This document shows positions 1 to 64,000 of a stretch of 64,000 nucleotides of DNA, one piece after another. The first letter of the stretch is position 1, and each line of letters opens with the position of its first letter. This stretch comes from Gemmatimonadales bacterium (lineage in GTDB: Bacteria; Gemmatimonadota; Gemmatimonadetes; Longimicrobiales; Gaopeijiaceae), in contig REBS01000067.1 in the NCBI GenBank assembly GCA_007692605.1, positions 1-64,000 of the forward strand. Reading direction: 5' to 3'. The notes under the pieces were generated by a model. It worked only from the letters and a program-made list of their open reading frames with translations. It did not search any database and was not told where the DNA came from. A program made the translations under genes and the position numbers.

Positions 1-2
1 AT

Positions 3-335
3 CCGCGGGTGGCCGAGGCCGCGGTCGTCGGCAAGTCTCACGATGTGAAGGGGCAGGCGATCGCCGCCTTCGTGACCCTTCGCGACGGGAAGGTGCCTTC
101 GGACGAACTGGTCGTGGCGCTTCGGGAGCATGTCGCCACCGAGATCGGGGCCATCGCGAAGCCCGAGGACATCATCTTCACGGCGGACCTGCCGAAGACC
201 CGGTCGGGAAAGATCATGCGCAGACTGCTTCGGGACATTGCCGAGGGCAAGGCGCTCGGCGACACCACGACGCTGGCCGACCCCGAGGTGGTGAGCCGGC
301 TGAAGGCCCGCTACGAGGAGGAAGGGGAGGGGTAG
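3..335 (+). CDS. acs: Acetyl-CoA synthetase, C-terminal fragment (5' end outside window)
   Basis: This is the last 110 codons of an AMP-forming acetyl-CoA synthetase, which converts acetate, ATP and CoA to acetyl-CoA in the cytoplasm; the rest of the gene lies before base 1. The frame is open from the first base and [16 protein letters not shown] opens the typical C-terminal lid domain. Near base 210 the [11 protein letters not shown] motif contains the conserved Lys that is acetylated in well-studied Acs proteins to switch the enzyme off. The stop is followed after 3 bases by the stop codon of a convergent gene. Other acyl-CoA synthetases share this lid, but the close match to the Acs consensus makes Acs much the best call. 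Confidence 0.9.
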
Positions 336-338
336 CTC

Positions 339-1163
339 CTACGTCCCTTCGCGGTCCGCCAGCGGATCGGGGGGTGCCGGACGCCGGGGGGTGCCGGGCT
401 TCTTCTTGACCGGCTTGGCCGGGATCCCGATATGTACGGTCGACTCCTCGGTGTCACGGGTGGCGAGCGCCATGGCCCCGACCATCGAGTCGCGGGTCAC
501 CGTCACGCCGGCCAGGACGGTGGCGTGATAGGTGATGCGGACCCCGTCTTCGAGTACGGTCTGTGGGGTGGCCACGAGCTTGGGGTCGTCGATGTCGTGC
601 GTATGCGAATAGATGTTCGCGAAGTCCGAGACCGAGGCTCCATTTCCGATCCGGATGCCGCCACGGTCGTCGAGCAGGACATGGCGGTGGATGACCACGT
701 TGTCTCCCACCTCGAGGTTGTAGCCGAAGGACAGCTTGACGAAATGGAAGGCCTTGAAGTTGCTGCCGCACCGTTTGAAGATCCGGTGGGCCAGGAGGCG
801 GCGGAAGCGGACGCCCAGGTGGATGTTTTCGCCCAGGGGGCTCTTGTCGAACATCTCCCACAGCCAGATCAGCGGCTTCACCCGTGCGTACCGCTCGCGG
901 TCGAGTTCGTGATAGTATTCGGGCTCCAGCGTGACATTGCGCGGATCCATCTGGAGGAGCGCGATCCGTGTGGCGGGAGCGAGCTCCGAGGGGGCCCGGT
1001 CCACGAGCTGCGGGTAGTAGATTTCGGTCAGGACCCGCCGGCACAGTTCGTTGCGGTCGCAGTCGGGCTGCGCGAGCGCCCGGTCGATCTCGTCGAGCCA
1101 CGCGTCGTATTCGCGCCGGGTGGCGTCCGGAAGGGAAACGGGTCGGAGCGGGTAGTGATTCAT
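339..1163 (-). CDS. LbH (hexapeptide-repeat) acyltransferase, LacA/NodL-like
   Basis: The 274-residue protein is predicted to be a cytoplasmic O-acyltransferase of the left-handed beta-helix superfamily, transferring an acyl group (often acetyl from CoA) to a hydroxyl. Residues about 150-248 show the hexapeptide-repeat pattern (VGDNVV, IRIGNG, IPAKPV) and the YSHTHD segment at 186-190 supplies the likely catalytic His. The N-terminal 145 residues are helical and longer than in LacA or NodL, and the tail after residue 250 is Lys/Pro/Arg-rich. It is monocistronic and convergent with acs. The acceptor cannot be told from sequence. A TATATT box lies about 35 bases upstream of the ATG. Confidence 0.8.
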   Translation of the reverse strand: MNHYPLRPVSLPDATRREYDAWLDEIDRALAQPDCDRNELCRRVLTEIYYPQLVDRAPSELAPATRIALLQMDPRNVTLEPEYYHELDRERYARVKPLIWLWEMFDKSPLGENIHLGVRFRRLLAHRIFKRCGSNFKAFHFVKLSFGYNLEVGDNVVIHRHVLLDDRGGIRIGNGASVSDFANIYSHTHDIDDPKLVATPQTVLEDGVRITYHATVLAGVTVTRDSMVGAMALATRDTEESTVHIGIPAKPVKKKPGTPRRPAPPDPLADREGT

Positions 1164-1198
1164 GGTTGCGTTGGGTGAAGCGGAAGGTTCAAACCACC

Positions 1199-1228
1199 AA
1201 TATACCCGCCTTGCCGGCGGGAGTTGAA
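1199..1228 (-). promoter_or_regulatory. Putative sigma-70 promoter of the acyltransferase gene, with a dyad in the spacer
   Basis: On the minus strand a TATATT -10 box (1199-1204) follows a weak TTCAAC -35 box (1223-1228) with an 18-base spacer. The spacer is mostly an inverted repeat, CCCGCC (1205-1210) against GGCGGG (1216-1221), with a 5-base loop. The -10 is good; the -35 matches the consensus at only three positions. Confidence 0.35.
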
Positions 1229-1248
1229 GAGAGGGGGAAGGAATCGAG

Positions 1249-1680
1249 ATGAACGACGTCCTGCGAACGAGAATTCTGCGGAAGCTGGAAAGCCTCCCCG
1301 AAGATCGAATCTACCAGGTGCTGGACTACATCGAATTTCTGGAATCCCGCTACAACCGCGGGGTGGTCGATGACGCCACCGCGCTCCAGAAGCTGGCCGA
1401 GCGGTTCGAGGACGGGCTCAGGAAGCGGACGATGAACCCCTCCAACCTGCGCGAGGCCTTCCAGCTCATTTCGGCGGCGGACCGGGTTCTGTCGTCGGTG
1501 TCGAACGCCGGACGCCAGATCCTCGATGAACTCCAGATCCCTCCCGAGGAGCGGGAGGGGGAGCGGGGATGGGATCGGGAGCGACCGGAGAGACGACGGG
1601 CGGAGGGGGACGCGCCGGAAAACCCCCGGGATTCGCTCGGGGACAGCGAGACGCCTCGCTCTCGGACCGAGCGGGGTTGA
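1249..1680 (+). CDS. Small protein with a DUF2281-like N-terminus
   Basis: This 143-residue protein has no clear function. Its first 35 residues (LRKLESLPEDRIYQVLDYIE) resemble the short helical DUF2281-type segment found in small, sometimes antitoxin-like, bacterial proteins. A middle helical part follows to about residue 95, and the last 45 residues are Arg/Glu/Asp-rich low complexity, probably disordered. The ATG is preceded by a purine-rich GAGGGGGAAGG stretch that serves as ribosome binding site. The stop codon sits inside the -35 box of the guaB promoter, so the two genes are probably transcribed separately. No toxin partner is visible next to it. Confidence 0.6.
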   Translation: MNDVLRTRILRKLESLPEDRIYQVLDYIEFLESRYNRGVVDDATALQKLAERFEDGLRKRTMNPSNLREAFQLISAADRVLSSVSNAGRQILDELQIPPEEREGERGWDRERPERRRAEGDAPENPRDSLGDSETPRSRTERG

Positions 1681-1704
1681 CACCCCCATCCCGGCCCGGA
1701 TAAG
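1677..1704 (+). promoter_or_regulatory. Putative sigma-70 promoter of guaB
   Basis: A perfect TTGACA (1677-1682) is followed by a 16-base spacer and GATAAG (1699-1704); a TAAGCT hexamer at 18 bases is an alternative -10. It overlaps the stop codon of the preceding small gene and lies about 145 bases before the guaB start. Confidence 0.5.
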
Positions 1705-1746
1705 CTTTCCCATGTATCGAGTCAGTCCCGAGTCCGAATTGAACCT

Positions 1747-1794
1747 GCGCCCTTCGCGTCCTGCCCCCGAAACGGGGGGATCCGCGGCGGGCGC
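1747..1794. other. Nested stem-loop in the guaB leader
   Basis: GCGCCC (1747-1752) can pair with GGGCGC (1789-1794), enclosing an inner hairpin CCCCCG (1764-1769) / CGGGGG (1773-1778) with a 3-base loop. A T-rich stretch (TTCTGTTT) follows directly. It lies between the predicted promoter and the guaB ribosome binding site, so it could act as an attenuator or simply be structured leader. I see no known purine-riboswitch core. Confidence 0.4.
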
Positions 1795-1847
1795 TTCTGT
1801 TTAGCGGCCGGTCCCAGTCACGCATCCATGCCACCCTTGGAGGCTCT

Positions 1848-3326
1848 ATGGCGGACGATTCCCGCCACCTCTCGAAGATCGTCGCCGAGTCCCTAACCTT
1901 CGATGACGTCCTCCTCCTTCCGGGACACTCCACCGTCCATCCGAAGGACACGTCGATCCGGACGCAGTTGACCCGATCCATCGAGCTCTCGATTCCTCTG
2001 CTCACCGCGGCGATGGATACCGTGACCGAGTCGAAGATGGCGATCGCGATCGCGCGCCAGGGGGGGATGGGGATCATCCACAAGAACATGAGCATGGAGC
2101 TTCAAGCTCGTGAAGTCGACCGGGTGAAGCGTTCGGAGTCGGGGATGATCCTGAAGCCGATCACCCTTCGGCCCGAGGCCACCCTGCGCGATGCGCACGA
2201 GCTGATGGCCCGCTTTTCGATCTCGGGTGTGCCGATCGTGACCGAGGCCGGCGAGCTGGTGGGGATCATCACGAACCGGGACCTTCAGTTCGAACGGGAG
2301 CTGGATCGCTCGGTGCGGGAGGTGATGACCAGCGAGGAGCTGGTGACGGCGCCCGTCGGGACCACCCTCGAGGAGGCCGAGGTCATTCTGCACCGGCACC
2401 GGATCGAGAAGCTCCCCGTGGTCGACGAGGCCGGGGCGCTGGCGGGGCTGATCACGGTGAAGGACATCGTGAAGCGGCGGCAGCACCCCAACGCCTGCAA
2501 GGACGAGCGGGGCCGACTGCGGGTGGGGGCCGCCGTGGGGGCGTCGGAGACCGACCTGGATCGGGTTCGCGCCCTGGTCGACGCGGGAGTCGACGCCGTG
2601 GTGATCGACACGGCGCACGGGCACTCCGAGGGGGTGCTCCGGGCGGTGGCGCGCACCCGCCAGGCCTTCCCCGACCTGCAGCTGATCGGGGGGAACGTGG
2701 CGACCGCCGCCGGTGCGGCCGCCCTGGTGGAGCGAGGGGTGGACGCGGTCAAGGTGGGGGTCGGACCCGGCTCGATCTGCACCACCCGGGTGGTGACCGG
2801 GGTGGGGGTGCCTCAGCTTTCGGCCATCATGGATGCGGTCGAGGGCGTCGAGGGACGTGTGCCCGTGATCGCCGACGGCGGGGTGCGCTTCTCGGGCGAT
2901 ATTGTGAAGTCGCTGGCGGCCGGTGCCCACACGGTGATGATGGGGTCGATGTTCGCGGGGACGAAGGAGTCACCGGGAGAGAGTTTCCTGCTCGAAGGGC
3001 GTCGCTACAAGCTGGTGCGGGGGATGGGGTCGCTGTCGGCGATGGAGGAGGGCTCGGCCGACCGATACTTCCAGGAGTCCGAGTCCGATAGCCGGAAGCT
3101 CGTCCCCGAGGGGATCGAGGCCCGGGTCCCCTACAAGGGACCGGTCGAGGACACGGTCTACCAGCTCGTCGGTGGTCTCCGCTCCGGGATGGGATACGTC
3201 GGGGCGGCGGACCTCGAGGCGCTGCGGACCGAGGCGACCTTCTGCCGCGTCACCCCCGGCGGTCTGAGGGAGTCGCACCCGCACGACGTGACGATCACCC
3301 GCGAGGCTCCGAACTATCGTCTCTGA
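1848..3326 (+). CDS. guaB: IMP dehydrogenase
   Basis: GuaB oxidises IMP to XMP with NAD+, the first committed step of GMP synthesis, as a cytoplasmic tetramer. The 492-residue length is normal. The N-terminal barrel half starts with [13 protein letters not shown], two CBS domains occupy about residues 95-215, and the barrel resumes with the IDTAHGHS motif. The catalytic loop GPGSICTTR places the nucleophilic Cys at residue 311, and the flap [10 protein letters not shown] is present. The ATG has a strong TTGGAGG ribosome binding site 5-6 bases upstream. It has its own promoter and appears monocistronic. Confidence 0.97.
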
Positions 3327-3375
3327 CCGGGAGCGGGTATCTTTCGACCCCTGCCTTCTGGACGTCTGTTGTCCC

Positions 3376-3397
3376 GCGCCGGTCATCGGTCCGGCGC
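3376..3397. other. Short stem-loop downstream of guaB
   Basis: GCGCCGG (3376-3382) and CCGGCGC (3391-3397) form a perfect 7-bp stem with an 8-base loop, 50 bases after the guaB stop and 23 bases before the next ATG. No T-tract follows, so it is a weak terminator candidate. Confidence 0.3.
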
Positions 3398-3419
3398 GTT
3401 CCATCCGACTTTAGAGCCT

Positions 3420-4535
3420 ATGCGCGTCTCCAGCCTTCAGCCCCGTCTCCTGCTCGGTCCCGGCCCATCTCCTGTCTCGGAGCGAATCCGGGAGGCGATG
3501 GCCCGGCCCACCCTGGGGCACCTGGATCCCCAGTTCCTAGGGCTGCTCGACGATGTGAACGCGCGGCTGCGCACCCTCTTCGGGACGCGGAACCAGACGA
3601 CCTTTCCTCTCTCGGGCACCGGGTCGGCGGGAATGGAGGCCGCGATGGTGAACCTGATCGCTCCCGGCGACCAGGTCCTGGTCGGGGTGAACGGGGTCTT
3701 CGGCACGCGGCTGGCCGAGATGGGGCGGCGGATGGGCGCCGAGGTGGTGACGGTCGAGGCGCCCTGGGGAGAGATCCTGCCGGAGGAGCGCCTGATCGAT
3801 GCGCTCGAGGCGTATCCCGGAGCCCGTCTCCTGGCGTTGGTGCACGCCGAGACGTCGACCGGAGTCCTGCAGCCCCTCGAGCAGGTGGGGGCCTGGATGC
3901 GGGAGCGGGAGCCGCTCCTGGTGGTCGACGCGGTGACCTCGCTCGGCGGGGTCCCGGTCGCGGTGGACGCCGTCGGGATCGATGTCTGCTACTCGGGAAC
4001 GCAGAAGTGCCTGGGGGTGCCTCCGGGCCTCTCGCCGATCACCTTCTCGGAGAAGGCGCTGGGCCGGGTTCGGAGTCGCACGGCCGCTCCCTCGTCATGG
4101 TACCTCGACGTCTCGCTGATTGCGGGGTACCTGGGCTCGGAGCGCCGGTACCATCACACCGCCCCGATCAACCTGATCTACGCCCTCCACGAATCGCTGG
4201 TGGAGGTCGAGGAGGAAGGGATCGAGGCCCGGTACCGCAGGCATCGCGAGGTGGGCCGGCAGCTGCAGGAAGCGCTGGGGGAGCGGGGGTTCGAGCCCTT
4301 TGCACAGGAGGGGCACCGGCTCCCGCAACTCACCTCGGCGTATCTGCCGGACGGGCTCGCCGAGGCTCCCCTGCGGCGACGCCTCCTCGAGGACCACGGC
4401 ATCGAGGTGGGTGGGGGCCTGGGACCGGTGAGTGGGAAGATCTGGAGGATCGGACTGATGGGGGAGGGCGCGCGACGCTCCTCTGTTGATCGTCTCGTCG
4501 CGGCTGTCGACTCCCTGCTGGAGCGTGACGTATGA
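3420..4535 (+). CDS. Class V aminotransferase, alanine/serine-glyoxylate aminotransferase family
   Basis: The protein is a PLP-dependent fold-type I aminotransferase of the family that includes alanine-glyoxylate, serine-glyoxylate and ureidoglycine-glyoxylate (PucG) enzymes. RLLLGPGPSPVS at the start, SGTGSAGMEA in the cofactor-binding region, VVDAVTSLGG and the YSGTQKCLG motif with the Schiff-base Lys at residue 196 all fit. I chose the ATG at 3420 because the family begins just before the GPGP motif; an upstream in-frame start at 3369 would add 17 unconserved residues. The stop overlaps the next start (ATGA). The amino donor cannot be decided from sequence. Confidence 0.88.
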   Translation: MRVSSLQPRLLLGPGPSPVSERIREAMARPTLGHLDPQFLGLLDDVNARLRTLFGTRNQTTFPLSGTGSAGMEAAMVNLIAPGDQVLVGVNGVFGTRLAEMGRRMGAEVVTVEAPWGEILPEERLIDALEAYPGARLLALVHAETSTGVLQPLEQVGAWMREREPLLVVDAVTSLGGVPVAVDAVGIDVCYSGTQKCLGVPPGLSPITFSEKALGRVRSRTAAPSSWYLDVSLIAGYLGSERRYHHTAPINLIYALHESLVEVEEEGIEARYRRHREVGRQLQEALGERGFEPFAQEGHRLPQLTSAYLPDGLAEAPLRRRLLEDHGIEVGGGLGPVSGKIWRIGLMGEGARRSSVDRLVAAVDSLLERDV

Positions 4536-6154
4536 TTAAACGAGCGAAGAGTATGGCCCTGCGATGTGGACCGATGCGGGGGGTGGGGATGATCTCGATT
4601 CTTCTGATCGCCGCGGGGTGCAGCCGGGTCGGGTTCGATTCGGGCCCCGGGGGGCCGGGAGCCGAGGGGCCGCCACAGCCGATCGTTCAGTCGCCGGTCA
4701 TTGCGGAGCGGGTGGGTGCGCCGGTCGGACCCACCCGGATTCTCGACCATCCGCCACTGGCGGTGGATGAGGTGGACCCGATCCTCAATTCGGTGGTTCG
4801 TGACGACCCGCTGCTCACCGAGCGCGTCGACTACTGGATCCAGTTCTGGACCACGCGGGGCGCCGGGCACTTCGGGCGCTACATCGAACGGATGGCGCGG
4901 TATCATGGGGTCGTGGACCGGGAGCTCGAGGATCGGGGGCTGCCTTCGTCCCTTCGCTTCCTGCCGGTGGTAGAGAGCGGATACCACCATGGAGCGGTGA
5001 GCCGGGTCGGAGCGACGGGGATGTGGCAGATCATGACCCCCACGGCGCGGGACCTGGGGCTGTCGGTCTCGTCGCTGGTCGACGATCGGCGCGATCCCCT
5101 GCTTTCGACGAGAGCCGCACTCGACTACCTGCAGCAGCTGTATCGGACCTTCGATTCGTGGTTCCTGGCGCTGGCCGCCTACAATGCCGGTCCAGGGCGC
5201 GTGGGCAACATCCTGCGCCAGCATGCCCCCGACGACGATACGCTGTCGGGCGACGAACTCTATCTTCTTCTTCGGGCCCGGTTCCCGGCGGAGACGCGCG
5301 AGTTCGTCCCCCGGTTCTTCGCGGCGGCCGCGATCGCCGGGGATCCGGAGCGCTACGGATTCGAACTCCCGGTCGGGATCGCGCAGATGGCCTTCGACGA
5401 GGTCCTCGTGCCCGATGCCACCTCCTTCGATGTCCTGGCCCGCGCCGCGGGCGTCGACGAGGCGGAGATCCGGGCGTTGAATCCGCACTTTCTGAGAGGA
5501 TTCACTCCGGCCGGCGAGGCCCGCGCGGTCCGGCTTCCCCCGGGGCGGGGCGCGGACTTCGAGGTGAACTACGCCATGATTCCGCCGGAGGAGCGGATCA
5601 GCTTCCTCGAGCATGTCGTCGCCAGCGGCGAGACGCTTACCCATATCGCGCGCCGCTACAGCGTGAGCGTCAACGACCTCAGCGCCGCCAACGGGAGCGT
5701 CGATCCGAGAAGGCTCCAAGTCGGCCGGCGGCTCGTCGTGCCGGTCGCCGGGGCCCGGCCCACGGGGGCGACGGCGATGGCGGCCGTCACGGCCGGAGCC
5801 GACGACGACTCCGCCGAGAGCGGGAATGCCACCTCCTCGGCGTCGGAGTCCTCCTTCCGGCACGAAGTCCGTTCCGGTGAGAGCCTCTGGATCCTGGCTC
5901 GCCGCTACGGCGTGTCGATCGCGGACCTGAGACGCTGGAACGATCTTTCGGCGAACGCGGTTCTGCAGCCGGGGATGAGGCTGATTGTCGGGGTCGGCGT
6001 CTCGGGGAACCCCCGCAGCTACGTGGTTCGCCCCGGAGACACCTGGGGCGGGATCGCCCAGCGGTTCGGGGTGCGGACGACGGAGCTGGCCGATGCGAAC
6101 GGCCGAACCACGCGCGATGTGATCCGGGTCGGCGAGGAGATCCAGATTCCCTGA
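4532..6154 (+). CDS. mltD: MltD-like membrane-bound lytic transglycosylase, SLT domain plus three LysM domains
   Basis: This 540-residue lipoprotein is predicted to cleave peptidoglycan glycan strands between MurNAc and GlcNAc in the periplasm. A signal peptide ends in the lipobox IAAGC. The SLT catalytic domain spans about residues 115-255, with the catalytic Glu148 in VVESGY followed by GATGMWQIM and AAYNAGPGRV. Three LysM modules that bind peptidoglycan follow at about 360-405, 443-488 and 495-540. The start overlaps the aminotransferase stop by ATGA, so translation is coupled although the two functions look unrelated. Confidence 0.92.
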   Translation: MIKRAKSMALRCGPMRGVGMISILLIAAGCSRVGFDSGPGGPGAEGPPQPIVQSPVIAERVGAPVGPTRILDHPPLAVDEVDPILNSVVRDDPLLTERVDYWIQFWTTRGAGHFGRYIERMARYHGVVDRELEDRGLPSSLRFLPVVESGYHHGAVSRVGATGMWQIMTPTARDLGLSVSSLVDDRRDPLLSTRAALDYLQQLYRTFDSWFLALAAYNAGPGRVGNILRQHAPDDDTLSGDELYLLLRARFPAETREFVPRFFAAAAIAGDPERYGFELPVGIAQMAFDEVLVPDATSFDVLARAAGVDEAEIRALNPHFLRGFTPAGEARAVRLPPGRGADFEVNYAMIPPEERISFLEHVVASGETLTHIARRYSVSVNDLSAANGSVDPRRLQVGRRLVVPVAGARPTGATAMAAVTAGADDDSAESGNATSSASESSFRHEVRSGESLWILARRYGVSIADLRRWNDLSANAVLQPGMRLIVGVGVSGNPRSYVVRPGDTWGGIAQRFGVRTTELADANGRTTRDVIRVGEEIQIP

Positions 6155-6168
6155 GCCGGGCGCCTGTG

Positions 6169-6185
6169 ACCCCGAGCTCCGGGGT
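6169..6185. terminator. Possible shared terminator hairpin between convergent genes
   Basis: ACCCCG (6169-6174) pairs with CGGGGT (6180-6185) around a 5-base loop, in the 31-base gap between the transglycosylase stop and the convergent holB stop. There is no T-tract on either side. Confidence 0.35.
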
Positions 6186-7367
6186 TCAGCTCCGATCGTG
6201 GCGGAGTTCGCGGTGCATGGCGGTCAGGAGGCCCGTGAGGAGGAGCTGGGGGTTCACATTCCCCGCCGCCTGCTCGCGGGCTTCCTGGACACAGCGGAGG
6301 GCGCGGGAGGGCCCGGAGGGGTCGAGCGGCAGCTCTTCGGCCTGTCGGGTCAGCCAGGGAGCCGCATCCTGGTTCAGGATCGCGGACCCGCTTCCGGCCC
6401 TCGCGGCACCCAGGTCCCGGAGCCACACTTCGAGTGCGGAGAAGAGTTCGGTGAGCGTCCTGGCGCCCGAGGCCGGGTAGGACATGGCCTTGGCGAAGCG
6501 GGGTCCGGGGCTGTCCTGAAGCGCGGCCCGGAGAAGGTGGAAGGCGTCCTGACGCACGACCTCGAGCGGTCCCGGCTCCTCTCCCGAGGGGAGAAGTCCG
6601 AGTGCTCGACCGATCGAGCCTCCCGCGAGCCGCGCGGCCCTGGCCGCCTCGGAGGGCTCGGCCCCGACCTCCTCTTCGAGAACCCGGCGCAGTACCGGTT
6701 CGGAGAGGCCGGTCAGGTGCAGCGGGGTCGTCCGGGACCGAATCGTGTCGAGCAGACGTCCAGGCTCACTCGAGGTCAGGACCATCCAGGTGCCCCTGGG
6801 AGGCTCCTCGAGAGTCTTCAGGAGAGCATTCGCGGCCTCCTGGCTGGCCTCCTGGGCGACCAACTCCTCGGCGTCGGCCACGAGGTAGAGTTGACGTCCT
6901 CCGGTGCCGGCGCCCCTGCCGACCCGCTTGCGGAGGTTTCGGATCGTGCCGATCTGGAGCCCCCGGAGCTCGGTCTGGTGTGAGGGGCGGAAGGGGGTTC
7001 GTCGAGCTTCCTCGATCCATTCGATCCGGGCCTCTTCGAGGGCTTCGTCCTCGCGCTCCCGACTTCCCCGGGCCTTCGGACGGGGGAGAGGCATGAACCA
7101 GTGGAGGTCCGGATGCTCGATCCGCAGGGCCAGGAGGCACTCCCTGCACGCGCCACAGGGCCCCTCGGATCCCGGCTCGACACATACGAGGAGTTGTCCG
7201 ATCCACTGGGCCATGCGCTGCTTTCCGATGCCGGGGCGTCCGTGCAGGAGGAGGACCCGGGGAAGTCGATCGCGGGCGTGGGCGAGGACGAGCGCCTGAC
7301 GGAGCTCCTCGTGCCCGTGGATGGGCGGGAGGCCGCTCCGGGTGCTCCGGGTGGCGGAAGAGGTCAC
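6186..7367 (-). CDS. holB: DNA polymerase III delta' subunit
   Basis: The 393-residue protein is predicted to be the delta' subunit of the clamp loader, which opens the beta sliding clamp with delta and tau/gamma. Residues 43-50 form a P-loop GRPGIGKQ, and four cysteines in the order C-x8-C-x2-C-x2-C (around residues 62-78) form the zinc module. The SRC motif of active ATPase subunits reads IRSRT here, which suits the non-catalytic delta' role. The GTG start overlaps the envC stop (GTGA), making it the last gene of the ftsE-ftsX-envC-holB operon. Confidence 0.88.
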   Translation of the reverse strand: MTSSATRSTRSGLPPIHGHEELRQALVLAHARDRLPRVLLLHGRPGIGKQRMAQWIGQLLVCVEPGSEGPCGACRECLLALRIEHPDLHWFMPLPRPKARGSREREDEALEEARIEWIEEARRTPFRPSHQTELRGLQIGTIRNLRKRVGRGAGTGGRQLYLVADAEELVAQEASQEAANALLKTLEEPPRGTWMVLTSSEPGRLLDTIRSRTTPLHLTGLSEPVLRRVLEEEVGAEPSEAARAARLAGGSIGRALGLLPSGEEPGPLEVVRQDAFHLLRAALQDSPGPRFAKAMSYPASGARTLTELFSALEVWLRDLGAARAGSGSAILNQDAAPWLTRQAEELPLDPSGPSRALRCVQEAREQAAGNVNPQLLLTGLLTAMHRELRHDRS

Positions 7368-8593
7368 TGCTGCTCACCCCTGGGGCGCAGCCACTCGAGT
7401 GGGTCGACCGCCTGGGGCGTCCCGGCGGCCCCGGGCACCCGGAGTTGGAACTCCAGGTGAGGCCCTTCGGGCGTCCCGGCGCCGCCGACCGTGCCGACGA
7501 CCTGTCCGGCGGAGATCCGTCGGCCCTCGACGACTCCGATGTCCTCGAGGTACAGGTAGAGCGAGTAGAATCCGTCTCCATGGCTCAGGATCACGGTGGG
7601 ACCGTATCCCTCGAAGGGCCCTGCCAATGCCACGGTCCCGTCGCGTACGGCGTGCACGGGGGTTCCCTGCGAGGCCCGGATCCCGATCCCGTTCCAGCGG
7701 AAGACCGTTCCGTTCGGGCGTCGCTCCGGCCCGAACCGATACACCAGGTCTCCATCGACTGGCCAGTCGAGGACTCCTCGATCGACCGTGCTCAGGGTGG
7801 TCGGGGGGGTGTCGCCGGCGCGGCCCTCGGCGGCGCGGCGGTTCTCGGCCTCGATCCGTCGGCGCTCCAGGTCGTCGACCACCCCCGAGAGTCGGGCCTC
7901 GTCGGCCTCGAGCTGCTCCATCCGGGTCAGGGTCTGTCGCTCCCGTGAGCGGAACTGGTCCAGGGTCCGCTGGTGCTCGGTTTCGACCTGGCGCAGCTCC
8001 GCGACCTCCCCGAGTTGCTGCTCACGCAGACGTCGGAGTTCGACCAGGCTCTCCTGCAGATCCCGATTCTGTGCCTCCAGTGCCCCTTCGAGCTCCTGGA
8101 TTCCCGTCATGAGGGTCCGGTCGTAGGAGGCCATCATCTGCAGGTAGCGATATCGGTTGAGCAGATCGACGAAGGAGTCCGCTCCGAGCAGGACCTGAAC
8201 GGTGAGAAGGGGGCCGCGCTTGTAGATCTGTCGGAGGCGGACGGTGAGCACGGCCTGTCGCTCGCGGAGCTCCTCGCGGGTGCGAAGCAGGTTGCCGGTC
8301 GTGACCTGGGCCCGCTCGGTGGTGGCTTCGACCTGAAAGTCGATCTCGGCGAGCACCCCGCGCGACGTCGAGATCTGCCGCTCGATGTTCTGCAGCTGGC
8401 CGGATACGTTCTGGACCCGGTCGCGCAGCGCCCGCATCTCGGACTGGAGACGGGCGCGCTCCGCCCGGATCTCCTCGAGCCGCAGCTGGCTCTCCCGGAT
8501 CTCACGGCTCAGCTCGTCGGCGCTCTGCTGCGCCTGGACGCCCGAGGGGACGAGAAGGAGTGTGGTGAGCAGGACGATCAATGCGCGTGTCAT
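7364..8593 (-). CDS. envC: EnvC-like murein hydrolase activator (coiled coil plus degenerate LytM/M23 domain)
   Basis: The 409-residue exported protein starts with a signal peptide (cleavage near GVQAQ), has long coiled coils over about residues 24-250 and a C-terminal LytM domain from about 280. The zinc-ligand positions of active M23 peptidases are lost: the HxGxD motif reads WNGIG (300-304), and the HxH-type motif reads GPHLEFQ. E. coli EnvC has the same kind of degeneration and activates amidases rather than cutting murein itself. The gene follows ftsX after 3 bases, which matches the known physical partnership of FtsX with EnvC/PcsB-type proteins at the division site. Confidence 0.88.
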   Translation of the reverse strand: MTRALIVLLTTLLLVPSGVQAQQSADELSREIRESQLRLEEIRAERARLQSEMRALRDRVQNVSGQLQNIERQISTSRGVLAEIDFQVEATTERAQVTTGNLLRTREELRERQAVLTVRLRQIYKRGPLLTVQVLLGADSFVDLLNRYRYLQMMASYDRTLMTGIQELEGALEAQNRDLQESLVELRRLREQQLGEVAELRQVETEHQRTLDQFRSRERQTLTRMEQLEADEARLSGVVDDLERRRIEAENRRAAEGRAGDTPPTTLSTVDRGVLDWPVDGDLVYRFGPERRPNGTVFRWNGIGIRASQGTPVHAVRDGTVALAGPFEGYGPTVILSHGDGFYSLYLYLEDIGVVEGRRISAGQVVGTVGGAGTPEGPHLEFQLRVPGAAGTPQAVDPLEWLRPRGEQQ

Positions 8594-8596
8594 GAT

Positions 8597-9451
8597 CTAC
8601 ACCTCCTTCAGATACTTGCGTACCGCGAAGGCGCTCGCGAGGACCCCGAAGACGGTCCCCGCCGCGATTCCCATCAGGATCCAGTCGAGTGGCATCCAGT
8701 CGAGTTGGAAGACGGCCCTCGATACGACCAGGTACGAGGCGAAGGTGAAGGCTGCCGCGAGGATCCCTCCAAGGAGTCCCGTGAGCCCTCCCTCGAGGAG
8801 AAAGGGTCGCCGGATGAAGCCATTCGTCGCCCCGACCAGACGCATGATGTAAATCTCTTCCCGTCGAGCGAAGATCGCAATCCGGATCGCCGTTCCGATG
8901 ATCAGTCCGGCGACCAGGGCGAAGGCACCCCCCAGAAACATCGTCGCCATCGCTCCGATCCGCTGCAGGAGGTAGAGCCGATCCACCCACTCCTGCCCGT
9001 ATCGTACATCTTCGACGAAGGGGTAGACCGAGAGTCGGTTGGCGACCCGGGCCACCACGTCCGGGGTCCGGAAGCCTGGACGCAGGACGATCTCGAGGGA
9101 GGCGGGGAGCGGATTCACATCCATCCCGGTGAAGAGATCCTCGAACTCGGGGAGGTCCTCTCTCGCGGCCAGGAGGGCTTGCTCCTTGGAGATGAATCGG
9201 ATCTCCTCGACCTCCTCCATCCCGAGAAGGTCCTGTTCGGCCATCGTGATCTCTTCGTCTCGCACGTCGTCCCGGACGTAGGCCACGACCTCGACGCGTT
9301 CCTCGACGCGGGTCAGCGCCTGATGAAGGTTGTACGTGGCCAGACCGAAGAGTCCCACGACATAGAGGGCGAGCGCCACCATCCCGGCGGACAGTCCGGT
9401 CAGGAGTGGAGCACGTCGGACGGCGGCCAGAGCTTCGCGGATCGCGTGCAT
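8597..9451 (-). CDS. ftsX: Cell division protein FtsX
   Basis: FtsX is the membrane subunit of the FtsEX ABC-type complex that transmits ATP hydrolysis by FtsE to periplasmic cell-wall hydrolase activators during division. The 284-residue protein has one N-terminal membrane helix (about 20-42), a periplasmic domain (about 45-165) and three further helices in the last 120 residues, the standard FtsX layout. It starts 2 bases after the ftsE stop and is followed by envC after 3 bases. Confidence 0.93.
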   Translation of the reverse strand: MHAIREALAAVRRAPLLTGLSAGMVALALYVVGLFGLATYNLHQALTRVEERVEVVAYVRDDVRDEEITMAEQDLLGMEEVEEIRFISKEQALLAAREDLPEFEDLFTGMDVNPLPASLEIVLRPGFRTPDVVARVANRLSVYPFVEDVRYGQEWVDRLYLLQRIGAMATMFLGGAFALVAGLIIGTAIRIAIFARREEIYIMRLVGATNGFIRRPFLLEGGLTGLLGGILAAAFTFASYLVVSRAVFQLDWMPLDWILMGIAAGTVFGVLASAFAVRKYLKEV

Positions 9452-9453
9452 CG

Positions 9454-10149
9454 TCAGCTTCCACCCGTCGTGGAGGCGGGACTGGCCGCGGAATCGAAGA
9501 CCAGCCGGCCCTCGGAGAGCTCGAGGGTGCGGATCGCCGGATACGCACGGATCAGTTCGAGGTCGTGCGTCGCCATGAGGACCGCCATCCCCGAGGCGTT
9601 CAGCTCACGGAAGAGCTCCATGATTCCCCGCGAGGCCCGCTCGTCGAGGTTCCCCGTGGGCTCGTCGGCCAGGAGGACCTGGGGTTCGTTCACGAGGGCC
9701 CGGGCGACCGCCACCCGCTGACGTTCTCCTCCGGAGAGCTCCTCGGCGAGGGCTCCCCCCTTCGCCGAGAGACCCACCTGCGCCAGAAGGCGGTTCGCGC
9801 GTGGCAGGATCTCGCTGCGGGACGCACCCGTGACTTCCAGGGCGAACTCCACATTCTCGCGAGCGGTGCGTCCGGGGAGGAGCCGGAAATCCTGAAAGAC
9901 CATCCCGACCCGCCTTCGGAGCTTCCAGATCTCGCGATCCGAGGTGAGATCCGACGAAAATCCGCAGATCCGGACTTCGCCCGACGTAGGCCGGTCGGCC
10001 AGATGAAGGAGCCGAAGGGTGGTGGACTTTCCGGATCCGGAGTGACCGGTGAGGAACACGAACTCCGCCTTCCGAAGCTCGAATGAGACGTCGTCGAGGG
10101 CCCGACCCCGTCGGGCGAAATCCCTGGTCACCTTGGTGAGTTTGATCAC
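9454..10149 (-). CDS. ftsE: Cell division ATP-binding protein FtsE
   Basis: This is the cytoplasmic ATPase of FtsEX. The 231 residues show Walker A GHSGSGKST (35-43), the Q-loop, signature LSGGERQ (138-144), Walker B with LLADEPTGNLD and the H-loop ATHD near the end. The VFQDFRLLPGRTARENV segment is typical of FtsE rather than of lipoprotein exporters. The start is GTG with no obvious ribosome binding site. A clear promoter lies about 50 bases upstream, so this gene heads the operon ftsE-ftsX-envC-holB. Confidence 0.94.
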   Translation of the reverse strand: MIKLTKVTRDFARRGRALDDVSFELRKAEFVFLTGHSGSGKSTTLRLLHLADRPTSGEVRICGFSSDLTSDREIWKLRRRVGMVFQDFRLLPGRTARENVEFALEVTGASRSEILPRANRLLAQVGLSAKGGALAEELSGGERQRVAVARALVNEPQVLLADEPTGNLDERASRGIMELFRELNASGMAVLMATHDLELIRAYPAIRTLELSEGRLVFDSAASPASTTGGS

Positions 10150-10197
10150 GGGCCGTGATATGTGCCGGCAGGAGGAGGAAGCGTCCGCAACCGGAAA

Positions 10198-10227
10198 AAT
10201 CTACCGATCCGGGAGGGGGTGTGTCAA
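10198..10227 (-). promoter_or_regulatory. Sigma-70-type promoter of the ftsE operon
   Basis: On the minus strand a perfect TTGACA (10222-10227) and TAGATT (10198-10203) are separated by 18 bases. It lies in the short gap between the pdxA stop and the ftsE start, giving a leader of roughly 40 bases. Confidence 0.6.
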
Positions 10228-10237
10228 AGGCGGGACG

Positions 10238-11203
10238 TCATATGTTTCCGGCAGTGATCCCCTCGTGTACCCGGTTGAGCCCCGGTCCCAGGCGGGCGGC
10301 GAGGCGCAGGGCCTCGAGAGTGGAGGTCGCCCGCGCCGTGCCCGTTCCGGCGATGTCGAAGGCGGTCCCGTGGTCCGGGGAGGTTCGCAGGAAGGGCAGC
10401 CCCAGGGTGACGTTCACGCCCTGGCCGAAGGCCAGCGTCTTGAATACGGCCATGCCGACGTCGTGGTAGGGGACCACCACGCCATCAACGTCCCGGTCGA
10501 GCAGCTTCTGAAAGACGGTGTCGGCGGGGACGGGGCCCTGGAGCCGGAGTCCGGAGGCCCGGAGCGCCTCGACCACGGGGGTGAGAATGCGCGCTTCCTC
10601 GTCGCCGAACAGACCGCCATCGGAGGCATGGGGGTTCAGGGCGCACAGGGCGATACGCGGTTCGGCGATCCCCCAGCCGCGCCGAAGGCCGTCGGCCAGG
10701 AGCTGGACCTGTTCGCTCAGGCGCTCGGCGGTCAGCGCCTCGGCGACATCTCTGAGAGGCAGGTGGGTCGTCGCGAGCAGGATTCGCAGGGGGACCTCGA
10801 CGCGAGAGGTCTCGGTCGCCATGAGCATGCCTACCGAGGGAGCTTCGGTCAGCGCCTGCAGGTACTCGGTCTGTCCGGGGGTGTCCACGCCTGCCGCACG
10901 CAGCGAAGGCTTGTGGACCGGGCCGGTCACGAGCGCCGTCGCGCGGCCTTCGAGGCAGTGTGCCACTCCCCGCCGAATCGCCTCGACCGAGACCCTTCCC
11001 GCGTCGAGGTCGGAGCTCGAGAGGCCCGGGGTGCCGGTCGCCTCGGTCCGGACCCGGGAACCGGGAAGCGATTGGGTCACCTCGGCGAGATGGCGGTCGT
11101 CGCCGAGCAGAAGAACCGAGGCCTCGGGGTACTCTTCGAGGAAGATGCCGAGCGCCCTGCCGGTGATCTCCGGCCCGATCCCCCTGGGGTCACCCAGAGT
11201 CAC
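10238..11203 (-). CDS. pdxA: 4-hydroxythreonine-4-phosphate dehydrogenase (PdxA family)
   Basis: PdxA oxidises 4-phosphohydroxy-L-threonine in the DXP-dependent route to pyridoxal phosphate. The 321 residues carry VTLGDPRGIGPEI at the start, TGPVHKPSL, ATTHLPLRDV and YHDVGMAVFK. Two of the three metal-binding His positions are present (in TTHLPL and YHDVG); the first, normally in PGHTE, is Gln here (TPGQTEYL). The GTG start at 11203 gives a very short N-terminus; no in-frame ATG or TTG exists between it and the surA stop, so a rare start just upstream cannot be excluded. It is probably the last gene of the surA-side operon. Confidence 0.88.
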   Translation of the reverse strand: MTLGDPRGIGPEITGRALGIFLEEYPEASVLLLGDDRHLAEVTQSLPGSRVRTEATGTPGLSSSDLDAGRVSVEAIRRGVAHCLEGRATALVTGPVHKPSLRAAGVDTPGQTEYLQALTEAPSVGMLMATETSRVEVPLRILLATTHLPLRDVAEALTAERLSEQVQLLADGLRRGWGIAEPRIALCALNPHASDGGLFGDEEARILTPVVEALRASGLRLQGPVPADTVFQKLLDRDVDGVVVPYHDVGMAVFKTLAFGQGVNVTLGLPFLRTSPDHGTAFDIAGTGTARATSTLEALRLAARLGPGLNRVHEGITAGNI

Positions 11204-11250
11204 GGCGAGCGTGACCGGGCCCGCCGACCCGGACTTCGACGACGAGCGGA

Positions 11251-12612
11251 TCAGATCCGGATCTCCACGTAGGTTCGGGCTCGGATCCGATCCATGAGCC
11301 TCTGCTGAAACTTCTCGGCTCGCAGGAACTCCCGGATCTGGCCCCTGAGGTCATCGAGGGTGTACTCCCCCTCCGGTCTCACTTGAAGGACCTGGATCAC
11401 CACGTAGGCCAACCGCGACCCGTCCTCGCTGAGAGGCAGCTGAACCGGCCCGACGACCGAGCCGGGCTCGGCCGAGCGGAGAGCGGACGCGTACCCGCTC
11501 GGAAACTCCTGGAGCTGGTCGAATCCCAACTCGAGCGAATCGGGAAGCTGCTCGGTGGCGTACTCCCGGGTGAACTCCCGCATGGGCGTCCCACCCTCGA
11601 CCGCGTCCCGGATCTCTTCCGCCCGGGCGAGCGCGCCGTCCTGATCTCCATCGGCGCCGATCAGGATGTGGCGGATCCGCCGCTCGGGTCCGCGAATCCG
11701 CTCGACCTTGATGATGTGGGCTCCGAAGGTCGTCTCCACCGGGCCGACGACCTCGCCCTCGCGGAGCCGGAAGGCCGCATCCTCGAATTCCCTGGCCAGA
11801 TCCGACCCTCGTCGGAACCAGCCGAGGTCGCCTCCCTCCTGTCGGGAACCGGGGTCGTCCGAGAACTGCCGCGCCAGATTGGCGAAGTCCTCGCCGCCGC
11901 GCATCATCTCGAGAATCCGTTCGACCTCGGCGCGAGCTTCTTCCATCGCCTCCTCGGAGGGGCGCGGTTCGATGATCGCCTGTCGGAAGACGACCGTGGC
12001 CGGACGCGGGGGGAAGTCCGCCCGCTCCCGCTCGAAGTAGGCCTCGACCTCGGATTCGTCGACGGGGATGACGCCCGAGTCGCGCTGCCGAAGCCCCATG
12101 AACTGCTCGACGAGGAGTCCGGTCCGGATCTGGTCGCGCAGGTTCGAGCGGAATCCAGCCAGGCTCTGCCCCTGCTGCTCGAGCGCCTCGCGGAGGTTCG
12201 ACTCACCCCCGAGCTGGCTGACACGCTGCTGCCACTGCTGGTCGAAGGCACGGTCGACCTGATCGTCGGTCACGACGACCATGGTGTCTCGGGCGGCGGC
12301 CTGCACCAGGAGTTCGTTGTTGACGATCTCGTCGAGGAGCTCCCGTTCGAGAGCCTGGAGTTCGGACGGATCGGTGGGGAAGGTTCGACCCTGTGCCTCG
12401 AACTGCGCACGGCGCTGCTGCAGCAGCTCCAGGACCTCGCTGTAGAGTACCACGGAGTCTCCGACCACCGCGGCCACCCGATCCACGATCTCCTCACCGG
12501 GCTCGGAGGTGTCGAAGGCCGGGGTTTGGAGATCCTGGGCCATGACGGGGACCGGAAAAAGGACCGCCGCGATGGTGAGGGCGAACAACAGGGATGTCAG
12601 GCGGATCCGCAT
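11251..12612 (-). CDS. surA: SurA-like periplasmic peptidyl-prolyl isomerase/chaperone
   Basis: The 453-residue protein is predicted to fold outer-membrane proteins in the periplasm. The ATG at 12612 is preferred: it opens a clear signal peptide (MRIRLTSLLFALTIAA, cleaved near VMAQ) and has a GAGG ribosome binding site, whereas the longer frame to 12810 adds 66 residues of unconserved sequence. A SurA-type N-terminal domain is followed by one canonical parvulin domain (about residues 190-300, with SDDPGSRQEGGDLGWF) and a second degenerate one starting at RIRHILIG. It lies directly downstream of a second parvulin-type protein and mfd. Confidence 0.88.
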   Translation of the reverse strand: MRIRLTSLLFALTIAAVLFPVPVMAQDLQTPAFDTSEPGEEIVDRVAAVVGDSVVLYSEVLELLQQRRAQFEAQGRTFPTDPSELQALERELLDEIVNNELLVQAAARDTMVVVTDDQVDRAFDQQWQQRVSQLGGESNLREALEQQGQSLAGFRSNLRDQIRTGLLVEQFMGLRQRDSGVIPVDESEVEAYFERERADFPPRPATVVFRQAIIEPRPSEEAMEEARAEVERILEMMRGGEDFANLARQFSDDPGSRQEGGDLGWFRRGSDLAREFEDAAFRLREGEVVGPVETTFGAHIIKVERIRGPERRIRHILIGADGDQDGALARAEEIRDAVEGGTPMREFTREYATEQLPDSLELGFDQLQEFPSGYASALRSAEPGSVVGPVQLPLSEDGSRLAYVVIQVLQVRPEGEYTLDDLRGQIREFLRAEKFQQRLMDRIRARTYVEIRI

Positions 12613-12715
12613 GGGACCTCGATCGCTTGGGGAACGACGTTCACGAACAGGGGTTCCCGATGTGGTAAACCGGGTTCCGGGGCTCGGTTCCGGGGCCGCG
12701 TGCTGCGCGTGAGCG

Positions 12716-14173
12716 TCAGCTCTCTCCATCGGGACCCTCGGGAACTTCGGCGTCGTCGAGGAGATCCTGGAGTTCGCCCATGTCGAACTCCTGGGTGTCG
12801 GGCGATTCACCCCGAATGGTCGCGACCCGCTCGACCACGCGCTCGACGCCGGACTCCGAAATCGCGGCCCCGAAGTGCGTCCTGAGGGGAATCGCGAGGG
12901 ACTCGAGGGGAAAGACGTCGATCTCGCCGGTCACGATGCGGCCGAGAAGGTCGAGAAGCTCCCTCTTCACGGCGTGGTCCATGGTCTCCCCCTCGGCCGG
13001 AGTGATGGCGTCGATTTCGAGGAATCCGGCGATCTCACGATACTGCGCCCGGATTTCACGTCGAAGCTCCGTCATCTCCTCTTCATCGACCGTGATCCCC
13101 CTGCGGCGGGCCTCTCCGACGAGGAGCTCGCTCCGGGTGAGGTTGCGCAGGAACATGTCCAGCTGCTCGTCGTCGGCCATCAGGACCTGGTCGCGGAACT
13201 GCGGGGGCTGCCCCATCACGAACTCGCGGAACTGCGCCTTCGTGTAGGCACCGCCCTCGAAGCTGGAGAGTGCCCGGCCGGCCTCACGCGACGAGAGCTC
13301 GGCGGAGGGGTCCTCCGAGATCTCGCGGATCGCGTCGACGGCGCCGTCCTCGATGCGGACCGCCGCTGCCTCCTCGATGCCGGCCACGAAGATCGACTCC
13401 GCCTGTGCGGTCCGGTCCATCTGCAGGTCGAAGCGGAGCTGCTCGCGAATATCGTCGAGCGACGGGAAGTCCCGGTCTTCGAGCTTGATCACGTGAAGGC
13501 CGTACTGGGACTCCACGATCTCACTCACCTCGCCGGGTTCGAGAGCGAAGGCCGCCTCCTCGAAGGGGGGGACCATCGTGCCCCGGCTGAACCAGTTCAG
13601 GTCGCCACCTCGCTCGGCACTGCCTGGATCGTCGGAGTAGGTCTCGGCCAGTTGTGCGAAATCCTCGCCGGCCCGGGCCCGATCACGGAGTTCCTCGGCC
13701 AGGGCGCGGACCGAGTCCCTCTGATCCGGGCTCGCCTGCTCCGGGAAGAGGAGAAGGACGTGGCGAGCACGAACCTGCTCTCCCGGGCGCTCGGTGGCGT
13801 AGAAGTCCTCGAGTTCCTCGTCGGTGATCTCCTCGTCGACCTCGATCACCTCCTCGCGAAGGCGCAGGACCAGCTCCTGGTTCTCTTCCTGACGCAGGAT
13901 CGAGGAGAGGTCGATCCGGTCCATCTCTCCGTCCCGGTTCACGGCGAGCGCGAGCAGGGTGTAGTCGACCCAGAAGTCGGCGAGCGCCTCGACGACGGGC
14001 GCATCGTTCGGGAGTCCCTGGACCGGGGCGAGCAGCTGGGCCGCCTCCTCGATCTCGAGCTGGATGTCGCCGGCTCGGGCCACCGAGTCGGAGTCGACCC
14101 GAACGGCGTCGCGATCACAGGCGATCAGGGTAAGAAGAATCAGGGAAAGGAAAAGCGCGCTCTTGCGACGCAT
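12716..14173 (-). CDS. PpiC/PrsA-like peptidyl-prolyl isomerase lipoprotein
   Basis: The 485-residue protein is a predicted lipoprotein: signal sequence with lipobox LIAC. One parvulin domain occupies about residues 130-245 (RARHVLLLF, YSDDPGSAERGGDLNWF, FGLHVIKLE-like YGLHVIKLE). The flanking helical regions before and after resemble the SurA/PrsA chaperone scaffold, and the C-terminus is acidic. It is a diverged neighbour of surA downstream and of mfd upstream on the same strand, so the three are probably cotranscribed. It most likely assists folding of exported proteins; no specific client is indicated. Confidence 0.85.
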   Translation of the reverse strand: MRRKSALFLSLILLTLIACDRDAVRVDSDSVARAGDIQLEIEEAAQLLAPVQGLPNDAPVVEALADFWVDYTLLALAVNRDGEMDRIDLSSILRQEENQELVLRLREEVIEVDEEITDEELEDFYATERPGEQVRARHVLLLFPEQASPDQRDSVRALAEELRDRARAGEDFAQLAETYSDDPGSAERGGDLNWFSRGTMVPPFEEAAFALEPGEVSEIVESQYGLHVIKLEDRDFPSLDDIREQLRFDLQMDRTAQAESIFVAGIEEAAAVRIEDGAVDAIREISEDPSAELSSREAGRALSSFEGGAYTKAQFREFVMGQPPQFRDQVLMADDEQLDMFLRNLTRSELLVGEARRRGITVDEEEMTELRREIRAQYREIAGFLEIDAITPAEGETMDHAVKRELLDLLGRIVTGEIDVFPLESLAIPLRTHFGAAISESGVERVVERVATIRGESPDTQEFDMGELQDLLDDAEVPEGPDGES

Positions 14174-14231
14174 GACTGTGAACTCGTTCCGTAAGGTGAA
14201 TGAAAGCCGGGGCCGATCGGTCCAACGCCGA

Positions 14232-17200
14232 TCAGGCCGCCTTCTCCCGGGCCTGCAACCATTCTTCGAGAGCCCGGATCAGGGTTCGGGTCAGGGGTTC
14301 CGTTCCGGCCTGGCGAAGTCCCAGAGACAGCGGGACCATCCGTCGGACCGAAACCTCGACCTGTCGACTCCGGAAGGGCCCCTCGAGGAGGGCCATCCGG
14401 GGCGCTGCCGCGGCGCGAAAGCTGATCCTGCCTTCGCGTCCGCGGACGAAGATCCGTTCGATTCCCAGCTCCGCTCCCAGCAACCGGAGCAGGCGCGCGT
14501 CGACGAGCCGCTCCACTTCCTCGGGGAGCGGACCGTAGCGATCCACGAGTTCCTCGCGCAGGTTTTCCGCCTCCGAACGGTCCTCGAACTTCGAAAGCCT
14601 TCGATAAAGATGCAGTTTCTGACTCGAATCCGAAACATACCCGTCAGGAAGGTATGCGGATCCGGGAAGAGAGACCTCGGGTTCGGGGAAGCGTTCTCCC
14701 TGGTGCTCGCGACCCAGCCGCAGCCTCCGCACGGCGTCTTCGAGGAGTCTCAGGTAGGTGTCCATACCGACCGCATGGGCGAAGCCCGACTGATTCGCAC
14801 CGAGCAGATTTCCGGCCCCACGGATCTCCAGATCGCGCAACGCCACCTGGTATCCGCTTCCGAGCTGCGTGTAGTGTTCGAGTACCTGGATCCGCTGACG
14901 CGCGTCGTCGCTCATGGCCTCCGGGATGACCAGGTAGCAGTAGGCACGGCGGTCGGAGCGGCCCACACGGCCTCGGATCTGGTACAGCTGTGCGAGCCCG
15001 AATCGGTCGGCCCGGTCGACGATCAGGGTGTTGGCGTTGGGGACGTCGAGCCCGTTTTCGACGATCGAGGAGCACACCAGGATGTCGATTTCTCCCTCGA
15101 TGAAGCCCTTCATCACCGGATCGAGCTCACCGGCACCCATCTGCCCGTGTGCGACCTCGACCCGGGCCTCGGGCGCGAGTCTGCCGACCCGCTCGGCGAT
15201 CGAGTAGATCGTCTCCACCCGGTTGTGCAGGAAGAATACCTGTCCGCCGCGATCGAGCTCGCGACCCATGATCTCGGCCAGGAGGGCGTCGCTCCAGGGG
15301 ATCGCCTGCGTCTGGACCGCCAGCCGATCGCGGGGCGGCGTCCGGATCAGCGAGAGGTTCCGCACTCCGGAGAGCGAGAGCTGCAGGGTGCGCGGGATCG
15401 GCGTCGCGGTCAGGGTCAGGACATCGACCGAGGCCCGCAGCTTCTTGAGACGCTCCTTGTGCTTCACGCCGAATCGCTGTTCCTCGTCGATGATGAGCAG
15501 GCCCAGCGACCGGAACGCGACATCCTTCGAGAGGAGCCGGTGGGTCCCGACCACGATGTCGATCTCGCCGGTCTGGAGGCCGACCAGGATCTCGTCCTGC
15601 TCCCCTCGGGAACGGAAGCGCGAGAGGGCCGCCACCCGGACCGGAAAGTCGGCCAGCCGCTCCTCGAAGGTACGCAGGTGCTGCTCCACGAGGATCGTGG
15701 TGGGGGCCAGGATCGCCACCTGCCGACCGTCCTGGACCGCCTTGAAGGCGGCGCGGATCGCGACCTCGGTCTTTCCGAACCCCACGTCACCGCAGACCAG
15801 TCGGTCCATCGGGCGCGGCGACTCCATGTCCTTCTTCACCTCGCGAGTGGCACGTGCCTGGTCCGGCGTATCTTCATAGAGGAACGAGGCCTCCATCTCG
15901 CGCTGCCACTTCGTGTCCTCGGAGAAGGCGAACCCCTCGAGCAGCTCTCGCTCGGCATAGAGCTCGAGCAGCTCCTGGGTCATCCGCTCGATCGCCTCTT
16001 CGGTCTTGCGACGGAGCGTCTTCCAGCGCTTGCCTCCGATCCGATGGACCGAAGGGGGCTCGGCGTCATCGGTCTCGCCGACCCATCGCTCCACCAGGTC
16101 CAGCCGATAGACCGGCACCCGCAGGACCTCTCCCCCCGAATACTCGATCGCGAGGACCTCGAGCGATTCCCCCGCGATCTCGATCTTCTCCAGCCCGCGA
16201 AACTGCCCGATCCCGTGGTCGAGGTGGACCACGTAGTCGCCCGAACTGAGCTGGGCCAGGCTCTCGAGGGCGACCGCGCCCCGGAAGCGTCGTCCGGAGC
16301 GGACCCGTCGGGACCTCCGGAAGATCTCGTGGTCGGTGAGGACGTTCAGGGGGGGCGAGGCCTCGGGGAGCCGGAATCCGCCCTCGACCGTCCCGACCCC
16401 CACCTGCACCCCCTGAATCCGGCGCCCCGCCTCCGCGAGGATCTCTTCGAGCCGCTCGACCTGCCCGCTGTTGTCGCAGAGGATCACGGTGGTCGCGCCC
16501 CGGTCGGCCTCGGAGCGCAGGAAGTCGGTGAGGCGGTCCATCTTCCGATCGATGACGGGTGGGGCTCCGGCGTCGAGCGAGAGGTCCCCCGCGCCGTCCC
16601 GGTGGAGCTCCAGGAGGGGGTGGCGGCCACTGATCCGGATCCCCTCGTCCGGGGGCAGGAGGATGGCCTCGACGGGGGGGAGGGACTCTCCGCCCTGCTC
16701 CCGGTCGAGGCGGATCTGCTCCGCCTGCTTCCAGTGCTTCCGAAACTCTTCGGTCCATTCGGCCCCTCCGACCCGCACGAGGATCGCCTCTTCGGGGAGG
16801 ACTTCGAGGAGGCTTCGGACGTCGGAAGGAGGAGCGGCCTCGCCGGGGTCCCGGTTCGCACCGGCCTCGGCTCCGGATCCCGCACGGAAGGAGGGGGGGA
16901 GCAGGTGCACGCGCTCCTTCTCGCCGGAGGAGCGCTGGTCCGAGACGTCGAAGTGGCGGATCGAGGTGATCTCATCGCCCCAAAACTCGATCCGTACCGG
17001 GTCCGAGGCACCGAGCGAGAAGACGTCGACGAGCCCGCCCCGCACCGAGAACTGTCCGACTTCCTCGACCAGGGGGACCCGGGTGTAGCCCATCGTCTCG
17101 AGTTCTTCGACCAGGAGCTGGAAGCCGATCTCCTCGCCGGTCTCGAGCTCGAGCCGGAGGCGGGCGAGACGGTCGGGCAGCGCGATCCGTTCCTGGAGAG

Positions 17201-17582
17201 CCCGCGGAGTCGTCACGAAGAGACGGGCGGCTCCGCTGAAGAGGGCTTCCACGGCCTCGACCTGCAGCCCGCCGATGCGGGGGTCGGTCTCGGCGTTGAA
17301 GAAGAGGACCTCGCTCTGCGGGAAGAGGGGCGCCCGATCCTCCCCCACGAGGGAGACGAGGTCGGCCTCGAGCCGGGCCGCCTCTTCGGGACTGTCGGCG
17401 ATCGCGACCCAGAGCCGGCCGGGAAGCGAATCGTGCAGCGCCGCGAGGAGGGCCGCGCCCGAGGATCCGTGCATCCCGGTCACGACCGTACGCGACGCGG
17501 GGGCCGGAGGGGTTCGGGTCAGCTCCCGGGCGGTGGGAGTGGAGAGGAAGGCCTCCACGACGGTGTGTTTTTTTGGACTCAC
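14232..17582 (-). CDS. mfd: Transcription-repair coupling factor
   Basis: Mfd removes RNA polymerase stalled at DNA lesions and recruits UvrA. The 1116 residues have the UvrB-like N-terminal region, the RNA-polymerase-interacting domain (GDYVVHLDHGIGQF) and a RecG-like translocase with GDVGFGKTEVA as Walker A and the DEEQRFGV box. The C-terminal TRCF domain is complete. The start is GTG, and codons 3-5 contain a run of seven A (CCAAAAAAACAC), unusual in such GC-rich DNA. It lies 90 bases downstream of the BatA-like gene on the same strand. Confidence 0.96.
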   Translation of the reverse strand: MSPKKHTVVEAFLSTPTARELTRTPPAPASRTVVTGMHGSSGAALLAALHDSLPGRLWVAIADSPEEAARLEADLVSLVGEDRAPLFPQSEVLFFNAETDPRIGGLQVEAVEALFSGAARLFVTTPRALQERIALPDRLARLRLELETGEEIGFQLLVEELETMGYTRVPLVEEVGQFSVRGGLVDVFSLGASDPVRIEFWGDEITSIRHFDVSDQRSSGEKERVHLLPPSFRAGSGAEAGANRDPGEAAPPSDVRSLLEVLPEEAILVRVGGAEWTEEFRKHWKQAEQIRLDREQGGESLPPVEAILLPPDEGIRISGRHPLLELHRDGAGDLSLDAGAPPVIDRKMDRLTDFLRSEADRGATTVILCDNSGQVERLEEILAEAGRRIQGVQVGVGTVEGGFRLPEASPPLNVLTDHEIFRRSRRVRSGRRFRGAVALESLAQLSSGDYVVHLDHGIGQFRGLEKIEIAGESLEVLAIEYSGGEVLRVPVYRLDLVERWVGETDDAEPPSVHRIGGKRWKTLRRKTEEAIERMTQELLELYAERELLEGFAFSEDTKWQREMEASFLYEDTPDQARATREVKKDMESPRPMDRLVCGDVGFGKTEVAIRAAFKAVQDGRQVAILAPTTILVEQHLRTFEERLADFPVRVAALSRFRSRGEQDEILVGLQTGEIDIVVGTHRLLSKDVAFRSLGLLIIDEEQRFGVKHKERLKKLRASVDVLTLTATPIPRTLQLSLSGVRNLSLIRTPPRDRLAVQTQAIPWSDALLAEIMGRELDRGGQVFFLHNRVETIYSIAERVGRLAPEARVEVAHGQMGAGELDPVMKGFIEGEIDILVCSSIVENGLDVPNANTLIVDRADRFGLAQLYQIRGRVGRSDRRAYCYLVIPEAMSDDARQRIQVLEHYTQLGSGYQVALRDLEIRGAGNLLGANQSGFAHAVGMDTYLRLLEDAVRRLRLGREHQGERFPEPEVSLPGSAYLPDGYVSDSSQKLHLYRRLSKFEDRSEAENLREELVDRYGPLPEEVERLVDARLLRLLGAELGIERIFVRGREGRISFRAAAAPRMALLEGPFRSRQVEVSVRRMVPLSLGLRQAGTEPLTRTLIRALEEWLQAREKAA

Positions 17583-17673
17583 GACGACGGGACCGGAGGG
17601 CGGACTGAAAAGGATCGGTGAAGTCTCGAGCAGGAGAATCTAGCGAATTCGAGGACGAGGGGAGGAGTCGGCG

Positions 17674-19683
17674 TCACCGCGCTGGACGAGGGGGGGCGAG
17701 CTCCCCGGACTTCGCTTCCGACCTCCCCCCGGAGGAACGGGCGGCGACCCATCCCTCCAGGAGGAGGAGCAGGAGCGCCGCGATGACGAGGGGGAGGGCA
17801 ACTTCGCGTCCCCGGCGGTCGGGCAGGAGGGCGCGGGTCCACCGGGCGTCCGAGGAGGCCGGCTCGACGGCCGAGCCGAGTCGAGCGGCGGCGTCGACGA
17901 GGGACAGCCCGTCGGAGCCGCGGACGGCCGCCTCGGGGATCTGGACCGCGACCGGACGGATCGGCTCACCGGTGGCGTCGCGGATCTCGTAGAGCCCGGG
18001 CTGTCCGGTATCGACGAGGCGCCCCAGGCCGTCGATGGGGTACTGGGTGCCGTCGGGTCGCAGGACCGTGGCCGAGCCCTCGGGAAGAGGGAAGGGGGTG
18101 CCCGCGGGGTGACCGGTCGTCGGCCCCCCGGGATCGTCGCGTCCACCCGGCGTGAGAATGCGATCGAGGAAGGGGATCATCGCAGCGCTCAGGGGGAGCT
18201 CGGACTGATCGGGGTGAAGCGAGCTCGCCAGGAGGATGAGGGGGCCACCCGTCGGTTCCGTGATCCGGGTGCGCACCAGCCAGGGGCTCCCGTTCTCGCG
18301 AAGGATCTCGACTCCCGACGCGCCACCGAGGGGCACCAGTCGATAGCGGAGCGAGACCTCGATGCCCTCGAGGCTCGGGGGATATCCGGCCGCCCCGATC
18401 AGGGTGGAGCGAGCCTCCGGACGATCCAGCTCCAGCCGCCAGGGGACGGCCCACCCTTCGAGGATCCGGTTGAACGCCGGAAGGAGCGCCGGATCGTCGG
18501 GGGGGGTGACAACCCGGGTGACCCCGGGGGACGTCGGCTCCGGGAAGGCCCCGAAGGCCAGCACCGAGCCCGGTAGGAGGAGGACCTCGGCGTCGGGAGA
18601 GGCGATGGGGAGAAGGCGGATTCGACCGGCGCCCTCGAGGGTCTGGAGGGCCTCGTCGAGGAACGGGTGCGGCTCGGCGGGCGTGCTCACCACCGGGGGG
18701 GGACGGATGGCGGCCACGAACTCCCGGCGATCGTCCGCCCGAAGGGGGTCGGGGTCGATCTCGACCACCCCGCGGACCCAGGACTCGGCTCGGGCTGGAA
18801 AGGGCAGGGAGGCGAGCCCCGTCCCGTCGGTTCGCCCGGCCGCGACGAGCTCCCCGTCGAGCAGGAGGCGGACGGGGATCTCCGAGACGTCGTCTCCCGC
18901 GACGGTCACATCCACGGTGGACTCGTCTCCGGCGCGCGGGGGAAGGCCGCCTCCCAGGCGGATCGATGCGATCCCCCGGTTCGGGGGCAGGGTCAGGCCG
19001 GGGCCCTGGAGCAGGATCGGGTGGGTCGACGAGCCCTCCCGGGAGGGGTCCGGGCTGTCCCGGCCCTGCGCGGAGGGATCGCTTCGGGGGAAGGTTCCGG
19101 ACGACAGGGACGACAGGACGAGGATCTGGGTGGGTCCCGGTCCCGCCGCATCCAGCAGTGCCGAGGCGCGCTCGACGAGAGCCGGGAGCTCCGGGAGCGC
19201 TCCGGTGGAGGAAAGGGCCTGCAGGGCCTCGGTCGCCCGATCCGCATCCAGGGGGGTGGAGGCCCTCCCGGGTTCTCCCCCGGCGACCACCCACACCCGA
19301 TCGAGGGGACCCAGGGCCTGGAGCGCTTCGGTGCCTCGGCGCACCAGGTGATCGAGCACCCGTTCCCCGTCGATGATCGCGCCGCTGTGCACCCCGTTGT
19401 CGATCACGATCACGAGGGAAGCCGGTGGATGCTCTCCACTACCCAGCGGAAGAACGAGCCGGGCGGCGGCGAGAACCAAGAGAGCCACCGCGGCCAGGCG
19501 AAGGACCAGGAGGAGCAGTTGCTGGATTCTGAGGGTTCGACTGCGGGCCTCGACGGTCCGGGCCAGGTAGCGGAGCGCGGGAAAGCTCCGCGTACGGGGA
19601 TCCTCGCGGCGCAGCAGGTGGACCAGGAGGGGCACCGCGAGTGCGAGGGCGGCGAGCAGGAGGAGGGGGGCCAGGAAGGCCAT
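17674..19683 (-). CDS. BatA/VWA-like membrane protein
   Basis: The 669-residue protein has two N-terminal membrane helices with the BatA-type signature (LLRREDPRTRSFPALRYL between them), a VWA-like region (VIVIDNGVHSG) whose metal-site motif departs from DxSxS, a long beta-rich periplasmic part and a final membrane helix just before a charged tail. BatA-like proteins usually work with DUF58 and MoxR ATPases in poorly understood envelope or chaperone-like complexes. The gene starts 4 bases after a DUF58 gene, as is usual for this family; no MoxR gene is present in the window. Confidence 0.75.
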   Translation of the reverse strand: MAFLAPLLLLAALALAVPLLVHLLRREDPRTRSFPALRYLARTVEARSRTLRIQQLLLLVLRLAAVALLVLAAARLVLPLGSGEHPPASLVIVIDNGVHSGAIIDGERVLDHLVRRGTEALQALGPLDRVWVVAGGEPGRASTPLDADRATEALQALSSTGALPELPALVERASALLDAAGPGPTQILVLSSLSSGTFPRSDPSAQGRDSPDPSREGSSTHPILLQGPGLTLPPNRGIASIRLGGGLPPRAGDESTVDVTVAGDDVSEIPVRLLLDGELVAAGRTDGTGLASLPFPARAESWVRGVVEIDPDPLRADDRREFVAAIRPPPVVSTPAEPHPFLDEALQTLEGAGRIRLLPIASPDAEVLLLPGSVLAFGAFPEPTSPGVTRVVTPPDDPALLPAFNRILEGWAVPWRLELDRPEARSTLIGAAGYPPSLEGIEVSLRYRLVPLGGASGVEILRENGSPWLVRTRITEPTGGPLILLASSLHPDQSELPLSAAMIPFLDRILTPGGRDDPGGPTTGHPAGTPFPLPEGSATVLRPDGTQYPIDGLGRLVDTGQPGLYEIRDATGEPIRPVAVQIPEAAVRGSDGLSLVDAAARLGSAVEPASSDARWTRALLPDRRGREVALPLVIAALLLLLLEGWVAARSSGGRSEAKSGELAPPRPAR

Positions 19684-19687
19684 CTCG

Positions 19688-20620
19688 TCAGCGCCGGGCC
19701 CGGGAACGAAGCAGGTCGCGGAGCGCCGGTCCGAAGGGGCGCGAAGTGTCGGCGATCAGGTAGTCGACCCCGGCGGGGACCAGGGCCCGCCTCCACTCCA
19801 GCAGAGCCTCGTCCACGGCTTCGCGATAGGCGGCCCGCACCTCGCCCACGGGTACCTGGAGCTCGTCGCCGGTTTCGGGGTCGCGGTAGCGAAGGGTCCC
19901 GGTCCCCGCGAGCTCCCGCTCGCCGGGGTCGAGAAGGTGCAGGACCACGACCTGATGCCCCCGGTGCGCGAGGTATCGGAGGGCGGTGGCGGTTTCCGGG
20001 GCGTCCATCAGGAGATCGGAGATGAGAATCACCATGCCGGGGCGACGCAGGCGAAGCGCCGACTCGCGCAGGACGCCCTCGGCTCGGGATTCCCCCCGCG
20101 CCTCGAGAGAGGAGACGCGGCGAAGGAATTCGGCTTGATGACGGCCTCCCCCACGGGCGGGAAGCCACTCGCGGGTCTCGTGATCGAAGGGGCCCAGCCC
20201 GACGCGATCTCCCTGGCGAAAGAGGAGAAGGCCCAGCGCGGCCGCCATGAGCTTGCCGTACCAGAGCTTGGTGGGAAGGGTCTCGGGGTCGGAGCTCCAG
20301 GCCATCGACCCGCTCACATCGAGGAGGATGTAGGCGCCCAGATGCGTGTCCTCTTCGAACTGCTTGACGAAGAATCGATCGGAGCGCCCGACCATGCGCC
20401 AGTCGACGTGCCGGAGGTCATCGCCCGGTCGGTAGGCCCGCAGTTCGGCGAATTCGGCGGAGAGACCCCGTCGTGGCGACCGGTGGACACCCAGGAGAAA
20501 GCCGTCGACCACGCGCTTCGAAATCACTTCGAGCCCGCCCATCTGCGACAGGTCGGCCGGGCTCAGGAGGTCGGCGCGACGGAGGGAGTCGGGGGGTGCG
20601 GGGGTGGAAGAAGAAGGCAT
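19688..20620 (-). CDS. DUF58 domain protein
   Basis: The 310-residue protein matches the DUF58 family: YRPGDDLRHVDWRMVGRSD is the family hallmark, followed by a VWA-like fold with an intact metal site (LLDVSGSM). The exact biochemical role of DUF58 is not established; family members pair with BatA-type membrane proteins and MoxR ATPases. It sits 12 bases after a DUF6588-type gene and 4 bases before the BatA-like gene, so the three form one transcription unit. Confidence 0.85.
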   Translation of the reverse strand: MPSSSTPAPPDSLRRADLLSPADLSQMGGLEVISKRVVDGFLLGVHRSPRRGLSAEFAELRAYRPGDDLRHVDWRMVGRSDRFFVKQFEEDTHLGAYILLDVSGSMAWSSDPETLPTKLWYGKLMAAALGLLLFRQGDRVGLGPFDHETREWLPARGGGRHQAEFLRRVSSLEARGESRAEGVLRESALRLRRPGMVILISDLLMDAPETATALRYLAHRGHQVVVLHLLDPGERELAGTGTLRYRDPETGDELQVPVGEVRAAYREAVDEALLEWRRALVPAGVDYLIADTSRPFGPALRDLLRSRARR

Positions 20621-20632
20621 GGTCTCGGCGGG

Positions 20633-21694
20633 TCAGGGCATGCCGAAGCCCACTTTGACCGCGAAGGTGTCGAAATCTCCGGCGGTGTACACGCCCGAAA
20701 GATTCATGAATAGGAGCTGAAGGCGGAAGCCGGCCCCGAGTGCGGTCGTGGTATCGAGATCCGATCGGAAGCGCACCATGGTCCCGTCGGAGGGGAGGCT
20801 GGGGAGGTCTTCCGGGTTCCGAACCTCGTATTCGACGTCGACCGCCGACCGGCGAAGGCCCGCGGTGCCGAAGAGTGTGAGCGGTCCGATGCCCCTCCCC
20901 ATCAGAAGCCAACCCTCGGATGCGGTGGCTTCCACCAGGGAGCCGATCTCGAACTCCTGGCGACCGACCCCGACCGAGATGTCGAGCGGGGAGGAGAACC
21001 ACTGGCTGACCGTGTGCTGGATCCCCCAGCCGCGGGCTCCCACCTTGCCCACTTCGGAGTTGACCTGGACCGTCGGGAGGTACCGGAGTGAGATCTCGGT
21101 TCCGAGCCCCACCCCCACCGAGAGGCCGAGGATCGCCGTGGGAACCGCCCGCAGATCGAGTCCTTCGGGGAACGAGATCCGGTAGTCATCGGGGTTCTCG
21201 CCCGCCGCGATCAGGTCGTCGCGGAAGGCCCCCCGGGGCTCCAGGACCAGTCCGGGCCCCTCTCCCAGGGCGGACGGTGTGCGCAGGGAGCCGTCGGGGT
21301 CGGCCGACTGGTAGGGGTCGGTGTAGAGTCGCTCGGTTCCCTGTGGGGATTGCCAGCGGACCGTGTCGGGGAGCGCGACCAGGAACTCCCGCGCCGAGGC
21401 GTCGGGGATCGCCCCGAGAACCCGGATACTGAGGTCGAACGAGAGGGCGCTTCGGGCACTCGGCGAATCGAAGATCCCGCCCGTGAGTGCGAAATTCAGG
21501 CCGTCGGAGAGAGGACGGAGATACCCTTCCGCATTGGCGCCGACCAGCGATCGGATCTGACCCTCGAGCGATTGCGCCCGAAGCTCCGATTCCCCGAATC
21601 CCGCGACCGGAGGCGCGATCAGCAGGAGGAGCAGGAGGACGGCGCCGATGGCCGAGGTCTTGAATCGATGGTCTGTGTCGCGCGGGCTTCGCAT
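20633..21694 (-). CDS. Exported beta-rich protein, DUF6588-like
   Basis: The 353-residue protein has a hydrophobic segment (AVLLLLLLIAPPVAGF) consistent with a signal peptide, then alternating beta-strand pattern and an aromatic C-terminus (AVKVGFGM), which suggests an outer-membrane or surface beta-barrel. The NAEGYLRPLSDGLNFALTGG segment is typical of DUF6588-type proteins of unknown function. The ATG at 21694 has a CTGGAG ribosome binding site. It heads the DUF58/BatA unit and is divergent from lepA. I cannot assign a substrate or role. Confidence 0.65.
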   Translation of the reverse strand: MRSPRDTDHRFKTSAIGAVLLLLLLIAPPVAGFGESELRAQSLEGQIRSLVGANAEGYLRPLSDGLNFALTGGIFDSPSARSALSFDLSIRVLGAIPDASAREFLVALPDTVRWQSPQGTERLYTDPYQSADPDGSLRTPSALGEGPGLVLEPRGAFRDDLIAAGENPDDYRISFPEGLDLRAVPTAILGLSVGVGLGTEISLRYLPTVQVNSEVGKVGARGWGIQHTVSQWFSSPLDISVGVGRQEFEIGSLVEATASEGWLLMGRGIGPLTLFGTAGLRRSAVDVEYEVRNPEDLPSLPSDGTMVRFRSDLDTTTALGAGFRLQLLFMNLSGVYTAGDFDTFAVKVGFGMP

Positions 21695-21803
21695 GAAAAC
21701 TCCAGGCGTGAGTGTTCGGACACCCCTGCGAAGGCTAGCGTCTCGGGCGGTAAGGGGCCAGACCGGGGGGAGCCTCCCACCTCGGCCGGTCGATGGGCGC
21801 TGA

Positions 21804-21833
21804 TTGATCCTCGATCCCGCCTCCGGTTATGTT
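21804..21833 (+). promoter_or_regulatory. Sigma-70-type promoter of the lepA operon
   Basis: TTGATC (21804-21809) and TATGTT (21828-21833) are separated by 18 bases. The -10 hexamer is identical to that of the ccmE promoter. It contains the ATG that would be the first in-frame start of lepA, so translation must begin downstream. Confidence 0.5.
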
Positions 21834-21915
21834 TCCTGTTCGTCGAAGCCCCCGGGGGAGCCCGGGGGCGGCCGGCGACCCGTCGAGTCCTTTCGCCGCC
21901 TTTCCCCCGGATCCC

Positions 21916-23715
21916 GTGCGCACCGACCACATACGCAACTTCTGCATCGTAGCCCATATCGACCATGGAAAGTCGACCCTCGCGGACCGACTCCTCGAGG
22001 CCACGGGTGCCCTGGACTCCCGGGCCATGCGGGAACAGGTCCTGGACTCCAACGAGCTGGAGCGCGAGCGTGGAATCACGATCAAGCTGCACGCGGTCCG
22101 CATGGAGTACACGGCGGAGTCGGGCGAAGAGTACCAGCTGAACCTGATCGACACTCCGGGGCACGTGGACTTCACCTACGAGGTGTCGCGGTCGCTGATG
22201 GCGTGCGAGGGGGCTCTGCTGATCGTCGACGCCAGCCAGGGCGTGCAGGCACAGACCCTCTCGAATCTCTTTCTCGCGATGGACGCGGGGCTCGAGATCA
22301 TCCCGGTCCTGAACAAGATCGATCTGCCCGGGGCGGAGCCGGAGAAGCGCCTGGAGGAGCTGGTGGACCTGCTGGGGGTCGAGCCGGAGTCGATCCTGAT
22401 GGCGAGCGCCAAGGATGGAATCGGGATCGGCCCGATCCTCGAGGCGGTCGTCGAACGGGTGCCTGCTCCAACGGGGGACCCGGACGCCCCCCTCCGGGCC
22501 CTGATCTTCGATTCGTACTACGACAAGTACCAGGGCGCGGTGCCCTCGATTCGCGTGGTCGACGGCACCCTTCGGCCGGGAATGACGATTGCGTTCGGCG
22601 CCCGTCCGGAGACCTACGAGGTCGCCGAGGTCGGCTACCAGCGCCTGAAGCGCTTCCCGCAGGCCGAGCTCGGACCGGGCGAGGTGGGGTACCTGCTCGC
22701 GGCCGTCAAGGAGGTCTCGCACACCCGGGTCGGAGACACGATCCTCGATCACGAGAACCGGGCGACCGACCTCCTGCCCGGCTACCAGGAAGTCCGCCCC
22801 ATGGTGTTCGCGGGGCTGTATCCGACCAATTCCGACGAGTACGAGGACCTGCGCGAGGCGCTGGATCGACTCAAGCTGAACGACGCTGCCCTGCAGTACG
22901 AACCGGAGACCTCGGCCGCGCTGGGCTTCGGCTTCCGCTGTGGATTTCTCGGGCTGCTGCACATGGAGATCGTGCAGGAGCGCCTGGACCGGGAGTTCGG
23001 GGTGGATCTGATCACCACCGTTCCCAATGTGAAATACGATGTGAAGCTGACCGACGGCTCCACCCTGACGGTCGAGACCCCCACGAAGCTCCCCGACCCC
23101 GGGCGGATCGTGTCGGTCAGTGAGCCCTTCGTCGACGCCCGGATCATGTGCCCCTCGGAGTACATCGGGAATGTCCAGAAGCTGGCGCACGAGCGGCGCG
23201 GGGTCTTCAACGGGATGCAGTACCTGGATCCGCAGAGGGTCGAGATCCAGTTCGAGCTCCCCCTCGCCGAGATCGTCCTCGACTTCTACGACAAGCTGAA
23301 GAGCGGCACCCGGGGCTACGCGGCCTTCGACTACGAGTTCAAGGAGTACCGGGCGGATCGCCTGGTCCGACTCGACATCCTGGTCAACGGCGACCCCGTC
23401 GACGCCTTCTCGGTGATCATCCACGAGGACAAGGCCGAGAGCCACGGCCGGGAGCTGGTCAAGCGCCTTCGGGAGCTGATTCCCCGGCAGCAGTTCGATG
23501 TCGCGCTGCAGGCGGCGATCGGGAATCGGATCGTCGCCCGCGAGAATGTGAAGGCCGTGCGCAAGAACGTGACCGCGAAGTGCTACGGGGGAGACATCAC
23601 GAGGAAGCGCAAGCTGCTCGAGAAGCAGAAGGAGGGGAAAAAGCGGATGAAGCAGGTGGGCTCCGTCGAGATCCCCCAGGAGGCCTTCCTGGCCGTCCTT
23701 TCGCTCGGTGATTGA
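21916..23715 (+). CDS. lepA: Elongation factor 4 (LepA), back-translocating GTPase
   Basis: LepA/EF4 is a ribosome-associated GTPase related to EF-G that is thought to act on stalled ribosomes or during subunit assembly. The GTP-binding motifs [23 protein letters not shown] and NKIDL and the LepA-specific C-terminal domain are complete. I place the start at GTG 21916: it gives 599 residues, the usual length, begins right before [15 protein letters not shown], and the only earlier in-frame start (21829) lies within the promoter -10 box. The 3' end overlaps the next gene by 8 bases. Confidence 0.95.
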
Positions 23716-24742
23716 CCCCGAGGCCGAGGCCGAGGCCGAGGGCGCCGCGACGGGGCGCCGCACGCTCGGAGTGGTCGGCACCCTGGTCTGGGACACGATC
23801 CACCGTCGGGACATCGGGCAGGATTCCGTCGAGGAGTGGGGAGGGATCGGGTATTCGCTCGAGGCCCTCTCTGCTGCAGTGCCCGAGGGCTGGGAGGTCC
23901 GGCCCATTGTGAAGGTCGGCCGGGACCTGATCGAGCGAGCGCGGGACTATCTGCGCACGATCCCCGGAGTGGACCCCCGAACGGGGATCCGACCGGTGGA
24001 CGCCCCGAACAATCGGGTGGAGCTCAACTATGCCGAGGGGGGACGCCGTACCGAACACCTGTCGGGAGGCGTTCCGCCGTGGACCGCAGGAGAGCTGCTC
24101 GAGGCGGTTCGGGGGTGCGAGGCGCTCTACGTCAACTTCATCTCGGGCTTCGAGATGGACCTCGAGGCCGCGCGGGGGCTCCACGAGGGGTTCGACGGCC
24201 CGATCTGGGCCGATCTGCATTCGCTCTTCCTGGGGGTCGGCGAAGAGGGCCTCCGCGTCCCTCAGCCGCTGGCGCAGGTCGGAGAGTGGCTGCGCAGCTT
24301 CCACGCCGTGCAGATGAACGAATCGGAGTTCGAGCTCCTGGCGGCCGGCGGAGGCGACCCGATGGCGCTGGCGGCGCGTGCCGTGGGACGGGACCTGGGC
24401 CTGATCGTGGTGACGCTGGGGGATCGGGGAGCGGCCTATGTGCGCGATTCGGAGCTTCCCCGTGATCCGCTGGCGTGGCCGGGCCGCTGGACCGGGCTGG
24501 CGCCCATCGGTCAGGCCATGCCGGGACGGGTCCAGGGGCGGCCGCACGAGGGTCCGGACGACCCCACGGGTTGTGGAGACGTATGGGGTGCGACCACCTT
24601 TGCTCGGCTCCTTGCCGGTGACGGCCTGGACCGGGCGATCCACCGGGCGAACCGGATGGCCGCGCTCAACGTCGGACACCGGGGAGCCGCCGGACTTCAC
24701 CATCACCTGCAGGGTCGTGTGCACCCGGGAGCGGATCGATGA
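23708..24742 (+). CDS. PfkB-family carbohydrate kinase
   Basis: The 344-residue protein belongs to the ribokinase/PfkB family. The C-terminal signature reads [13 protein letters not shown], with the catalytic Asp in the usual GxGD position, and the N-terminal glycine pair (EEWGGIGYS) aligns with the substrate-binding motif. The substrate cannot be predicted. The GTG start overlaps the lepA end by 8 bases. The first codons are three to four copies of the hexamer GAGGCC (Glu-Ala repeats), upstream of the conserved start at [14 protein letters not shown]. The stop overlaps the next start (ATGA). Confidence 0.85.
23720..23741 (+). repeat. Hexanucleotide repeat GAGGCC in the start of the PfkB gene
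   Basis: Three perfect copies of GAGGCC plus a partial fourth encode Glu-Ala repeats at residues 5-11. Copy-number changes would keep the reading frame. Confidence 0.6.
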
Positions 24743-25635
24743 AGGTTCTGGAAGTGCCCTCCTCCCTGGACTATCGGGGAATCGAGGAGCTGATGGCCAA
24801 GGCCGTCACGGTGGAGCCGGACAAGCTCCTCCTCGACGGGCGGCATACTCGATTCGTCGATCCGGCCGGGATGATCGGTCTGCTCGGCGTCGGACGCTTC
24901 CTTCAGAGTCGAGGGGCCGAACGCGTCCGACTCCAGATGGACCCCGCGTCGGAGGTGTCGGGATACCTGGCGCGCATGGGATTCTACCAGGCGGCCTCGG
25001 GGATCTTCGAGGTCGACGCCCCCCCGGAAAGGGCGCGAGGCCGGAGTTCCGATGTCCTCCTGGAGATCACTCCGATCGCCGAGAATCAGGATGTGCACGC
25101 CCTCGTGGAGCATGTGCAGGAGCGCGCCGGCTCGATTCTCTCGCGGACTCTGCACTATCCGCCCTCGGCGGTCGTTCAGTTTTCGGTGATCCTTTCGGAA
25201 GTCTGTCAGAACATCCTGGAGCATGCCGGGGCTCCTGGGTGGGTGGCGGCGCAGACGTACCAGTGGTCTCGTCGGCTCGGGAGACAGGTCCTCGTGATCG
25301 CGGTCGGTGATCTGGGCCGTGGATTCAGAGGATCGCTCGAATCCGAGCACGCGGGGCGCTTCGGAGCGCGATGGAGTGACTCCACCGCGCTTGAGGCGGC
25401 CTTCATCCATGGCCTCACGCGCTTCCCGGATCAGGGACGGGGGCAGGGGATTCAGCAGATCCGAAAGCAGGTGCGCCGCTGGGGGGGGGTGATCGCGGTC
25501 CGAAGTGGCTCCGCGCGGATCGCCGACACCTCGGAGTGGGAGGAGTTTCCTCCACTCGAGGATGGACTGGCGGACTTTCCCGGGGCATGGATCACCATCC
25601 TGCTTCCCGAAGCGGATCCGGAGGGGGGAAAGTGA
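24739..25635 (+). CDS. STAS-HATPase fusion (anti-sigma-factor-kinase-like)
   Basis: The 298-residue cytoplasmic protein joins an N-terminal STAS-like domain (residues 1-95; LLLDGRHTRFVDPAGM, with Pro-Ala where anti-sigma antagonists have the phosphorylated Ser) to a GHKL-type ATPase domain. The N-box is SEVCQNILEHAG (E154, N158, H162), the G1 box DLGRGF (191-196) and the G2 box GRGQGIQQI (233-241). Such ATPases act as Ser kinases or regulatory switches on STAS partners. The next gene encodes a STAS-like protein, overlapping by 4 bases, and is the obvious candidate partner. The target process is unknown. Confidence 0.75.
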   Translation: MKVLEVPSSLDYRGIEELMAKAVTVEPDKLLLDGRHTRFVDPAGMIGLLGVGRFLQSRGAERVRLQMDPASEVSGYLARMGFYQAASGIFEVDAPPERARGRSSDVLLEITPIAENQDVHALVEHVQERAGSILSRTLHYPPSAVVQFSVILSEVCQNILEHAGAPGWVAAQTYQWSRRLGRQVLVIAVGDLGRGFRGSLESEHAGRFGARWSDSTALEAAFIHGLTRFPDQGRGQGIQQIRKQVRRWGGVIAVRSGSARIADTSEWEEFPPLEDGLADFPGAWITILLPEADPEGGK

Positions 25636-26297
25636 GCGACTCCGGGGACTTCCAACTCGATGCGTTCGCGGTCGATGTCCGGGCCCTTCTCTCGACCACC
25701 GTCGCGAGCCTCTATTCGCACCTGATCACCCGTCCGACCGGTCGGGCCGTGCGGATGGCGATCGAATCGCAGATCGAGGAGATTCCGGGGCCCGCGATCT
25801 CGATGGTGGACTTCTCGTCGGTGGCCGTACTCGACTACTCCTGCGCCGACGAGGTGGTGGCCAAGCTCCTCCTCGGGCTGCGGGACGGCGGATCGGTCCG
25901 GTCCGATGTGTACGTCTACTTCCGGGGGCTGCAAAGCTTTCACCGTGAGCCGATCGAGGCGGTGCTGGAGCGACATGCGCTGTATGCCGTGGTCGAGGCC
26001 GATTCCGGCGGTGCGGAGCTGATGGGACCGGTGTCCGAGCCGGTGGGGTCGCTCTGGACCGCGGTCGAGGAAGCGGGGCAGGTTCCCGGCCCACGGCTCG
26101 AAGGATGGCTCCGCGGCAGAGGACTGCGAAGCGCGGACCTCGAACGTCTCGTGGCATCCCGGAGTCTCTTTCGTCATCCCTTCCGCGGCGATATTTATGC
26201 GTTGAGCGAGCTTTCCGGTCTGCTGGCCGCGAGACCGGAGGACTCCTCGGGCTCGCAGGATTCTCCCGAACCGAATGGACGAGACCATACCTCATGA
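25632..26297 (+). CDS. STAS-like (DUF4325-like) protein, partner of the HATPase
   Basis: The 221-residue protein contains a STAS-type core at about residues 50-125 (SMVDFSSVAVLDYSCADEVV), similar to the DUF4325 class that occurs beside GHKL ATPases. The remaining C-terminal 95 residues look like a small winged-helix-like or helical domain (residues about 150-200) that I cannot name. The GTG at 25632 overlaps the preceding stop (GTGA) and gives the compact start; a longer frame from 25536 would run far into the upstream gene. Its stop overlaps the next ATG. I infer that it is the substrate or effector of the STAS-HATPase protein. Confidence 0.65.
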   Translation: MSDSGDFQLDAFAVDVRALLSTTVASLYSHLITRPTGRAVRMAIESQIEEIPGPAISMVDFSSVAVLDYSCADEVVAKLLLGLRDGGSVRSDVYVYFRGLQSFHREPIEAVLERHALYAVVEADSGGAELMGPVSEPVGSLWTAVEEAGQVPGPRLEGWLRGRGLRSADLERLVASRSLFRHPFRGDIYALSELSGLLAARPEDSSGSQDSPEPNGRDHTS

Positions 26298-27526
26298 AGC
26301 TCTTCCCAGATCGCCCGGATCCGTCTGCCGAACCCAACGAGCGAGCGAAGGGTGATCGACCCCGGCACGCTCCGGACACCCTCGCGATCCACGCGGCCGA
26401 AGCCGATCGAGGGGAGGGGATTCCGGTCGTACCGCCGATCGTTCAGTCGGCGACCTTCCACGGTGGGGACCCCGAGGACCGCGACGAACTCCGGTACACC
26501 CGCTACGGGAACAACCCCAATCAGCTTCTGGTCGGACGAAAGGTGGCCGCTCTGGAAGGGGCCGAGGACGGCCTGCTTCTGGCGAGTGGGATGGCGGCGA
26601 TCTCCCTCACCCTCCTCGCGCTCGTGCGCAGCGGAGACCACCTGGTCGCCTCGGATCGGCTGTACGGGGCGACCCGCACCTTCATGGAGCGGGAACTGCC
26701 CCGACGGGGGGTGGAGGTCACCTTCGTGGACGCCGAACATCCGCGTGGATGGCGCAGGGCGATTCGACGGGAGACTCGTGGAATCTATCTCGAGGTCCCC
26801 ACGAATCCGACGCTTCGGATCTTCGACCCACGCCCGACGAGCCGACTGGCGTTCGAGCGGGGCATCCCCCTGATCATGGATGCGACCTTCGCCACCCCGA
26901 TCAATTTTCGTCCACTGGATTACGGGGTCGACGTGGTGATTCATTCCGCCACGAAGTACCTGGGTGGACATTCGGACCTGATCGCCGGAGTGGTGAGCGG
27001 GCCGGGTGCGCTGATCGACGAGGTGAGGGGGCTCCATCGACTCTATGGACCGGCCCCGGATCCTCACATGGCCTGGCTCCTGGACCGTGGACTGCGGACC
27101 CTGCCGGTCCGCATGGCACGTCACAACGAGACCGCGGCGGCGCTCGCCGAATGGTTCGACGACCAGCCGGGTGTCGACGCGGTCCTCTACCCGCGGCACG
27201 CGGACCATCCGGACCGGGCGCTCGCCGAAGAGTTGTTCGTGGGCGGCGGGGGCATGCTCGGAGTGATCCTGTCGTCGGGGGAGAAGGGAGCGGTCGAGTT
27301 CTGCCGGGCGCTCGAGCTGGCTGCGGTCGCCCCGAGTCTCGGGGGCGTCGAAACCTTGGTGTCGCTGCCGGCGTGGACCTCGCACCGGGCGATGTCTCCC
27401 GACCAGCGAGTCAGGCAGGGAATCGAGCCGGGGTTCGTCCGGATCTCCGTGGGGCTCGAGGGGTTTGAAGACCTGGCCGCGGATTTTTCACAGGGGCTGG
27501 CAGCGTCGCGTGCCTTCGGAGGCTGA
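26294..27526 (+). CDS. Cys/Met-metabolism PLP-dependent enzyme (cystathionine gamma-lyase/synthase family)
   Basis: The 410-residue enzyme belongs to the trans-sulfuration family. The YTRYGNNPNQ motif, the LASGMAAISL cofactor region and SATKYLGGHSD with Schiff-base Lys221 are all present. It could be a cystathionine gamma-synthase, gamma-lyase or methionine gamma-lyase; the family does not allow a safe choice by eye. The ATG at 26294 overlaps the preceding stop (ATGA), which makes it the last gene of the coupled lepA-pfkB-HATPase-STAS unit. A second member of the family (metB-like) lies at 40083-41246. Confidence 0.88.
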   Translation: MKLFPDRPDPSAEPNERAKGDRPRHAPDTLAIHAAEADRGEGIPVVPPIVQSATFHGGDPEDRDELRYTRYGNNPNQLLVGRKVAALEGAEDGLLLASGMAAISLTLLALVRSGDHLVASDRLYGATRTFMERELPRRGVEVTFVDAEHPRGWRRAIRRETRGIYLEVPTNPTLRIFDPRPTSRLAFERGIPLIMDATFATPINFRPLDYGVDVVIHSATKYLGGHSDLIAGVVSGPGALIDEVRGLHRLYGPAPDPHMAWLLDRGLRTLPVRMARHNETAAALAEWFDDQPGVDAVLYPRHADHPDRALAEELFVGGGGMLGVILSSGEKGAVEFCRALELAAVAPSLGGVETLVSLPAWTSHRAMSPDQRVRQGIEPGFVRISVGLEGFEDLAADFSQGLAASRAFGG

Positions 27527-27642
27527 TCCGGAATCGGATCGGGTCCTCCTCGAGCATTGACCGGCCCCCCGGATTCCCGCAGCTTGGAAGAGGTGGCGAC
27601 ACAGCCGTCGCCCCTCCCTTCGACCTCCCATGGGCCGCATCC

Positions 27643-27873
27643 ATGACCAAGGAAGAGCAGATCCAGGATGTGCTGGAGCAGATCCGTCCCGCGCTGCACG
27701 CCGACGGCGGCGACGTCGAGTTCCTCGGGTTCGACGAATCCGAGGGGATCGTTCATCTCCGTCTGATGGGAGCGTGCGAATCCTGCCCGATCTCGATGCT
27801 GACCCTTAAGGAGGGGATCGAGAAACGGATTCAGAACACGCTTCCGGAGGTCACGGAAGTTCTGGCAATCTGA
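27643..27873 (+). CDS. NifU C-terminal-domain Fe-S scaffold/carrier (Nfu)
   Basis: The 76-residue protein consists only of the Nfu domain that binds and delivers iron-sulfur clusters. The conserved LHADGGDVEF opening and the cluster-binding pair GACESCP (C45, C48) are intact. The standalone short form is common. The next gene encodes an Mrp-type P-loop ATPase also involved in Fe-S cluster transfer, which supports the assignment. Confidence 0.92.
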   Translation: MTKEEQIQDVLEQIRPALHADGGDVEFLGFDESEGIVHLRLMGACESCPISMLTLKEGIEKRIQNTLPEVTEVLAI

Positions 27874-27896
27874 GCCGGGACGTTCGGAGGAACCCG

Positions 27897-27928
27897 GCGG
27901 CTCGTCTCCCGAGGGGCGGGCCGCTTTT
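27897..27928 (+). terminator. Possible weak terminator after nfu
   Basis: GCGGC (27897-27901) can pair with GCCGC (27920-27924), with an inner CTCG/CGAG stem, followed by TTTT (27925-27928). The stem is interrupted by an unpaired GGGGCGG segment. Confidence 0.35.
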
Positions 27929-27990
27929 CGGTTCCGTCTTCATTCTACGCACAGCCGAGGGGCCAGCGCCTCTCAGGATCAGTGATATCG

Positions 27991-29112
27991 ATGAGTTCAG
28001 AGGCTCTCAAGCGCGCCGTCATGGATGCGCTCTCGTCCGTCGTTCATCCGCACACCGGTGATGACGTCGTCGCCAGTGGCCATGTCCAGAAGCTCGATGT
28101 CGAGGAGGGGGGACGAGTTCGCTTTTCCTTCCTACTGAAGACCGAGGATCCCGGGGCGTTGATCAAGCACGCTCGATCTGCGGCCGAGGGGGTGGAGGGC
28201 GTGACCGAGGTGAAGGTCAATGTCCAGCTTCCCCAGGCCGGTGGCTCCGGGGGAGCGACACCGGGTTCCGGCGGTGGCCTGAAGCCCGGTTCGGTGCCCG
28301 CCCCGACGCCCCGCCCCGGACTCCTCACCGAGGTGGATCACGTGGTGGCGGTGAGCTCCGGGAAGGGCGGAGTCGGGAAGTCGATGGTGGCCACGAATCT
28401 CGCCGCTGCGCTTGCCGCAGAAGGTCTGCGTGTGGGACTGCTCGACGCCGATATCTATGGCCCGAACATTCCCCGCATGTTTGGAGAAACTCGGCGACCC
28501 CGGGTCACGGGGGGGAAGGGCAAGGAGATGATCGAGCCCCTCGAAGCGCACGGAGTCCGGCTCATGAGCCTGGGATTCCTTCTCGAGGACGAACAGCCGG
28601 CCATCATGAGGGGCCCCCTGATTTCAGGGATCCTGAAACAGTTCCTGGAGCAGGTGGACTGGGGCCCGCTCGACCTGATGGTGGTCGACATGCCGCCCGG
28701 GACCGGAGACGCGCAGCTCTCCCTCGTGCAGACGATCGATCTGGACGGCGCGATCATGGTGAGCACCTCGCAGGCGGTGGCCACGGGCGACGTCCGGCGG
28801 GGGGTGAAGATGTTCGAGAAGGTCAACACGCCCGTGATGGGTGTGGTCGAGAACATGTCGGGCTACATCTGTGGGGAGTGTGGCGTCGAGGTCGATATCT
28901 TCGGGAGCGGGGGTGCGGAACGCCTCGCCCGCGAGATGGGACTCGACTTCCTCGGTCGGATCCCCCTGGATCCAGCGGTGCGGAAGGCGGGTGACGCCGG
29001 ACGTCCGACCGTGACGTCCGCTCCGGACTCACCTGCAGGGCAGGCGTTGAGGGAGATGGCGCAGAAGGTGTTCACCGCGCTGCGGGCCGACGGGGCGAAG
29101 GTCCCCGCGTGA
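27991..29112 (+). CDS. mrp: Mrp/ApbC-type Fe-S carrier P-loop ATPase
   Basis: The 373-residue protein has an N-terminal MIP18/DUF59 domain (about residues 1-82), a Gly/Pro-rich linker and the Mrp ATPase domain with the deviant Walker A SGKGGVGKS (123-131). The cluster-binding CxxC lies in ICGECG (C294, C297). Mrp/ApbC proteins bind and transfer Fe-S clusters to target enzymes. An in-frame GTG three codons upstream (27982) is an alternative start. It follows nfu and overlaps the next gene by 4 bases (GTGA). Confidence 0.93.
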   Translation: MSSEALKRAVMDALSSVVHPHTGDDVVASGHVQKLDVEEGGRVRFSFLLKTEDPGALIKHARSAAEGVEGVTEVKVNVQLPQAGGSGGATPGSGGGLKPGSVPAPTPRPGLLTEVDHVVAVSSGKGGVGKSMVATNLAAALAAEGLRVGLLDADIYGPNIPRMFGETRRPRVTGGKGKEMIEPLEAHGVRLMSLGFLLEDEQPAIMRGPLISGILKQFLEQVDWGPLDLMVVDMPPGTGDAQLSLVQTIDLDGAIMVSTSQAVATGDVRRGVKMFEKVNTPVMGVVENMSGYICGECGVEVDIFGSGGAERLAREMGLDFLGRIPLDPAVRKAGDAGRPTVTSAPDSPAGQALREMAQKVFTALRADGAKVPA

Positions 29113-29333
29113 AGATGCCCTTCCACCCCCGCCCGAGCCGCGAGGAGCTCGCGACCTGGCCACTCCAGGTGATCGTGCGGGATTTTCCGGAGACGCTCGC
29201 GATTCTGAGGGACCATGGACTGATGCCCGAAGAGCTGGGAGAGCAGACGATGCGGGACATTCCGGGTGGGGGCGCGCTGCTGGACGGCCTCGAGGAACAG
29301 ACGGCCTGGCGTCCGCAGCCGGTTCGAGCCTGA
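29109..29333 (+). CDS. Small DUF1858/ScdA-N-like protein
   Basis: The 74-residue protein resembles the small helical DUF1858 / ScdA N-terminal domain: VIVRDFPETLAILRDHGL fits the pattern of an alpha-helical unit of these families. Unlike the redox-disulfide members it has no Cys at all, so a metal or redox role is not supported. It overlaps the end of mrp by 4 bases (GTG start; ATG at 29115 is an alternative) and is followed by the SAM hydrolase gene after 2 bases, so it is cotranscribed with Fe-S genes. Confidence 0.6.
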   Translation: MKMPFHPRPSREELATWPLQVIVRDFPETLAILRDHGLMPEELGEQTMRDIPGGGALLDGLEEQTAWRPQPVRA

Positions 29334-29335
29334 CG

Positions 29336-30103
29336 ATGCCGAACATCACCCTCCTGACCGATTTCGGAACCCGCGACGGGTTCATCGGTGCCGTGAAGGG
29401 GGTGATCCAGGAGTTGTACCCGGGAGTGGGGATCGATGACATCGCGCACGATCTTCCCCGTGGGGACGTGGCGGCCGGTAGCCGCGCACTGGGGCGATAC
29501 TGGAAGCTCTGGCCCGTCGGAACCGTACACCTCGCGGTCGTCGACCCGGGCGTCGGATCGGATCGCCGCCCACTGGTGGTCGAGGCCGACCGACGGCTCC
29601 TCGTCTCCCCGGACAACGGGATCCTGACCGCGATCCTCTCGAGCGCCGAACGCTGGAGCGCCTTCGAGTGCACCAACCGCGATCTGCAGCGGGTGGAGCC
29701 GAGCCGGACCTTCCATGGGCGGGATATCTTCGCCCCGGCGGCTGCCTATCTGGCTCGCGGTGTCCACGCCGCCCGGTTCGGACCGGAGGTCACCGATCCG
29801 GTCCTGCTGGCAACCTCGGAACCCGAGATCTCGCCCGACCTGTTGCGTGGCGAGGTCGTGAGCACCGACCGGTTCGGGAACCTGATCACGAACCTTCCCT
29901 GGAGCGCGGTGCCCACCGAGGCGGAGGTCGATCTGGATGGGACCCGAATCCCCCTCGGGAGCAGCTACTCCGATGTCCCCCCGATGCGTCCGGTGGCGCT
30001 CGGAAACTCGGACGGGTGTCTCGAAGTGGCGGCACGCGACGGGTCCGCCGAGGATCTGCTCGGAGCGACGGTCGGTACCCCGATCCGGGTCCGACGTACC
30101 TGA
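29336..30103 (+). CDS. S-adenosyl-L-methionine hydrolase (adenosine-forming), DUF62 family
   Basis: The 255-residue protein belongs to the SAM hydroxide adenosyltransferase family (former DUF62), which cleaves SAM to adenosine and methionine and is related to fluorinase and chlorinase. Motifs LLTDFGTRDGFIGA, VVDPGVGSDRRPL, SPDNGIL, FHGRDIFAPAAA and DRFGNLITN are all intact. The halide-binding insertion of fluorinases is not evident. It is the last gene of the plus-strand cluster and converges with a small membrane-protein gene. Its physiological role in bacteria is not established. Confidence 0.88.
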   Translation: MPNITLLTDFGTRDGFIGAVKGVIQELYPGVGIDDIAHDLPRGDVAAGSRALGRYWKLWPVGTVHLAVVDPGVGSDRRPLVVEADRRLLVSPDNGILTAILSSAERWSAFECTNRDLQRVEPSRTFHGRDIFAPAAAYLARGVHAARFGPEVTDPVLLATSEPEISPDLLRGEVVSTDRFGNLITNLPWSAVPTEAEVDLDGTRIPLGSSYSDVPPMRPVALGNSDGCLEVAARDGSAEDLLGATVGTPIRVRRT

Positions 30104-30134
30104 GAGGAGGCGCCTGCCTTCCTCGTCGTTCCGC

Positions 30135-30377
30135 TCAGCGACCGTCCTCGAGCCAGGCCCGATCGGCGGCGCTCAACTCTCCCCGCCGCTGTTTGCGTCG
30201 GTCGAGAAACCAGAGGACGGCCCATCCGATCAGAAGAACCGGCGCGATCTTGGTGAGAAGAAATCCGGTGAGCCCGATCGTGATCGAAAAGGCCACACTC
30301 AGGATCGAGAGGACGACGCCGACGCCGATGATGGCGGCGAGTCCGACGGCGAAAACGAGAAACAAGCTGCGAATCAT
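30135..30377 (-). CDS. Small two-helix membrane protein
   Basis: The 80-residue protein has two strongly hydrophobic helices (about residues 4-30 and 34-58) followed by a charged tail (DRRKQRRGELSAADRAW). The ATG at 30377 is preceded by a GGGAGA ribosome binding site; the longer frame would overlap the upstream gene with no support. It lies 31 bases downstream of the toast-rack-like gene and is probably the last gene of the sigma-factor operon. It resembles no family I can name; small membrane proteins of this shape are common in envelope-stress operons. Confidence 0.6.
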   Translation of the reverse strand: MIRSLFLVFAVGLAAIIGVGVVLSILSVAFSITIGLTGFLLTKIAPVLLIGWAVLWFLDRRKQRRGELSAADRAWLEDGR

Positions 30378-30408
30378 GAGGTTCTCCCGAGAGAAAGTGA
30401 GGCGCGGT

Positions 30409-31260
30409 TCAGCCGTCGCCGCGGATGATGCGAACGCTGCCGAGCGCGCTTTCGACCGAGATGCGTACACGTCGATCGCTGGTGTCCCAGTCGTCTGAAT
30501 AATGGGCGCTTCCCCGACGTTCGAGGAAGGGGGCGTTCAGCGTCGAGAGGAGCCCGGAGCGGGTGAGCCGGATGCCCACGCCATCGGGGACCGTGATCTC
30601 GAGGGCGCCGAGCCCCATCGATGCCGCGATTTCGGTCTCGTCCCGGCTCAGTCCCTCGAGTCCGAGGCGGACCTCACCCACGCCCCCCTCGACCGAGATC
30701 CGGGCGGGATTCAGCCTTCCCAGGCCTTCGGCCCGGAAGGAGGCCGCCCCGATCTTGAGGCTCAGTTCGGACATCTCGACCGGATTCTCACGCGAGACCT
30801 CGACGCGGGTTTCGGATGCGCCGGTCGCTAGCTCGAAGGATCGGAGGGCCATCCCACCGAGATCCATCGAGGCGCGGACGGCTCCCATCTCGAGGGACAG
30901 GTCCACGGGAACCGACGGGCCCAGCCTGAGCTCCATCGAGGCCTCGCCTCCCTGTCGAAGGGAGCGGGGCGCCCCGCCCCGGCTCTGGAGTCCCAGCTCC
31001 AGGCGACCGCTCCCATAGGTGTGAATCGGTTCCCAGTGCTCCTCGAGATACTCGAGCGTGGCCCGATAGAGGTGGTTCCCCGAGAGCGTCGGGCCGAGCG
31101 TGAAGTCTCCGGCGCCGAAGCGAACGTTCACGTCGACGGACGACTCGCCCGAGGCCCTGCGCTCGAATTGTGTCGAGGTGCGGTCCTGCCCCGCGAGCTC
31201 CGCCGAAGCCCCCAGGACGATAGGAATCGCGGTCAACGCGAGGACCGTGCAGCGGATCAT
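30409..31260 (-). CDS. Exported toast-rack/LiaF-like adhesin-type protein
   Basis: The 283-residue protein starts with a signal peptide (LTAIPIVLGASAELAG) and continues as a beta-rich repeat protein. The N-terminal part (VDVNVRFGAGDFTLGP) and the repeated short strands ending in DRRVRISVESALGSVRI match the toast-rack / DUF4097-like beta-helical folds found in LiaF-type envelope proteins. It is predicted to be periplasmic or surface exposed. The ATG at 31260 overlaps the upstream stop (ATGA), tying it to the bactofilin-like gene. A function in envelope stress is inferred from the operon only. Confidence 0.65.
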   Translation of the reverse strand: MIRCTVLALTAIPIVLGASAELAGQDRTSTQFERRASGESSVDVNVRFGAGDFTLGPTLSGNHLYRATLEYLEEHWEPIHTYGSGRLELGLQSRGGAPRSLRQGGEASMELRLGPSVPVDLSLEMGAVRASMDLGGMALRSFELATGASETRVEVSRENPVEMSELSLKIGAASFRAEGLGRLNPARISVEGGVGEVRLGLEGLSRDETEIAASMGLGALEITVPDGVGIRLTRSGLLSTLNAPFLERRGSAHYSDDWDTSDRRVRISVESALGSVRIIRGDG

Positions 31261-32963
31261 CGGTCGACTCCTTCGCCCTCGTCGCCGGGGGTTGCCGGAG
31301 GGTCCTGGTGGGTCGTCGGCTCCTCGGAGCGGCCGGGCTCTGCGGAGTGAGCGGGCTCTGCGGAGTGCGCAGGCTCTGCGGAGTGCGCAGGACCGGATGA
31401 CGGCTTTCCCGGTGCATGGGGATCCGGGGCAAACGGATCGGGGGACGGAGCCCAGGGGTCCGGGTCCCAGTCTCCACGTCCATACCCGGGATCTCGGCCA
31501 GCACGCGACAGGAGTACCGCCCCGAAGCCGATGCACCCGACCACGAGAGTGGCCAGGTATCCTGCAATCTTGAGGAGGATCACGAAGGGGGTGAAGATCA
31601 CGCCCCCGATCTGCAGCACGCTGGCGATGGCGAAGGCGCCGAGCAGGATCAGCAGGCCGGCCCCGATCTGCATGGCCGGGCGGGAGGTGTCCATCCCCTC
31701 GAGGCCCTGCACATTTCGGTGTGAGACCCAGCGCCCGACATTCCGGCTCATGGCGACGAACCCGAGGATCATGAGTCCGACGACCACGATGGGCAGGGCG
31801 GGGATCCAGAGGAGGAGCAGGGGGAGGCCGATCACCGTCACGGCGAGCAGCACCATCCCACTCACCCAGACCGGAAGGGCCAGCACGGATCCGGCCAGCC
31901 CGACCAGGAAGGATCGGCCGGGGGCCTGCGCGGCGGTGCGCGAGACCACGTCGAGTTCGCGGGGGAAGAAGTGGAGGACCCCGAGGCCGATCGCCAGCAG
32001 GATCGCGAAGGTGACGGCGGTCTGGAAGAGCCCGCCCAGTCCGCGGACGATCCCGCGGAACGGGGAGCGGGGGCTCCTGGGAGTCACCGTGCTCCGGGCC
32101 TCGGCGGTTGCGCTGCGGACCTCGGCCCGGATCCGCTCGCTCAGGTCCTCACTCGAAAGACCCAGGACGGGTTCGATCTCCTGTGATCCTCCGTCGATCG
32201 CTTCGAGGTTGCCATCGAGCTCGGCGTCGGTCCATCGCAGGTCTCCGGTGATCCGTCCGTCGGGACCGATACGAAGGCCTCCTCCCAGGAGCACGACATC
32301 TCCGTCGAGCGTCCCCTCGAGGTCGAGCCGGCTGTTCAGGGCCAGGAGCGAGCCGTCGACCGTCTGGCCTGCTTCGATGCGGAAGTCGCGGCCCACGATC
32401 ACCTGAGCCGGACTCAATGGCCGGGCGAGCGCCGCTGCGGTGAGCGCCTTCAGGTACTCGGACTCGAGGAGGATCTCCTGAAGCAGCTCCTCGGTGCCCG
32501 CCGGGAGCGTCCCGGCCGGTTCCGCGGCCGAACTCCGAGTCCGGACGAAGCGGTCGAGTTCGGCGGAGAGCGCCGATGCCGCGGCGGCCTCGTCCGCGCT
32601 CAGGTTCTCGGGCGCGGTCCAGTCCCGAAGCAGGTTCAGGACCTGGCCGTTGTCGGCTGCGACTGCGCTGGCGAGGAGCCCCCGCCAGGACGACTCGAGT
32701 ACTCCACCCGAGGTATAGCGGCCGACCTCGGCGCCGTCGACGAAGACGCCGCCGTCCCGAAGGCTGGCCGAGAGCGAACTCCCGTCCTCGAACTCGAGGG
32801 TCAGCGAGGCCTCCTGTGAAGAGACCGTGAGCTGGTTGAAGACCAGCTCGGGCTCCTGGGCCTCGAGACCGATGGGGAGAGTGAGCAGGGCCAGGACCAG
32901 CGCCGAGACGACCGACGCGATTCGGGTCCCGACCGCTCGCGGAGAGTTATGAAAGTTTCGCAT
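31257..32963 (-). CDS. Bactofilin-like beta-helical membrane protein
   Basis: The 568-residue protein has a signal peptide (LVLALLTLPIGLEAQ), an N-terminal exported region, a bactofilin-like polymer-forming segment (DGSLLALNSRLDLEGTLDGD) near residues 195-260, and then about five or six membrane helices. The tail is Pro/Asp-rich and contains three copies of AHSAEP. This layout fits polymer-forming cytoskeletal-domain membrane proteins. The ATG at 32963 is chosen because it precedes the signal peptide directly; it lies 17 bases inside the upstream anti-sigma gene. An ATG-like start at 32990 is an alternative. Confidence 0.7.
   Translation of the reverse strand: MRNFHNSPRAVGTRIASVVSALVLALLTLPIGLEAQEPELVFNQLTVSSQEASLTLEFEDGSSLSASLRDGGVFVDGAEVGRYTSGGVLESSWRGLLASAVAADNGQVLNLLRDWTAPENLSADEAAAASALSAELDRFVRTRSSAAEPAGTLPAGTEELLQEILLESEYLKALTAAALARPLSPAQVIVGRDFRIEAGQTVDGSLLALNSRLDLEGTLDGDVVLLGGGLRIGPDGRITGDLRWTDAELDGNLEAIDGGSQEIEPVLGLSSEDLSERIRAEVRSATAEARSTVTPRSPRSPFRGIVRGLGGLFQTAVTFAILLAIGLGVLHFFPRELDVVSRTAAQAPGRSFLVGLAGSVLALPVWVSGMVLLAVTVIGLPLLLLWIPALPIVVVGLMILGFVAMSRNVGRWVSHRNVQGLEGMDTSRPAMQIGAGLLILLGAFAIASVLQIGGVIFTPFVILLKIAGYLATLVVGCIGFGAVLLSRAGRDPGYGRGDWDPDPWAPSPDPFAPDPHAPGKPSSGPAHSAEPAHSAEPAHSAEPGRSEEPTTHQDPPATPGDEGEGVDR
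31336..31389 (-). repeat. Three 18-bp tandem repeats encoding AHSAEP
   Basis: The unit GGCTCTGCGGAGTGCGCA (as read on the plus strand) is repeated three times, the first copy differing at its last bases. It encodes three in-frame AHSAEP motifs in the cytoplasmic or surface tail of the bactofilin-like protein. Confidence 0.8.
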
Positions 32964-33909
32964 GGTGACCCGTGGAAAGGGTGGGTGCAACGATATATCG
33001 GTAGAGGACCCAGGCCGACGTCATGGTCAGGGCCCAGAGGGCCATGATTCCGGCAGCGGCGAGTCCCGGTGTTTCGAAGAGGGTGCGGAGTGTGTCCATG
33101 AGCCAGTAAACTCCCGGCGCGCCGGTGAGCGCATCGAGCGAGTAGGCCCATACGAGTGATCCGAGATCCGAAGCACGCCAGCCGATGAACAGCGCCAGCT
33201 CGCGAAGGCTGAGGAGGGGATGGACCACCACAGCGGCGACCCCGGCGATCAGCCCGACGGATGGCGCCATGAAGACTCCACCCGCCACGGCCCAGGACTT
33301 CGGACTGGAAGGGAGGAGCCGCCGGGAGAGTTCGGTCGCCCGGGACACCCAGCTGCGTTCGGGAGCATTCGCGACCTTCGCGATCGCGGCCACCGGGACC
33401 TTCGCCATCACCTGATCGGCGAAGCCCGTCGCGGGGGCGAGCTGCGGGAGCTCGTCCAGCTCGGAGAAGAGGGCTTCCCACTCCATCCGAAGGGTTCCGC
33501 ACGTCAGGCAGTCGTCGAGGTGGGACTCGACCCTGGAGCGCGTCCCGCGGTCGAGCGCGCCCTCGAGGTAGTCCTGGATCCCCTGCACCGAGAGGTGCCG
33601 GTCGCCAGGCGAGGGTCGGACCCCGGGGACCCGTTCGAGGAGCCGGTCGATCCACCTCGAGCGCGCCGGAGTGCTTGCCTCGACCTCGACACCGGACATC
33701 ACCCGCGCCGAAAAGTCCGACGAGGGGCGCAGGTCCTGAAGCTCCTCCAGCTCGCTGAAGAGTAGGGCCCACCCCTGCATCTCGGATCGACAGCGGGCGC
33801 ACTCGTCGAGATGGGCGCGCGCCAGGCGCTCCCTCTCCCGGGAGAGTTCACCCTCTGCGAGTGCCTGCAGCACGTCGCTTTCGAGGTGTGGGCTGGGATC
33901 CATCGTCAT
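32947..33909 (-). CDS. Anti-sigma factor with two zinc-binding (ZAS) modules and a membrane anchor
   Basis: The 320-residue protein is predicted to hold the adjacent ECF sigma factor inactive at the membrane. It has two zinc-binding anti-sigma modules, HLDECARC (H33, C37, C40) and HLDDCLTC (H130, C134, C137). The segments around them are an internal duplication with a constant offset of 97 residues (LFSELEEL/LFSELDEL; FSARVM/FADQVM). Two hydrophobic stretches follow, about 207-240 and 285-310. It lies directly behind the sigma gene and has its own copy of the predicted sigma-dependent promoter, so it is probably expressed in step with the sigma factor. Confidence 0.88.
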   Translation of the reverse strand: MTMDPSPHLESDVLQALAEGELSRERERLARAHLDECARCRSEMQGWALLFSELEELQDLRPSSDFSARVMSGVEVEASTPARSRWIDRLLERVPGVRPSPGDRHLSVQGIQDYLEGALDRGTRSRVESHLDDCLTCGTLRMEWEALFSELDELPQLAPATGFADQVMAKVPVAAIAKVANAPERSWVSRATELSRRLLPSSPKSWAVAGGVFMAPSVGLIAGVAAVVVHPLLSLRELALFIGWRASDLGSLVWAYSLDALTGAPGVYWLMDTLRTLFETPGLAAAGIMALWALTMTSAWVLYRYIVAPTLSTGHHAKLS

Positions 33910-33937
33910 TGCTCGGTCTCCATGGTGGGTTCACGAG

Positions 33938-33967
33938 TCCCTACGGAATCGTGCCCATACAGGTTTC
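33938..33967 (-). promoter_or_regulatory. Predicted ECF-sigma promoter P2, between sigma and anti-sigma genes
   Basis: On the minus strand GAAAC (33963-33967) is followed by a 17-base spacer and CGTAGGGA (33938-33945). It matches promoter P1 upstream of the sigma gene in both elements and in spacing. The anti-sigma ATG follows after a leader of about 20 bases with a GGAG ribosome binding site. Confidence 0.6.
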
Positions 33968-33985
33968 GGATGCCGGTCCGGTCGG

Positions 33986-34663
33986 TCATGCGGCGACCTC
34001 GGAGAGAAGCTCCTTGAGCTCGCTTCGACCTCTGTGGATGTAGGTCTTCACGGTCCCGAGGGGGAGCTCCATGATATCGGCCACCTCGTCGTAGCTGTGT
34101 CCCTCGACGTGGCGGAGGAGGATCGCGGTTCGATACTCCGGCCTCAGGCGGGCGATCGCGTCCTCGATCTGCCCCCCGAGTTCACGGTTCTCGGTGTACT
34201 CGTCGGGGGTCTCGCCGGTGTCCGGCAGGATGAATCGGGTGCGTGAGGTCTCTTCTTCTCCCGACGCATGTGGGGAGCCATCGATCGAAATCGTGTCGAG
34301 CTTCTTCTTCCGGAGGTGGTCGATGGTCAGGTTGTTTGCGATCTTGAAGAGCCAGCTCGAGAACTTGTATTCCGGCTTGTAGCTGCCGAGGGCGTGGAAC
34401 GCCTTGATGAAGGCCTCCTGTGCCAGGTCCTCGGCGAGCGTCCGGTCACGCACCATACGGTACACGAGAGAGAAGACGGGTCTCTCATAGCGAGCGAGGA
34501 GCTCGCGGAACGCGGACTCCCGCCCCTTGCAGGCGAGAGCCGCGACTTCCCGGTCTTCGAGCGTGGAATGATCCACCGTAGTCTGGACTCCGGAGTCCGT
34601 CGATGCGGGTCGCGCCCTCCGGGGGGCGACCCCGTGTCGGGTCCGGGACGGTCCCGGACCCAT
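33986..34663 (-). CDS. ECF-family RNA polymerase sigma factor (RpoE-like)
   Basis: The protein contains the two sigma-70 domains of the extracytoplasmic-function class. Region 2 spans about residues 50-115 (RDRTLAEDLAQEAFIKAF, FSSWLFKIANN) and region 4 about 165-220 (LPLGTVKTYIHRGRSELK). It is the likely regulator of the membrane-protein operon behind it and of its own gene. With the ATG at 34663 the length is 225 residues, but the first 29 look unconserved and the start lies only about 12 bases from the predicted transcription start; GTG 34576, with GGAG upstream, would give a 196-residue protein of normal length. Confidence 0.9.
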   Translation of the reverse strand: MGPGPSRTRHGVAPRRARPASTDSGVQTTVDHSTLEDREVAALACKGRESAFRELLARYERPVFSLVYRMVRDRTLAEDLAQEAFIKAFHALGSYKPEYKFSSWLFKIANNLTIDHLRKKKLDTISIDGSPHASGEEETSRTRFILPDTGETPDEYTENRELGGQIEDAIARLRPEYRTAILLRHVEGHSYDEVADIMELPLGTVKTYIHRGRSELKELLSEVAA

Positions 34664-34678
34664 GCTGAGTACCGGACT

Positions 34679-34708
34679 TCCCTACGGACCCGGTGTGCAC
34701 GAAGTTTC
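34679..34708 (-). promoter_or_regulatory. Predicted ECF-sigma promoter P1, upstream of the sigma gene
   Basis: On the minus strand GAAAC (34704-34708) is followed by 17 bases and CGTAGGGA (34679-34686). The GAAAC-N17-CGTA arrangement is typical for ECF sigma promoters and is repeated exactly at P2 and closely at P3, which suggests autoregulation. Confidence 0.6.
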
Positions 34709-34807
34709 AACGCCTCGACGATCGGGGTCCGGAACTCGTCCGGTGCTTTCGGGTGAAGCCTCTCCTGCCTCCACCCACCTCTGCAAATCTACCCGCGAGA
34801 CGACCGC

Positions 34808-35536
34808 ATGGCGACCGACTCCAGAGCCCGCCCGGAAGAGGGCGCGGCCCGTGAAGATCAGGTGCAGACGATCTTTTCCGAGATCGCTCCCCGGTATGAC
34901 CTGCTGAATCACGTCCTGAGCCTGAACATCGACCGCCGCTGGCGGCGCACGGCAGTGGATCGGCTCGAGGTCGACGGGGATCCGCAGCGGCGGGTTCTGG
35001 ACGCGTGCGCGGGGACGTACGACCTCAGTCTGGAGCTGGCCCGTCGGGCCGGATTCCGGGGAACGGTCATCGCCTCGGATTTCGCCCGACCCATGCTCGT
35101 CGCCGGAGCGGACAAGCTGGAGGGGGCGGCGGTGCATCCGGTCTGTGGAGACTCGCTGCGTCTCCCCTTTCCGGACGCGTCCTTCGACGGGGTCATGGTC
35201 GGATTCGGGGTGAGGAATCTATCCGACGTGAACACGGGGTTCCGGGAGTTTCATCGGGTGCTGCGACCCGGGGCGCGGCTCGTGATCCTCGAGTTCACGA
35301 CCCCGCCGAATCCGATCATCCGCACCGGGTACCACTTCTATTTCCACCGTGTGCTTCCGCTGGTCGGAAGGATCGTTTCGGGTCACCCGTGGGCGTACAC
35401 CTACCTGCCCGAGTCGGTCAAGGGATTCCCGGGCCCGGAGCCGCTCGCCGAGGCGCTCCGCGAGGCGGGCTTCGCGAGCGCGGACTGGACCCTGGTCACC
35501 GGAGGGATTGCGGCGATCCACACCGCGGTCCGGTGA
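34808..35536 (+). CDS. menG: Demethylmenaquinone/ubiquinone C-methyltransferase (UbiE/MenG)
   Basis: The 242-residue SAM-dependent methyltransferase carries out the last C-methylation in menaquinone (or ubiquinone) synthesis. YDLLNHVLSLNIDRRWRR is the family N-terminal signature, and FDGVMVGFGVRNLSD and the C-terminal half match MenG/UbiE. The SAM-binding glycine loop reads LDACAGTYDLS, with Tyr where most family members have Gly. It is divergent from the sigma operon and convergent with mutM. MenG is preferred over UbiE only because menaquinone is common in this type of organism. Confidence 0.9.
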   Translation: MATDSRARPEEGAAREDQVQTIFSEIAPRYDLLNHVLSLNIDRRWRRTAVDRLEVDGDPQRRVLDACAGTYDLSLELARRAGFRGTVIASDFARPMLVAGADKLEGAAVHPVCGDSLRLPFPDASFDGVMVGFGVRNLSDVNTGFREFHRVLRPGARLVILEFTTPPNPIIRTGYHFYFHRVLPLVGRIVSGHPWAYTYLPESVKGFPGPEPLAEALREAGFASADWTLVTGGIAAIHTAVR

Positions 35537-35584
35537 GACCGCCGGCCGGACCGGCAGGACCGAGCGGCCCCCTCGACGGACGGG

Positions 35585-36415
35585 TCAGGGTGCGGGCTGG
35601 CACCGCGGGCAGAAGAAGACCGAACGGTTCGAGAGGACCTCTCGGACGATCGGCTCTGCGCAGCGGGGACACGGCTCGCCGGCGCGACCGTATACCTGCA
35701 GCTTCGCGCCGTATTCCCCCTCCCAGCCCTGCGCGGTCCGGTAGTCCCGGAGCGTGGTCCCCCGGGCGTCGATCGCTTCGCTCAGAACGCGACGGATCGC
35801 CCGGTGCAGCCGACGGGCCGCGTCGGCATCGAGGGAGTTCGTGCGGGCCCGCGGATCGATTCGGGCGAGGAAGGCGGCCTCGTTCGCGTAGATGTTGCCG
35901 ACGCCGGCCACCCGTCGCTGGTCCAGCAGCCAGGATCGCAGTGGGGTGGCCGAACTCCGGAGTCCCCGTTCCAGAGCGACTGCGGTAAACTCCGGGCCGA
36001 GGGGCTCGGGGCCCAGGGTGGCCGACCACGCCGCGTACTCCTTCGCGGAGTGAAGGCTGAGGCGTCCGAAGCGACGCACGTCATGGTAGACCAGCGATCC
36101 CAGCCCACCTTGGAGATGGAAGTACACCGCGGGGTGGGTCGGAGGTGGCCCGCCCGCTCCGGGTCCCCGCATGAGCAGCCGGCCCGACATTCCCAGATTC
36201 ACCACCAGCCGTCGGGAGTCGGCGAGGCGCAGGACCAGATTCTTCCCCCTGCGTCCGATCGCCTCGAAGCGGGAGCCCCTCAGTCGGCCGGCGAAGTCTT
36301 CCGCTTCGAGGTCCAGGACGTCGGCGTGTATGACCGCGACGCGGTCCACGCTCGCGCCGGTCAGCGGTTCACGCAGTCCGCGGGCGATGGTCTCGGCCTC
36401 GGGGAGCTCGGGCAT
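35585..36415 (-). CDS. mutM: Formamidopyrimidine-DNA glycosylase
   Basis: MutM/Fpg removes 8-oxoguanine and formamidopyrimidines and nicks the DNA. The catalytic N-terminal Pro2 and Glu3 (MPELPE), the Lys58 in RRGKNL, the VGNIYANEA helix-two-turn-helix and the C-terminal zinc finger with C249, C252, C269 and C272 are intact; 276 residues is the standard length. It lies 28 bases downstream of purD on the minus strand and is convergent with menG. Confidence 0.96.
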   Translation of the reverse strand: MPELPEAETIARGLREPLTGASVDRVAVIHADVLDLEAEDFAGRLRGSRFEAIGRRGKNLVLRLADSRRLVVNLGMSGRLLMRGPGAGGPPPTHPAVYFHLQGGLGSLVYHDVRRFGRLSLHSAKEYAAWSATLGPEPLGPEFTAVALERGLRSSATPLRSWLLDQRRVAGVGNIYANEAAFLARIDPRARTNSLDADAARRLHRAIRRVLSEAIDARGTTLRDYRTAQGWEGEYGAKLQVYGRAGEPCPRCAEPIVREVLSNRSVFFCPRCQPAP

Positions 36416-36443
36416 GAGAAGGGAGGAAGCCGTCGGTGGCGCG

Positions 36444-37736
36444 TCAGCCCCGAGGCGAATTCTCTGGCGTAAAGGCCTTCCACCCGATATCGGATCGGAA
36501 GGTCTTTCCCTCGAATTCGATCGCGCGCGCTCCCTTCAGGCTTCGGGCGCGGGCTTCCTCAAGGTCTGCTCCGAGGCCGACCACCGAGAGAACCCTCCCT
36601 CCGGAGGTGACGGGTCCGTCCTCGCCCTCGACGGTTCCGGCGTGGAAGATCAGGAGGTCCGGATCCTGGGTGAGTTCCTCGGGGATGGTGATCGCCCGTC
36701 CGGTTTCGTAGGGGCCGGGATAGCCCTCGGATGCGAGCACGGTGTTCAGGGCGGCCCCGCCCCGGAATTCGGGCTCGAAGCCCTCGATGCTTCCCCCCCG
36801 GGCGACGGCGACCAGGAGTTCGAGGAGGGGGGAGTCCATGAGGGGGAGGACGGCCTGCGTCTCGGGGTCTCCGAATCGGCAGTTGAACTCGACCACGCGC
36901 GGGCCGGTTTCGGTGAGCATGAGGCCCGCGTAGAGGAGTCCGCGAAAGGGGGTCGCGGCTCGCTCCATGGCATCGAGGATCGGAAGGTAGATCTCGTCCC
37001 GGACCCGGTCGGTCAGCTCGGGGGCGAGCGAGGGCACCGGGGCGTAGGCTCCCATACCGCCGGTGTTGGGCCCCGTGTCGCCCTCCCCGATCTGTTTGTG
37101 GTCCTGCGAGGGGAGGAGGGGGATCACGTGTCGGCCGTCGGTGACCGCGAACATCGAGATCTCTTCACCCTCCATGAATTCCTCGATCACGATCTCGCGA
37201 CCGGCCGGTCCGAACGCGGCCTCCTTGAGCATCTCCCGAGCGGCTTCGAGGGCCTCCTCGGTCGACGAGCAGACGATCGCTCCCTTTCCCGCGGCCAGAC
37301 CGGAGGCCTTGACCACGAGGGGGGCCTCGTGATCCCGGATATGGGCCTCGGCGTCCTCCCACCGGGTGAAGCATTGGTAGTCCGCCGTGGGGACTCCGGA
37401 CCGCTTCATCAGCTCCTTCGCGAAGGCCTTCGACGACTCGAGCCGGGCGGCGGCGGAGGTCGGCCCGAAGAGGGGAAGGCTTCTCTTGCGGAAGATGTCG
37501 GCGATCCCGTTCGCGAGGGGGACCTCGGGGCCGACGATCGTCAGGTTGATCTGGGCGCCCTCCGCCCAGGTCGCCAGGCCCTCGACGTCGTCGGAGGCGA
37601 GATCGACGGGATGGGCGAGGGGGGCCATGCCCGGGTTGGGCCGGGTCGCGAAGAACTCGGCGCCGGGCGCATCCTGTTTAAGCTTCCAGAGAAGGGCGTG
37701 TTCCCGCCCACCGTGTCCAATCAGGAGGATCTTCAT
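36444..37736 (-). CDS. purD: Phosphoribosylamine-glycine ligase
   Basis: PurD ligates glycine to 5-phosphoribosylamine in step 2 of purine synthesis. The protein begins MKILLIGHGGREHALLWKL, the family start, which fixes the ATG at 37736 and gives 430 residues. The ATP-grasp core motifs (LVVKASGLAAGKG, FNCRFGDPETQ) are intact. The promoter -10 box ends only about 7 bases before the ATG, so the mRNA may be leaderless. mutM follows after 28 bases. Confidence 0.95.
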   Translation of the reverse strand: MKILLIGHGGREHALLWKLKQDAPGAEFFATRPNPGMAPLAHPVDLASDDVEGLATWAEGAQINLTIVGPEVPLANGIADIFRKRSLPLFGPTSAAARLESSKAFAKELMKRSGVPTADYQCFTRWEDAEAHIRDHEAPLVVKASGLAAGKGAIVCSSTEEALEAAREMLKEAAFGPAGREIVIEEFMEGEEISMFAVTDGRHVIPLLPSQDHKQIGEGDTGPNTGGMGAYAPVPSLAPELTDRVRDEIYLPILDAMERAATPFRGLLYAGLMLTETGPRVVEFNCRFGDPETQAVLPLMDSPLLELLVAVARGGSIEGFEPEFRGGAALNTVLASEGYPGPYETGRAITIPEELTQDPDLLIFHAGTVEGEDGPVTSGGRVLSVVGLGADLEEARARSLKGARAIEFEGKTFRSDIGWKAFTPENSPRG

Positions 37737-37743
37737 GGCCCCA

Positions 37744-37772
37744 AGAGTAGAACAGCGCCGGCAGAGTGTCAA
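37744..37772 (-). promoter_or_regulatory. Putative purD promoter, possibly driving a leaderless mRNA
   Basis: On the minus strand a perfect TTGACA (37767-37772) and TACTCT (37744-37749) are separated by 17 bases. The -10 box is 7 bases from the purD ATG, so transcription would start at or next to the start codon. The TTGACA lies in the loop of the hairpin at 37753-37788. Confidence 0.45.
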
Positions 37773-37788
37773 AGCTCTGCCGACGCTG
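37753..37788. terminator. Long hairpin between the universal stress gene and purD
   Basis: CAGCG-C-CGGCAGAG pairs with CTCTGCCG-A-CGCTG: 13 base pairs with a single mismatch and an 8-base loop. On the minus strand it is followed by TTCTACTCTT, so it can terminate transcription from the universal stress gene. It also overlaps the purD promoter. Confidence 0.5.
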
Positions 37789-37811
37789 GGAGGGGCTGCC
37801 GGACCCGAGGG

Positions 37812-38690
37812 TCAGGACTGCAGCTCTCGAACGGACCGGGATCGCTGGGTCGCGCGCGGCGGGCTGGCCCGCCGCAGGGCGGGGCTCGAGGTTGGGGTGC
37901 GGCGGCGCCCATCCCTGAGGAGCAGCGTCGAGCAGGGTGCGGTCCAGACGGTGGTGCGGGCCGCGCTCGATGAGATTCCCGTGGCATCGTCGGGGCCGCG
38001 TCCGTCGATGATCAGGAGGTCCACTTCACCCCTCCGAGCCTCGCGATCGACCTCTCGGGGCTGATATCCATGACCGGGAAGGCATGGGACGACCGGGATC
38101 TCACCCGAATCCAGGGCGAACGACGCGAGCAGGGGCCACTCTGGCGTGGGGTCCGACCCGGGCGATGCGGCGGGGCCGGCCGAGGCGATCAAGGCGCGGG
38201 CGGGCCGATGTCCCGAGGGTGTGCTGAATTCACGGGCATATCCGCCGCCGCCTTTGCGCACCAGTAGGGTCGAGGCCGGTGAATCCTGCAGGAGGGCACG
38301 GGCCACGGTGCCGAGCTCGAAGAAGGGCGTCGCACCGCACCCCTTGGCTCCGGCCACCACCAGATCGTAGCGAATGGACACGGACCGCTCGACCACGAGT
38401 CGAACCGGATCACCACTGAGTTCGACGGACTCGATCGTGAGCCCGGGGTTGGTGAGTTCCCGGCGGGCCTCGAGCAGCCAGTCCTCGGGCGTCGAGCAAC
38501 CGGGAAGCTCCGCGGCGACCGGGTGGAATCCCCGCGCCCTGGGGCGAATCATCCCATCTCCCGACATCGCCGTGGGGCGAACTGCGACGACATCGATTTG
38601 AGCGGCCACCTCGTGATGCAGCAGGTTGTTCAGGAAGCGCGCGGCTTCCCGGGCGTAGGACGAACCGTCTGTGGCGAGGAGGACTCTCAT
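37812..38690 (-). CDS. Universal stress protein with a degenerate second half
   Basis: The 292-residue protein begins with MRVLLATDGSSYAREAA, the USP ATP-binding start, and its first 145 residues carry LVVAGAKGCGATPFFELGTVARALL, the glycine-rich nucleotide motif of the family. The second half keeps only traces of a USP fold (EVDLLIIDGRG near residue 235) and ends in an Arg/Ser-rich tail. The ATG at 38690 is favoured over a longer frame to 38813. Its role is a general stress or nucleotide-sensing one, not further defined. Confidence 0.82.
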   Translation of the reverse strand: MRVLLATDGSSYAREAARFLNNLLHHEVAAQIDVVAVRPTAMSGDGMIRPRARGFHPVAAELPGCSTPEDWLLEARRELTNPGLTIESVELSGDPVRLVVERSVSIRYDLVVAGAKGCGATPFFELGTVARALLQDSPASTLLVRKGGGGYAREFSTPSGHRPARALIASAGPAASPGSDPTPEWPLLASFALDSGEIPVVPCLPGHGYQPREVDREARRGEVDLLIIDGRGPDDATGISSSAARTTVWTAPCSTLLLRDGRRRTPTSSPALRRASPPRATQRSRSVRELQS

Positions 38691-38827
38691 CGGACCGCTC
38701 CGAACTGGGGGTGCGTGAAGGCTTCTGCCCCGATGAAGGAAGCAACCCCTGTGCCAGAGACGGAATGCCATTTGGAGCTCCCGTAATCGCGTCAGGCTCG
38801 AGCTCCCGAGCACCGGGGCCGTTGCGA

Positions 38828-38871
38828 CGACGGCTCAGATTGTTGCACATGTGGTGATCGTGCGACGGCTC
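38828..38871. repeat. Pair of 9-bp direct repeats upstream of the universal stress gene
   Basis: CGACGGCTC occurs at 38828-38836 and 38863-38871, separated by 26 bases, in the gap between the M48 peptidase stop and the universal stress gene. It could be a regulator site; nothing else supports that. Confidence 0.3.
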
Positions 38872-38874
38872 CGT

Positions 38875-39972
38875 CTACCAGCCCGCCCCGGATCCGCCAC
38901 TCCCCTTCAGGTTGTCGAAGAGGGAGTCGCGCATCCGCTTCGCAGCCGTCGCCAGGTCATCGACGAAGTCCCGGGCCTCCTGCCGGTAGGCCTGAGCCGC
39001 GTCGGACAGATCCTCGACATATTCCGGCTCCGGGTCGCCCCGGCGGGGATACTCGCCGCGGAGGATCCGGTCGTACTCTCCGGACTCGATCCAGCTTCGA
39101 AGCTCTCCCACCCGGAGGACGAAGAACGGGTGAGTCGTACCCAGCAGGTTGAGAACCTTGAACACCGAGTCTGCGACGTCTTCGCTCTCGCGGTAGGCCT
39201 CGGCCTGTTCGATGAACGCGTCGAGGTTGGTGTCCTCGGGACGTCCGCCGCCCGCCATCTTGAGCATCGTCCGGAAGACGACCTCGGGATCCTGGACCCC
39301 GAGCAGTCCGGCCCGATCCGAGGAGAGCTCGCTTTTCCGGTACCACTCGAGGAGCGCGACCAGCACCGCCCTGGCCGCCAGCCCCACCAGCGGGAAGCCT
39401 CGCTCGGCCAGCTGGATCAGGAGGACCATCATGGTCCGGTAGAGGACATGCCCGCTCGCGATGTGCCCCACCTCGTGCGCGAGTACATACCGCAACTCGT
39501 CGTGGTCGAGGAGGTTCACCGTCCCGGAGTTCAGGATCACGAATGGGCGCTCCATCCCGTAGGCTCCGGCATTCACCATCGGAGTCTGCGACACGAAAAG
39601 CGGCACCTCCCGGGGAGCGTCGAGCGTTTCGAGGACCTCGAGGTGGAGAGCATGAAGGCGGGGAAACTGCCGGGCTGAGACCTCTACCGCGTTGGCCTGG
39701 AAGGCCAACCGGATCGGCTTCTCACCGAAGAACCCGAAGAGCCTCTTGAGGACCTCGTCGAATACCGGAATCGCACGAAGGGCCGTGAGGGCCGCCCGAT
39801 CCGCCGGGTGCTCCCACGCCCGGGGCGAGATCCCGGGGAGCGGGCGGGGTCGGGGTCGGCCGCCGGGATCGCCGGGACCGGAAGGCCCGCCCGATCCCGG
39901 GGGAATGGGACCGCCGCCGGAGTCGCCGGGCGCGGTTGGATCCCAGGGGGTGTTCGGGCCATGATCGGTCAT
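38875..39972 (-). CDS. M48-family metallopeptidase (HtpX/Ste24-like)
   Basis: The 365-residue zinc peptidase has the motif HEVGH (H166, E167, H170) and the third ligand Glu215 in SELSSDRAG. Hydrophobic helices flank the catalytic part (about 180-210). The first 48 residues are Gly/Pro-rich, and no N-terminal membrane helix is seen, which differs from HtpX itself. HtpX-type proteases remove damaged membrane proteins. The ATG has a GAGGAG ribosome binding site, and the predicted ECF promoter P3 lies about 65 bases upstream, which supports a stress role. Confidence 0.85.
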   Translation of the reverse strand: MTDHGPNTPWDPTAPGDSGGGPIPPGSGGPSGPGDPGGRPRPRPLPGISPRAWEHPADRAALTALRAIPVFDEVLKRLFGFFGEKPIRLAFQANAVEVSARQFPRLHALHLEVLETLDAPREVPLFVSQTPMVNAGAYGMERPFVILNSGTVNLLDHDELRYVLAHEVGHIASGHVLYRTMMVLLIQLAERGFPLVGLAARAVLVALLEWYRKSELSSDRAGLLGVQDPEVVFRTMLKMAGGGRPEDTNLDAFIEQAEAYRESEDVADSVFKVLNLLGTTHPFFVLRVGELRSWIESGEYDRILRGEYPRRGDPEPEYVEDLSDAAQAYRQEARDFVDDLATAAKRMRDSLFDNLKGSGGSGAGW

Positions 39973-40035
39973 CGGTCGGTCTCCTCGGTTGAAGCGAGCG
40001 TCCTCGAAACGACGAGGTCCGCAGTCTGCCGTGTA

Positions 40036-40064
40036 TCTCTACGGCGGCCGGAAGCAGAGGTTTC
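40036..40064 (-). promoter_or_regulatory. Predicted ECF-sigma promoter P3, upstream of the M48 peptidase
   Basis: On the minus strand GAAAC (40060-40064) is followed by 16 bases and CGTAGAGA (40036-40043). It differs from P1 and P2 by one spacer base and one -10 base. The leader to the peptidase ATG would be about 55 bases. Confidence 0.5.
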
Positions 40065-40082
40065 AGCCCGAGCTCTCGCGGG

Positions 40083-41246
40083 TCAGAGTCCGTTCAACGC
40101 CCGGTCGAGATCGTCGAGGAGGTCTCCGATCTCCTCGACGCCGACGGACAGTCGAACCAGGCCGTCGGTGACGCCCATGAAGGCCCGGCGGCTCTCGGGG
40201 ACCGAGGCATGGGTCATCAGCGCAGGGACCCCGATCATCGACTCGACCCCTCCGAGCGATTCGGCAAGGGCGAACAGGTGGGTCCGGTCCACGAAGGCCT
40301 TGGCACGCTCCCCACTGCCGAGCTCCACCGATACCATTCCGGTGAATCCGTCCATCTGCCGGGCGGCGAGTTCGTGCTGGGGGTGGCTTTCGAGCCCGGG
40401 GTAGAAGACCGCGACCGAAGCCGGATGGTCCTCGAGAAATCGTGCAACGGCCTGACCGTTCTCGTTGTGCGCCCGCATCCGGAGGTGGAGGGTTTTCGTG
40501 CCCCGCAGCACCAGCCAGGCATCCATCGGCCCGGGAACCGCACCGGTCGATTTTCTCACGAAATGGATCTGATCGGCGAGGTCATCGTCGTCAACCACGA
40601 GCATGCCCCCGATGACGTCCGAATGCCCATTGAGGTACTTGGTCGTGGAGTGCGCAACGATGTCCGCGCCCCGTTCGAGCGGGCGCTGATTGAAGGGTGT
40701 CGCGAAGGTGTTGTCGACCATGAGCAGCGCCTCTCCCTCATGAGCGATCGTGGCCATCTGCTCCAGATCGCAGAGACGCATCATGGGGTTCGTCGGCGTT
40801 TCCACATGCACGAGGCGCGTCCGGGGGCGCATCGCCTCGCGGACCTGGTCCGGATCCCGGGTGTCGACGAAGGTGAACTCGATCCCGAGTCGGGAGAGCA
40901 CCTTGTTGAACATCCGATTGGTGCCCCCGTAGGTATTCTCCTCGCTCACGACGTGGTCACCGGCGTCGAGGAGTTTGACCACCGCCTCGATCGCCGACAG
41001 ACCGCTGGCGAACGCGATGCCATGCGCCCCGCCTTCGAGGGAGGCAATGTTTCCCTCGAGCGCCTCCCGGGTCGGATTCTGGACACGGGCGTACTCGTAG
41101 CCCAGGTGCCGCCCGAGTTCGGGCTGGACATAGGTCGAGGTCTGGTAGATCGGAGGCATGATCGCGCCGGTCGTCGGGTCCGGGCGCTGGCCGGCGTGCA
41201 CGGCTCGGGTTCCGAAGGCGGTGTCGTTGTCGGGCGTAGGTGACAT
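40083..41246 (-). CDS. metB: Cystathionine gamma-synthase/lyase-family PLP enzyme
   Basis: The 387-residue enzyme starts with FGTRAVHAGQRPDPTTGA, the trans-sulfuration family signature, and has Lys203 in HSTTKYLNGHSDV as the Schiff-base residue, YARVQNPTR for cofactor phosphate binding and LAESLGGVESM near the end. It most resembles cystathionine gamma-synthase or gamma-lyase, joining or splitting cysteine and homoserine carbon skeletons. An AGGACG ribosome binding site precedes the ATG. It is divergent from the glmM-type gene and is a second family member besides 26294-27526. Confidence 0.9.
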   Translation of the reverse strand: MSPTPDNDTAFGTRAVHAGQRPDPTTGAIMPPIYQTSTYVQPELGRHLGYEYARVQNPTREALEGNIASLEGGAHGIAFASGLSAIEAVVKLLDAGDHVVSEENTYGGTNRMFNKVLSRLGIEFTFVDTRDPDQVREAMRPRTRLVHVETPTNPMMRLCDLEQMATIAHEGEALLMVDNTFATPFNQRPLERGADIVAHSTTKYLNGHSDVIGGMLVVDDDDLADQIHFVRKSTGAVPGPMDAWLVLRGTKTLHLRMRAHNENGQAVARFLEDHPASVAVFYPGLESHPQHELAARQMDGFTGMVSVELGSGERAKAFVDRTHLFALAESLGGVESMIGVPALMTHASVPESRRAFMGVTDGLVRLSVGVEEIGDLLDDLDRALNGL

Positions 41247-41393
41247 GAAGTCGTCCTGGAAAGTTGAAGGTCATTGACCCCTGAACCTAATGCGGGGGGC
41301 GAGGGCGGCGCCATCGGGCGGATGCCTTGCGACCCGGTCGGGTTTTCGGGAGAGTAGAGAGCGTTTGAAGTCAACGTCCCCCAAGGTCATTGG

Positions 41394-42782
41394 ATGTCCG
41401 GCATGCCTCTCGTTCTCCCATCGTCGCTCATGGTCAGCGTTTCCGGCTTTCGCGGGCGGGTCGGCGACCCGCTCACTCCCGAGCTCATGGCGGGCCTCGC
41501 AGCAGGGTTCGGCTCCTTCCTCCGGGCTGAGCATTCGGGCCACACGGTGTTCCTGGGCCGGGACTCCCGCACCAGCGGAACCATGTTCGAGGCCGCGGCC
41601 GCGGCGGGCCTGGCGTCGGTCGGGATGGATGTGGTGCGCCTGGGAATCGTTCCCACACCCACCCTCCTGATGGCGGCGCGGGACGCGGGCGCGGCCGGGG
41701 CCCTGGGCGTGACCGCATCACACAATCCTGCGGAGTGGAATGCGCTGAAGTTCGCGGGTGGGGACGGGATGTTTCTGGATGGTCCCCGGATGCATCGGTT
41801 TCAATCGAGCCTGCGGGATGGAGATCCGGTCCGAGCCGCCTGGGACGAACTCGGCGGGATCCGGGACGACGACGAGGCGATCGATCGCCATGTGGCGCAG
41901 ATTCTCGAGCTTCCCTTTCTGGAACTCGAGGCGCTTCGGGAACGCGCGTTTCACGTGGCCCTCGACTGTGTGCAGGGTGCCGGAGGACTCGCGGTGCCAC
42001 GGCTGCTCGAGGCGCTGGGCTGCACGGTCTCGGCCATGGGGATGGAGGCCGATGGCCATTTCCCCCGGGATCCGGAACCGACGGCGGCAAACCTTTCCGG
42101 TCTGGGGGCGCTCGTCCGGGAGAGTGGGGCGGAACTCGGCTTCGCGGTGGACCCCGACGTGGACCGGCTCTCACTGGTCGACGAGACCGGACGCCCGCTC
42201 GGAGAGGACCTGACCCTCGCACTCTGTGCGGCCACCGTCCTGAAGCGAAGGTCCGGTCCGGTGGTCACCAATCTGTCCACCAGCCGCGTGGTCGAGGATG
42301 TGGCGCGGGATGCGGGCGTGGAGTTCACACTGGCTCCGGTCGGAGAGATCAATGTCTCGCGGGCGATGCAGGAGGTGGGGGCTGTGATCGGGGGGGAGGG
42401 CAATGGAGGGGTGATCCTGCCGACGCTCCACGGGACCCGCGATGCCCTGGTCGGGATGGCCCTCATCTTGCAACACCTGATCGACCGGGAAGCGAGCCTC
42501 GGCGAGGCGGCCGCAGAGTGGCCGGAGTATCGCATCGTGAAGGAGAAGGCGGCGTTCCCGAGAGATCGGCTAGACGAGGGCTACGCGGCGCTCCGTCGAG
42601 CCCTCCCTGCGACCCGCGTCGACACCACCGACGGACTGCGGCTGGACTGGCCCGAAGAGGGGCGGTGGCTGCACGTCCGGCCCTCGGGCACCGAGCCCGT
42701 GGTCCGCTTCATCGCGGAGGCCCGAGACGAACAGGGGGCGCGGGAGTTGATCGCAGCGGCGCGTGAGGCCCTCGACGGCTGA
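41394..42782 (+). CDS. glmM: Phosphoglucosamine/phosphomannomutase-family mutase, archaeal-like GlmM
   Basis: The 462-residue alpha-D-phosphohexomutase has the catalytic Ser109 in TASHNP, the metal loop DPDVDR, the sugar loop GEGNGGVI and the phosphate loop RPSGTEPVVR. The GEGNGGVI form is typical of archaeal-type GlmM/PGM rather than E. coli GlmM. glmS follows after 44 bases, so it most likely makes glucosamine-1-phosphate for the cell wall. The substrate remains an inference from context. An in-frame ATG at codon 13 could be the real start. Confidence 0.85.
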   Translation: MSGMPLVLPSSLMVSVSGFRGRVGDPLTPELMAGLAAGFGSFLRAEHSGHTVFLGRDSRTSGTMFEAAAAAGLASVGMDVVRLGIVPTPTLLMAARDAGAAGALGVTASHNPAEWNALKFAGGDGMFLDGPRMHRFQSSLRDGDPVRAAWDELGGIRDDDEAIDRHVAQILELPFLELEALRERAFHVALDCVQGAGGLAVPRLLEALGCTVSAMGMEADGHFPRDPEPTAANLSGLGALVRESGAELGFAVDPDVDRLSLVDETGRPLGEDLTLALCAATVLKRRSGPVVTNLSTSRVVEDVARDAGVEFTLAPVGEINVSRAMQEVGAVIGGEGNGGVILPTLHGTRDALVGMALILQHLIDREASLGEAAAEWPEYRIVKEKAAFPRDRLDEGYAALRRALPATRVDTTDGLRLDWPEEGRWLHVRPSGTEPVVRFIAEARDEQGARELIAAAREALDG

Positions 42783-42826
42783 GGATCCGATGATGTTCAC
42801 CCGAAGACTGAGAGCGACCGAATACG

Positions 42827-44665
42827 ATGTGTGGAATCGTGGGCTATGTCGGGACGAAAGAAGCTGCACCCATCCTGCTCGAAGGGCTCAGGCGACTCGA
42901 ATACCGAGGATATGATTCGGCGGGTCTGGCGATCGTCGGCAGAAATGGCGAGATGCACTCCGTGCGGCGGGCCGGCAAGCTGGACCAGCTCGAAGAGGCG
43001 GTGACGGCCCACCATCCCGAGGGAGTCTGCGGGATCGGGCACACCCGCTGGGCGACCCATGGGCCCCCGACGCTCGAGAATGCCCACCCCCACAAGAGCA
43101 GCGACGGCTCGATCGCCCTCGTGCACAACGGGATCATCGAAAACGCCGGTACGCTACGCACCAAGCTTGAAGCGGAAGGGGTGGTCTTTCAGAGTGATAC
43201 CGACACCGAGGTCGTCGTGCACCTCATCGATCGGCTCTGGACGCCGGACGGGACTCTCGAGCAGGCGGTCTCTGCCGCGCTCGAGCAGGTGATCGGGGCC
43301 TACGGGATCGCGGTGGTCAGCACGCGGGACCCGGGGAAGATCGTGGTGGCCCGGCAGGGGTCCCCCCTTCTGCTCGGGGTGGGGAAGAATGGGGAGGTCC
43401 TGGTGGGGTCGGATGCGGCGGCCGTCATCGCGCGGACCCGCAACGTCGTGTATCTCGACGACGGGGACTACGCCGTTCTGACCGCGGATGGATACCGGAC
43501 GTACCACCTTCGCCAGGGACCGGTCCAGCGGAAGGTGCACGAGGTCACGTGGGATCTCGAAGCGATCGAAAAGGGCGGCTTCGACCATTTCATGAAGAAG
43601 GAGATCTTCGAGCAGCCCCGCACGCTCGAGGATGTCACCCGGGGGCGGCTGCTCGAGGAAGAGGGGTCGGCCCGTCTCGGGGGGGTCACGATCAGCGACA
43701 AGGAACTCCTCGAGATCGACCGAATCATCATCACGGCGTGCGGCACCTCGTGGCATTCTGCACTGATCGGAGAGTATCTACTGGAAGAGCTGGCCCGGAT
43801 CCCCACCAAGGTGGAATACGCTTCGGAGTTCCGGTACAAGAATCCCGTCGTCGACAGCCGTACGCTCGTGATCTGCGTGTCGCAGTCGGGCGAGACCGCG
43901 GACACCCTCGCGGCCCTGCGGGAAGCGAAGCAGCGGGGGGCCGTCGTCATGGGGATCGTCAACGTGGTCGGATCCTCGATCGCCCGGGAGACGGACTTCG
44001 GAATCTACCTGCACGCGGGTCCGGAGATCGGGGTGGCTTCGACCAAGGCCTTCACGAGCCAGGTCGCCGCCCTCGCGCTCTTCACCCTGTACCTGTCCCG
44101 TCGTCGGAACCTTTCGATCCTCGAGGGCCGGCGCCTGGTGAAGGCGCTTCAGCAGTTGCCGGCCCAGGTCGCCGAAATCCTGCAGCAGGACGCCGAGATC
44201 GAGATGCTGGCGCGGCGCTACATCGACTCGCCGAACTTCCTGTATCTGGGACGCGGGTTCCAGTTTCCGGTCGCGCTGGAGGGAGCGCTGAAGCTGAAAG
44301 AGGTCAGCTACATCCACGCCGAGGGGTATCCCGCCGCGGAGATGAAGCATGGCCCCATCGCCCTGATCGACGAGAAGATGCCCGTGGTCTTCCTGGCGCC
44401 GAAGGACCCGGTCTACCACAAGGTCCTCTCGAACATCGAGGAAGTGAAGGCGCGATCGGGGCAGGTGATCGCGGTGGTCAACGACGGAGTCGAGGAGCTT
44501 CAGGGCAAGGTCGACCACTTCCTGCGCGTCCCCGAGACGCATCCGGCCCTCCTTCCGATTCTTACCGTGATCCCCCTCCAGCTTCTTGCGTATCACGTGG
44601 CGGTCCTGCGAGGATGCGACGTCGATCAGCCGCGCAACCTCGCTAAGTCCGTCACCGTCGAATAG
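42827..44665 (+). CDS. glmS: Glutamine-fructose-6-phosphate aminotransferase (isomerising)
   Basis: GlmS makes glucosamine-6-phosphate from fructose-6-phosphate and glutamine, the first step of UDP-GlcNAc synthesis. The 612-residue protein has the N-terminal nucleophile Cys2 (MCGIVGYVG), the glutamine amidotransferase domain with TRWATHGPP, two SIS domains ([17 protein letters not shown]) and the canonical LAKSVTVE end. It follows the glmM-type gene and precedes dtd by 2 bases. Confidence 0.97.
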
Positions 44666-44667
44666 CC

Positions 44668-45129
44668 GTGCGGGTCGTTCTGCAGCGCGTCGAGCGCGCG
44701 CGAGTGACGGTCGACGGGCGCACCACCGGCGAGATCGGAGCGGGACTCCTTCTCCTCGTGGGATTCGGGCCCGACGACGGCGAGGCGGAATCGGCCTGGA
44801 TGGCCGACAAGGTGGTCGGCCTGCGGATCTTCAACGATGCCGAGGGCCGCATGAATCGTCCGCTTCAGGAGGTGGGTGGCGAGCTGCTCGTGGTCAGCCA
44901 GTTCACCCTCCACGGGGACGTGCGCAAGGGACGCCGTCCATCGTTCGTCGGCGCCGCGCCGCCCGATCGGGCGGAACGGCTCTACGACCAGTTCGTCGAG
45001 CTGCTTAGAGACCGGGCTCCGGGGGGGACGACTTCGGTGCAGACCGGTGAGTTCGGAGCGATGATGAAGGTGGAGCTGGTCAATGATGGCCCGGTGACCC
45101 TGATCCTCGAGAGAGGGGAGGGGGAGTGA
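44668..45129 (+). CDS. dtd: D-aminoacyl-tRNA deacylase
   Basis: Dtd removes D-amino acids wrongly attached to tRNA. The 153-residue protein shows both family signatures, [12 protein letters not shown] and NDGPVTL, which contribute the cross-subunit active site of the dimer. The GTG start lies 2 bases after glmS, and the stop overlaps the maf start (GTGA). Confidence 0.95.
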
Positions 45130-45725
45130 CGAACTCGTCTCCCTGGATCCTGGCTTCGGCATCGCCCCGGCGGGCCGAGATCCTGGAGATGCTCGGGATC
45201 GCCTTCGACGTTCAGCCCGCCCATATCGACGAATCGGTGCTTCCCGGCGAGGTTCCCGGGGAGCACGTCGAGAGGCTCGCCCGGGGCAAGGCCGCCGCGA
45301 TCTCCCCGCTCCACCCCGGCCGGGTGGTCCTGGCCGGCGACACCGTCGTGACCATCGAGGGGGAGATCCTGGGGAAGCCGGATGACGAGGACGCGGCCGT
45401 CCGAATGCTCCTGCGACTCGCCGGCCGGAGTCACGAGGTCTTCTCGGCGCTCGCCGTTGCAGCGGGCACGCGGAGCGCCGGCACCCTGCATTCGGGAGTC
45501 CGGTCCACCCGGGTCCACTTCCGGAGCTTCGGCGAGGGCACCGCCCGGGCGTACGTCGAGACGGGGGAGCCCATGGACAAGGCGGGGGCATACGGGATCC
45601 AGGGCCTCGGTGCCGTGCTGGTCGAGGGGATCGAGGGGGACTACACGGGGGTGGTCGGTCTGCCGGTGCCCCTCCTCCTGGAGTTGTCGGCGGCCATCGG
45701 ATTCGCGTATCGTTTCCCCAAGTAG
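45126..45725 (+). CDS. maf: Maf-family nucleoside triphosphate pyrophosphatase
   Basis: Maf hydrolyses non-canonical or modified nucleoside triphosphates (dTTP/UTP-type members) to monophosphates. The 199-residue protein has [12 protein letters not shown] at the start, VLAGDTVV, the Lys in GKP and the [11 protein letters not shown] signature. The GTG start overlaps the dtd stop by 4 bases. The exact Maf subclass is not decided. Confidence 0.94.
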
Positions 45726-45731
45726 AAGACG

Positions 45732-45767
45732 GCGGTGCAGGCTGCGGTGCAGGCTGCGGTGAAGACT
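45732..45767 (+). repeat. Three 12-bp tandem repeats between maf and glpK
   Basis: GCGGTGCAGGCT occurs twice in direct tandem, followed by a third diverged copy (GCGGTGAAGACT). It begins 6 bases after the maf stop and ends 20 bases before glpK. The unit is too short for a protein role; it could affect the intergenic leader. Confidence 0.7.
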
Positions 45768-45787
45768 CTGGAGCGGGAGAGGATCTC

Positions 45788-47293
45788 ATGAGTGCAACTC
45801 CATCCATTCTTGCCCTCGATCAGGGCACGACCGGGAGCACCGCTCTCGTGATCGCCGCCGACGGACGGGTGCTCGGCCGCGGGTACTCCGAATTCCCCCA
45901 GTACTTTCCCCGGGCGGGATGGGTCGAGCACGACGCGGACGAGATCTGGGACACGACCGAACGGGTGGCGCGGGCCGCCCTGGAGGAGGCGAGAAACCGG
46001 GAGTCCTTCGTCACGCGGACGATCGGAATCACGAACCAGCGAGAGACCTTCGTCCTGTGGGATCGGGAGACCGGCCGTCCCGTGCATCGCGCGATCGTCT
46101 GGCAGGATCGTCGGACGGCGGCGCTCTGTCGGGAGTTGAAGGAGGCCGGGCACGAGGACGAGGTCCGGAGGCGGACCGGTCTCCTCCTGGATCCCTACTT
46201 CTCGGGCACGAAGCTGACCTGGCTCTTCCGCGAGGATCCGGAGCTGCGTCGGAGGGCCGAGGCGGGCGAGCTGGCCTTCGGGACCATCGACAGCTGGCTG
46301 GTCTGGAGGCTAACCGGGGGACACGTCCATGCGACCGACCCCACGAATGCGTCGAGAACGCTCCTCTACGACCTGGAGTCCGGCGACTGGAACGACGACC
46401 TGCTCCGGATCTTCGGGGTTCCCCGGGCGCTCCTCCCCGACATCCGGCCGTCGGCCGGAGACTTCGGGGTCGCCGACGGAGATCGTCTCGGGATCAGCGT
46501 TCCGATCTCGGGGGTCGCCGGAGATCAGCAGGCCGCGCTCTTCGGCCAGGGGTGCTGGGAGGCCGGGCTCGCGAAGAACACCTACGGCACGGGGGCGTTT
46601 CTTCTCCTGAACACGGGGCAGGACGCGGTGGTGTCGGAGCACGGGCTCCTGACGACGGTGGCCTGCGACCGCGAAGGAGGGCGAGCCTTCGCCCTCGAGG
46701 GATCCATCTTCATCGCCGGTGCCGCGGTCCAGTGGCTGCGGGACGGGCTTGGACTGATGGACAGGGCCGAGGAGTCCGAGGCGATGGCCCGGGGCCTCGA
46801 CGGAAACGATGGCGTGTACTTCGTGCCGGCGTTCGTCGGTCTGGGGGCTCCGCACTGGGAGCCTGACGCCCGGGGCACGATCGTCGGGCTGACGAGGGGC
46901 ACCACGCGGGAGCACCTGGTGCGGGCCGCGCTCGAGGCGATGGCGTACGGGACCGCCGACGTGCTGCGGGCGATGGAGGCGGATTCCGGTGTCGAGACCC
47001 GTGAGCTCCGCGTGGACGGCGGGGCCTCGGCCAACGACTGGCTCATGAGCTTCCAGGCGGGTGTGCTCGATTGTCCCGTCCGACGGCCGGCGCTGGTCGA
47101 GACGACCGCCCTCGGCGCCGCGGGGTTGGCCGGCCTGCAGGAGGGCATCTGGGATTCGGCCGAGGACTTCATCTCGGCCCAGGGGGACCCCCGGATCTTC
47201 CGGCCGAAGCTGAGTTCCTCGGAGCGGCAGAGGCTTCTCGAGGGGTGGAACCGAGCGGTCGAGGTGACCCGTTCCTTCCGGTCCCCCGAGTGA
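45788..47293 (+). CDS. glpK: Glycerol kinase
   Basis: GlpK phosphorylates glycerol to sn-glycerol-3-phosphate. The 501-residue FGGY kinase has LDQGTTGSTALV, GITNQRET, the catalytic Asp region (GVAGDQQAALFGQ) and NTYGTGAF, and ends at normal length. No glpF or glpD is next to it; it lies behind the maf gene with a short gap containing a tandem repeat. Confidence 0.95.
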   Translation: MSATPSILALDQGTTGSTALVIAADGRVLGRGYSEFPQYFPRAGWVEHDADEIWDTTERVARAALEEARNRESFVTRTIGITNQRETFVLWDRETGRPVHRAIVWQDRRTAALCRELKEAGHEDEVRRRTGLLLDPYFSGTKLTWLFREDPELRRRAEAGELAFGTIDSWLVWRLTGGHVHATDPTNASRTLLYDLESGDWNDDLLRIFGVPRALLPDIRPSAGDFGVADGDRLGISVPISGVAGDQQAALFGQGCWEAGLAKNTYGTGAFLLLNTGQDAVVSEHGLLTTVACDREGGRAFALEGSIFIAGAAVQWLRDGLGLMDRAEESEAMARGLDGNDGVYFVPAFVGLGAPHWEPDARGTIVGLTRGTTREHLVRAALEAMAYGTADVLRAMEADSGVETRELRVDGGASANDWLMSFQAGVLDCPVRRPALVETTALGAAGLAGLQEGIWDSAEDFISAQGDPRIFRPKLSSSERQRLLEGWNRAVEVTRSFRSPE

Positions 47294-47294
47294 G

Positions 47295-47330
47295 TCGGAC
47301 CCTCGGGTAGCGGACGAGATCGGGGTCCGA
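47295..47330 (+). terminator. Possible glpK terminator hairpin
   Basis: TCGGACCC (47295-47302) pairs perfectly with GGGTCCGA (47323-47330) over a 20-base loop, directly after the glpK stop and followed by TTT. The large loop weakens the call. Confidence 0.4.
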
Positions 47331-47331
47331 T

Positions 47332-47360
47332 TTGAACCCCGGCCGATTTCGGGGTATGTT
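47332..47360 (+). promoter_or_regulatory. Sigma-70-type promoter of the ccm operon
   Basis: TTGAAC (47332-47337) and TATGTT (47355-47360) are separated by exactly 17 bases. The ccmE ATG follows after a leader of about 60 bases. It is the only promoter visible for the whole ccmE-to-ccmD block. Confidence 0.6.
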
Positions 47361-47427
47361 ACAGCCGTCGACGTAAAACCGCCGACACAATCCACCCTGA
47401 GTTCGACTTCTCCCCGGAGACCCCAAG

Positions 47428-47996
47428 ATGCGCCGGGATCGCACGTTTTTCGCTGGACTCGTCGGAGTGACGGCTGTCGTAGGCTGGCTGATCTGGACCG
47501 GAATCGCCGACACTCTCGTCTACTATCACACCCCGTCGGAGTTGCTGGCGCTGGCGGCCACCGACGATCTCATCCAGGAGCGCGGCGTGAAGGTGAGCGG
47601 GCATGTGGTGCCCGGCAGCTACGCCGCGTCCTCGAGGGAGCTTCTGCACACCTTCCTGGTCTCCGATCCCGATGATCCCGAAGTGCGGATCACCGTCGAG
47701 TTCCGGCACCCGATCCCCGACACCTTCTCGGACGAAGCCGAAGTCGTGATGGAGGGGCGCTATCTCGGCGACGGGGTGTTCGCCGCGACCGAGGTCCTGA
47801 CCAAGTGCGGAAGCCGGTACGAGGCGATGCCCGAGGAAGGGGACTACGCCGACTACGGCGATGACGGAGGCTACGGAGACTACAGCGACTACAGCGGCTT
47901 CGACGAGTACGGCGACGATGACCATGAAGACGGCGCCGCAGACGGCGATGGCGAAGCTTCGGATGCGTCGGTTCCGGCAGAGCTGGAGAGCGAGCG

Positions 47997-48000
<4 letters not shown>
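47428..48000 (+). CDS. ccmE: Cytochrome c maturation protein CcmE, CxxxY variant
   Basis: CcmE is the periplasmic heme chaperone of system-I cytochrome c maturation. The 190-residue protein has one N-terminal membrane anchor and the beta-barrel OB fold. The heme-binding motif, HxxxY in most bacteria, reads CGSRY here (C127, Y131), so the heme-linking residue is Cys. Such CxxxY variants are known from Desulfovibrio and archaea. The last 45 residues are an Asp/Gly/Tyr-rich tail. The stop overlaps the ccmF start (GTGA). Confidence 0.9.
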
Positions 48001-50152
<2,152 letters not shown>

Positions 50153-50156
<4 letters not shown>

Positions 50157-50602
50157 GTCTTCTCATCGCGGCGGTCGCTCTGGCGGGCTGTATCGTCCTG
50201 TATGTCCTCCACCCGCTTCTCACCGGAGGGTCCGCCTCGATGGAGGAGGACCACCACGAGCTGACCGAGGCGCAGCACCAGAAGCGGATCGCCCTTTTGG
50301 GGCTGCGCGACGTGGAGTACGACTTCCACGCGGGGAAGCTCGACGAGTCGGATTATCGACGCCTCAAGACGGGGCTCGCGGCGGAAGCGCTCGAGGCGAT
50401 GGAGTCCGAGAGCCGGGAGCTTCGCGAGTCCGAGGGGGGGACCCTTTCCGCCGAGGTCGAAGACGAGATCGAGGCACTGCGCACCTCGCTGCGCGAGGGT
50501 ACGATCTGTCACGAGTGCGGAGAGCCGAATCCGCGAGGGAGCCGGTTCTGTGGAGAGTGCGGAACCGGGCTCAGCGTCACGCGAGAGACCACGGACGCCT
50601 GA
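50153..50602 (+). CDS. CcmI-like membrane protein with a C-terminal zinc ribbon
   Basis: The 149-residue protein has one N-terminal membrane helix (about 3-22), a charged helical middle with RIALLGLRDVEYDFHAGKL, the typical N-terminal part of CcmI-type proteins, and a C-terminal zinc ribbon CHECGEPNPRGSRFCGEC. CcmI usually brings apocytochrome c to the heme lyase with a TPR domain; here a zinc ribbon replaces it. It is overlapped by ccmF and lies 3 bases before ccmA. Confidence 0.7.
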
Positions 50603-50605
50603 CCC

Positions 50606-51334
50606 TTGTCCGAGCCCCTTCTCGAGGCCCGGGGGCTGGTGCGCACCTTCGGCCCGGTCCGAGCGGTCGACGGGGTCTCGTTCGCCCTCACCGAAGGCGA
50701 GATCCTGGCCCTCTTCGGCCCCAACGGAGCCGGAAAGAGCACCCTGCTGCGGCTCCTGGCGGGGACCCTCCGTCCGAGCGAGGGCGAGATCCGGCTGAGG
50801 GGAGAGGCGCGTGACGCCTCGGAGACGCAGTGGAGAGGGGACCTCGGCGTCCTCTCGCACCGAACCGCCCTCTACGGCGCGCTGACCGCCCGCGAGAACC
50901 TGGCGTTCTGGGGGCGCCTGCAGGACGTCGCGGATCTCGCGGACCGCATCGAGCTTCAGCTCGCCAGAGTCGGCCTGACCCCCCACGCCGAACGCAAGGT
51001 GGGAGGATTTTCGCGCGGGATGCGCCAACGGCTGGCCCTGGCCCGCACCCTCCTCCACGAGCCGACCCTCGTACTTCTCGACGAGCCCTTCACCGGCCTC
51101 GATCTTCACGCGGCGTCCCTCCTCCGCGAGGTGCTCGAGGAGCTCAGAGACGGCCGCCGCACCGTGGTGCTGGTCACCCACCAGCTCCTCGAGGGGCTGG
51201 CGCTGGCCGACCGGGTGGCGATCCAGGCCCGGGGGCGGATGGTCTTCGAAGGGGCCCGGTCCGACCTCCCCGAAGGACGCGAAGAAGAGTTCTACCGAGA
51301 CCAGGTGGCGCTCGCCGAGGGGAGCGGCCGGTGA
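50606..51334 (+). CDS. ccmA: Heme exporter ABC ATPase CcmA
   Basis: CcmA is the ATPase of the CcmAB(C) complex that releases holo-CcmE from CcmC. The 242-residue protein has Walker A GPNGAGKST, a signature SRGMRQRLALAR, Walker B LLDEPFTGLD and the switch His in VTHQLLE. The start codon is TTG, 3 bases after the preceding stop. It overlaps ccmB by 4 bases (GTGA). Confidence 0.93.
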   Translation: MSEPLLEARGLVRTFGPVRAVDGVSFALTEGEILALFGPNGAGKSTLLRLLAGTLRPSEGEIRLRGEARDASETQWRGDLGVLSHRTALYGALTARENLAFWGRLQDVADLADRIELQLARVGLTPHAERKVGGFSRGMRQRLALARTLLHEPTLVLLDEPFTGLDLHAASLLREVLEELRDGRRTVVLVTHQLLEGLALADRVAIQARGRMVFEGARSDLPEGREEEFYRDQVALAEGSGR

Positions 51335-52011
51335 GGCGCTTCTGGATCGGCGTCGCGGCGATCGCCGGCAAGGATCTTCGCGTCGAACTCAGAACGAGGG
51401 AGCGGATCGCCGCGATGGGCGCCTTCGTCGTGCTCACGGCGCTCCTCTTCAACTACGCGGTCGATCGCACCGCGGTGCACCCTCGCGAGATCGCCGCCGG
51501 ACTGATCTGGATGACGATGCTCCTGGGCGGGCTCCTGGGGCTCGGGCGCACCTTCGAGCTGGAGAAGGAGGACGGTGCCTTCGAGGGGCTCGTGGCGACG
51601 CCCCTCTCCCCCGAGGCGCTGTACCTGGGGAAGGTCCTCTCGAACACGCTGATCCTGACACTGATCACGGCGTTGACGGTGGTCGTCTTCGCCATCTTCT
51701 TCCAGGTCGACCTCTCGGGGAACCCGGGGCCGCTCGCGGGGGTGCTCTTTCTCGGCGTCACGGGCTTCACCGCGCTCGGAACCCTCTTCAGCGGCATCAC
51801 GGCGGGCACCAGGATGGGAGAGACGCTCCTGCCCATCCTCCTCTTTCCGCTGCTCGTGCCCCTGGTGACCTTCGGGGTCTCGGCCACGGCGACCCTGATG
51901 GCGGGCTTTCCCGCGACCGAGATCCTTGGCACCTTGAGAATTCTCACGGCCTTCACCCTCCTGGCGCTCATGGCCGGGGTGGGGCTCTTTCGATTCATCG
52001 TGGAGGAATGA
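51331..52011 (+). CDS. ccmB: Heme exporter membrane protein CcmB
   Basis: CcmB is the membrane subunit paired with CcmA. The 226-residue protein has six predicted hydrophobic helices and the KDLRVELRTRERIAAMGAF start, in which the conserved KDLRxExR motif is present. I set the start at the GTG overlapping the ccmA stop. The stop overlaps the ccmC start by 4 bases (ATGA). Confidence 0.92.
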   Translation: MRRFWIGVAAIAGKDLRVELRTRERIAAMGAFVVLTALLFNYAVDRTAVHPREIAAGLIWMTMLLGGLLGLGRTFELEKEDGAFEGLVATPLSPEALYLGKVLSNTLILTLITALTVVVFAIFFQVDLSGNPGPLAGVLFLGVTGFTALGTLFSGITAGTRMGETLLPILLFPLLVPLVTFGVSATATLMAGFPATEILGTLRILTAFTLLALMAGVGLFRFIVEE

Positions 52012-52733
52012 TGTCACTCCGGACGGTTCGGTGGGCAGGGGTCACGCTGGGTGCGCTCGGCGTCGGCCTCACCCTGCTCTTTCACTGGCAGGTCTTCTTC
52101 TGGGTGCCCACCGAGGCCTCGATGGGGATCGTCCAGCGGATCTTCTACATTCACCTGCCGGGGGCGTGGATCGCCTTTCTCGCCTTCGGGATCGTGGCGA
52201 TCTGCTCGGCCGTCTACCTCTGGCTCGGCGACGACAAGGTGGACCAGGCCGCCCGCGCCGCCGCCGAGGGCGGGCTCATCTTCACCACGATCGTTCTGAC
52301 CTCGGGCCCGCTCTGGGGCAAGATCGCCTGGGGGACCTGGTGGACCTGGGAGCCGAGGCTGACCCTCACTCTGCTGCTCTGGTTCATCTACGTCGGCTAC
52401 TTCATGGTGCGCAACTCCACCGACAACGCGGAGCGGGGCAAGCGGTTCGCCGCGGTCGTCGGGATCGTGGGCGCCCTCAACATCCCCCTGATCCACATGA
52501 GCGTGCAGTGGTTCCGGTCGCTGCACCCCCAGCCGGTGGTGGCCCGCCCGGACGGGCCGAACCTGCACCCCGACATGCTGACGACGCTCCTCACGGCCCT
52601 GCTGGCCTGGACCCTCGTCTTCTTCTCCCTCTTCCTCTTCCGGTACGCCGCGGCCCGCCTCGAGTCAGCCGAGGAGCTGCGGGCGCTGACCCGCGCGTCG
52701 AAGGCCGCCGGCGACGAGGTGCCCGTTCCATGA
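52008..52733 (+). CDS. ccmC: Heme exporter/transfer protein CcmC
   Basis: CcmC passes heme to CcmE at the outer face of the inner membrane. The 241-residue protein has six membrane helices and the tryptophan-rich WGTWWTWEPRL motif. It overlaps ccmB at its start and the small ccmD-like gene at its end (ATGA), so the order ccmA-ccmB-ccmC-ccmD-like matches the conserved ABCD block. Confidence 0.94.
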   Translation: MMSLRTVRWAGVTLGALGVGLTLLFHWQVFFWVPTEASMGIVQRIFYIHLPGAWIAFLAFGIVAICSAVYLWLGDDKVDQAARAAAEGGLIFTTIVLTSGPLWGKIAWGTWWTWEPRLTLTLLLWFIYVGYFMVRNSTDNAERGKRFAAVVGIVGALNIPLIHMSVQWFRSLHPQPVVARPDGPNLHPDMLTTLLTALLAWTLVFFSLFLFRYAAARLESAEELRALTRASKAAGDEVPVP

Positions 52734-53035
52734 ATCCCAACCCGAGTTCTCCGATGCGTCTCTCCCCGTTCACCTCTCAGCGCCGCCGCCTCCCTCTCGG
52801 CCCATGGGTTCAGGGAGGGCTTGCGGGGGCACTGATCGTCCTCGTGGCGGTCCTCCTCCTCATGCCCGAAGCCCTCGCCGCACAGGGGGCAGGGACGGCC
52901 CAGGCGCGCCAGATGCGGCACTTCTGGCACGTGTTCGCGGCGTACGCGATCGCCTGGCTCCTCCTCTTCGGATGGGCTGTCTCGATCGCCCGGCGGATCC
53001 GCAAGGTCGAGGAAAAGCTCGACCGGGACCCTTGA
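52730..53035 (+). CDS. ccmD: CcmD-like small membrane protein with an extra N-terminal helix
   Basis: The 101-residue protein ends in a CcmD-like helix (HVFAAYAIAWLLLFGWAVS) followed by a charged RRIRKVEEKL tail, the typical CcmD pattern for the CcmABC complex. An additional hydrophobic segment (GALIVLVAVLLLMPEALAA) precedes it and may be a signal-like helix. The ATG overlaps the ccmC stop, and its own stop overlaps the next start (TTGA). Confidence 0.75.
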   Translation: MNPNPSSPMRLSPFTSQRRRLPLGPWVQGGLAGALIVLVAVLLLMPEALAAQGAGTAQARQMRHFWHVFAAYAIAWLLLFGWAVSIARRIRKVEEKLDRDP

Positions 53036-54051
53036 TCGACCTGAGGTCGGACACGGTCACCCGTCCGACCCCCGCGATGCGCGAGGCGATCGCGCGCGCC
53101 CCGGTCGGCGACGACTGCTTCGGCGAGGATCCGACCGTACGGGAGCTCGAGGCAACGATCGCCGGACTCCTGGGCACCGAGCGCGCCCTCTTCTTCCCCT
53201 CGGGGATCATGGCGAACCAGGCCGGGATCCTTGCGCAGGGAGAGCCCGGGACCGAAGTGCTCGCCGAGGCCCGGGCGCACCTGCTCCACTACGAGGAGGG
53301 CTCGGTGGCCGCCCATGGCGCGATGACGCTGCGGGCCATCCCCACGGCGAGTGGACGGCTCACCCCCGACGAGGTGGCCGCGTCGATCCGGCCCGAGAGC
53401 CCCTTCCACCCCCGGGTGAGCCTGCTCGCGCTCGAGAACACGCACCTGGACTCCGGGGGGCGGGTGATGGGCCCGGAGGCCGTGGCCGCCGTCACCGAGG
53501 TCGCCCGTGCGGCCGGACTTCGGGTGCACGTCGACGGGGCCCGGCTCTGGAACGCCGCGGTGGCGGCGGACTGCTCCCCCGCGGAGCTGGTCGCCCCCGT
53601 CGACACCGTCATGACGAGTCTCTCGAAGGGGCTGGGCGCCCCGGTCGGCTCGATGCTCGCCGGATCCGACGAGACGATCGGGCGGGCCTGGCGGATTCGG
53701 CGCAGGCTGGGGGGACAGATGCGGCAGGTCGGGCTCCTGGCCGCGGCCGCGCTGCACGCCCTCGACGGCTACAGGGAGCGGCTCGCGGCCGACCACCGGA
53801 GGGCGGCCACGCTGGCCGAGGGTGCCCGGACGATCCGGGGGGTCCGGGTGACCTCCCCGGAGACGAACATCGTGATGATCGACGTGTCGGAGACCGGGAT
53901 GGAGCCGCCGGAGATCCTGGCAGGGCTGGATCGGCGGGGCGTCCGGATGGTGCCCTTCGGGCCGACGCGGATCCGCGCGGTCCTGCACCGCGAGATCGAC
54001 GATGCCGGGATCGAAGCGGCGGTCGAGGCGCTCAGCTCCGTCGTCGGCTGA
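53032..54051 (+). CDS. ltaE: Low-specificity L-threonine aldolase
   Basis: The 339-residue PLP enzyme splits L-threonine and allo-threonine to glycine and acetaldehyde. LIDLRSDTVTRPTPAMREA is the family start, which fixes the TTG at 53032; the longer frame does not extend the conserved N-terminus. The cofactor Lys199 lies in SLSKGLGAPVGS, and LENTHLDSGG is intact. The start overlaps the ccmD-like stop, and the 3' end overlaps the convergent minus-strand gene by 20 bases. Confidence 0.92.
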   Translation: MIDLRSDTVTRPTPAMREAIARAPVGDDCFGEDPTVRELEATIAGLLGTERALFFPSGIMANQAGILAQGEPGTEVLAEARAHLLHYEEGSVAAHGAMTLRAIPTASGRLTPDEVAASIRPESPFHPRVSLLALENTHLDSGGRVMGPEAVAAVTEVARAAGLRVHVDGARLWNAAVAADCSPAELVAPVDTVMTSLSKGLGAPVGSMLAGSDETIGRAWRIRRRLGGQMRQVGLLAAAALHALDGYRERLAADHRRAATLAEGARTIRGVRVTSPETNIVMIDVSETGMEPPEILAGLDRRGVRMVPFGPTRIRAVLHREIDDAGIEAAVEALSSVVG

Positions 54052-54565
54052 AGAGCCAGCCCCTGCGGATGGTGCGGGGCTCCTCGACCGAGATGAAGGC
54101 CTCGGCATCGAGGGCCTCGACGATCTTCAGGACCGAGGGGATCTGCCGTCGCTTCACGAGGGTGTAGATCATGTCGACCCGGCCCTGCCGGCCGTGCCCC
54201 GAGAATTCGGTCACCCCGAAGCCGCCCCCGCGCAGGCTGTCGGCCACCTCTTCGCCGTCATCCTTGCAGATGATGCGGACGGTGGCGAGTCCGACCGCGA
54301 GCTTCCCCTCGACCCACAGCCCGACGAGGGTGCCGGCGCCGAACCCTCCGGCGTAGCCCAGGATGTGCAAGGGAGAGTGGAGGTTCTGGATCGCGGTGCC
54401 CACCGCCAGGACCCAGACCAGCGCCTCGAAGAAGCCGATGACGGGGACGATCCGACGCTGGTCGCGCATCGTCAGGAGCATGCGCATCGTCGCCAGGGTG
54501 ACGTCGATGATCCGGAGACCGAAGATGATCAGCGGCCCCCAGGCCCCGGCGAACAGTTCGGTCAT
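54032..54565 (-). CDS. DUF2179 (UPF0316) membrane protein
   Basis: The 177-residue protein has three predicted hydrophobic helices in the first 90 residues (LIIFGLRIIDVTLATMRMLL and following) and the DUF2179 C-terminal domain (GVTEFSGHGRQGRVDMIYTL). This layout matches the UPF0316/DUF2179 family of unknown function. The start overlaps the upstream gene stop by 4 bases (ATGA). Its 3' end overlaps the threonine aldolase gene by 20 bases. Confidence 0.85.
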   Translation of the reverse strand: MTELFAGAWGPLIIFGLRIIDVTLATMRMLLTMRDQRRIVPVIGFFEALVWVLAVGTAIQNLHSPLHILGYAGGFGAGTLVGLWVEGKLAVGLATVRIICKDDGEEVADSLRGGGFGVTEFSGHGRQGRVDMIYTLVKRRQIPSVLKIVEALDAEAFISVEEPRTIRRGWLFSRRRS

Positions 54566-55020
54566 CGGGGGGGGCCGGCCTTCCCCTCGATGACCCGGTT
54601 CACCGCATTGAGCGTCGCGAGTACGGCGCCCCGGATCCGGTCGGCCTTCGGGGCACAGACCGAGCCGATCAGGGGGCGGCTCCGGCCCTCGACCCCGCGG
54701 TCCACGGCGGCCACGATCACGAGTTGGTCGAAGGCGCGAACCGCCTTCGTTCCCCGCAGACGAAGGGAGCGATCGAGGGCGGGTCCATCGAGGATGGCGG
54801 CGATCGTGGCCTCGGCCGCCGCGCGGTCCTCCGCCTCGGGAAGGCCCACGCTCGCCCCGTGACCCTCGCTTCGAGTGCCGTCGGGCCAGCTGAGTGTCAC
54901 CTCGATGGCCCGGCTCCCGTCGGGCGCCTTGGACGAACGGATGCCCTCGACGCGGGGACGGCCGCGAGCGGGAGTCGGCCTGGACTGCTGAGCGTCTCGA
55001 GCGACCTCGGGCGGTGCCAT
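54562..55020 (-). CDS. Hypothetical protein coupled to the DUF2179 gene
   Basis: The 152-residue protein has no domain I can name. It begins with a Pro/Arg-rich stretch and continues with IEVTLSWPDGTRSEGHG and AAAEATIAAILDGP, an alternating strand-helix pattern suggesting a small alpha/beta domain. I chose the ATG at 55020, which has an AAGGTG ribosome binding site; the frame could begin at 55068. It overlaps the DUF2179 gene and is divergent from the large exported protein. Confidence 0.55.
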   Translation of the reverse strand: MAPPEVARDAQQSRPTPARGRPRVEGIRSSKAPDGSRAIEVTLSWPDGTRSEGHGASVGLPEAEDRAAAEATIAAILDGPALDRSLRLRGTKAVRAFDQLVIVAAVDRGVEGRSRPLIGSVCAPKADRIRGAVLATLNAVNRVIEGKAGPPR

Positions 55021-55126
55021 GCGAATCACCTTGAAGCTCGGATGAGGACCCTGGGAGTCTGCAAACAATGCGGCGATGGCCGGGAATCTGCAAGGTGGGG
55101 GCCGCGCCGGGCGGCCGCGAAAATCC

Positions 55127-55156
55127 TTGACCCGACGCGCACGACGATAGTAAAGT
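55127..55156 (+). promoter_or_regulatory. Putative promoter of the plug-domain protein gene
   Basis: TTGACC (55127-55132) and TAAAGT (55151-55156) are separated by 18 bases, about 80 bases before the ATG of the plug-domain protein. The -35 matches the consensus at five of six positions. Confidence 0.4.
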
Positions 55157-55238
55157 GAGGGTACGTCATGACTCGCCCGGCAGAGGGTGAAAGCGCGGTT
55201 GGCGGTGGGGTGCTGCCGGCGGTTCCGGAGGGCGGGAG

Positions 55239-57818
55239 ATGCTCGCTACGAAGGGGAAAGGCCGGACAACTCGAGCCGGTGGCTTCGCGCTGCTGCTGGC
55301 GGCCGTACTGATGCTTCCAACCACTCCGGTCTCGGGAATGCAGGTGGAGCTCCCCGAACCGGTGGTGAGCGGCACCGTCAGCAACGCGGCGACCGGTGAG
55401 CCGATCGCCGGTGCCCTCGTCCGCCTCCTCGACCCCTCCGAAGAGCAGGTTCGCTCGCACCTGACGGGTCCGGACGGCCGCTTCTCCTTTCGTGCTCCTT
55501 CTCCCGGCAGCTGGACGGTCGCGGTGACCCGGCTCGGGTTTGCGGGGACCCGTTCGGAGCCGCTGGAGCTGTCCGAGGGTGAGCTTCGCACCCTCGAGTT
55601 CACGATCGCCTCCGCTCCGATCGCCCTCGAGGCCGTCGATGTCGCGGCGGCCGCCACGGACCTCTGCCGTCGGCTCGACCCCGAGGAAGGGAGCCTTCTC
55701 GCCCGGCTCTGGCAGGAGGCCCGCAGTGCGCTCCTCGTCCTGGCCTGGGCCGAGGCCGAGGAGCGCTACGAATTTCAGATGGTCCGGTGGGAGCGGTCGA
55801 TCGACCTGATCGCCGATCGGGTCGAAGAGGAGTCCCGGGGCGCCGAGGTCCGGTCACTCCATCCCTTCGAGACCGCTCCGGTCGCGGAGCTTCTCGAGGA
55901 GGGGTGGATCCGCCCGACCGAGACTTCCGGCGTCTACGACTACTACGGGCTCGATGCGGCGACGCTGCTCTCGAACGAATTCCAGGACGCGCACTGCTTC
56001 GAGATCCGGGCGGATTCCGAGGCGACCGGCCGCGTCGGACTCGCCTTCGAGCCGGTTCGGCGGGCCGATCGGCCGGGGGTCCGGGGGGTGCTCTGGCTCG
56101 ATCGCGAGACCGCCGCCCTGGAGCAGCTCGTGTTCGAGTACACCTTTCACCCGCACGAGCCCCCGATTCCCCCGGAGCTCTTCTCGATCTTCAACGGTGA
56201 GGTGGAGTTTCGAGGGCTCCCCGACGGGGGATGGGTCGTGGATCGCTGGACCCTGAGAATGCCGCAGTATCGCCTGCAGGCGGGAAGTGGGTATCGCTCG
56301 ATCGCCGGCATCGAGCGCGGGTTCACCGGACGCTTCAGCGACGTGGTCGACGAGCTGCCCTCGTGGTGGAGGGACCTGGTGCGGGACGTCGGCTTCGGTA
56401 GTGTCGAGGAGGGTGGGGAGCTGCTCGGGATCCGGACTCCGGGGGGCGAGTACCTGCCCGCGCGTGAACGTGCGGCGCTCGAGGGCGTGGTGACCGACTC
56501 GACCCGGGCCCGGGGTCTCGAGGGCGCCGAGGTCCACCTGGTGGGAACCGACTACACGGCGCGGACGGACCGAAGGGGTCAGTTCCTGCTCGAGGTGCCG
56601 CTGGACGGCAACTACCTGGTGAACTTCACGCATCCCCGGCTCGACACCCTCGGCATCGAGGCGCTTCCCGCGGGCGAGGTCTCGCTCCGCAGGGGAGAGA
56701 CCGAACGCATCGAGCTCGGTGTGCCCACGGAGCGGACCCTGGTCGCGCTGGCGTGCGAGCGGGAGCCCGGGGTCGGGAGCGACGGGATCCTCTGGGGGCG
56801 GGTGCTGGAGCCCACTCTCGAGGATCCCCTCACGGGGGTGTCGGTCTACCTGCGCCCGGAGGTGGAGGGGGATCCCGACGTCGCGGATCCCGAGGTGGGG
56901 GTGCCGGCGCAGCTCCAGACCGTGACCGACGCCGACGGCCGCTACCGCTTCTGCTCGGTCCCCCCCGACCTCCGGTACCGGGCCGAAGCCGAACTGCTGG
57001 GAGTACAGGGAGACCGTCGAGGGGTTCGTCTGGCCCCGGGGGCCGTGGTCTCGATGGACCTGTCGATCCGGATGGGGACGGTCGGTGAGCTGCGCGGCGT
57101 CGTCCGTGAAGGCGAGACCGGCCCCCCGGTGCCCCAGGCCACCGTGATCGCCCGGGGACGGGGAGAGGCACGCACCGTCACGACCGACGCCGAGGGTCGC
57201 TTCGTCCTCTCGGAGCTGCCCTCGGGGTCGTACGAGCTGCAGGTGAACCACGTCGCCTTCCGCACCCTCGATGCTGACGTCGAGGTGGAGGGGGCGGGGC
57301 GCACGACCCGGGTGACCGTGCGGCTGCTCCGCGATGCCATCGCCCTGGACCCGATCGAGGTCGAGGTCGAGGCGCGACCGACCTGGGGTCCCCTGGCCGA
57401 CGTCTATGACCGGCGCGAGCAGATGGAGCGCCTCGGTATCGGCAACTTCTTCGACCGCCGGCAGATCGAGGAGGCGGGGACGAACCGGGTGTCCAGCCTC
57501 GTGGCGCGGCTCCCGGGGGTCCGGACCGTGCCGGTCGCCGGCCGGGGAGCCGGGAGCTCGGAGCTGAGGGTCCACCGCACCCGCGACTGTGCTCCCTCGC
57601 TGTACGTCGATGGCCAACGGATGATGCTCAACCCCTCGGCCGACACCGGACTCGAAGACGGCGATGACATGACCGAGACGATCGACGACCTCATGCCGCT
57701 GTCGTGGATCGAGATGATCGAGGTCTACCGGAGCCTGGCCCAGCTTCCGGGCGAGTTCGCCGACAACAATGCGAGGGTCTGCGGTGCGATCGCGGTGTGG
57801 ACCCGCCGGGGCCACTGA
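55239..57818 (+). CDS. Exported protein with carboxypeptidase-regulatory repeats and a C-terminal TonB-plug domain
   Basis: The 859-residue protein has a signal peptide (FALLLAAVLMLPTTPVSG), a first carboxypeptidase-regulatory-like domain (about 40-125; VSGTVSNAATGEPIAGA), a long central domain, and two or three further such domains (VLEPTLEDPLTGVSVYL; GVVREGETGPPVPQATV). A plug-like segment (about 720-855; TNRVSSLVARLPGVRTV, SLYVDGQRM) ends the protein with no outer-membrane beta-barrel behind it. Such barrel-less plug proteins recur in some phyla; a role in surface or receptor complexes is inferred. The ATG follows a GGAGGGCGGGAG ribosome binding site. Confidence 0.72.
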   Translation: MLATKGKGRTTRAGGFALLLAAVLMLPTTPVSGMQVELPEPVVSGTVSNAATGEPIAGALVRLLDPSEEQVRSHLTGPDGRFSFRAPSPGSWTVAVTRLGFAGTRSEPLELSEGELRTLEFTIASAPIALEAVDVAAAATDLCRRLDPEEGSLLARLWQEARSALLVLAWAEAEERYEFQMVRWERSIDLIADRVEEESRGAEVRSLHPFETAPVAELLEEGWIRPTETSGVYDYYGLDAATLLSNEFQDAHCFEIRADSEATGRVGLAFEPVRRADRPGVRGVLWLDRETAALEQLVFEYTFHPHEPPIPPELFSIFNGEVEFRGLPDGGWVVDRWTLRMPQYRLQAGSGYRSIAGIERGFTGRFSDVVDELPSWWRDLVRDVGFGSVEEGGELLGIRTPGGEYLPARERAALEGVVTDSTRARGLEGAEVHLVGTDYTARTDRRGQFLLEVPLDGNYLVNFTHPRLDTLGIEALPAGEVSLRRGETERIELGVPTERTLVALACEREPGVGSDGILWGRVLEPTLEDPLTGVSVYLRPEVEGDPDVADPEVGVPAQLQTVTDADGRYRFCSVPPDLRYRAEAELLGVQGDRRGVRLAPGAVVSMDLSIRMGTVGELRGVVREGETGPPVPQATVIARGRGEARTVTTDAEGRFVLSELPSGSYELQVNHVAFRTLDADVEVEGAGRTTRVTVRLLRDAIALDPIEVEVEARPTWGPLADVYDRREQMERLGIGNFFDRRQIEEAGTNRVSSLVARLPGVRTVPVAGRGAGSSELRVHRTRDCAPSLYVDGQRMMLNPSADTGLEDGDDMTETIDDLMPLSWIEMIEVYRSLAQLPGEFADNNARVCGAIAVWTRRGH

Positions 57819-57819
57819 G

Positions 57820-57837
57820 CCGGGACGCTCATCCCGG
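57820..57837 (+). terminator. Possible terminator hairpin after the plug-domain gene
   Basis: CCGGGA (57820-57825) and TCCCGG (57832-57837) pair perfectly around a 6-base loop, 2 bases after the stop codon. A C-rich, not T-rich, tract follows. Confidence 0.35.
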
Positions 57838-57915
57838 TCCTCACCCCCCCTTCGTCGCGACCCTGCGTTTCCCATCCGAGGTCGCCCTGCCGGTGTCGAG
57901 CGGTGGGCGTTGGGC

Positions 57916-59277
57916 TCACAGCCCCGACGCCCGCAGATCCGCCAGCTCGTCGATGTCGTTGAGAACGTCGAGTTCCGAAGTTCGGAGCCCCTGGGTCCGG
58001 ATGCGGTCGCCAGTCTGGGCGAGAACTCGCTCGGTACTCCAGTCGATCCCCCGGAACAGCTCTGCCCGGGGGGCTCTCACGCCGATCAGGTAATAGCCCC
58101 CATCTTCCGCCGGCCCGATCACGACGTCCTGTCCGCCTTCGAGTCGGCGGAAGGCGTCGTGGACTTCGTCGGGGCCGAGATCCGGGGTGTCGGTGCCGAC
58201 GACACAGACCCCGGCCGGGCGCTGCGGCATCGCGAACGCCTCCCGGATCGCAGCGTGCATCCGGGCTCCCAGATCGCCCCCGGCCTGCGGCAGCCACTCG
58301 AGACCCTCGGTGCCGAGCCAGTCCTCCATTTCGGGTCTCGCCTCGTCCGGTGAGAAACAGACCACGGTCCGCCAGGGTCCGTTACGAAGTCCGTCGACGA
58401 CGCTGCGTCCCATCGACCGATAGAGTCGGGTGGCCTCGGCCGTCCCGATGTCCCGGGCGAGGCGTGTCTTGACGGTTCCGGGACGGGGGGCCTTGGCGAA
58501 GATCAGGAGGGTGCGCCGCGAGGTGGCGTCCCCTCGCTCCCCATTCCCGTCCGGATAGAAGCGAGCCAGTCGGCGCGGGGGAAGCCCTGCCAGGTAGAGG
58601 GTCATGAGGAGGGCGTTTCGCACCCAGCCGCGAATCGGGCCGGCGCGGTCGTAGCGCCGAAGGCTCGTCGGGAGATCCGCGTCGATCCGGGCGACACCGG
58701 AGTGGCGACGCAGCCGGCGGATCATCTCGACGTCCTCCATGAGGGGGAGCTGTGGATAGCCTCCCACGGCCTCGAAGCGCCGGCGGGAGACGAGGAGCCC
58801 CTGGTCGCCGTAGGCCAGGCCACTGATCCGCTCCCGCGCCGCCTGGCCGACCTCGAGGATCCGACCGTACCAGCGTCGCTCCCGGACTGCGAAGCGAAAG
58901 GTCGCGGTCTCGGAGCGCGGGGGGGAGGCGAGCCACTGCTCGAGTGCGCTCCGGGCGGGGGCCGGGAGCCTGGAGTCCGCATGGAGGAAGAGGAGCCAGT
59001 CGCCGTCGGCGGCCCACGCCCCCCGGTTCAGCTGAAGGGCCCTTCCCGGTCGGGAATGAAGCACGCGGACACCCGCGGACTCGGCGAGCTCCGGGGTGCC
59101 ATCCCCGGATCCGCCGTCCACCACGATCACCCGGCTGGGGGAGATCAGCTCCGACAGGTCGCCCAGCAGGTCGGGAAGGAACGTCGCCTCGTTCAGCGTC
59201 GGAATCACGACGTGAAGGGATTCGAGAGCGGGGGGTTGCTCGCGAAGGGGGTCGGCGTCGGTTCGGGGCGAGGTCAA
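57916..59277 (-). CDS. Fused family-2 glycosyltransferase (TIGR04283-like) and DUF2064/TIGR04282-like transferase
   Basis: The 453-residue protein joins two transferases that are usually separate genes. Residues about 20-235 are a GT2 domain of the TIGR04283 type (VVIPTLNEATFLPDLL, VDGGSGDGT, FLHADSRLP, MEDVEMIRRLRR). Residues about 255-453 match the TIGR04282/DUF2064 type (LLIFAKAPRPGTVKTRLA, GTDTPDLGPDEV, GPAEDGGYYLIG). In other bacteria these two are associated with a radical-SAM/selenodomain protein and with arsenosugar synthesis; no such gene is next to it. The start is TTG and overlaps the DUF547 gene stop. It is convergent with the plug-domain gene. Confidence 0.8.
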   Translation of the reverse strand: MTSPRTDADPLREQPPALESLHVVIPTLNEATFLPDLLGDLSELISPSRVIVVDGGSGDGTPELAESAGVRVLHSRPGRALQLNRGAWAADGDWLLFLHADSRLPAPARSALEQWLASPPRSETATFRFAVRERRWYGRILEVGQAARERISGLAYGDQGLLVSRRRFEAVGGYPQLPLMEDVEMIRRLRRHSGVARIDADLPTSLRRYDRAGPIRGWVRNALLMTLYLAGLPPRRLARFYPDGNGERGDATSRRTLLIFAKAPRPGTVKTRLARDIGTAEATRLYRSMGRSVVDGLRNGPWRTVVCFSPDEARPEMEDWLGTEGLEWLPQAGGDLGARMHAAIREAFAMPQRPAGVCVVGTDTPDLGPDEVHDAFRRLEGGQDVVIGPAEDGGYYLIGVRAPRAELFRGIDWSTERVLAQTGDRIRTQGLRTSELDVLNDIDELADLRASGL

Positions 59278-60176
59278 CGCGGGATGTCGTTCAGGGTCCA
59301 GTCGTACTCGAAGAACTCCACACGGGCGTCGCCGCGACGCAGGAGTTCCGCCCGGGAATCGTCGAGATACGGCTGGAAGAACTGCTTGAGGCCCGACGTG
59401 CCGCCGAAGTCTTCGGCGTACCAGTCCAGCACCTTGTTCAGGGTCAGGACCGGAGGCGGGCCCGGTTCGAGCCGGAAGTGGTCGGGCTGCTCCATGAGGT
59501 ATTCGACGGCCCGATCGAGCTGACTTTCGAGCTCGTCGCCCCGATAGGCCTCGGGCCAGAGGACCGGACAGCTCCGGGCGGCACAGTTGACCGCGAAGTG
59601 GATCCTGGGCTCGTCGAAGCGGGGTCGGATGATCTCGTGCTCGATCTCGTCCTGGGAGCGGTCGGCTCCGGCGACCGGGCAGTGGTCACGCGAGAACACG
59701 TCGCGAATCTGCCAGACCGAGTTGTCGGGATAGCCCGCCACCCGGTTTCGGATTCCTCCGAAGAGACCGACGCCCCCCGGCTCGATCGGGTAGTGGTCGA
59801 TCACCAGTTTCAGCATGCATGCGTTGTAGGCGTTGATCCAGAAGGCGAGCTGCTCCTCGTCGGACGCCGACTCGAGCACGCCCGGGTCGGTGCGTGCCAG
59901 TTCATCGATGTAGCCGTCGAGTGCCTGGCGCTCGTCCTGCAGGCGCGCGTAATCCACGAGGGGCACCCGGACGACCTCGGCCAGGAGGTGCGTGAAGCGC
60001 TGGTGGTCGGGTATCGCGCCGGGCACCTCCCCTTCGGCGTATGGGGGCGTAGCGTCGGCGGTGGCGGCGTCGGAGGAGCCTCCGAACGCGAGGACCCCGA
60101 CCCCGATCAGGGCGAGGATGGCGAGGATTCCTGTGGCGGCGGCAGATTGCGGTTTCATGGATCGGTCGGGGCTCAT
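59274..60176 (-). CDS. DUF547 domain protein, exported
   Basis: The 300-residue protein starts with a probable signal anchor (GILAILALIGVGVLAF) and contains the DUF547 core AFWINAYNACMLKLVIDHY with conserved Asn and Cys, followed by a second Cys cluster (NCAARSCPVL). DUF547 proteins look like papain-like-fold peptidases of unknown substrate; the function here is not known. The ATG at 60176 (or 60158) begins just ahead of the signal segment. It is directly upstream of the glycosyltransferase fusion and overlaps it by 4 bases. Confidence 0.82.
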   Translation of the reverse strand: MSPDRSMKPQSAAATGILAILALIGVGVLAFGGSSDAATADATPPYAEGEVPGAIPDHQRFTHLLAEVVRVPLVDYARLQDERQALDGYIDELARTDPGVLESASDEEQLAFWINAYNACMLKLVIDHYPIEPGGVGLFGGIRNRVAGYPDNSVWQIRDVFSRDHCPVAGADRSQDEIEHEIIRPRFDEPRIHFAVNCAARSCPVLWPEAYRGDELESQLDRAVEYLMEQPDHFRLEPGPPPVLTLNKVLDWYAEDFGGTSGLKQFFQPYLDDSRAELLRRGDARVEFFEYDWTLNDIPR

Positions 60177-60618
60177 CGGGGTCGAAGGAGGCTCACGGAG
60201 TGATGGATACCCGAAGGCGGATCGGTTGCTCCCACGGTTGGTGGGATGTCGGGACCGCGTGCCGGACTGGACGCGTTCGTCTACGCGCGTCTGTCCAAGT
60301 GCGTCTGTCTGAAGAAGACGTCGGACGGGCGCGGCGGTTCCCCGGGGGCTGGGTTTTCCACCCCGAAGGCGGGTCGGGGGGAGGCGTTCTTCGGATTCGC
60401 CGAGGAATATGCCCCGATCAGGCATGGAGGCGCCCCCTCTTCCTGCCGATGATTCCGGTCCCGCAACCCGGGTCCCGCGGGTGCGTTGCCCTGCACCCCT
60501 TTCGTATTATCTTCGGGTGCCGTACCTTCCGGAGTTGCGGGTCGAAACGACATTGAGTTGAACGATCATTCCCAGAACCGGGAGGTCCGACATCGGACGC
60601 TCCCTGAAGAGAGGCGAG
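60177..60618. other. Long intergenic region before recA
   Basis: These 442 bases between the divergent DUF547 gene and recA contain no gene I can support. A TATTAT -10-like box lies at 60505-60510, and a small hairpin GGGTGC/GCACCC (60479-60484/60493-60498) just before it, but no good -35 box fits at 16-18 bases. A GAGAGG ribosome binding site precedes the recA ATG. I saw no LexA-type box that I would trust. Confidence 0.5.
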
Positions 60619-61674
60619 ATGGCGACGGCGGAGATCAGCGAGCAGAAGCAGAAGGACCTGGACACGGCGCTGAAACAGATCGAACGGGCCCACGGGAAGG
60701 GTGCGATCATGCGCATGGGCGTCGATGGAGCCCAGGTGCAGATTCCCGCCATTCCGACCGGCGCGGTCAACCTCGATGCCGCCATCGGCGTGGGCGGGGT
60801 CCCGCGGGGCCGGATTTCCGAGATCTACGGCCCGGAGTCGTCCGGAAAGACGACGCTCTGCCTGCACGTGATCGCGAACGCGCAGAAGATGGGGGGCGTC
60901 GCGGCCTTCATCGACGCCGAGCACGCCCTCGACATCCAGTATGCCCGGAAGCTGCACGTCGACGTCGACAACCTGCTCGTGGCGCAGCCCGATACCGGGG
61001 AGCAGGCGCTCGAGATCGCCGAGGCGCTGATCCGCTCCAACGCCGTGGACGTGGTCGTCATCGACTCGGTTGCCGCACTCGTCCCCCGGGCCGAGATCGA
61101 AGGGGAGATGGGAGACACCCACGTGGGGCTGCAGGCCCGGCTGATGAGCCAGGCGCTCCGCAAGCTGACGGGAGCCGTGAACCGCTCCCACACCTCGGTG
61201 ATCTTCACGAACCAGATCCGCGAGAAGGTCGGCGTCATGTTCGGGAGCCCCGAAACGACATCGGGTGGCCGCGCGCTCAAGTTCTACGCGTCACTCCGCC
61301 TCGACATCCGCCGGATCGGCGCCATCAAGGACGGACAGGACCTGGTGGGCAACCGGACCCGCGTGAAGGTGGTCAAGAACAAGTGCGCGCCCCCCTTCAA
61401 GCAGGCGGAGTTCGACATCATGTACAACGAGGGGATCTCGCACACCGGCCTCCTCCTGGATCTCGGATCGGAACTCGACATCGTCGAGAAGTCCGGTGCG
61501 TGGTATTCGTATGGAGAGCTCCGTCTCGGCCAGGGCAAGGAGAACTCGCGCCAGTTCCTCCTCGACAATCCCGACGTGATCGACGAGATCGACCGCAAGG
61601 TGCGGGCGGCGCTCGAGCTGCCGGGGGCGGTGGATCCCGCGGAGGAGACGTCGGACGAAGAGTCCGAGGACTGA
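60619..61674 (+). CDS. recA: Recombinase A
   Basis: RecA forms filaments on single-stranded DNA for strand exchange and SOS induction. The 351-residue protein has Walker [10 protein letters not shown] (71-79), the FIDAEHALD segment, Walker B ([10 protein letters not shown]), the L2-region sequence and an acidic C-terminus ending [10 protein letters not shown]. The length and motifs are standard. It is followed by a clear terminator and alaS; recX, often between recA and alaS, is absent. Confidence 0.97.
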
Positions 61675-61711
61675 GCACCGTCCCGGCCTCAAGCCGAGGC
61701 GAAGCAGGTGG

Positions 61712-61746
61712 GGGGAACGTCCGGTGGCGTTCCCCTCTTCTCTGTT
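61712..61746 (+). terminator. Rho-independent terminator of recA
   Basis: GGGGAACG (61712-61719) and CGTTCCCC (61728-61735) form a perfect 8-bp stem with an 8-base loop, followed by TCTTCTCTGTT. It is placed 38 bases after the recA stop. Confidence 0.75.
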
Positions 61747-61881
61747 GGGCGAATGGCCGGAATCTCATTATCTTGCCCACTCGAACGAAGACGGTCCGCA
61801 GCACCGACCATCGGTGCGTTTCGTTCCGGGTGAATGCCGGGGACGAGGGGTGGACGGTCGCACGCCGTCTCAGGATAAGCT

Positions 61882-64000
61882 ATGAAGGCCTCTGAAATTC
61901 GCCGCCGTTTCCTGGACTACTTTCAGCTGCGTGGCCACGAACTTCGGCCGAGCGCTCCGCTGATCCCGTCCGACGATCCGACGCTCCTGTTCACGAATGC
62001 CGGGATGGTGCCCTTCAAGCGGATCTTCCTGGGCGAGGAGTCGGTGCCCTGGGATCGCGCCGTGACCTCGCAGAAGTGCGTTCGCGCGGGGGGCAAGCAC
62101 AACGACCTGGAGCAGGTGGGGGAGACGGCCCGGCATCACACCTTCTTCGAGATGCTCGGAAACTTCTCCTTCGGCGACTACTTCAAGCGGGACGCGATCC
62201 ATTTTGCCTGGGAGTTCCTGACCGGTGAGCTGGGACTGGACCCCGACCGGCTCTACGTGACGGTCCACCACAGCGACGACGAGGCCTTCGCCCTCTGGAC
62301 CGAGGTCGCGGGGATCGATCCCGCCCGGATCTACCGCCTGGGGGATCGCGACAACTTCTGGCAGATGGCCGATACCGGTCCCTGTGGGCCCTGCTCCGAG
62401 CTGCACTACGACCTGCGTCCCGAGGGGCAGCGGGGTCGGCCCGGACACGAAGAGTTCGAGGCGCTCGGGGAGGCTGGGGTGATCATGGAGCTGTGGAACC
62501 TCGTGTTCATGCAGTTCGACCGGGACGAAGAGGGCACCCTCCACCCGCTGCCGGCCCCCTCGATCGACACGGGGGCGGGGCTGGAGCGACTGGCCGCGGT
62601 CCTCCAGGAGGTGGACTCGAACTATCACACCGACCTCTTCATGCCCCTGATCGAGCGGGTCGCCAAGGTGGTGGACCGCCCGTACGATCCCGACGGGCCG
62701 AGAGGGGTGAGCTATCGGGTCCTGGCCGACCACGCCCGCGCCGTGACCTTTCTCCTGGCAGACGGGGTCTTCCCGTCGAACGAGGGGCGGGGTCACGTGC
62801 TGCGACGCATCCTGCGTCGGGGCGTACGTCACGCCTGGCTCCTCGGGCGCAGGGAGTCGACGCTGGCTGCGGTGGTCGAAGTGGTGATCGAGCAGATGGC
62901 CGGGGCCTACCCGGAGCTGCGCAGCCGGGCCGAGCACATCCTGGCCACCACTCGTGCCGAGGAGGAACGTTTCCTGGAGACCATCGAGGGGGGGATGGAT
63001 CTCTTTGGCGCCCTCGCCCCCGACCGGTCAGGATCGCCCGACAGGGAAGGGGATCCGGGGGACCCCGCGAGGATCTCCGGCGCCGATGCCTTCAAGCTCT
63101 ACGACACTTTCGGCTTCCCCCTCGACCTCACGCAGGTCATGGCCAGGGAGCGCGGATACGAGGTCGATGTCGAAGGCTTCGAGCGTCGGCTCGAGGAGCA
63201 GCGGGAGCGCAGCCGCGAGGACCGACGGGCCTCGGGGGTGGCAATGGACCGCGAGGAGGATCTGACGAAGTGGACGCTCCCTCGCGGAGAGGCGGCGCAG
63301 CGCTGGGTCGGATGGGAGGACTCGCGGGTCGAGACCGAGGTCGTCGCCTTCCGGGGGCCCGATGCCTCTCGTGTCGGGGTCATCCTGCGGGACAACCCGT
63401 TCTACATCGAGGCCGGGGGACAGGTCTCCGATCGAGGGGTCATTGCGGGAGAGGGTTGGTCTGTGGCCGTCGACGAGGTCCGCTCCGTCGAGGGTCGGAC
63501 CGCGCTCTTCGGGTCGGTCGACGACCCGGCCGCGTTCGCGGATGCCGCCGGTCGGGTTCCGGTCCCGGTCGAGGCCCGGGTTGCGGGGGAGCTCCGCCAC
63601 GACACGGAGCGAAACCACACCGCGACCCATCTGCTCCACGCAGCCCTTCGGGACGTGCTTGGCGAGCATGTGACGCAGCGGGGATCGCTCGTCACTCCTG
63701 ATCGCCTCCGCTTCGACTTCTCTCACCCCGGCCCCCTCTCCGACGAGGAGATCCGACGCATCGAAGCATGGGTCAACCGCGCGATCTGGGAGGACCACCC
63801 GGTGCAATGGGACATCGTCGGCCACCGGGAGGCGCTGGAGCGCGGGGCGATGGCGCTCTTCGGAGAAAAGTACGGCGACGAGGTCCGGGTCGTGGAGATT
63901 CCCGGACTCAGTCTCGAACTGTGCGGCGGGACCCACCTGAGACATACCTCGGAGGCGGGTCTCTTCAGGATCCTGAAGGAGTCCGGTGTGGCGTCGGGCG
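61882..64000 (+). CDS. alaS: Alanyl-tRNA synthetase, 3' end outside window
   Basis: AlaRS charges tRNA-Ala. The first 706 codons are present and the gene runs past base 64000. The start MKASEIRRRFLDYF fits the family, the class II motifs (GMVPFKRIFLG, ARHHTFFEMLGNFSFGDY) are intact, and the editing domain shows HTATHLLH (His579, His583) and ELCGGTHL (Cys681). An AGGA ribosome binding site precedes the ATG. It follows recA after a terminator, so it has its own transcription start. Confidence 0.96.
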   Translation, partial: MKASEIRRRFLDYFQLRGHELRPSAPLIPSDDPTLLFTNAGMVPFKRIFLGEESVPWDRAVTSQKCVRAGGKHNDLEQVGETARHHTFFEMLGNFSFGDYFKRDAIHFAWEFLTGELGLDPDRLYVTVHHSDDEAFALWTEVAGIDPARIYRLGDRDNFWQMADTGPCGPCSELHYDLRPEGQRGRPGHEEFEALGEAGVIMELWNLVFMQFDRDEEGTLHPLPAPSIDTGAGLERLAAVLQEVDSNYHTDLFMPLIERVAKVVDRPYDPDGPRGVSYRVLADHARAVTFLLADGVFPSNEGRGHVLRRILRRGVRHAWLLGRRESTLAAVVEVVIEQMAGAYPELRSRAEHILATTRAEEERFLETIEGGMDLFGALAPDRSGSPDREGDPGDPARISGADAFKLYDTFGFPLDLTQVMARERGYEVDVEGFERRLEEQRERSREDRRASGVAMDREEDLTKWTLPRGEAAQRWVGWEDSRVETEVVAFRGPDASRVGVILRDNPFYIEAGGQVSDRGVIAGEGWSVAVDEVRSVEGRTALFGSVDDPAAFADAAGRVPVPVEARVAGELRHDTERNHTATHLLHAALRDVLGEHVTQRGSLVTPDRLRFDFSHPGPLSDEEIRRIEAWVNRAIWEDHPVQWDIVGHREALERGAMALFGEKYGDEVRVVEIPGLSLELCGGTHLRHTSEAGLFRILKESGVASG

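Follow-up and report, generated by a model that had tools for sequence, protein, structure and literature searches.

The start of purD in a Gemmatimonadota genome raises the question of whether one short sequence can both end the transcript of an upstream gene and begin the next at, or beside, its start codon. The window analysed here is a 64,000-nucleotide stretch of contig REBS01000067.1, part of a MAG of 3.55 Mb. Its minus strand carries, in 5′ to 3′ order, genes for a Cys/Met PLP enzyme, an M48 peptidase (38875..39972, from Pfam), a universal stress protein family member (usp, 37812..38690, from the gene call and Pfam Usp), the phosphoribosylamine-glycine ligase PurD (36444..37736, from its translation and Pfam GARS_N, GARS_A and GARS_C) and a formamidopyrimidine-DNA glycosylase. 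The usp and purD genes are co-directional and 75 nt apart, the usp stop codon ending at 37812. Since residues 1–100 of PurD align to positions 1–100 of the GARS_N profile, the assignment of the ATG at 37736 as the purD start codon is firm. The gene is 97% identical to purD of SLBA01000018.1, the nearest named record. In most relatives examined (tblastn on the upstream regions) the M48 peptidase lies directly upstream of purD; within the 1500 nt upstream that were examined, a usp relative was found between the two in no genomes other than the three of the window’s genus, and outside this genus the nearest upstream gene detected was mostly that for the M48 peptidase or the PLP enzyme.

Read along the minus strand from 37788 to 37734, the junction has the sequence CAGCGTCGGCAGAG-CTTTGACA-CTCTGCCGGCGCTG-TTC-TACTCT-TGGGGCC-ATG. 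A sequence-only reading of the window had proposed that a promoter of the form TTGACA-N17-TACTCT ends 7 nt upstream of the purD ATG, and this layout is indeed present, with the −35 box at 37767..37772 and the −10 box, which fits the pattern TANNNT, at 37744..37749. Both GCTTTGACACTC, at the −35 box, and CTACTCTT are invariant across the three genus genomes, namely that of the window (G000), its nearest relative (G001) and a third species (G002), and the −10 box is identical in all three. A simple promoter scanner lists nothing at purD because it requires four of six matches at the −10 position, and TACTCT matches TATAAT at three of six. When the 75-nt intergenic region was subjected to 20,000 dinucleotide shuffles, a TANNNT box fell 4–9 nt before the end in 352, and none had a TTGACA 16–18 nt upstream of such a box.

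To place this layout in context, 98 genomes (including the window’s own) were searched; a PurD match at E ≤ 0.001 was obtained in 97, some of them weak, and 90 upstream regions were readable. It can be seen that a TANNNT box 5–9 nt before the purD start is present in 24 of the 53 genomes of the same family and in one of the 37 outside it, whereas none of the eight remaining 5-nt bins, which extend to 44 nt, holds such a box in more than one family genome, although related genomes are not independent observations in these family counts. Of the 24 family boxes, 10 end 6 nt and 13 end 7 nt from the start codon, and these 23 are spread over 13 genera; TTGACA is matched at five or six positions in 10 of the 23 leaderless-type genomes. 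Outside the family TANNNT is commoner farther out, at 35–39 nt in six and at 40–44 nt in eight of the 37 genomes, a position suggesting a leadered message. The sister family, at the level of order, also looks leadered; its members (for example, at loci L140, L129, L133 and L123) have a purD that begins with GTG and a TTGATC...TATCAT about 40 nt upstream. Counting against the leaderless reading, 29 of the 53 family genomes lack TANNNT 5–9 nt before the purD start. Nonetheless, because the −10 box lies only 6–7 nt upstream, transcription should begin at the ATG or next to it, and on the basis of the 7-nt distance in the window and the 6–7 nt spacing in the 23 family genomes we predict a start at 37736..37737 on the minus strand. 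These comparisons give good support to the claim that purD is leaderless in the window’s family.

The absence of a Shine-Dalgarno sequence does not discriminate between the two types of message, because such motifs are rare in the relatives too: GGAG, GAGG or AGGA at −18 to −5 was found in none of the 23 leaderless-type genomes, in four of 27 other family members and in four of 37 others. Three upstream proteins were tested, and in the genomes that allowed one of them to be placed, 20 of 35 had the box when the upstream gap was at least 60 nt, and one of 12 when it was smaller (Fisher p 0.006, not corrected for relatedness). Scarcity at short gaps is as expected if a purD packed tightly behind its neighbour is transcribed by read-through from it. 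This distribution also bears on the proposal that purD is not leaderless at all but is read together with usp from a promoter further upstream, TACTCT being nothing other than part of a T-rich tract. The orientation and 75-nt separation of the two genes would suit co-transcription, as would the failure of the scanner to list a promoter. However, the 6–7 nt spacing of TANNNT is kept in genomes that have no hairpin, for example G002, G028, G031 and G037, and together with the gap comparison this makes co-transcription highly improbable.

We consider next the hairpin that surrounds the −35 box (37753..37788, minus strand; 5′ arm 37788–37775, loop 37774–37767, 3′ arm 37766–37753). It had been described as a 13-bp stem with one mismatch and TTGACA in its loop; the stem has 13 Watson-Crick pairs plus one G-T, 14 pairs in all, and TTGACA forms the last six bases of the 8-nt loop CTTTGACA. 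The surrounding 61-nt region folds with −29.1 kcal/mol (z −3.4), a stability not equalled in any of 200 shuffles. On its 3′ side the hairpin is followed, again as proposed, by a T-rich tract, TTCTACTCTT (37743..37752), which overlaps the −10 box. This tract is imperfect, with four T in its first eight positions, and a simple terminator scanner lists nothing at purD because it asks for five T in eight. Across the window’s own genome sample, a best hairpin with at least four T in the next eight positions was found in seven of 132 regions after stop codons, the one upstream of purD included, compared with 0–2 in shuffles and none of 44 in a divergent control; stems of at least ten pairs were modestly enriched at the same positions (20 of 132 versus 13–16 in shuffles). 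A search of window positions 37500–38000 against Rfam gave no match to a riboswitch, 6S RNA or other structured RNA at E up to 1, and a known RNA of this kind was rejected on that result.

Between G000 and G001 there are three substitutions in the hairpin, and all 14 pairs are kept: an A-T pair is replaced by G-C through a change on each side, and a T-G becomes T-A, with loop and −10 box identical, a covariation that comes from this one species pair. The third species, G002, keeps the promoter and has no comparable long hairpin, so that the older and constrained part is probably the promoter, with the long hairpin confined to two of the three species. That the hairpin might be a palindrome arisen by chance about a genuine leaderless promoter would be consistent with its absence from G002, and stems of at least 14 pairs arose in 12 of the 20,000 shuffles of the intergenic region, a frequency that is not trivial on the scale of a genome. 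On the other hand, pairing is preserved between G000 and G001 and such hairpins are enriched at the purD junction of the family, and we regard chance as a very unlikely explanation.

The enrichment is seen when terminator-like hairpins within 120 nt of purD are counted across genomes. They are predicted in 15 of the 53 family members, compared with 0–3 in ten shuffles, one in a coding control and one of 37 genomes outside the family. In nine leaderless-type genomes (sorted by eye) the stem or the T-tract reaches the −35 or −10 position. Four of these, G000, G001, G019 and G049 (two genera), have a stem that covers the −35 position and the spacer and a T-tract that extends to the −10, and among them only G000 and G001 have TTGACA at −35; the remaining five, G005, G040, G015, G047 and G050 (three genera), have the T-tract on the −35 position. 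Three further leaderless-type genomes (G008, G043 and G021) carry a terminator further upstream, G030 and G044 have terminator-like hairpins close to the ATG and no TANNNT box, and G051 passes the hairpin rule only because the T’s of its −35 box are counted. At L112 (G047), L136 (G015), L126 (G035) and L157 (G050), a CGCCCC or CACCCC block together with eight consecutive T lies on the −35 position, and these blocks belong to leaderless-type purD promoters of three genera; for that of G035 the hairpin rule found no matching 5′ arm. The proposal that terminator and promoter share one sequence thus gains comparative support, all of it at the level of sequence.

These comparisons also bear on two further accounts of the hairpin, each of which accepts the leaderless promoter as real. 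In the first, the dyad serves as an operator whose arms bind a dimeric repressor that covers the −35 box. The arms flank this box symmetrically, and in the last 75 nt before purD of G021 (L141) a 9-pair dyad with a 14-nt loop, identified by eye and by folding, lies around the −35 position; its sequence is unrelated to that of the window, and the terminator-like hairpin of this genome is a separate one further upstream. However, the dyad of the window is no commoner than a reversed control in the three genus genomes (7 versus 9 places, 4 versus 10 and 6 versus 12), and the loop motif occurs without mismatch once per genome in G000, G001 and G002, with one further one-mismatch place in G000, so that no regulon is seen; both a repeat family and a regulon operator were rejected on these counts. 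The arms, moreover, differ between G000 and G001 yet still pair, G002 has no dyad, and G019 and G049, which belong to one genus, carry quite different hairpin sequences at the same place, a divergence that favours structure over sequence. An operator is therefore distinctly unlikely.

In the second account the hairpin does not terminate transcription, and either stabilises the 3′ end of a processed usp mRNA or simply blocks purD translation on read-through RNA. The weak T-tract would be in keeping with this, and either role could be played by a strong stem placed 16 nt before the ATG. On the other side, the hairpins at the same place in G005, G015, G040, G047 and G050 are followed by longer T-runs, as those of terminators are, and we consider a non-terminating hairpin rather unlikely. 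Termination of the usp transcript by the hairpin is likely, and the best reading of the junction appears to be that the terminator of the upstream gene has been laid over a conserved leaderless promoter. More specifically, purD of this species and its nearest relative probably has a leaderless promoter of the housekeeping type, overlaid by the intrinsic terminator of usp. The TTGACA-in-loop form was seen only in these two genomes and, judged by the comparison, is a trait of two close species within a wider tendency of the family to squeeze a terminator into the space of the purD promoter.

We next addressed whether this type of promoter occurs elsewhere in the genomes. In the window’s own genome the pattern TTGAC-N17-19-TANNNT-N6/7-ATG is found at five places and its reversed control at none. 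The frames behind the five ATGs are purD, one of 323 aa, a MarR-like frame, one of about 100 aa and one of only about 33 aa, and of these purD, the 323-aa frame and the MarR-like frame look like genes. From reading their translations rather than from a database, we take the 323-aa frame to be argC-like and the other to encode a MarR-type regulator. The argC-like gene lies at G000:C140:22832-23800 on the minus strand. Among four of the eight loci listed for it (L217, L218, L219 and L224), G000 and G001 have TTGACC-N16-TATGTT ending 6 nt before the ATG, G031 has TATAGT 7 nt before the likely ATG, and the −10 of G002 does not fit TANNNT. This gene is a second candidate for leaderless expression in the family, and its comparable layout suggests that purD is probably not alone.

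On a wider scale, 23 family genomes together gave 421 matches to TTGAC-N17-19-TANNNT-N1-14-ATG compared with 88 to the reversed pattern, with G016 left out; this genome showed the opposite, with 23 matches versus 43 reversed. Among the matches listed (eight genomes, G016 again excluded) the −10 box ended 5–8 nt before the ATG in 68 of 127. The sample from the window’s own genome, where the gene caller was crude and starts are uncertain, had TANNNT 4–8 nt before three of 130 starts with a gap of at least 35 nt (0–1 in control bins) and Shine-Dalgarno-like motifs before 44 of 130, versus 20 at a control position, which does not show leaderless initiation to be the main mode of this genome. Nine strict promoter-like sites were found in the same sample, one of them that of purD. 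Nor was a T-tract on a leaderless promoter seen as a genome-wide habit: CCCCTTTT-N10-22-TANNNT-N6/7-ATG had five matches in 11 chosen genomes, four of them at purD itself, and the reversed control had none.

Taken together, the layout suggests the following sequence of events. The housekeeping polymerase would initiate at or beside the A of the purD ATG, giving a leaderless mRNA that would be translated from its 5′-terminal AUG. In G000 and G001 the −35 box would double as the terminator loop, the 3′ arm as most of the spacer and the T-tract as the −10 box, so that usp RNA would end within the T-tract, releasing at the purD promoter any polymerase that comes from usp. On any RNA that reads through, purD would stand 16 nt behind a strong hairpin and have no clear Shine-Dalgarno motif; little PurD would be expected from it, and purD output should accordingly depend on its own start. 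Re-initiation at purD after release and blocking of the promoter by upstream traffic are equally possible. A broader proposal holds that the family keeps a terminator-promoter composite before purD in two registers, one with the T-tract on the −35 position and the other with the stem over the −35 and spacer and the T-tract reaching the −10, and that polymerase delivered to, or blocking, the purD start would couple purine synthesis to upstream transcription. We regard this idea as a tentative one of fairly low probability.

Deinococcus-Thermus and Actinobacteria are established as having leaderless genes with a TANNNT motif next to the start, as described in parts of PMC3160421, PMC12340547 and PMC3898074, and in M. 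tuberculosis the portion of PMC3898074 consulted gives TANNNT as centred 7–12 bp before the transcription start. The purD gene resembles these in having TANNNT a few bases before its ATG. It differs in also having a consensus −35, TTGACA, and in belonging to the phylum Gemmatimonadota. In the sample from the window’s own genome, leaderless starts do not seem to predominate. A GC-rich stem directly after usp, followed by a T-rich tract, is what intrinsic (Rho-independent) terminators have, whereas the imperfection of the tract, and the coincidence of loop and tract with the −35 and −10 of the next gene, set the purD junction apart from them. According to the sections of PMC7957599 that we consulted, E. 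coli polymerase released after intrinsic termination stays on the DNA and can reinitiate nearby, with an efficiency that depends mainly on distance; by analogy with these single-molecule experiments, polymerase recycling would be only a possible consequence at purD. In Epsilonproteobacteria a 6S RNA lies upstream of purD, as outlined in part of PMC3847290, unlike the window’s purD, which has no Rfam 6S RNA counterpart. The literature search, which took in part of PMC10783764, gave no report of leaderless genes in Gemmatimonadota; the string ‘Gemmat’ is absent from the main text of both PMC3160421 and PMC12340547, the latter describing, in its consulted part, a scan across the bacterial domain, with its supplement outside the scope of the search. 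In literature listings on terminators that overlap promoters we recognised nothing like the purD arrangement.

The purD junction lends itself to asking whether polymerase that a terminator has released starts again on a promoter at almost no distance from it. The purD data constitute comparative evidence for leaderless genes in Gemmatimonadota, and they point to very tight packing at a gene boundary: stop signal, promoter and message start may all be provided by about 50 bp.
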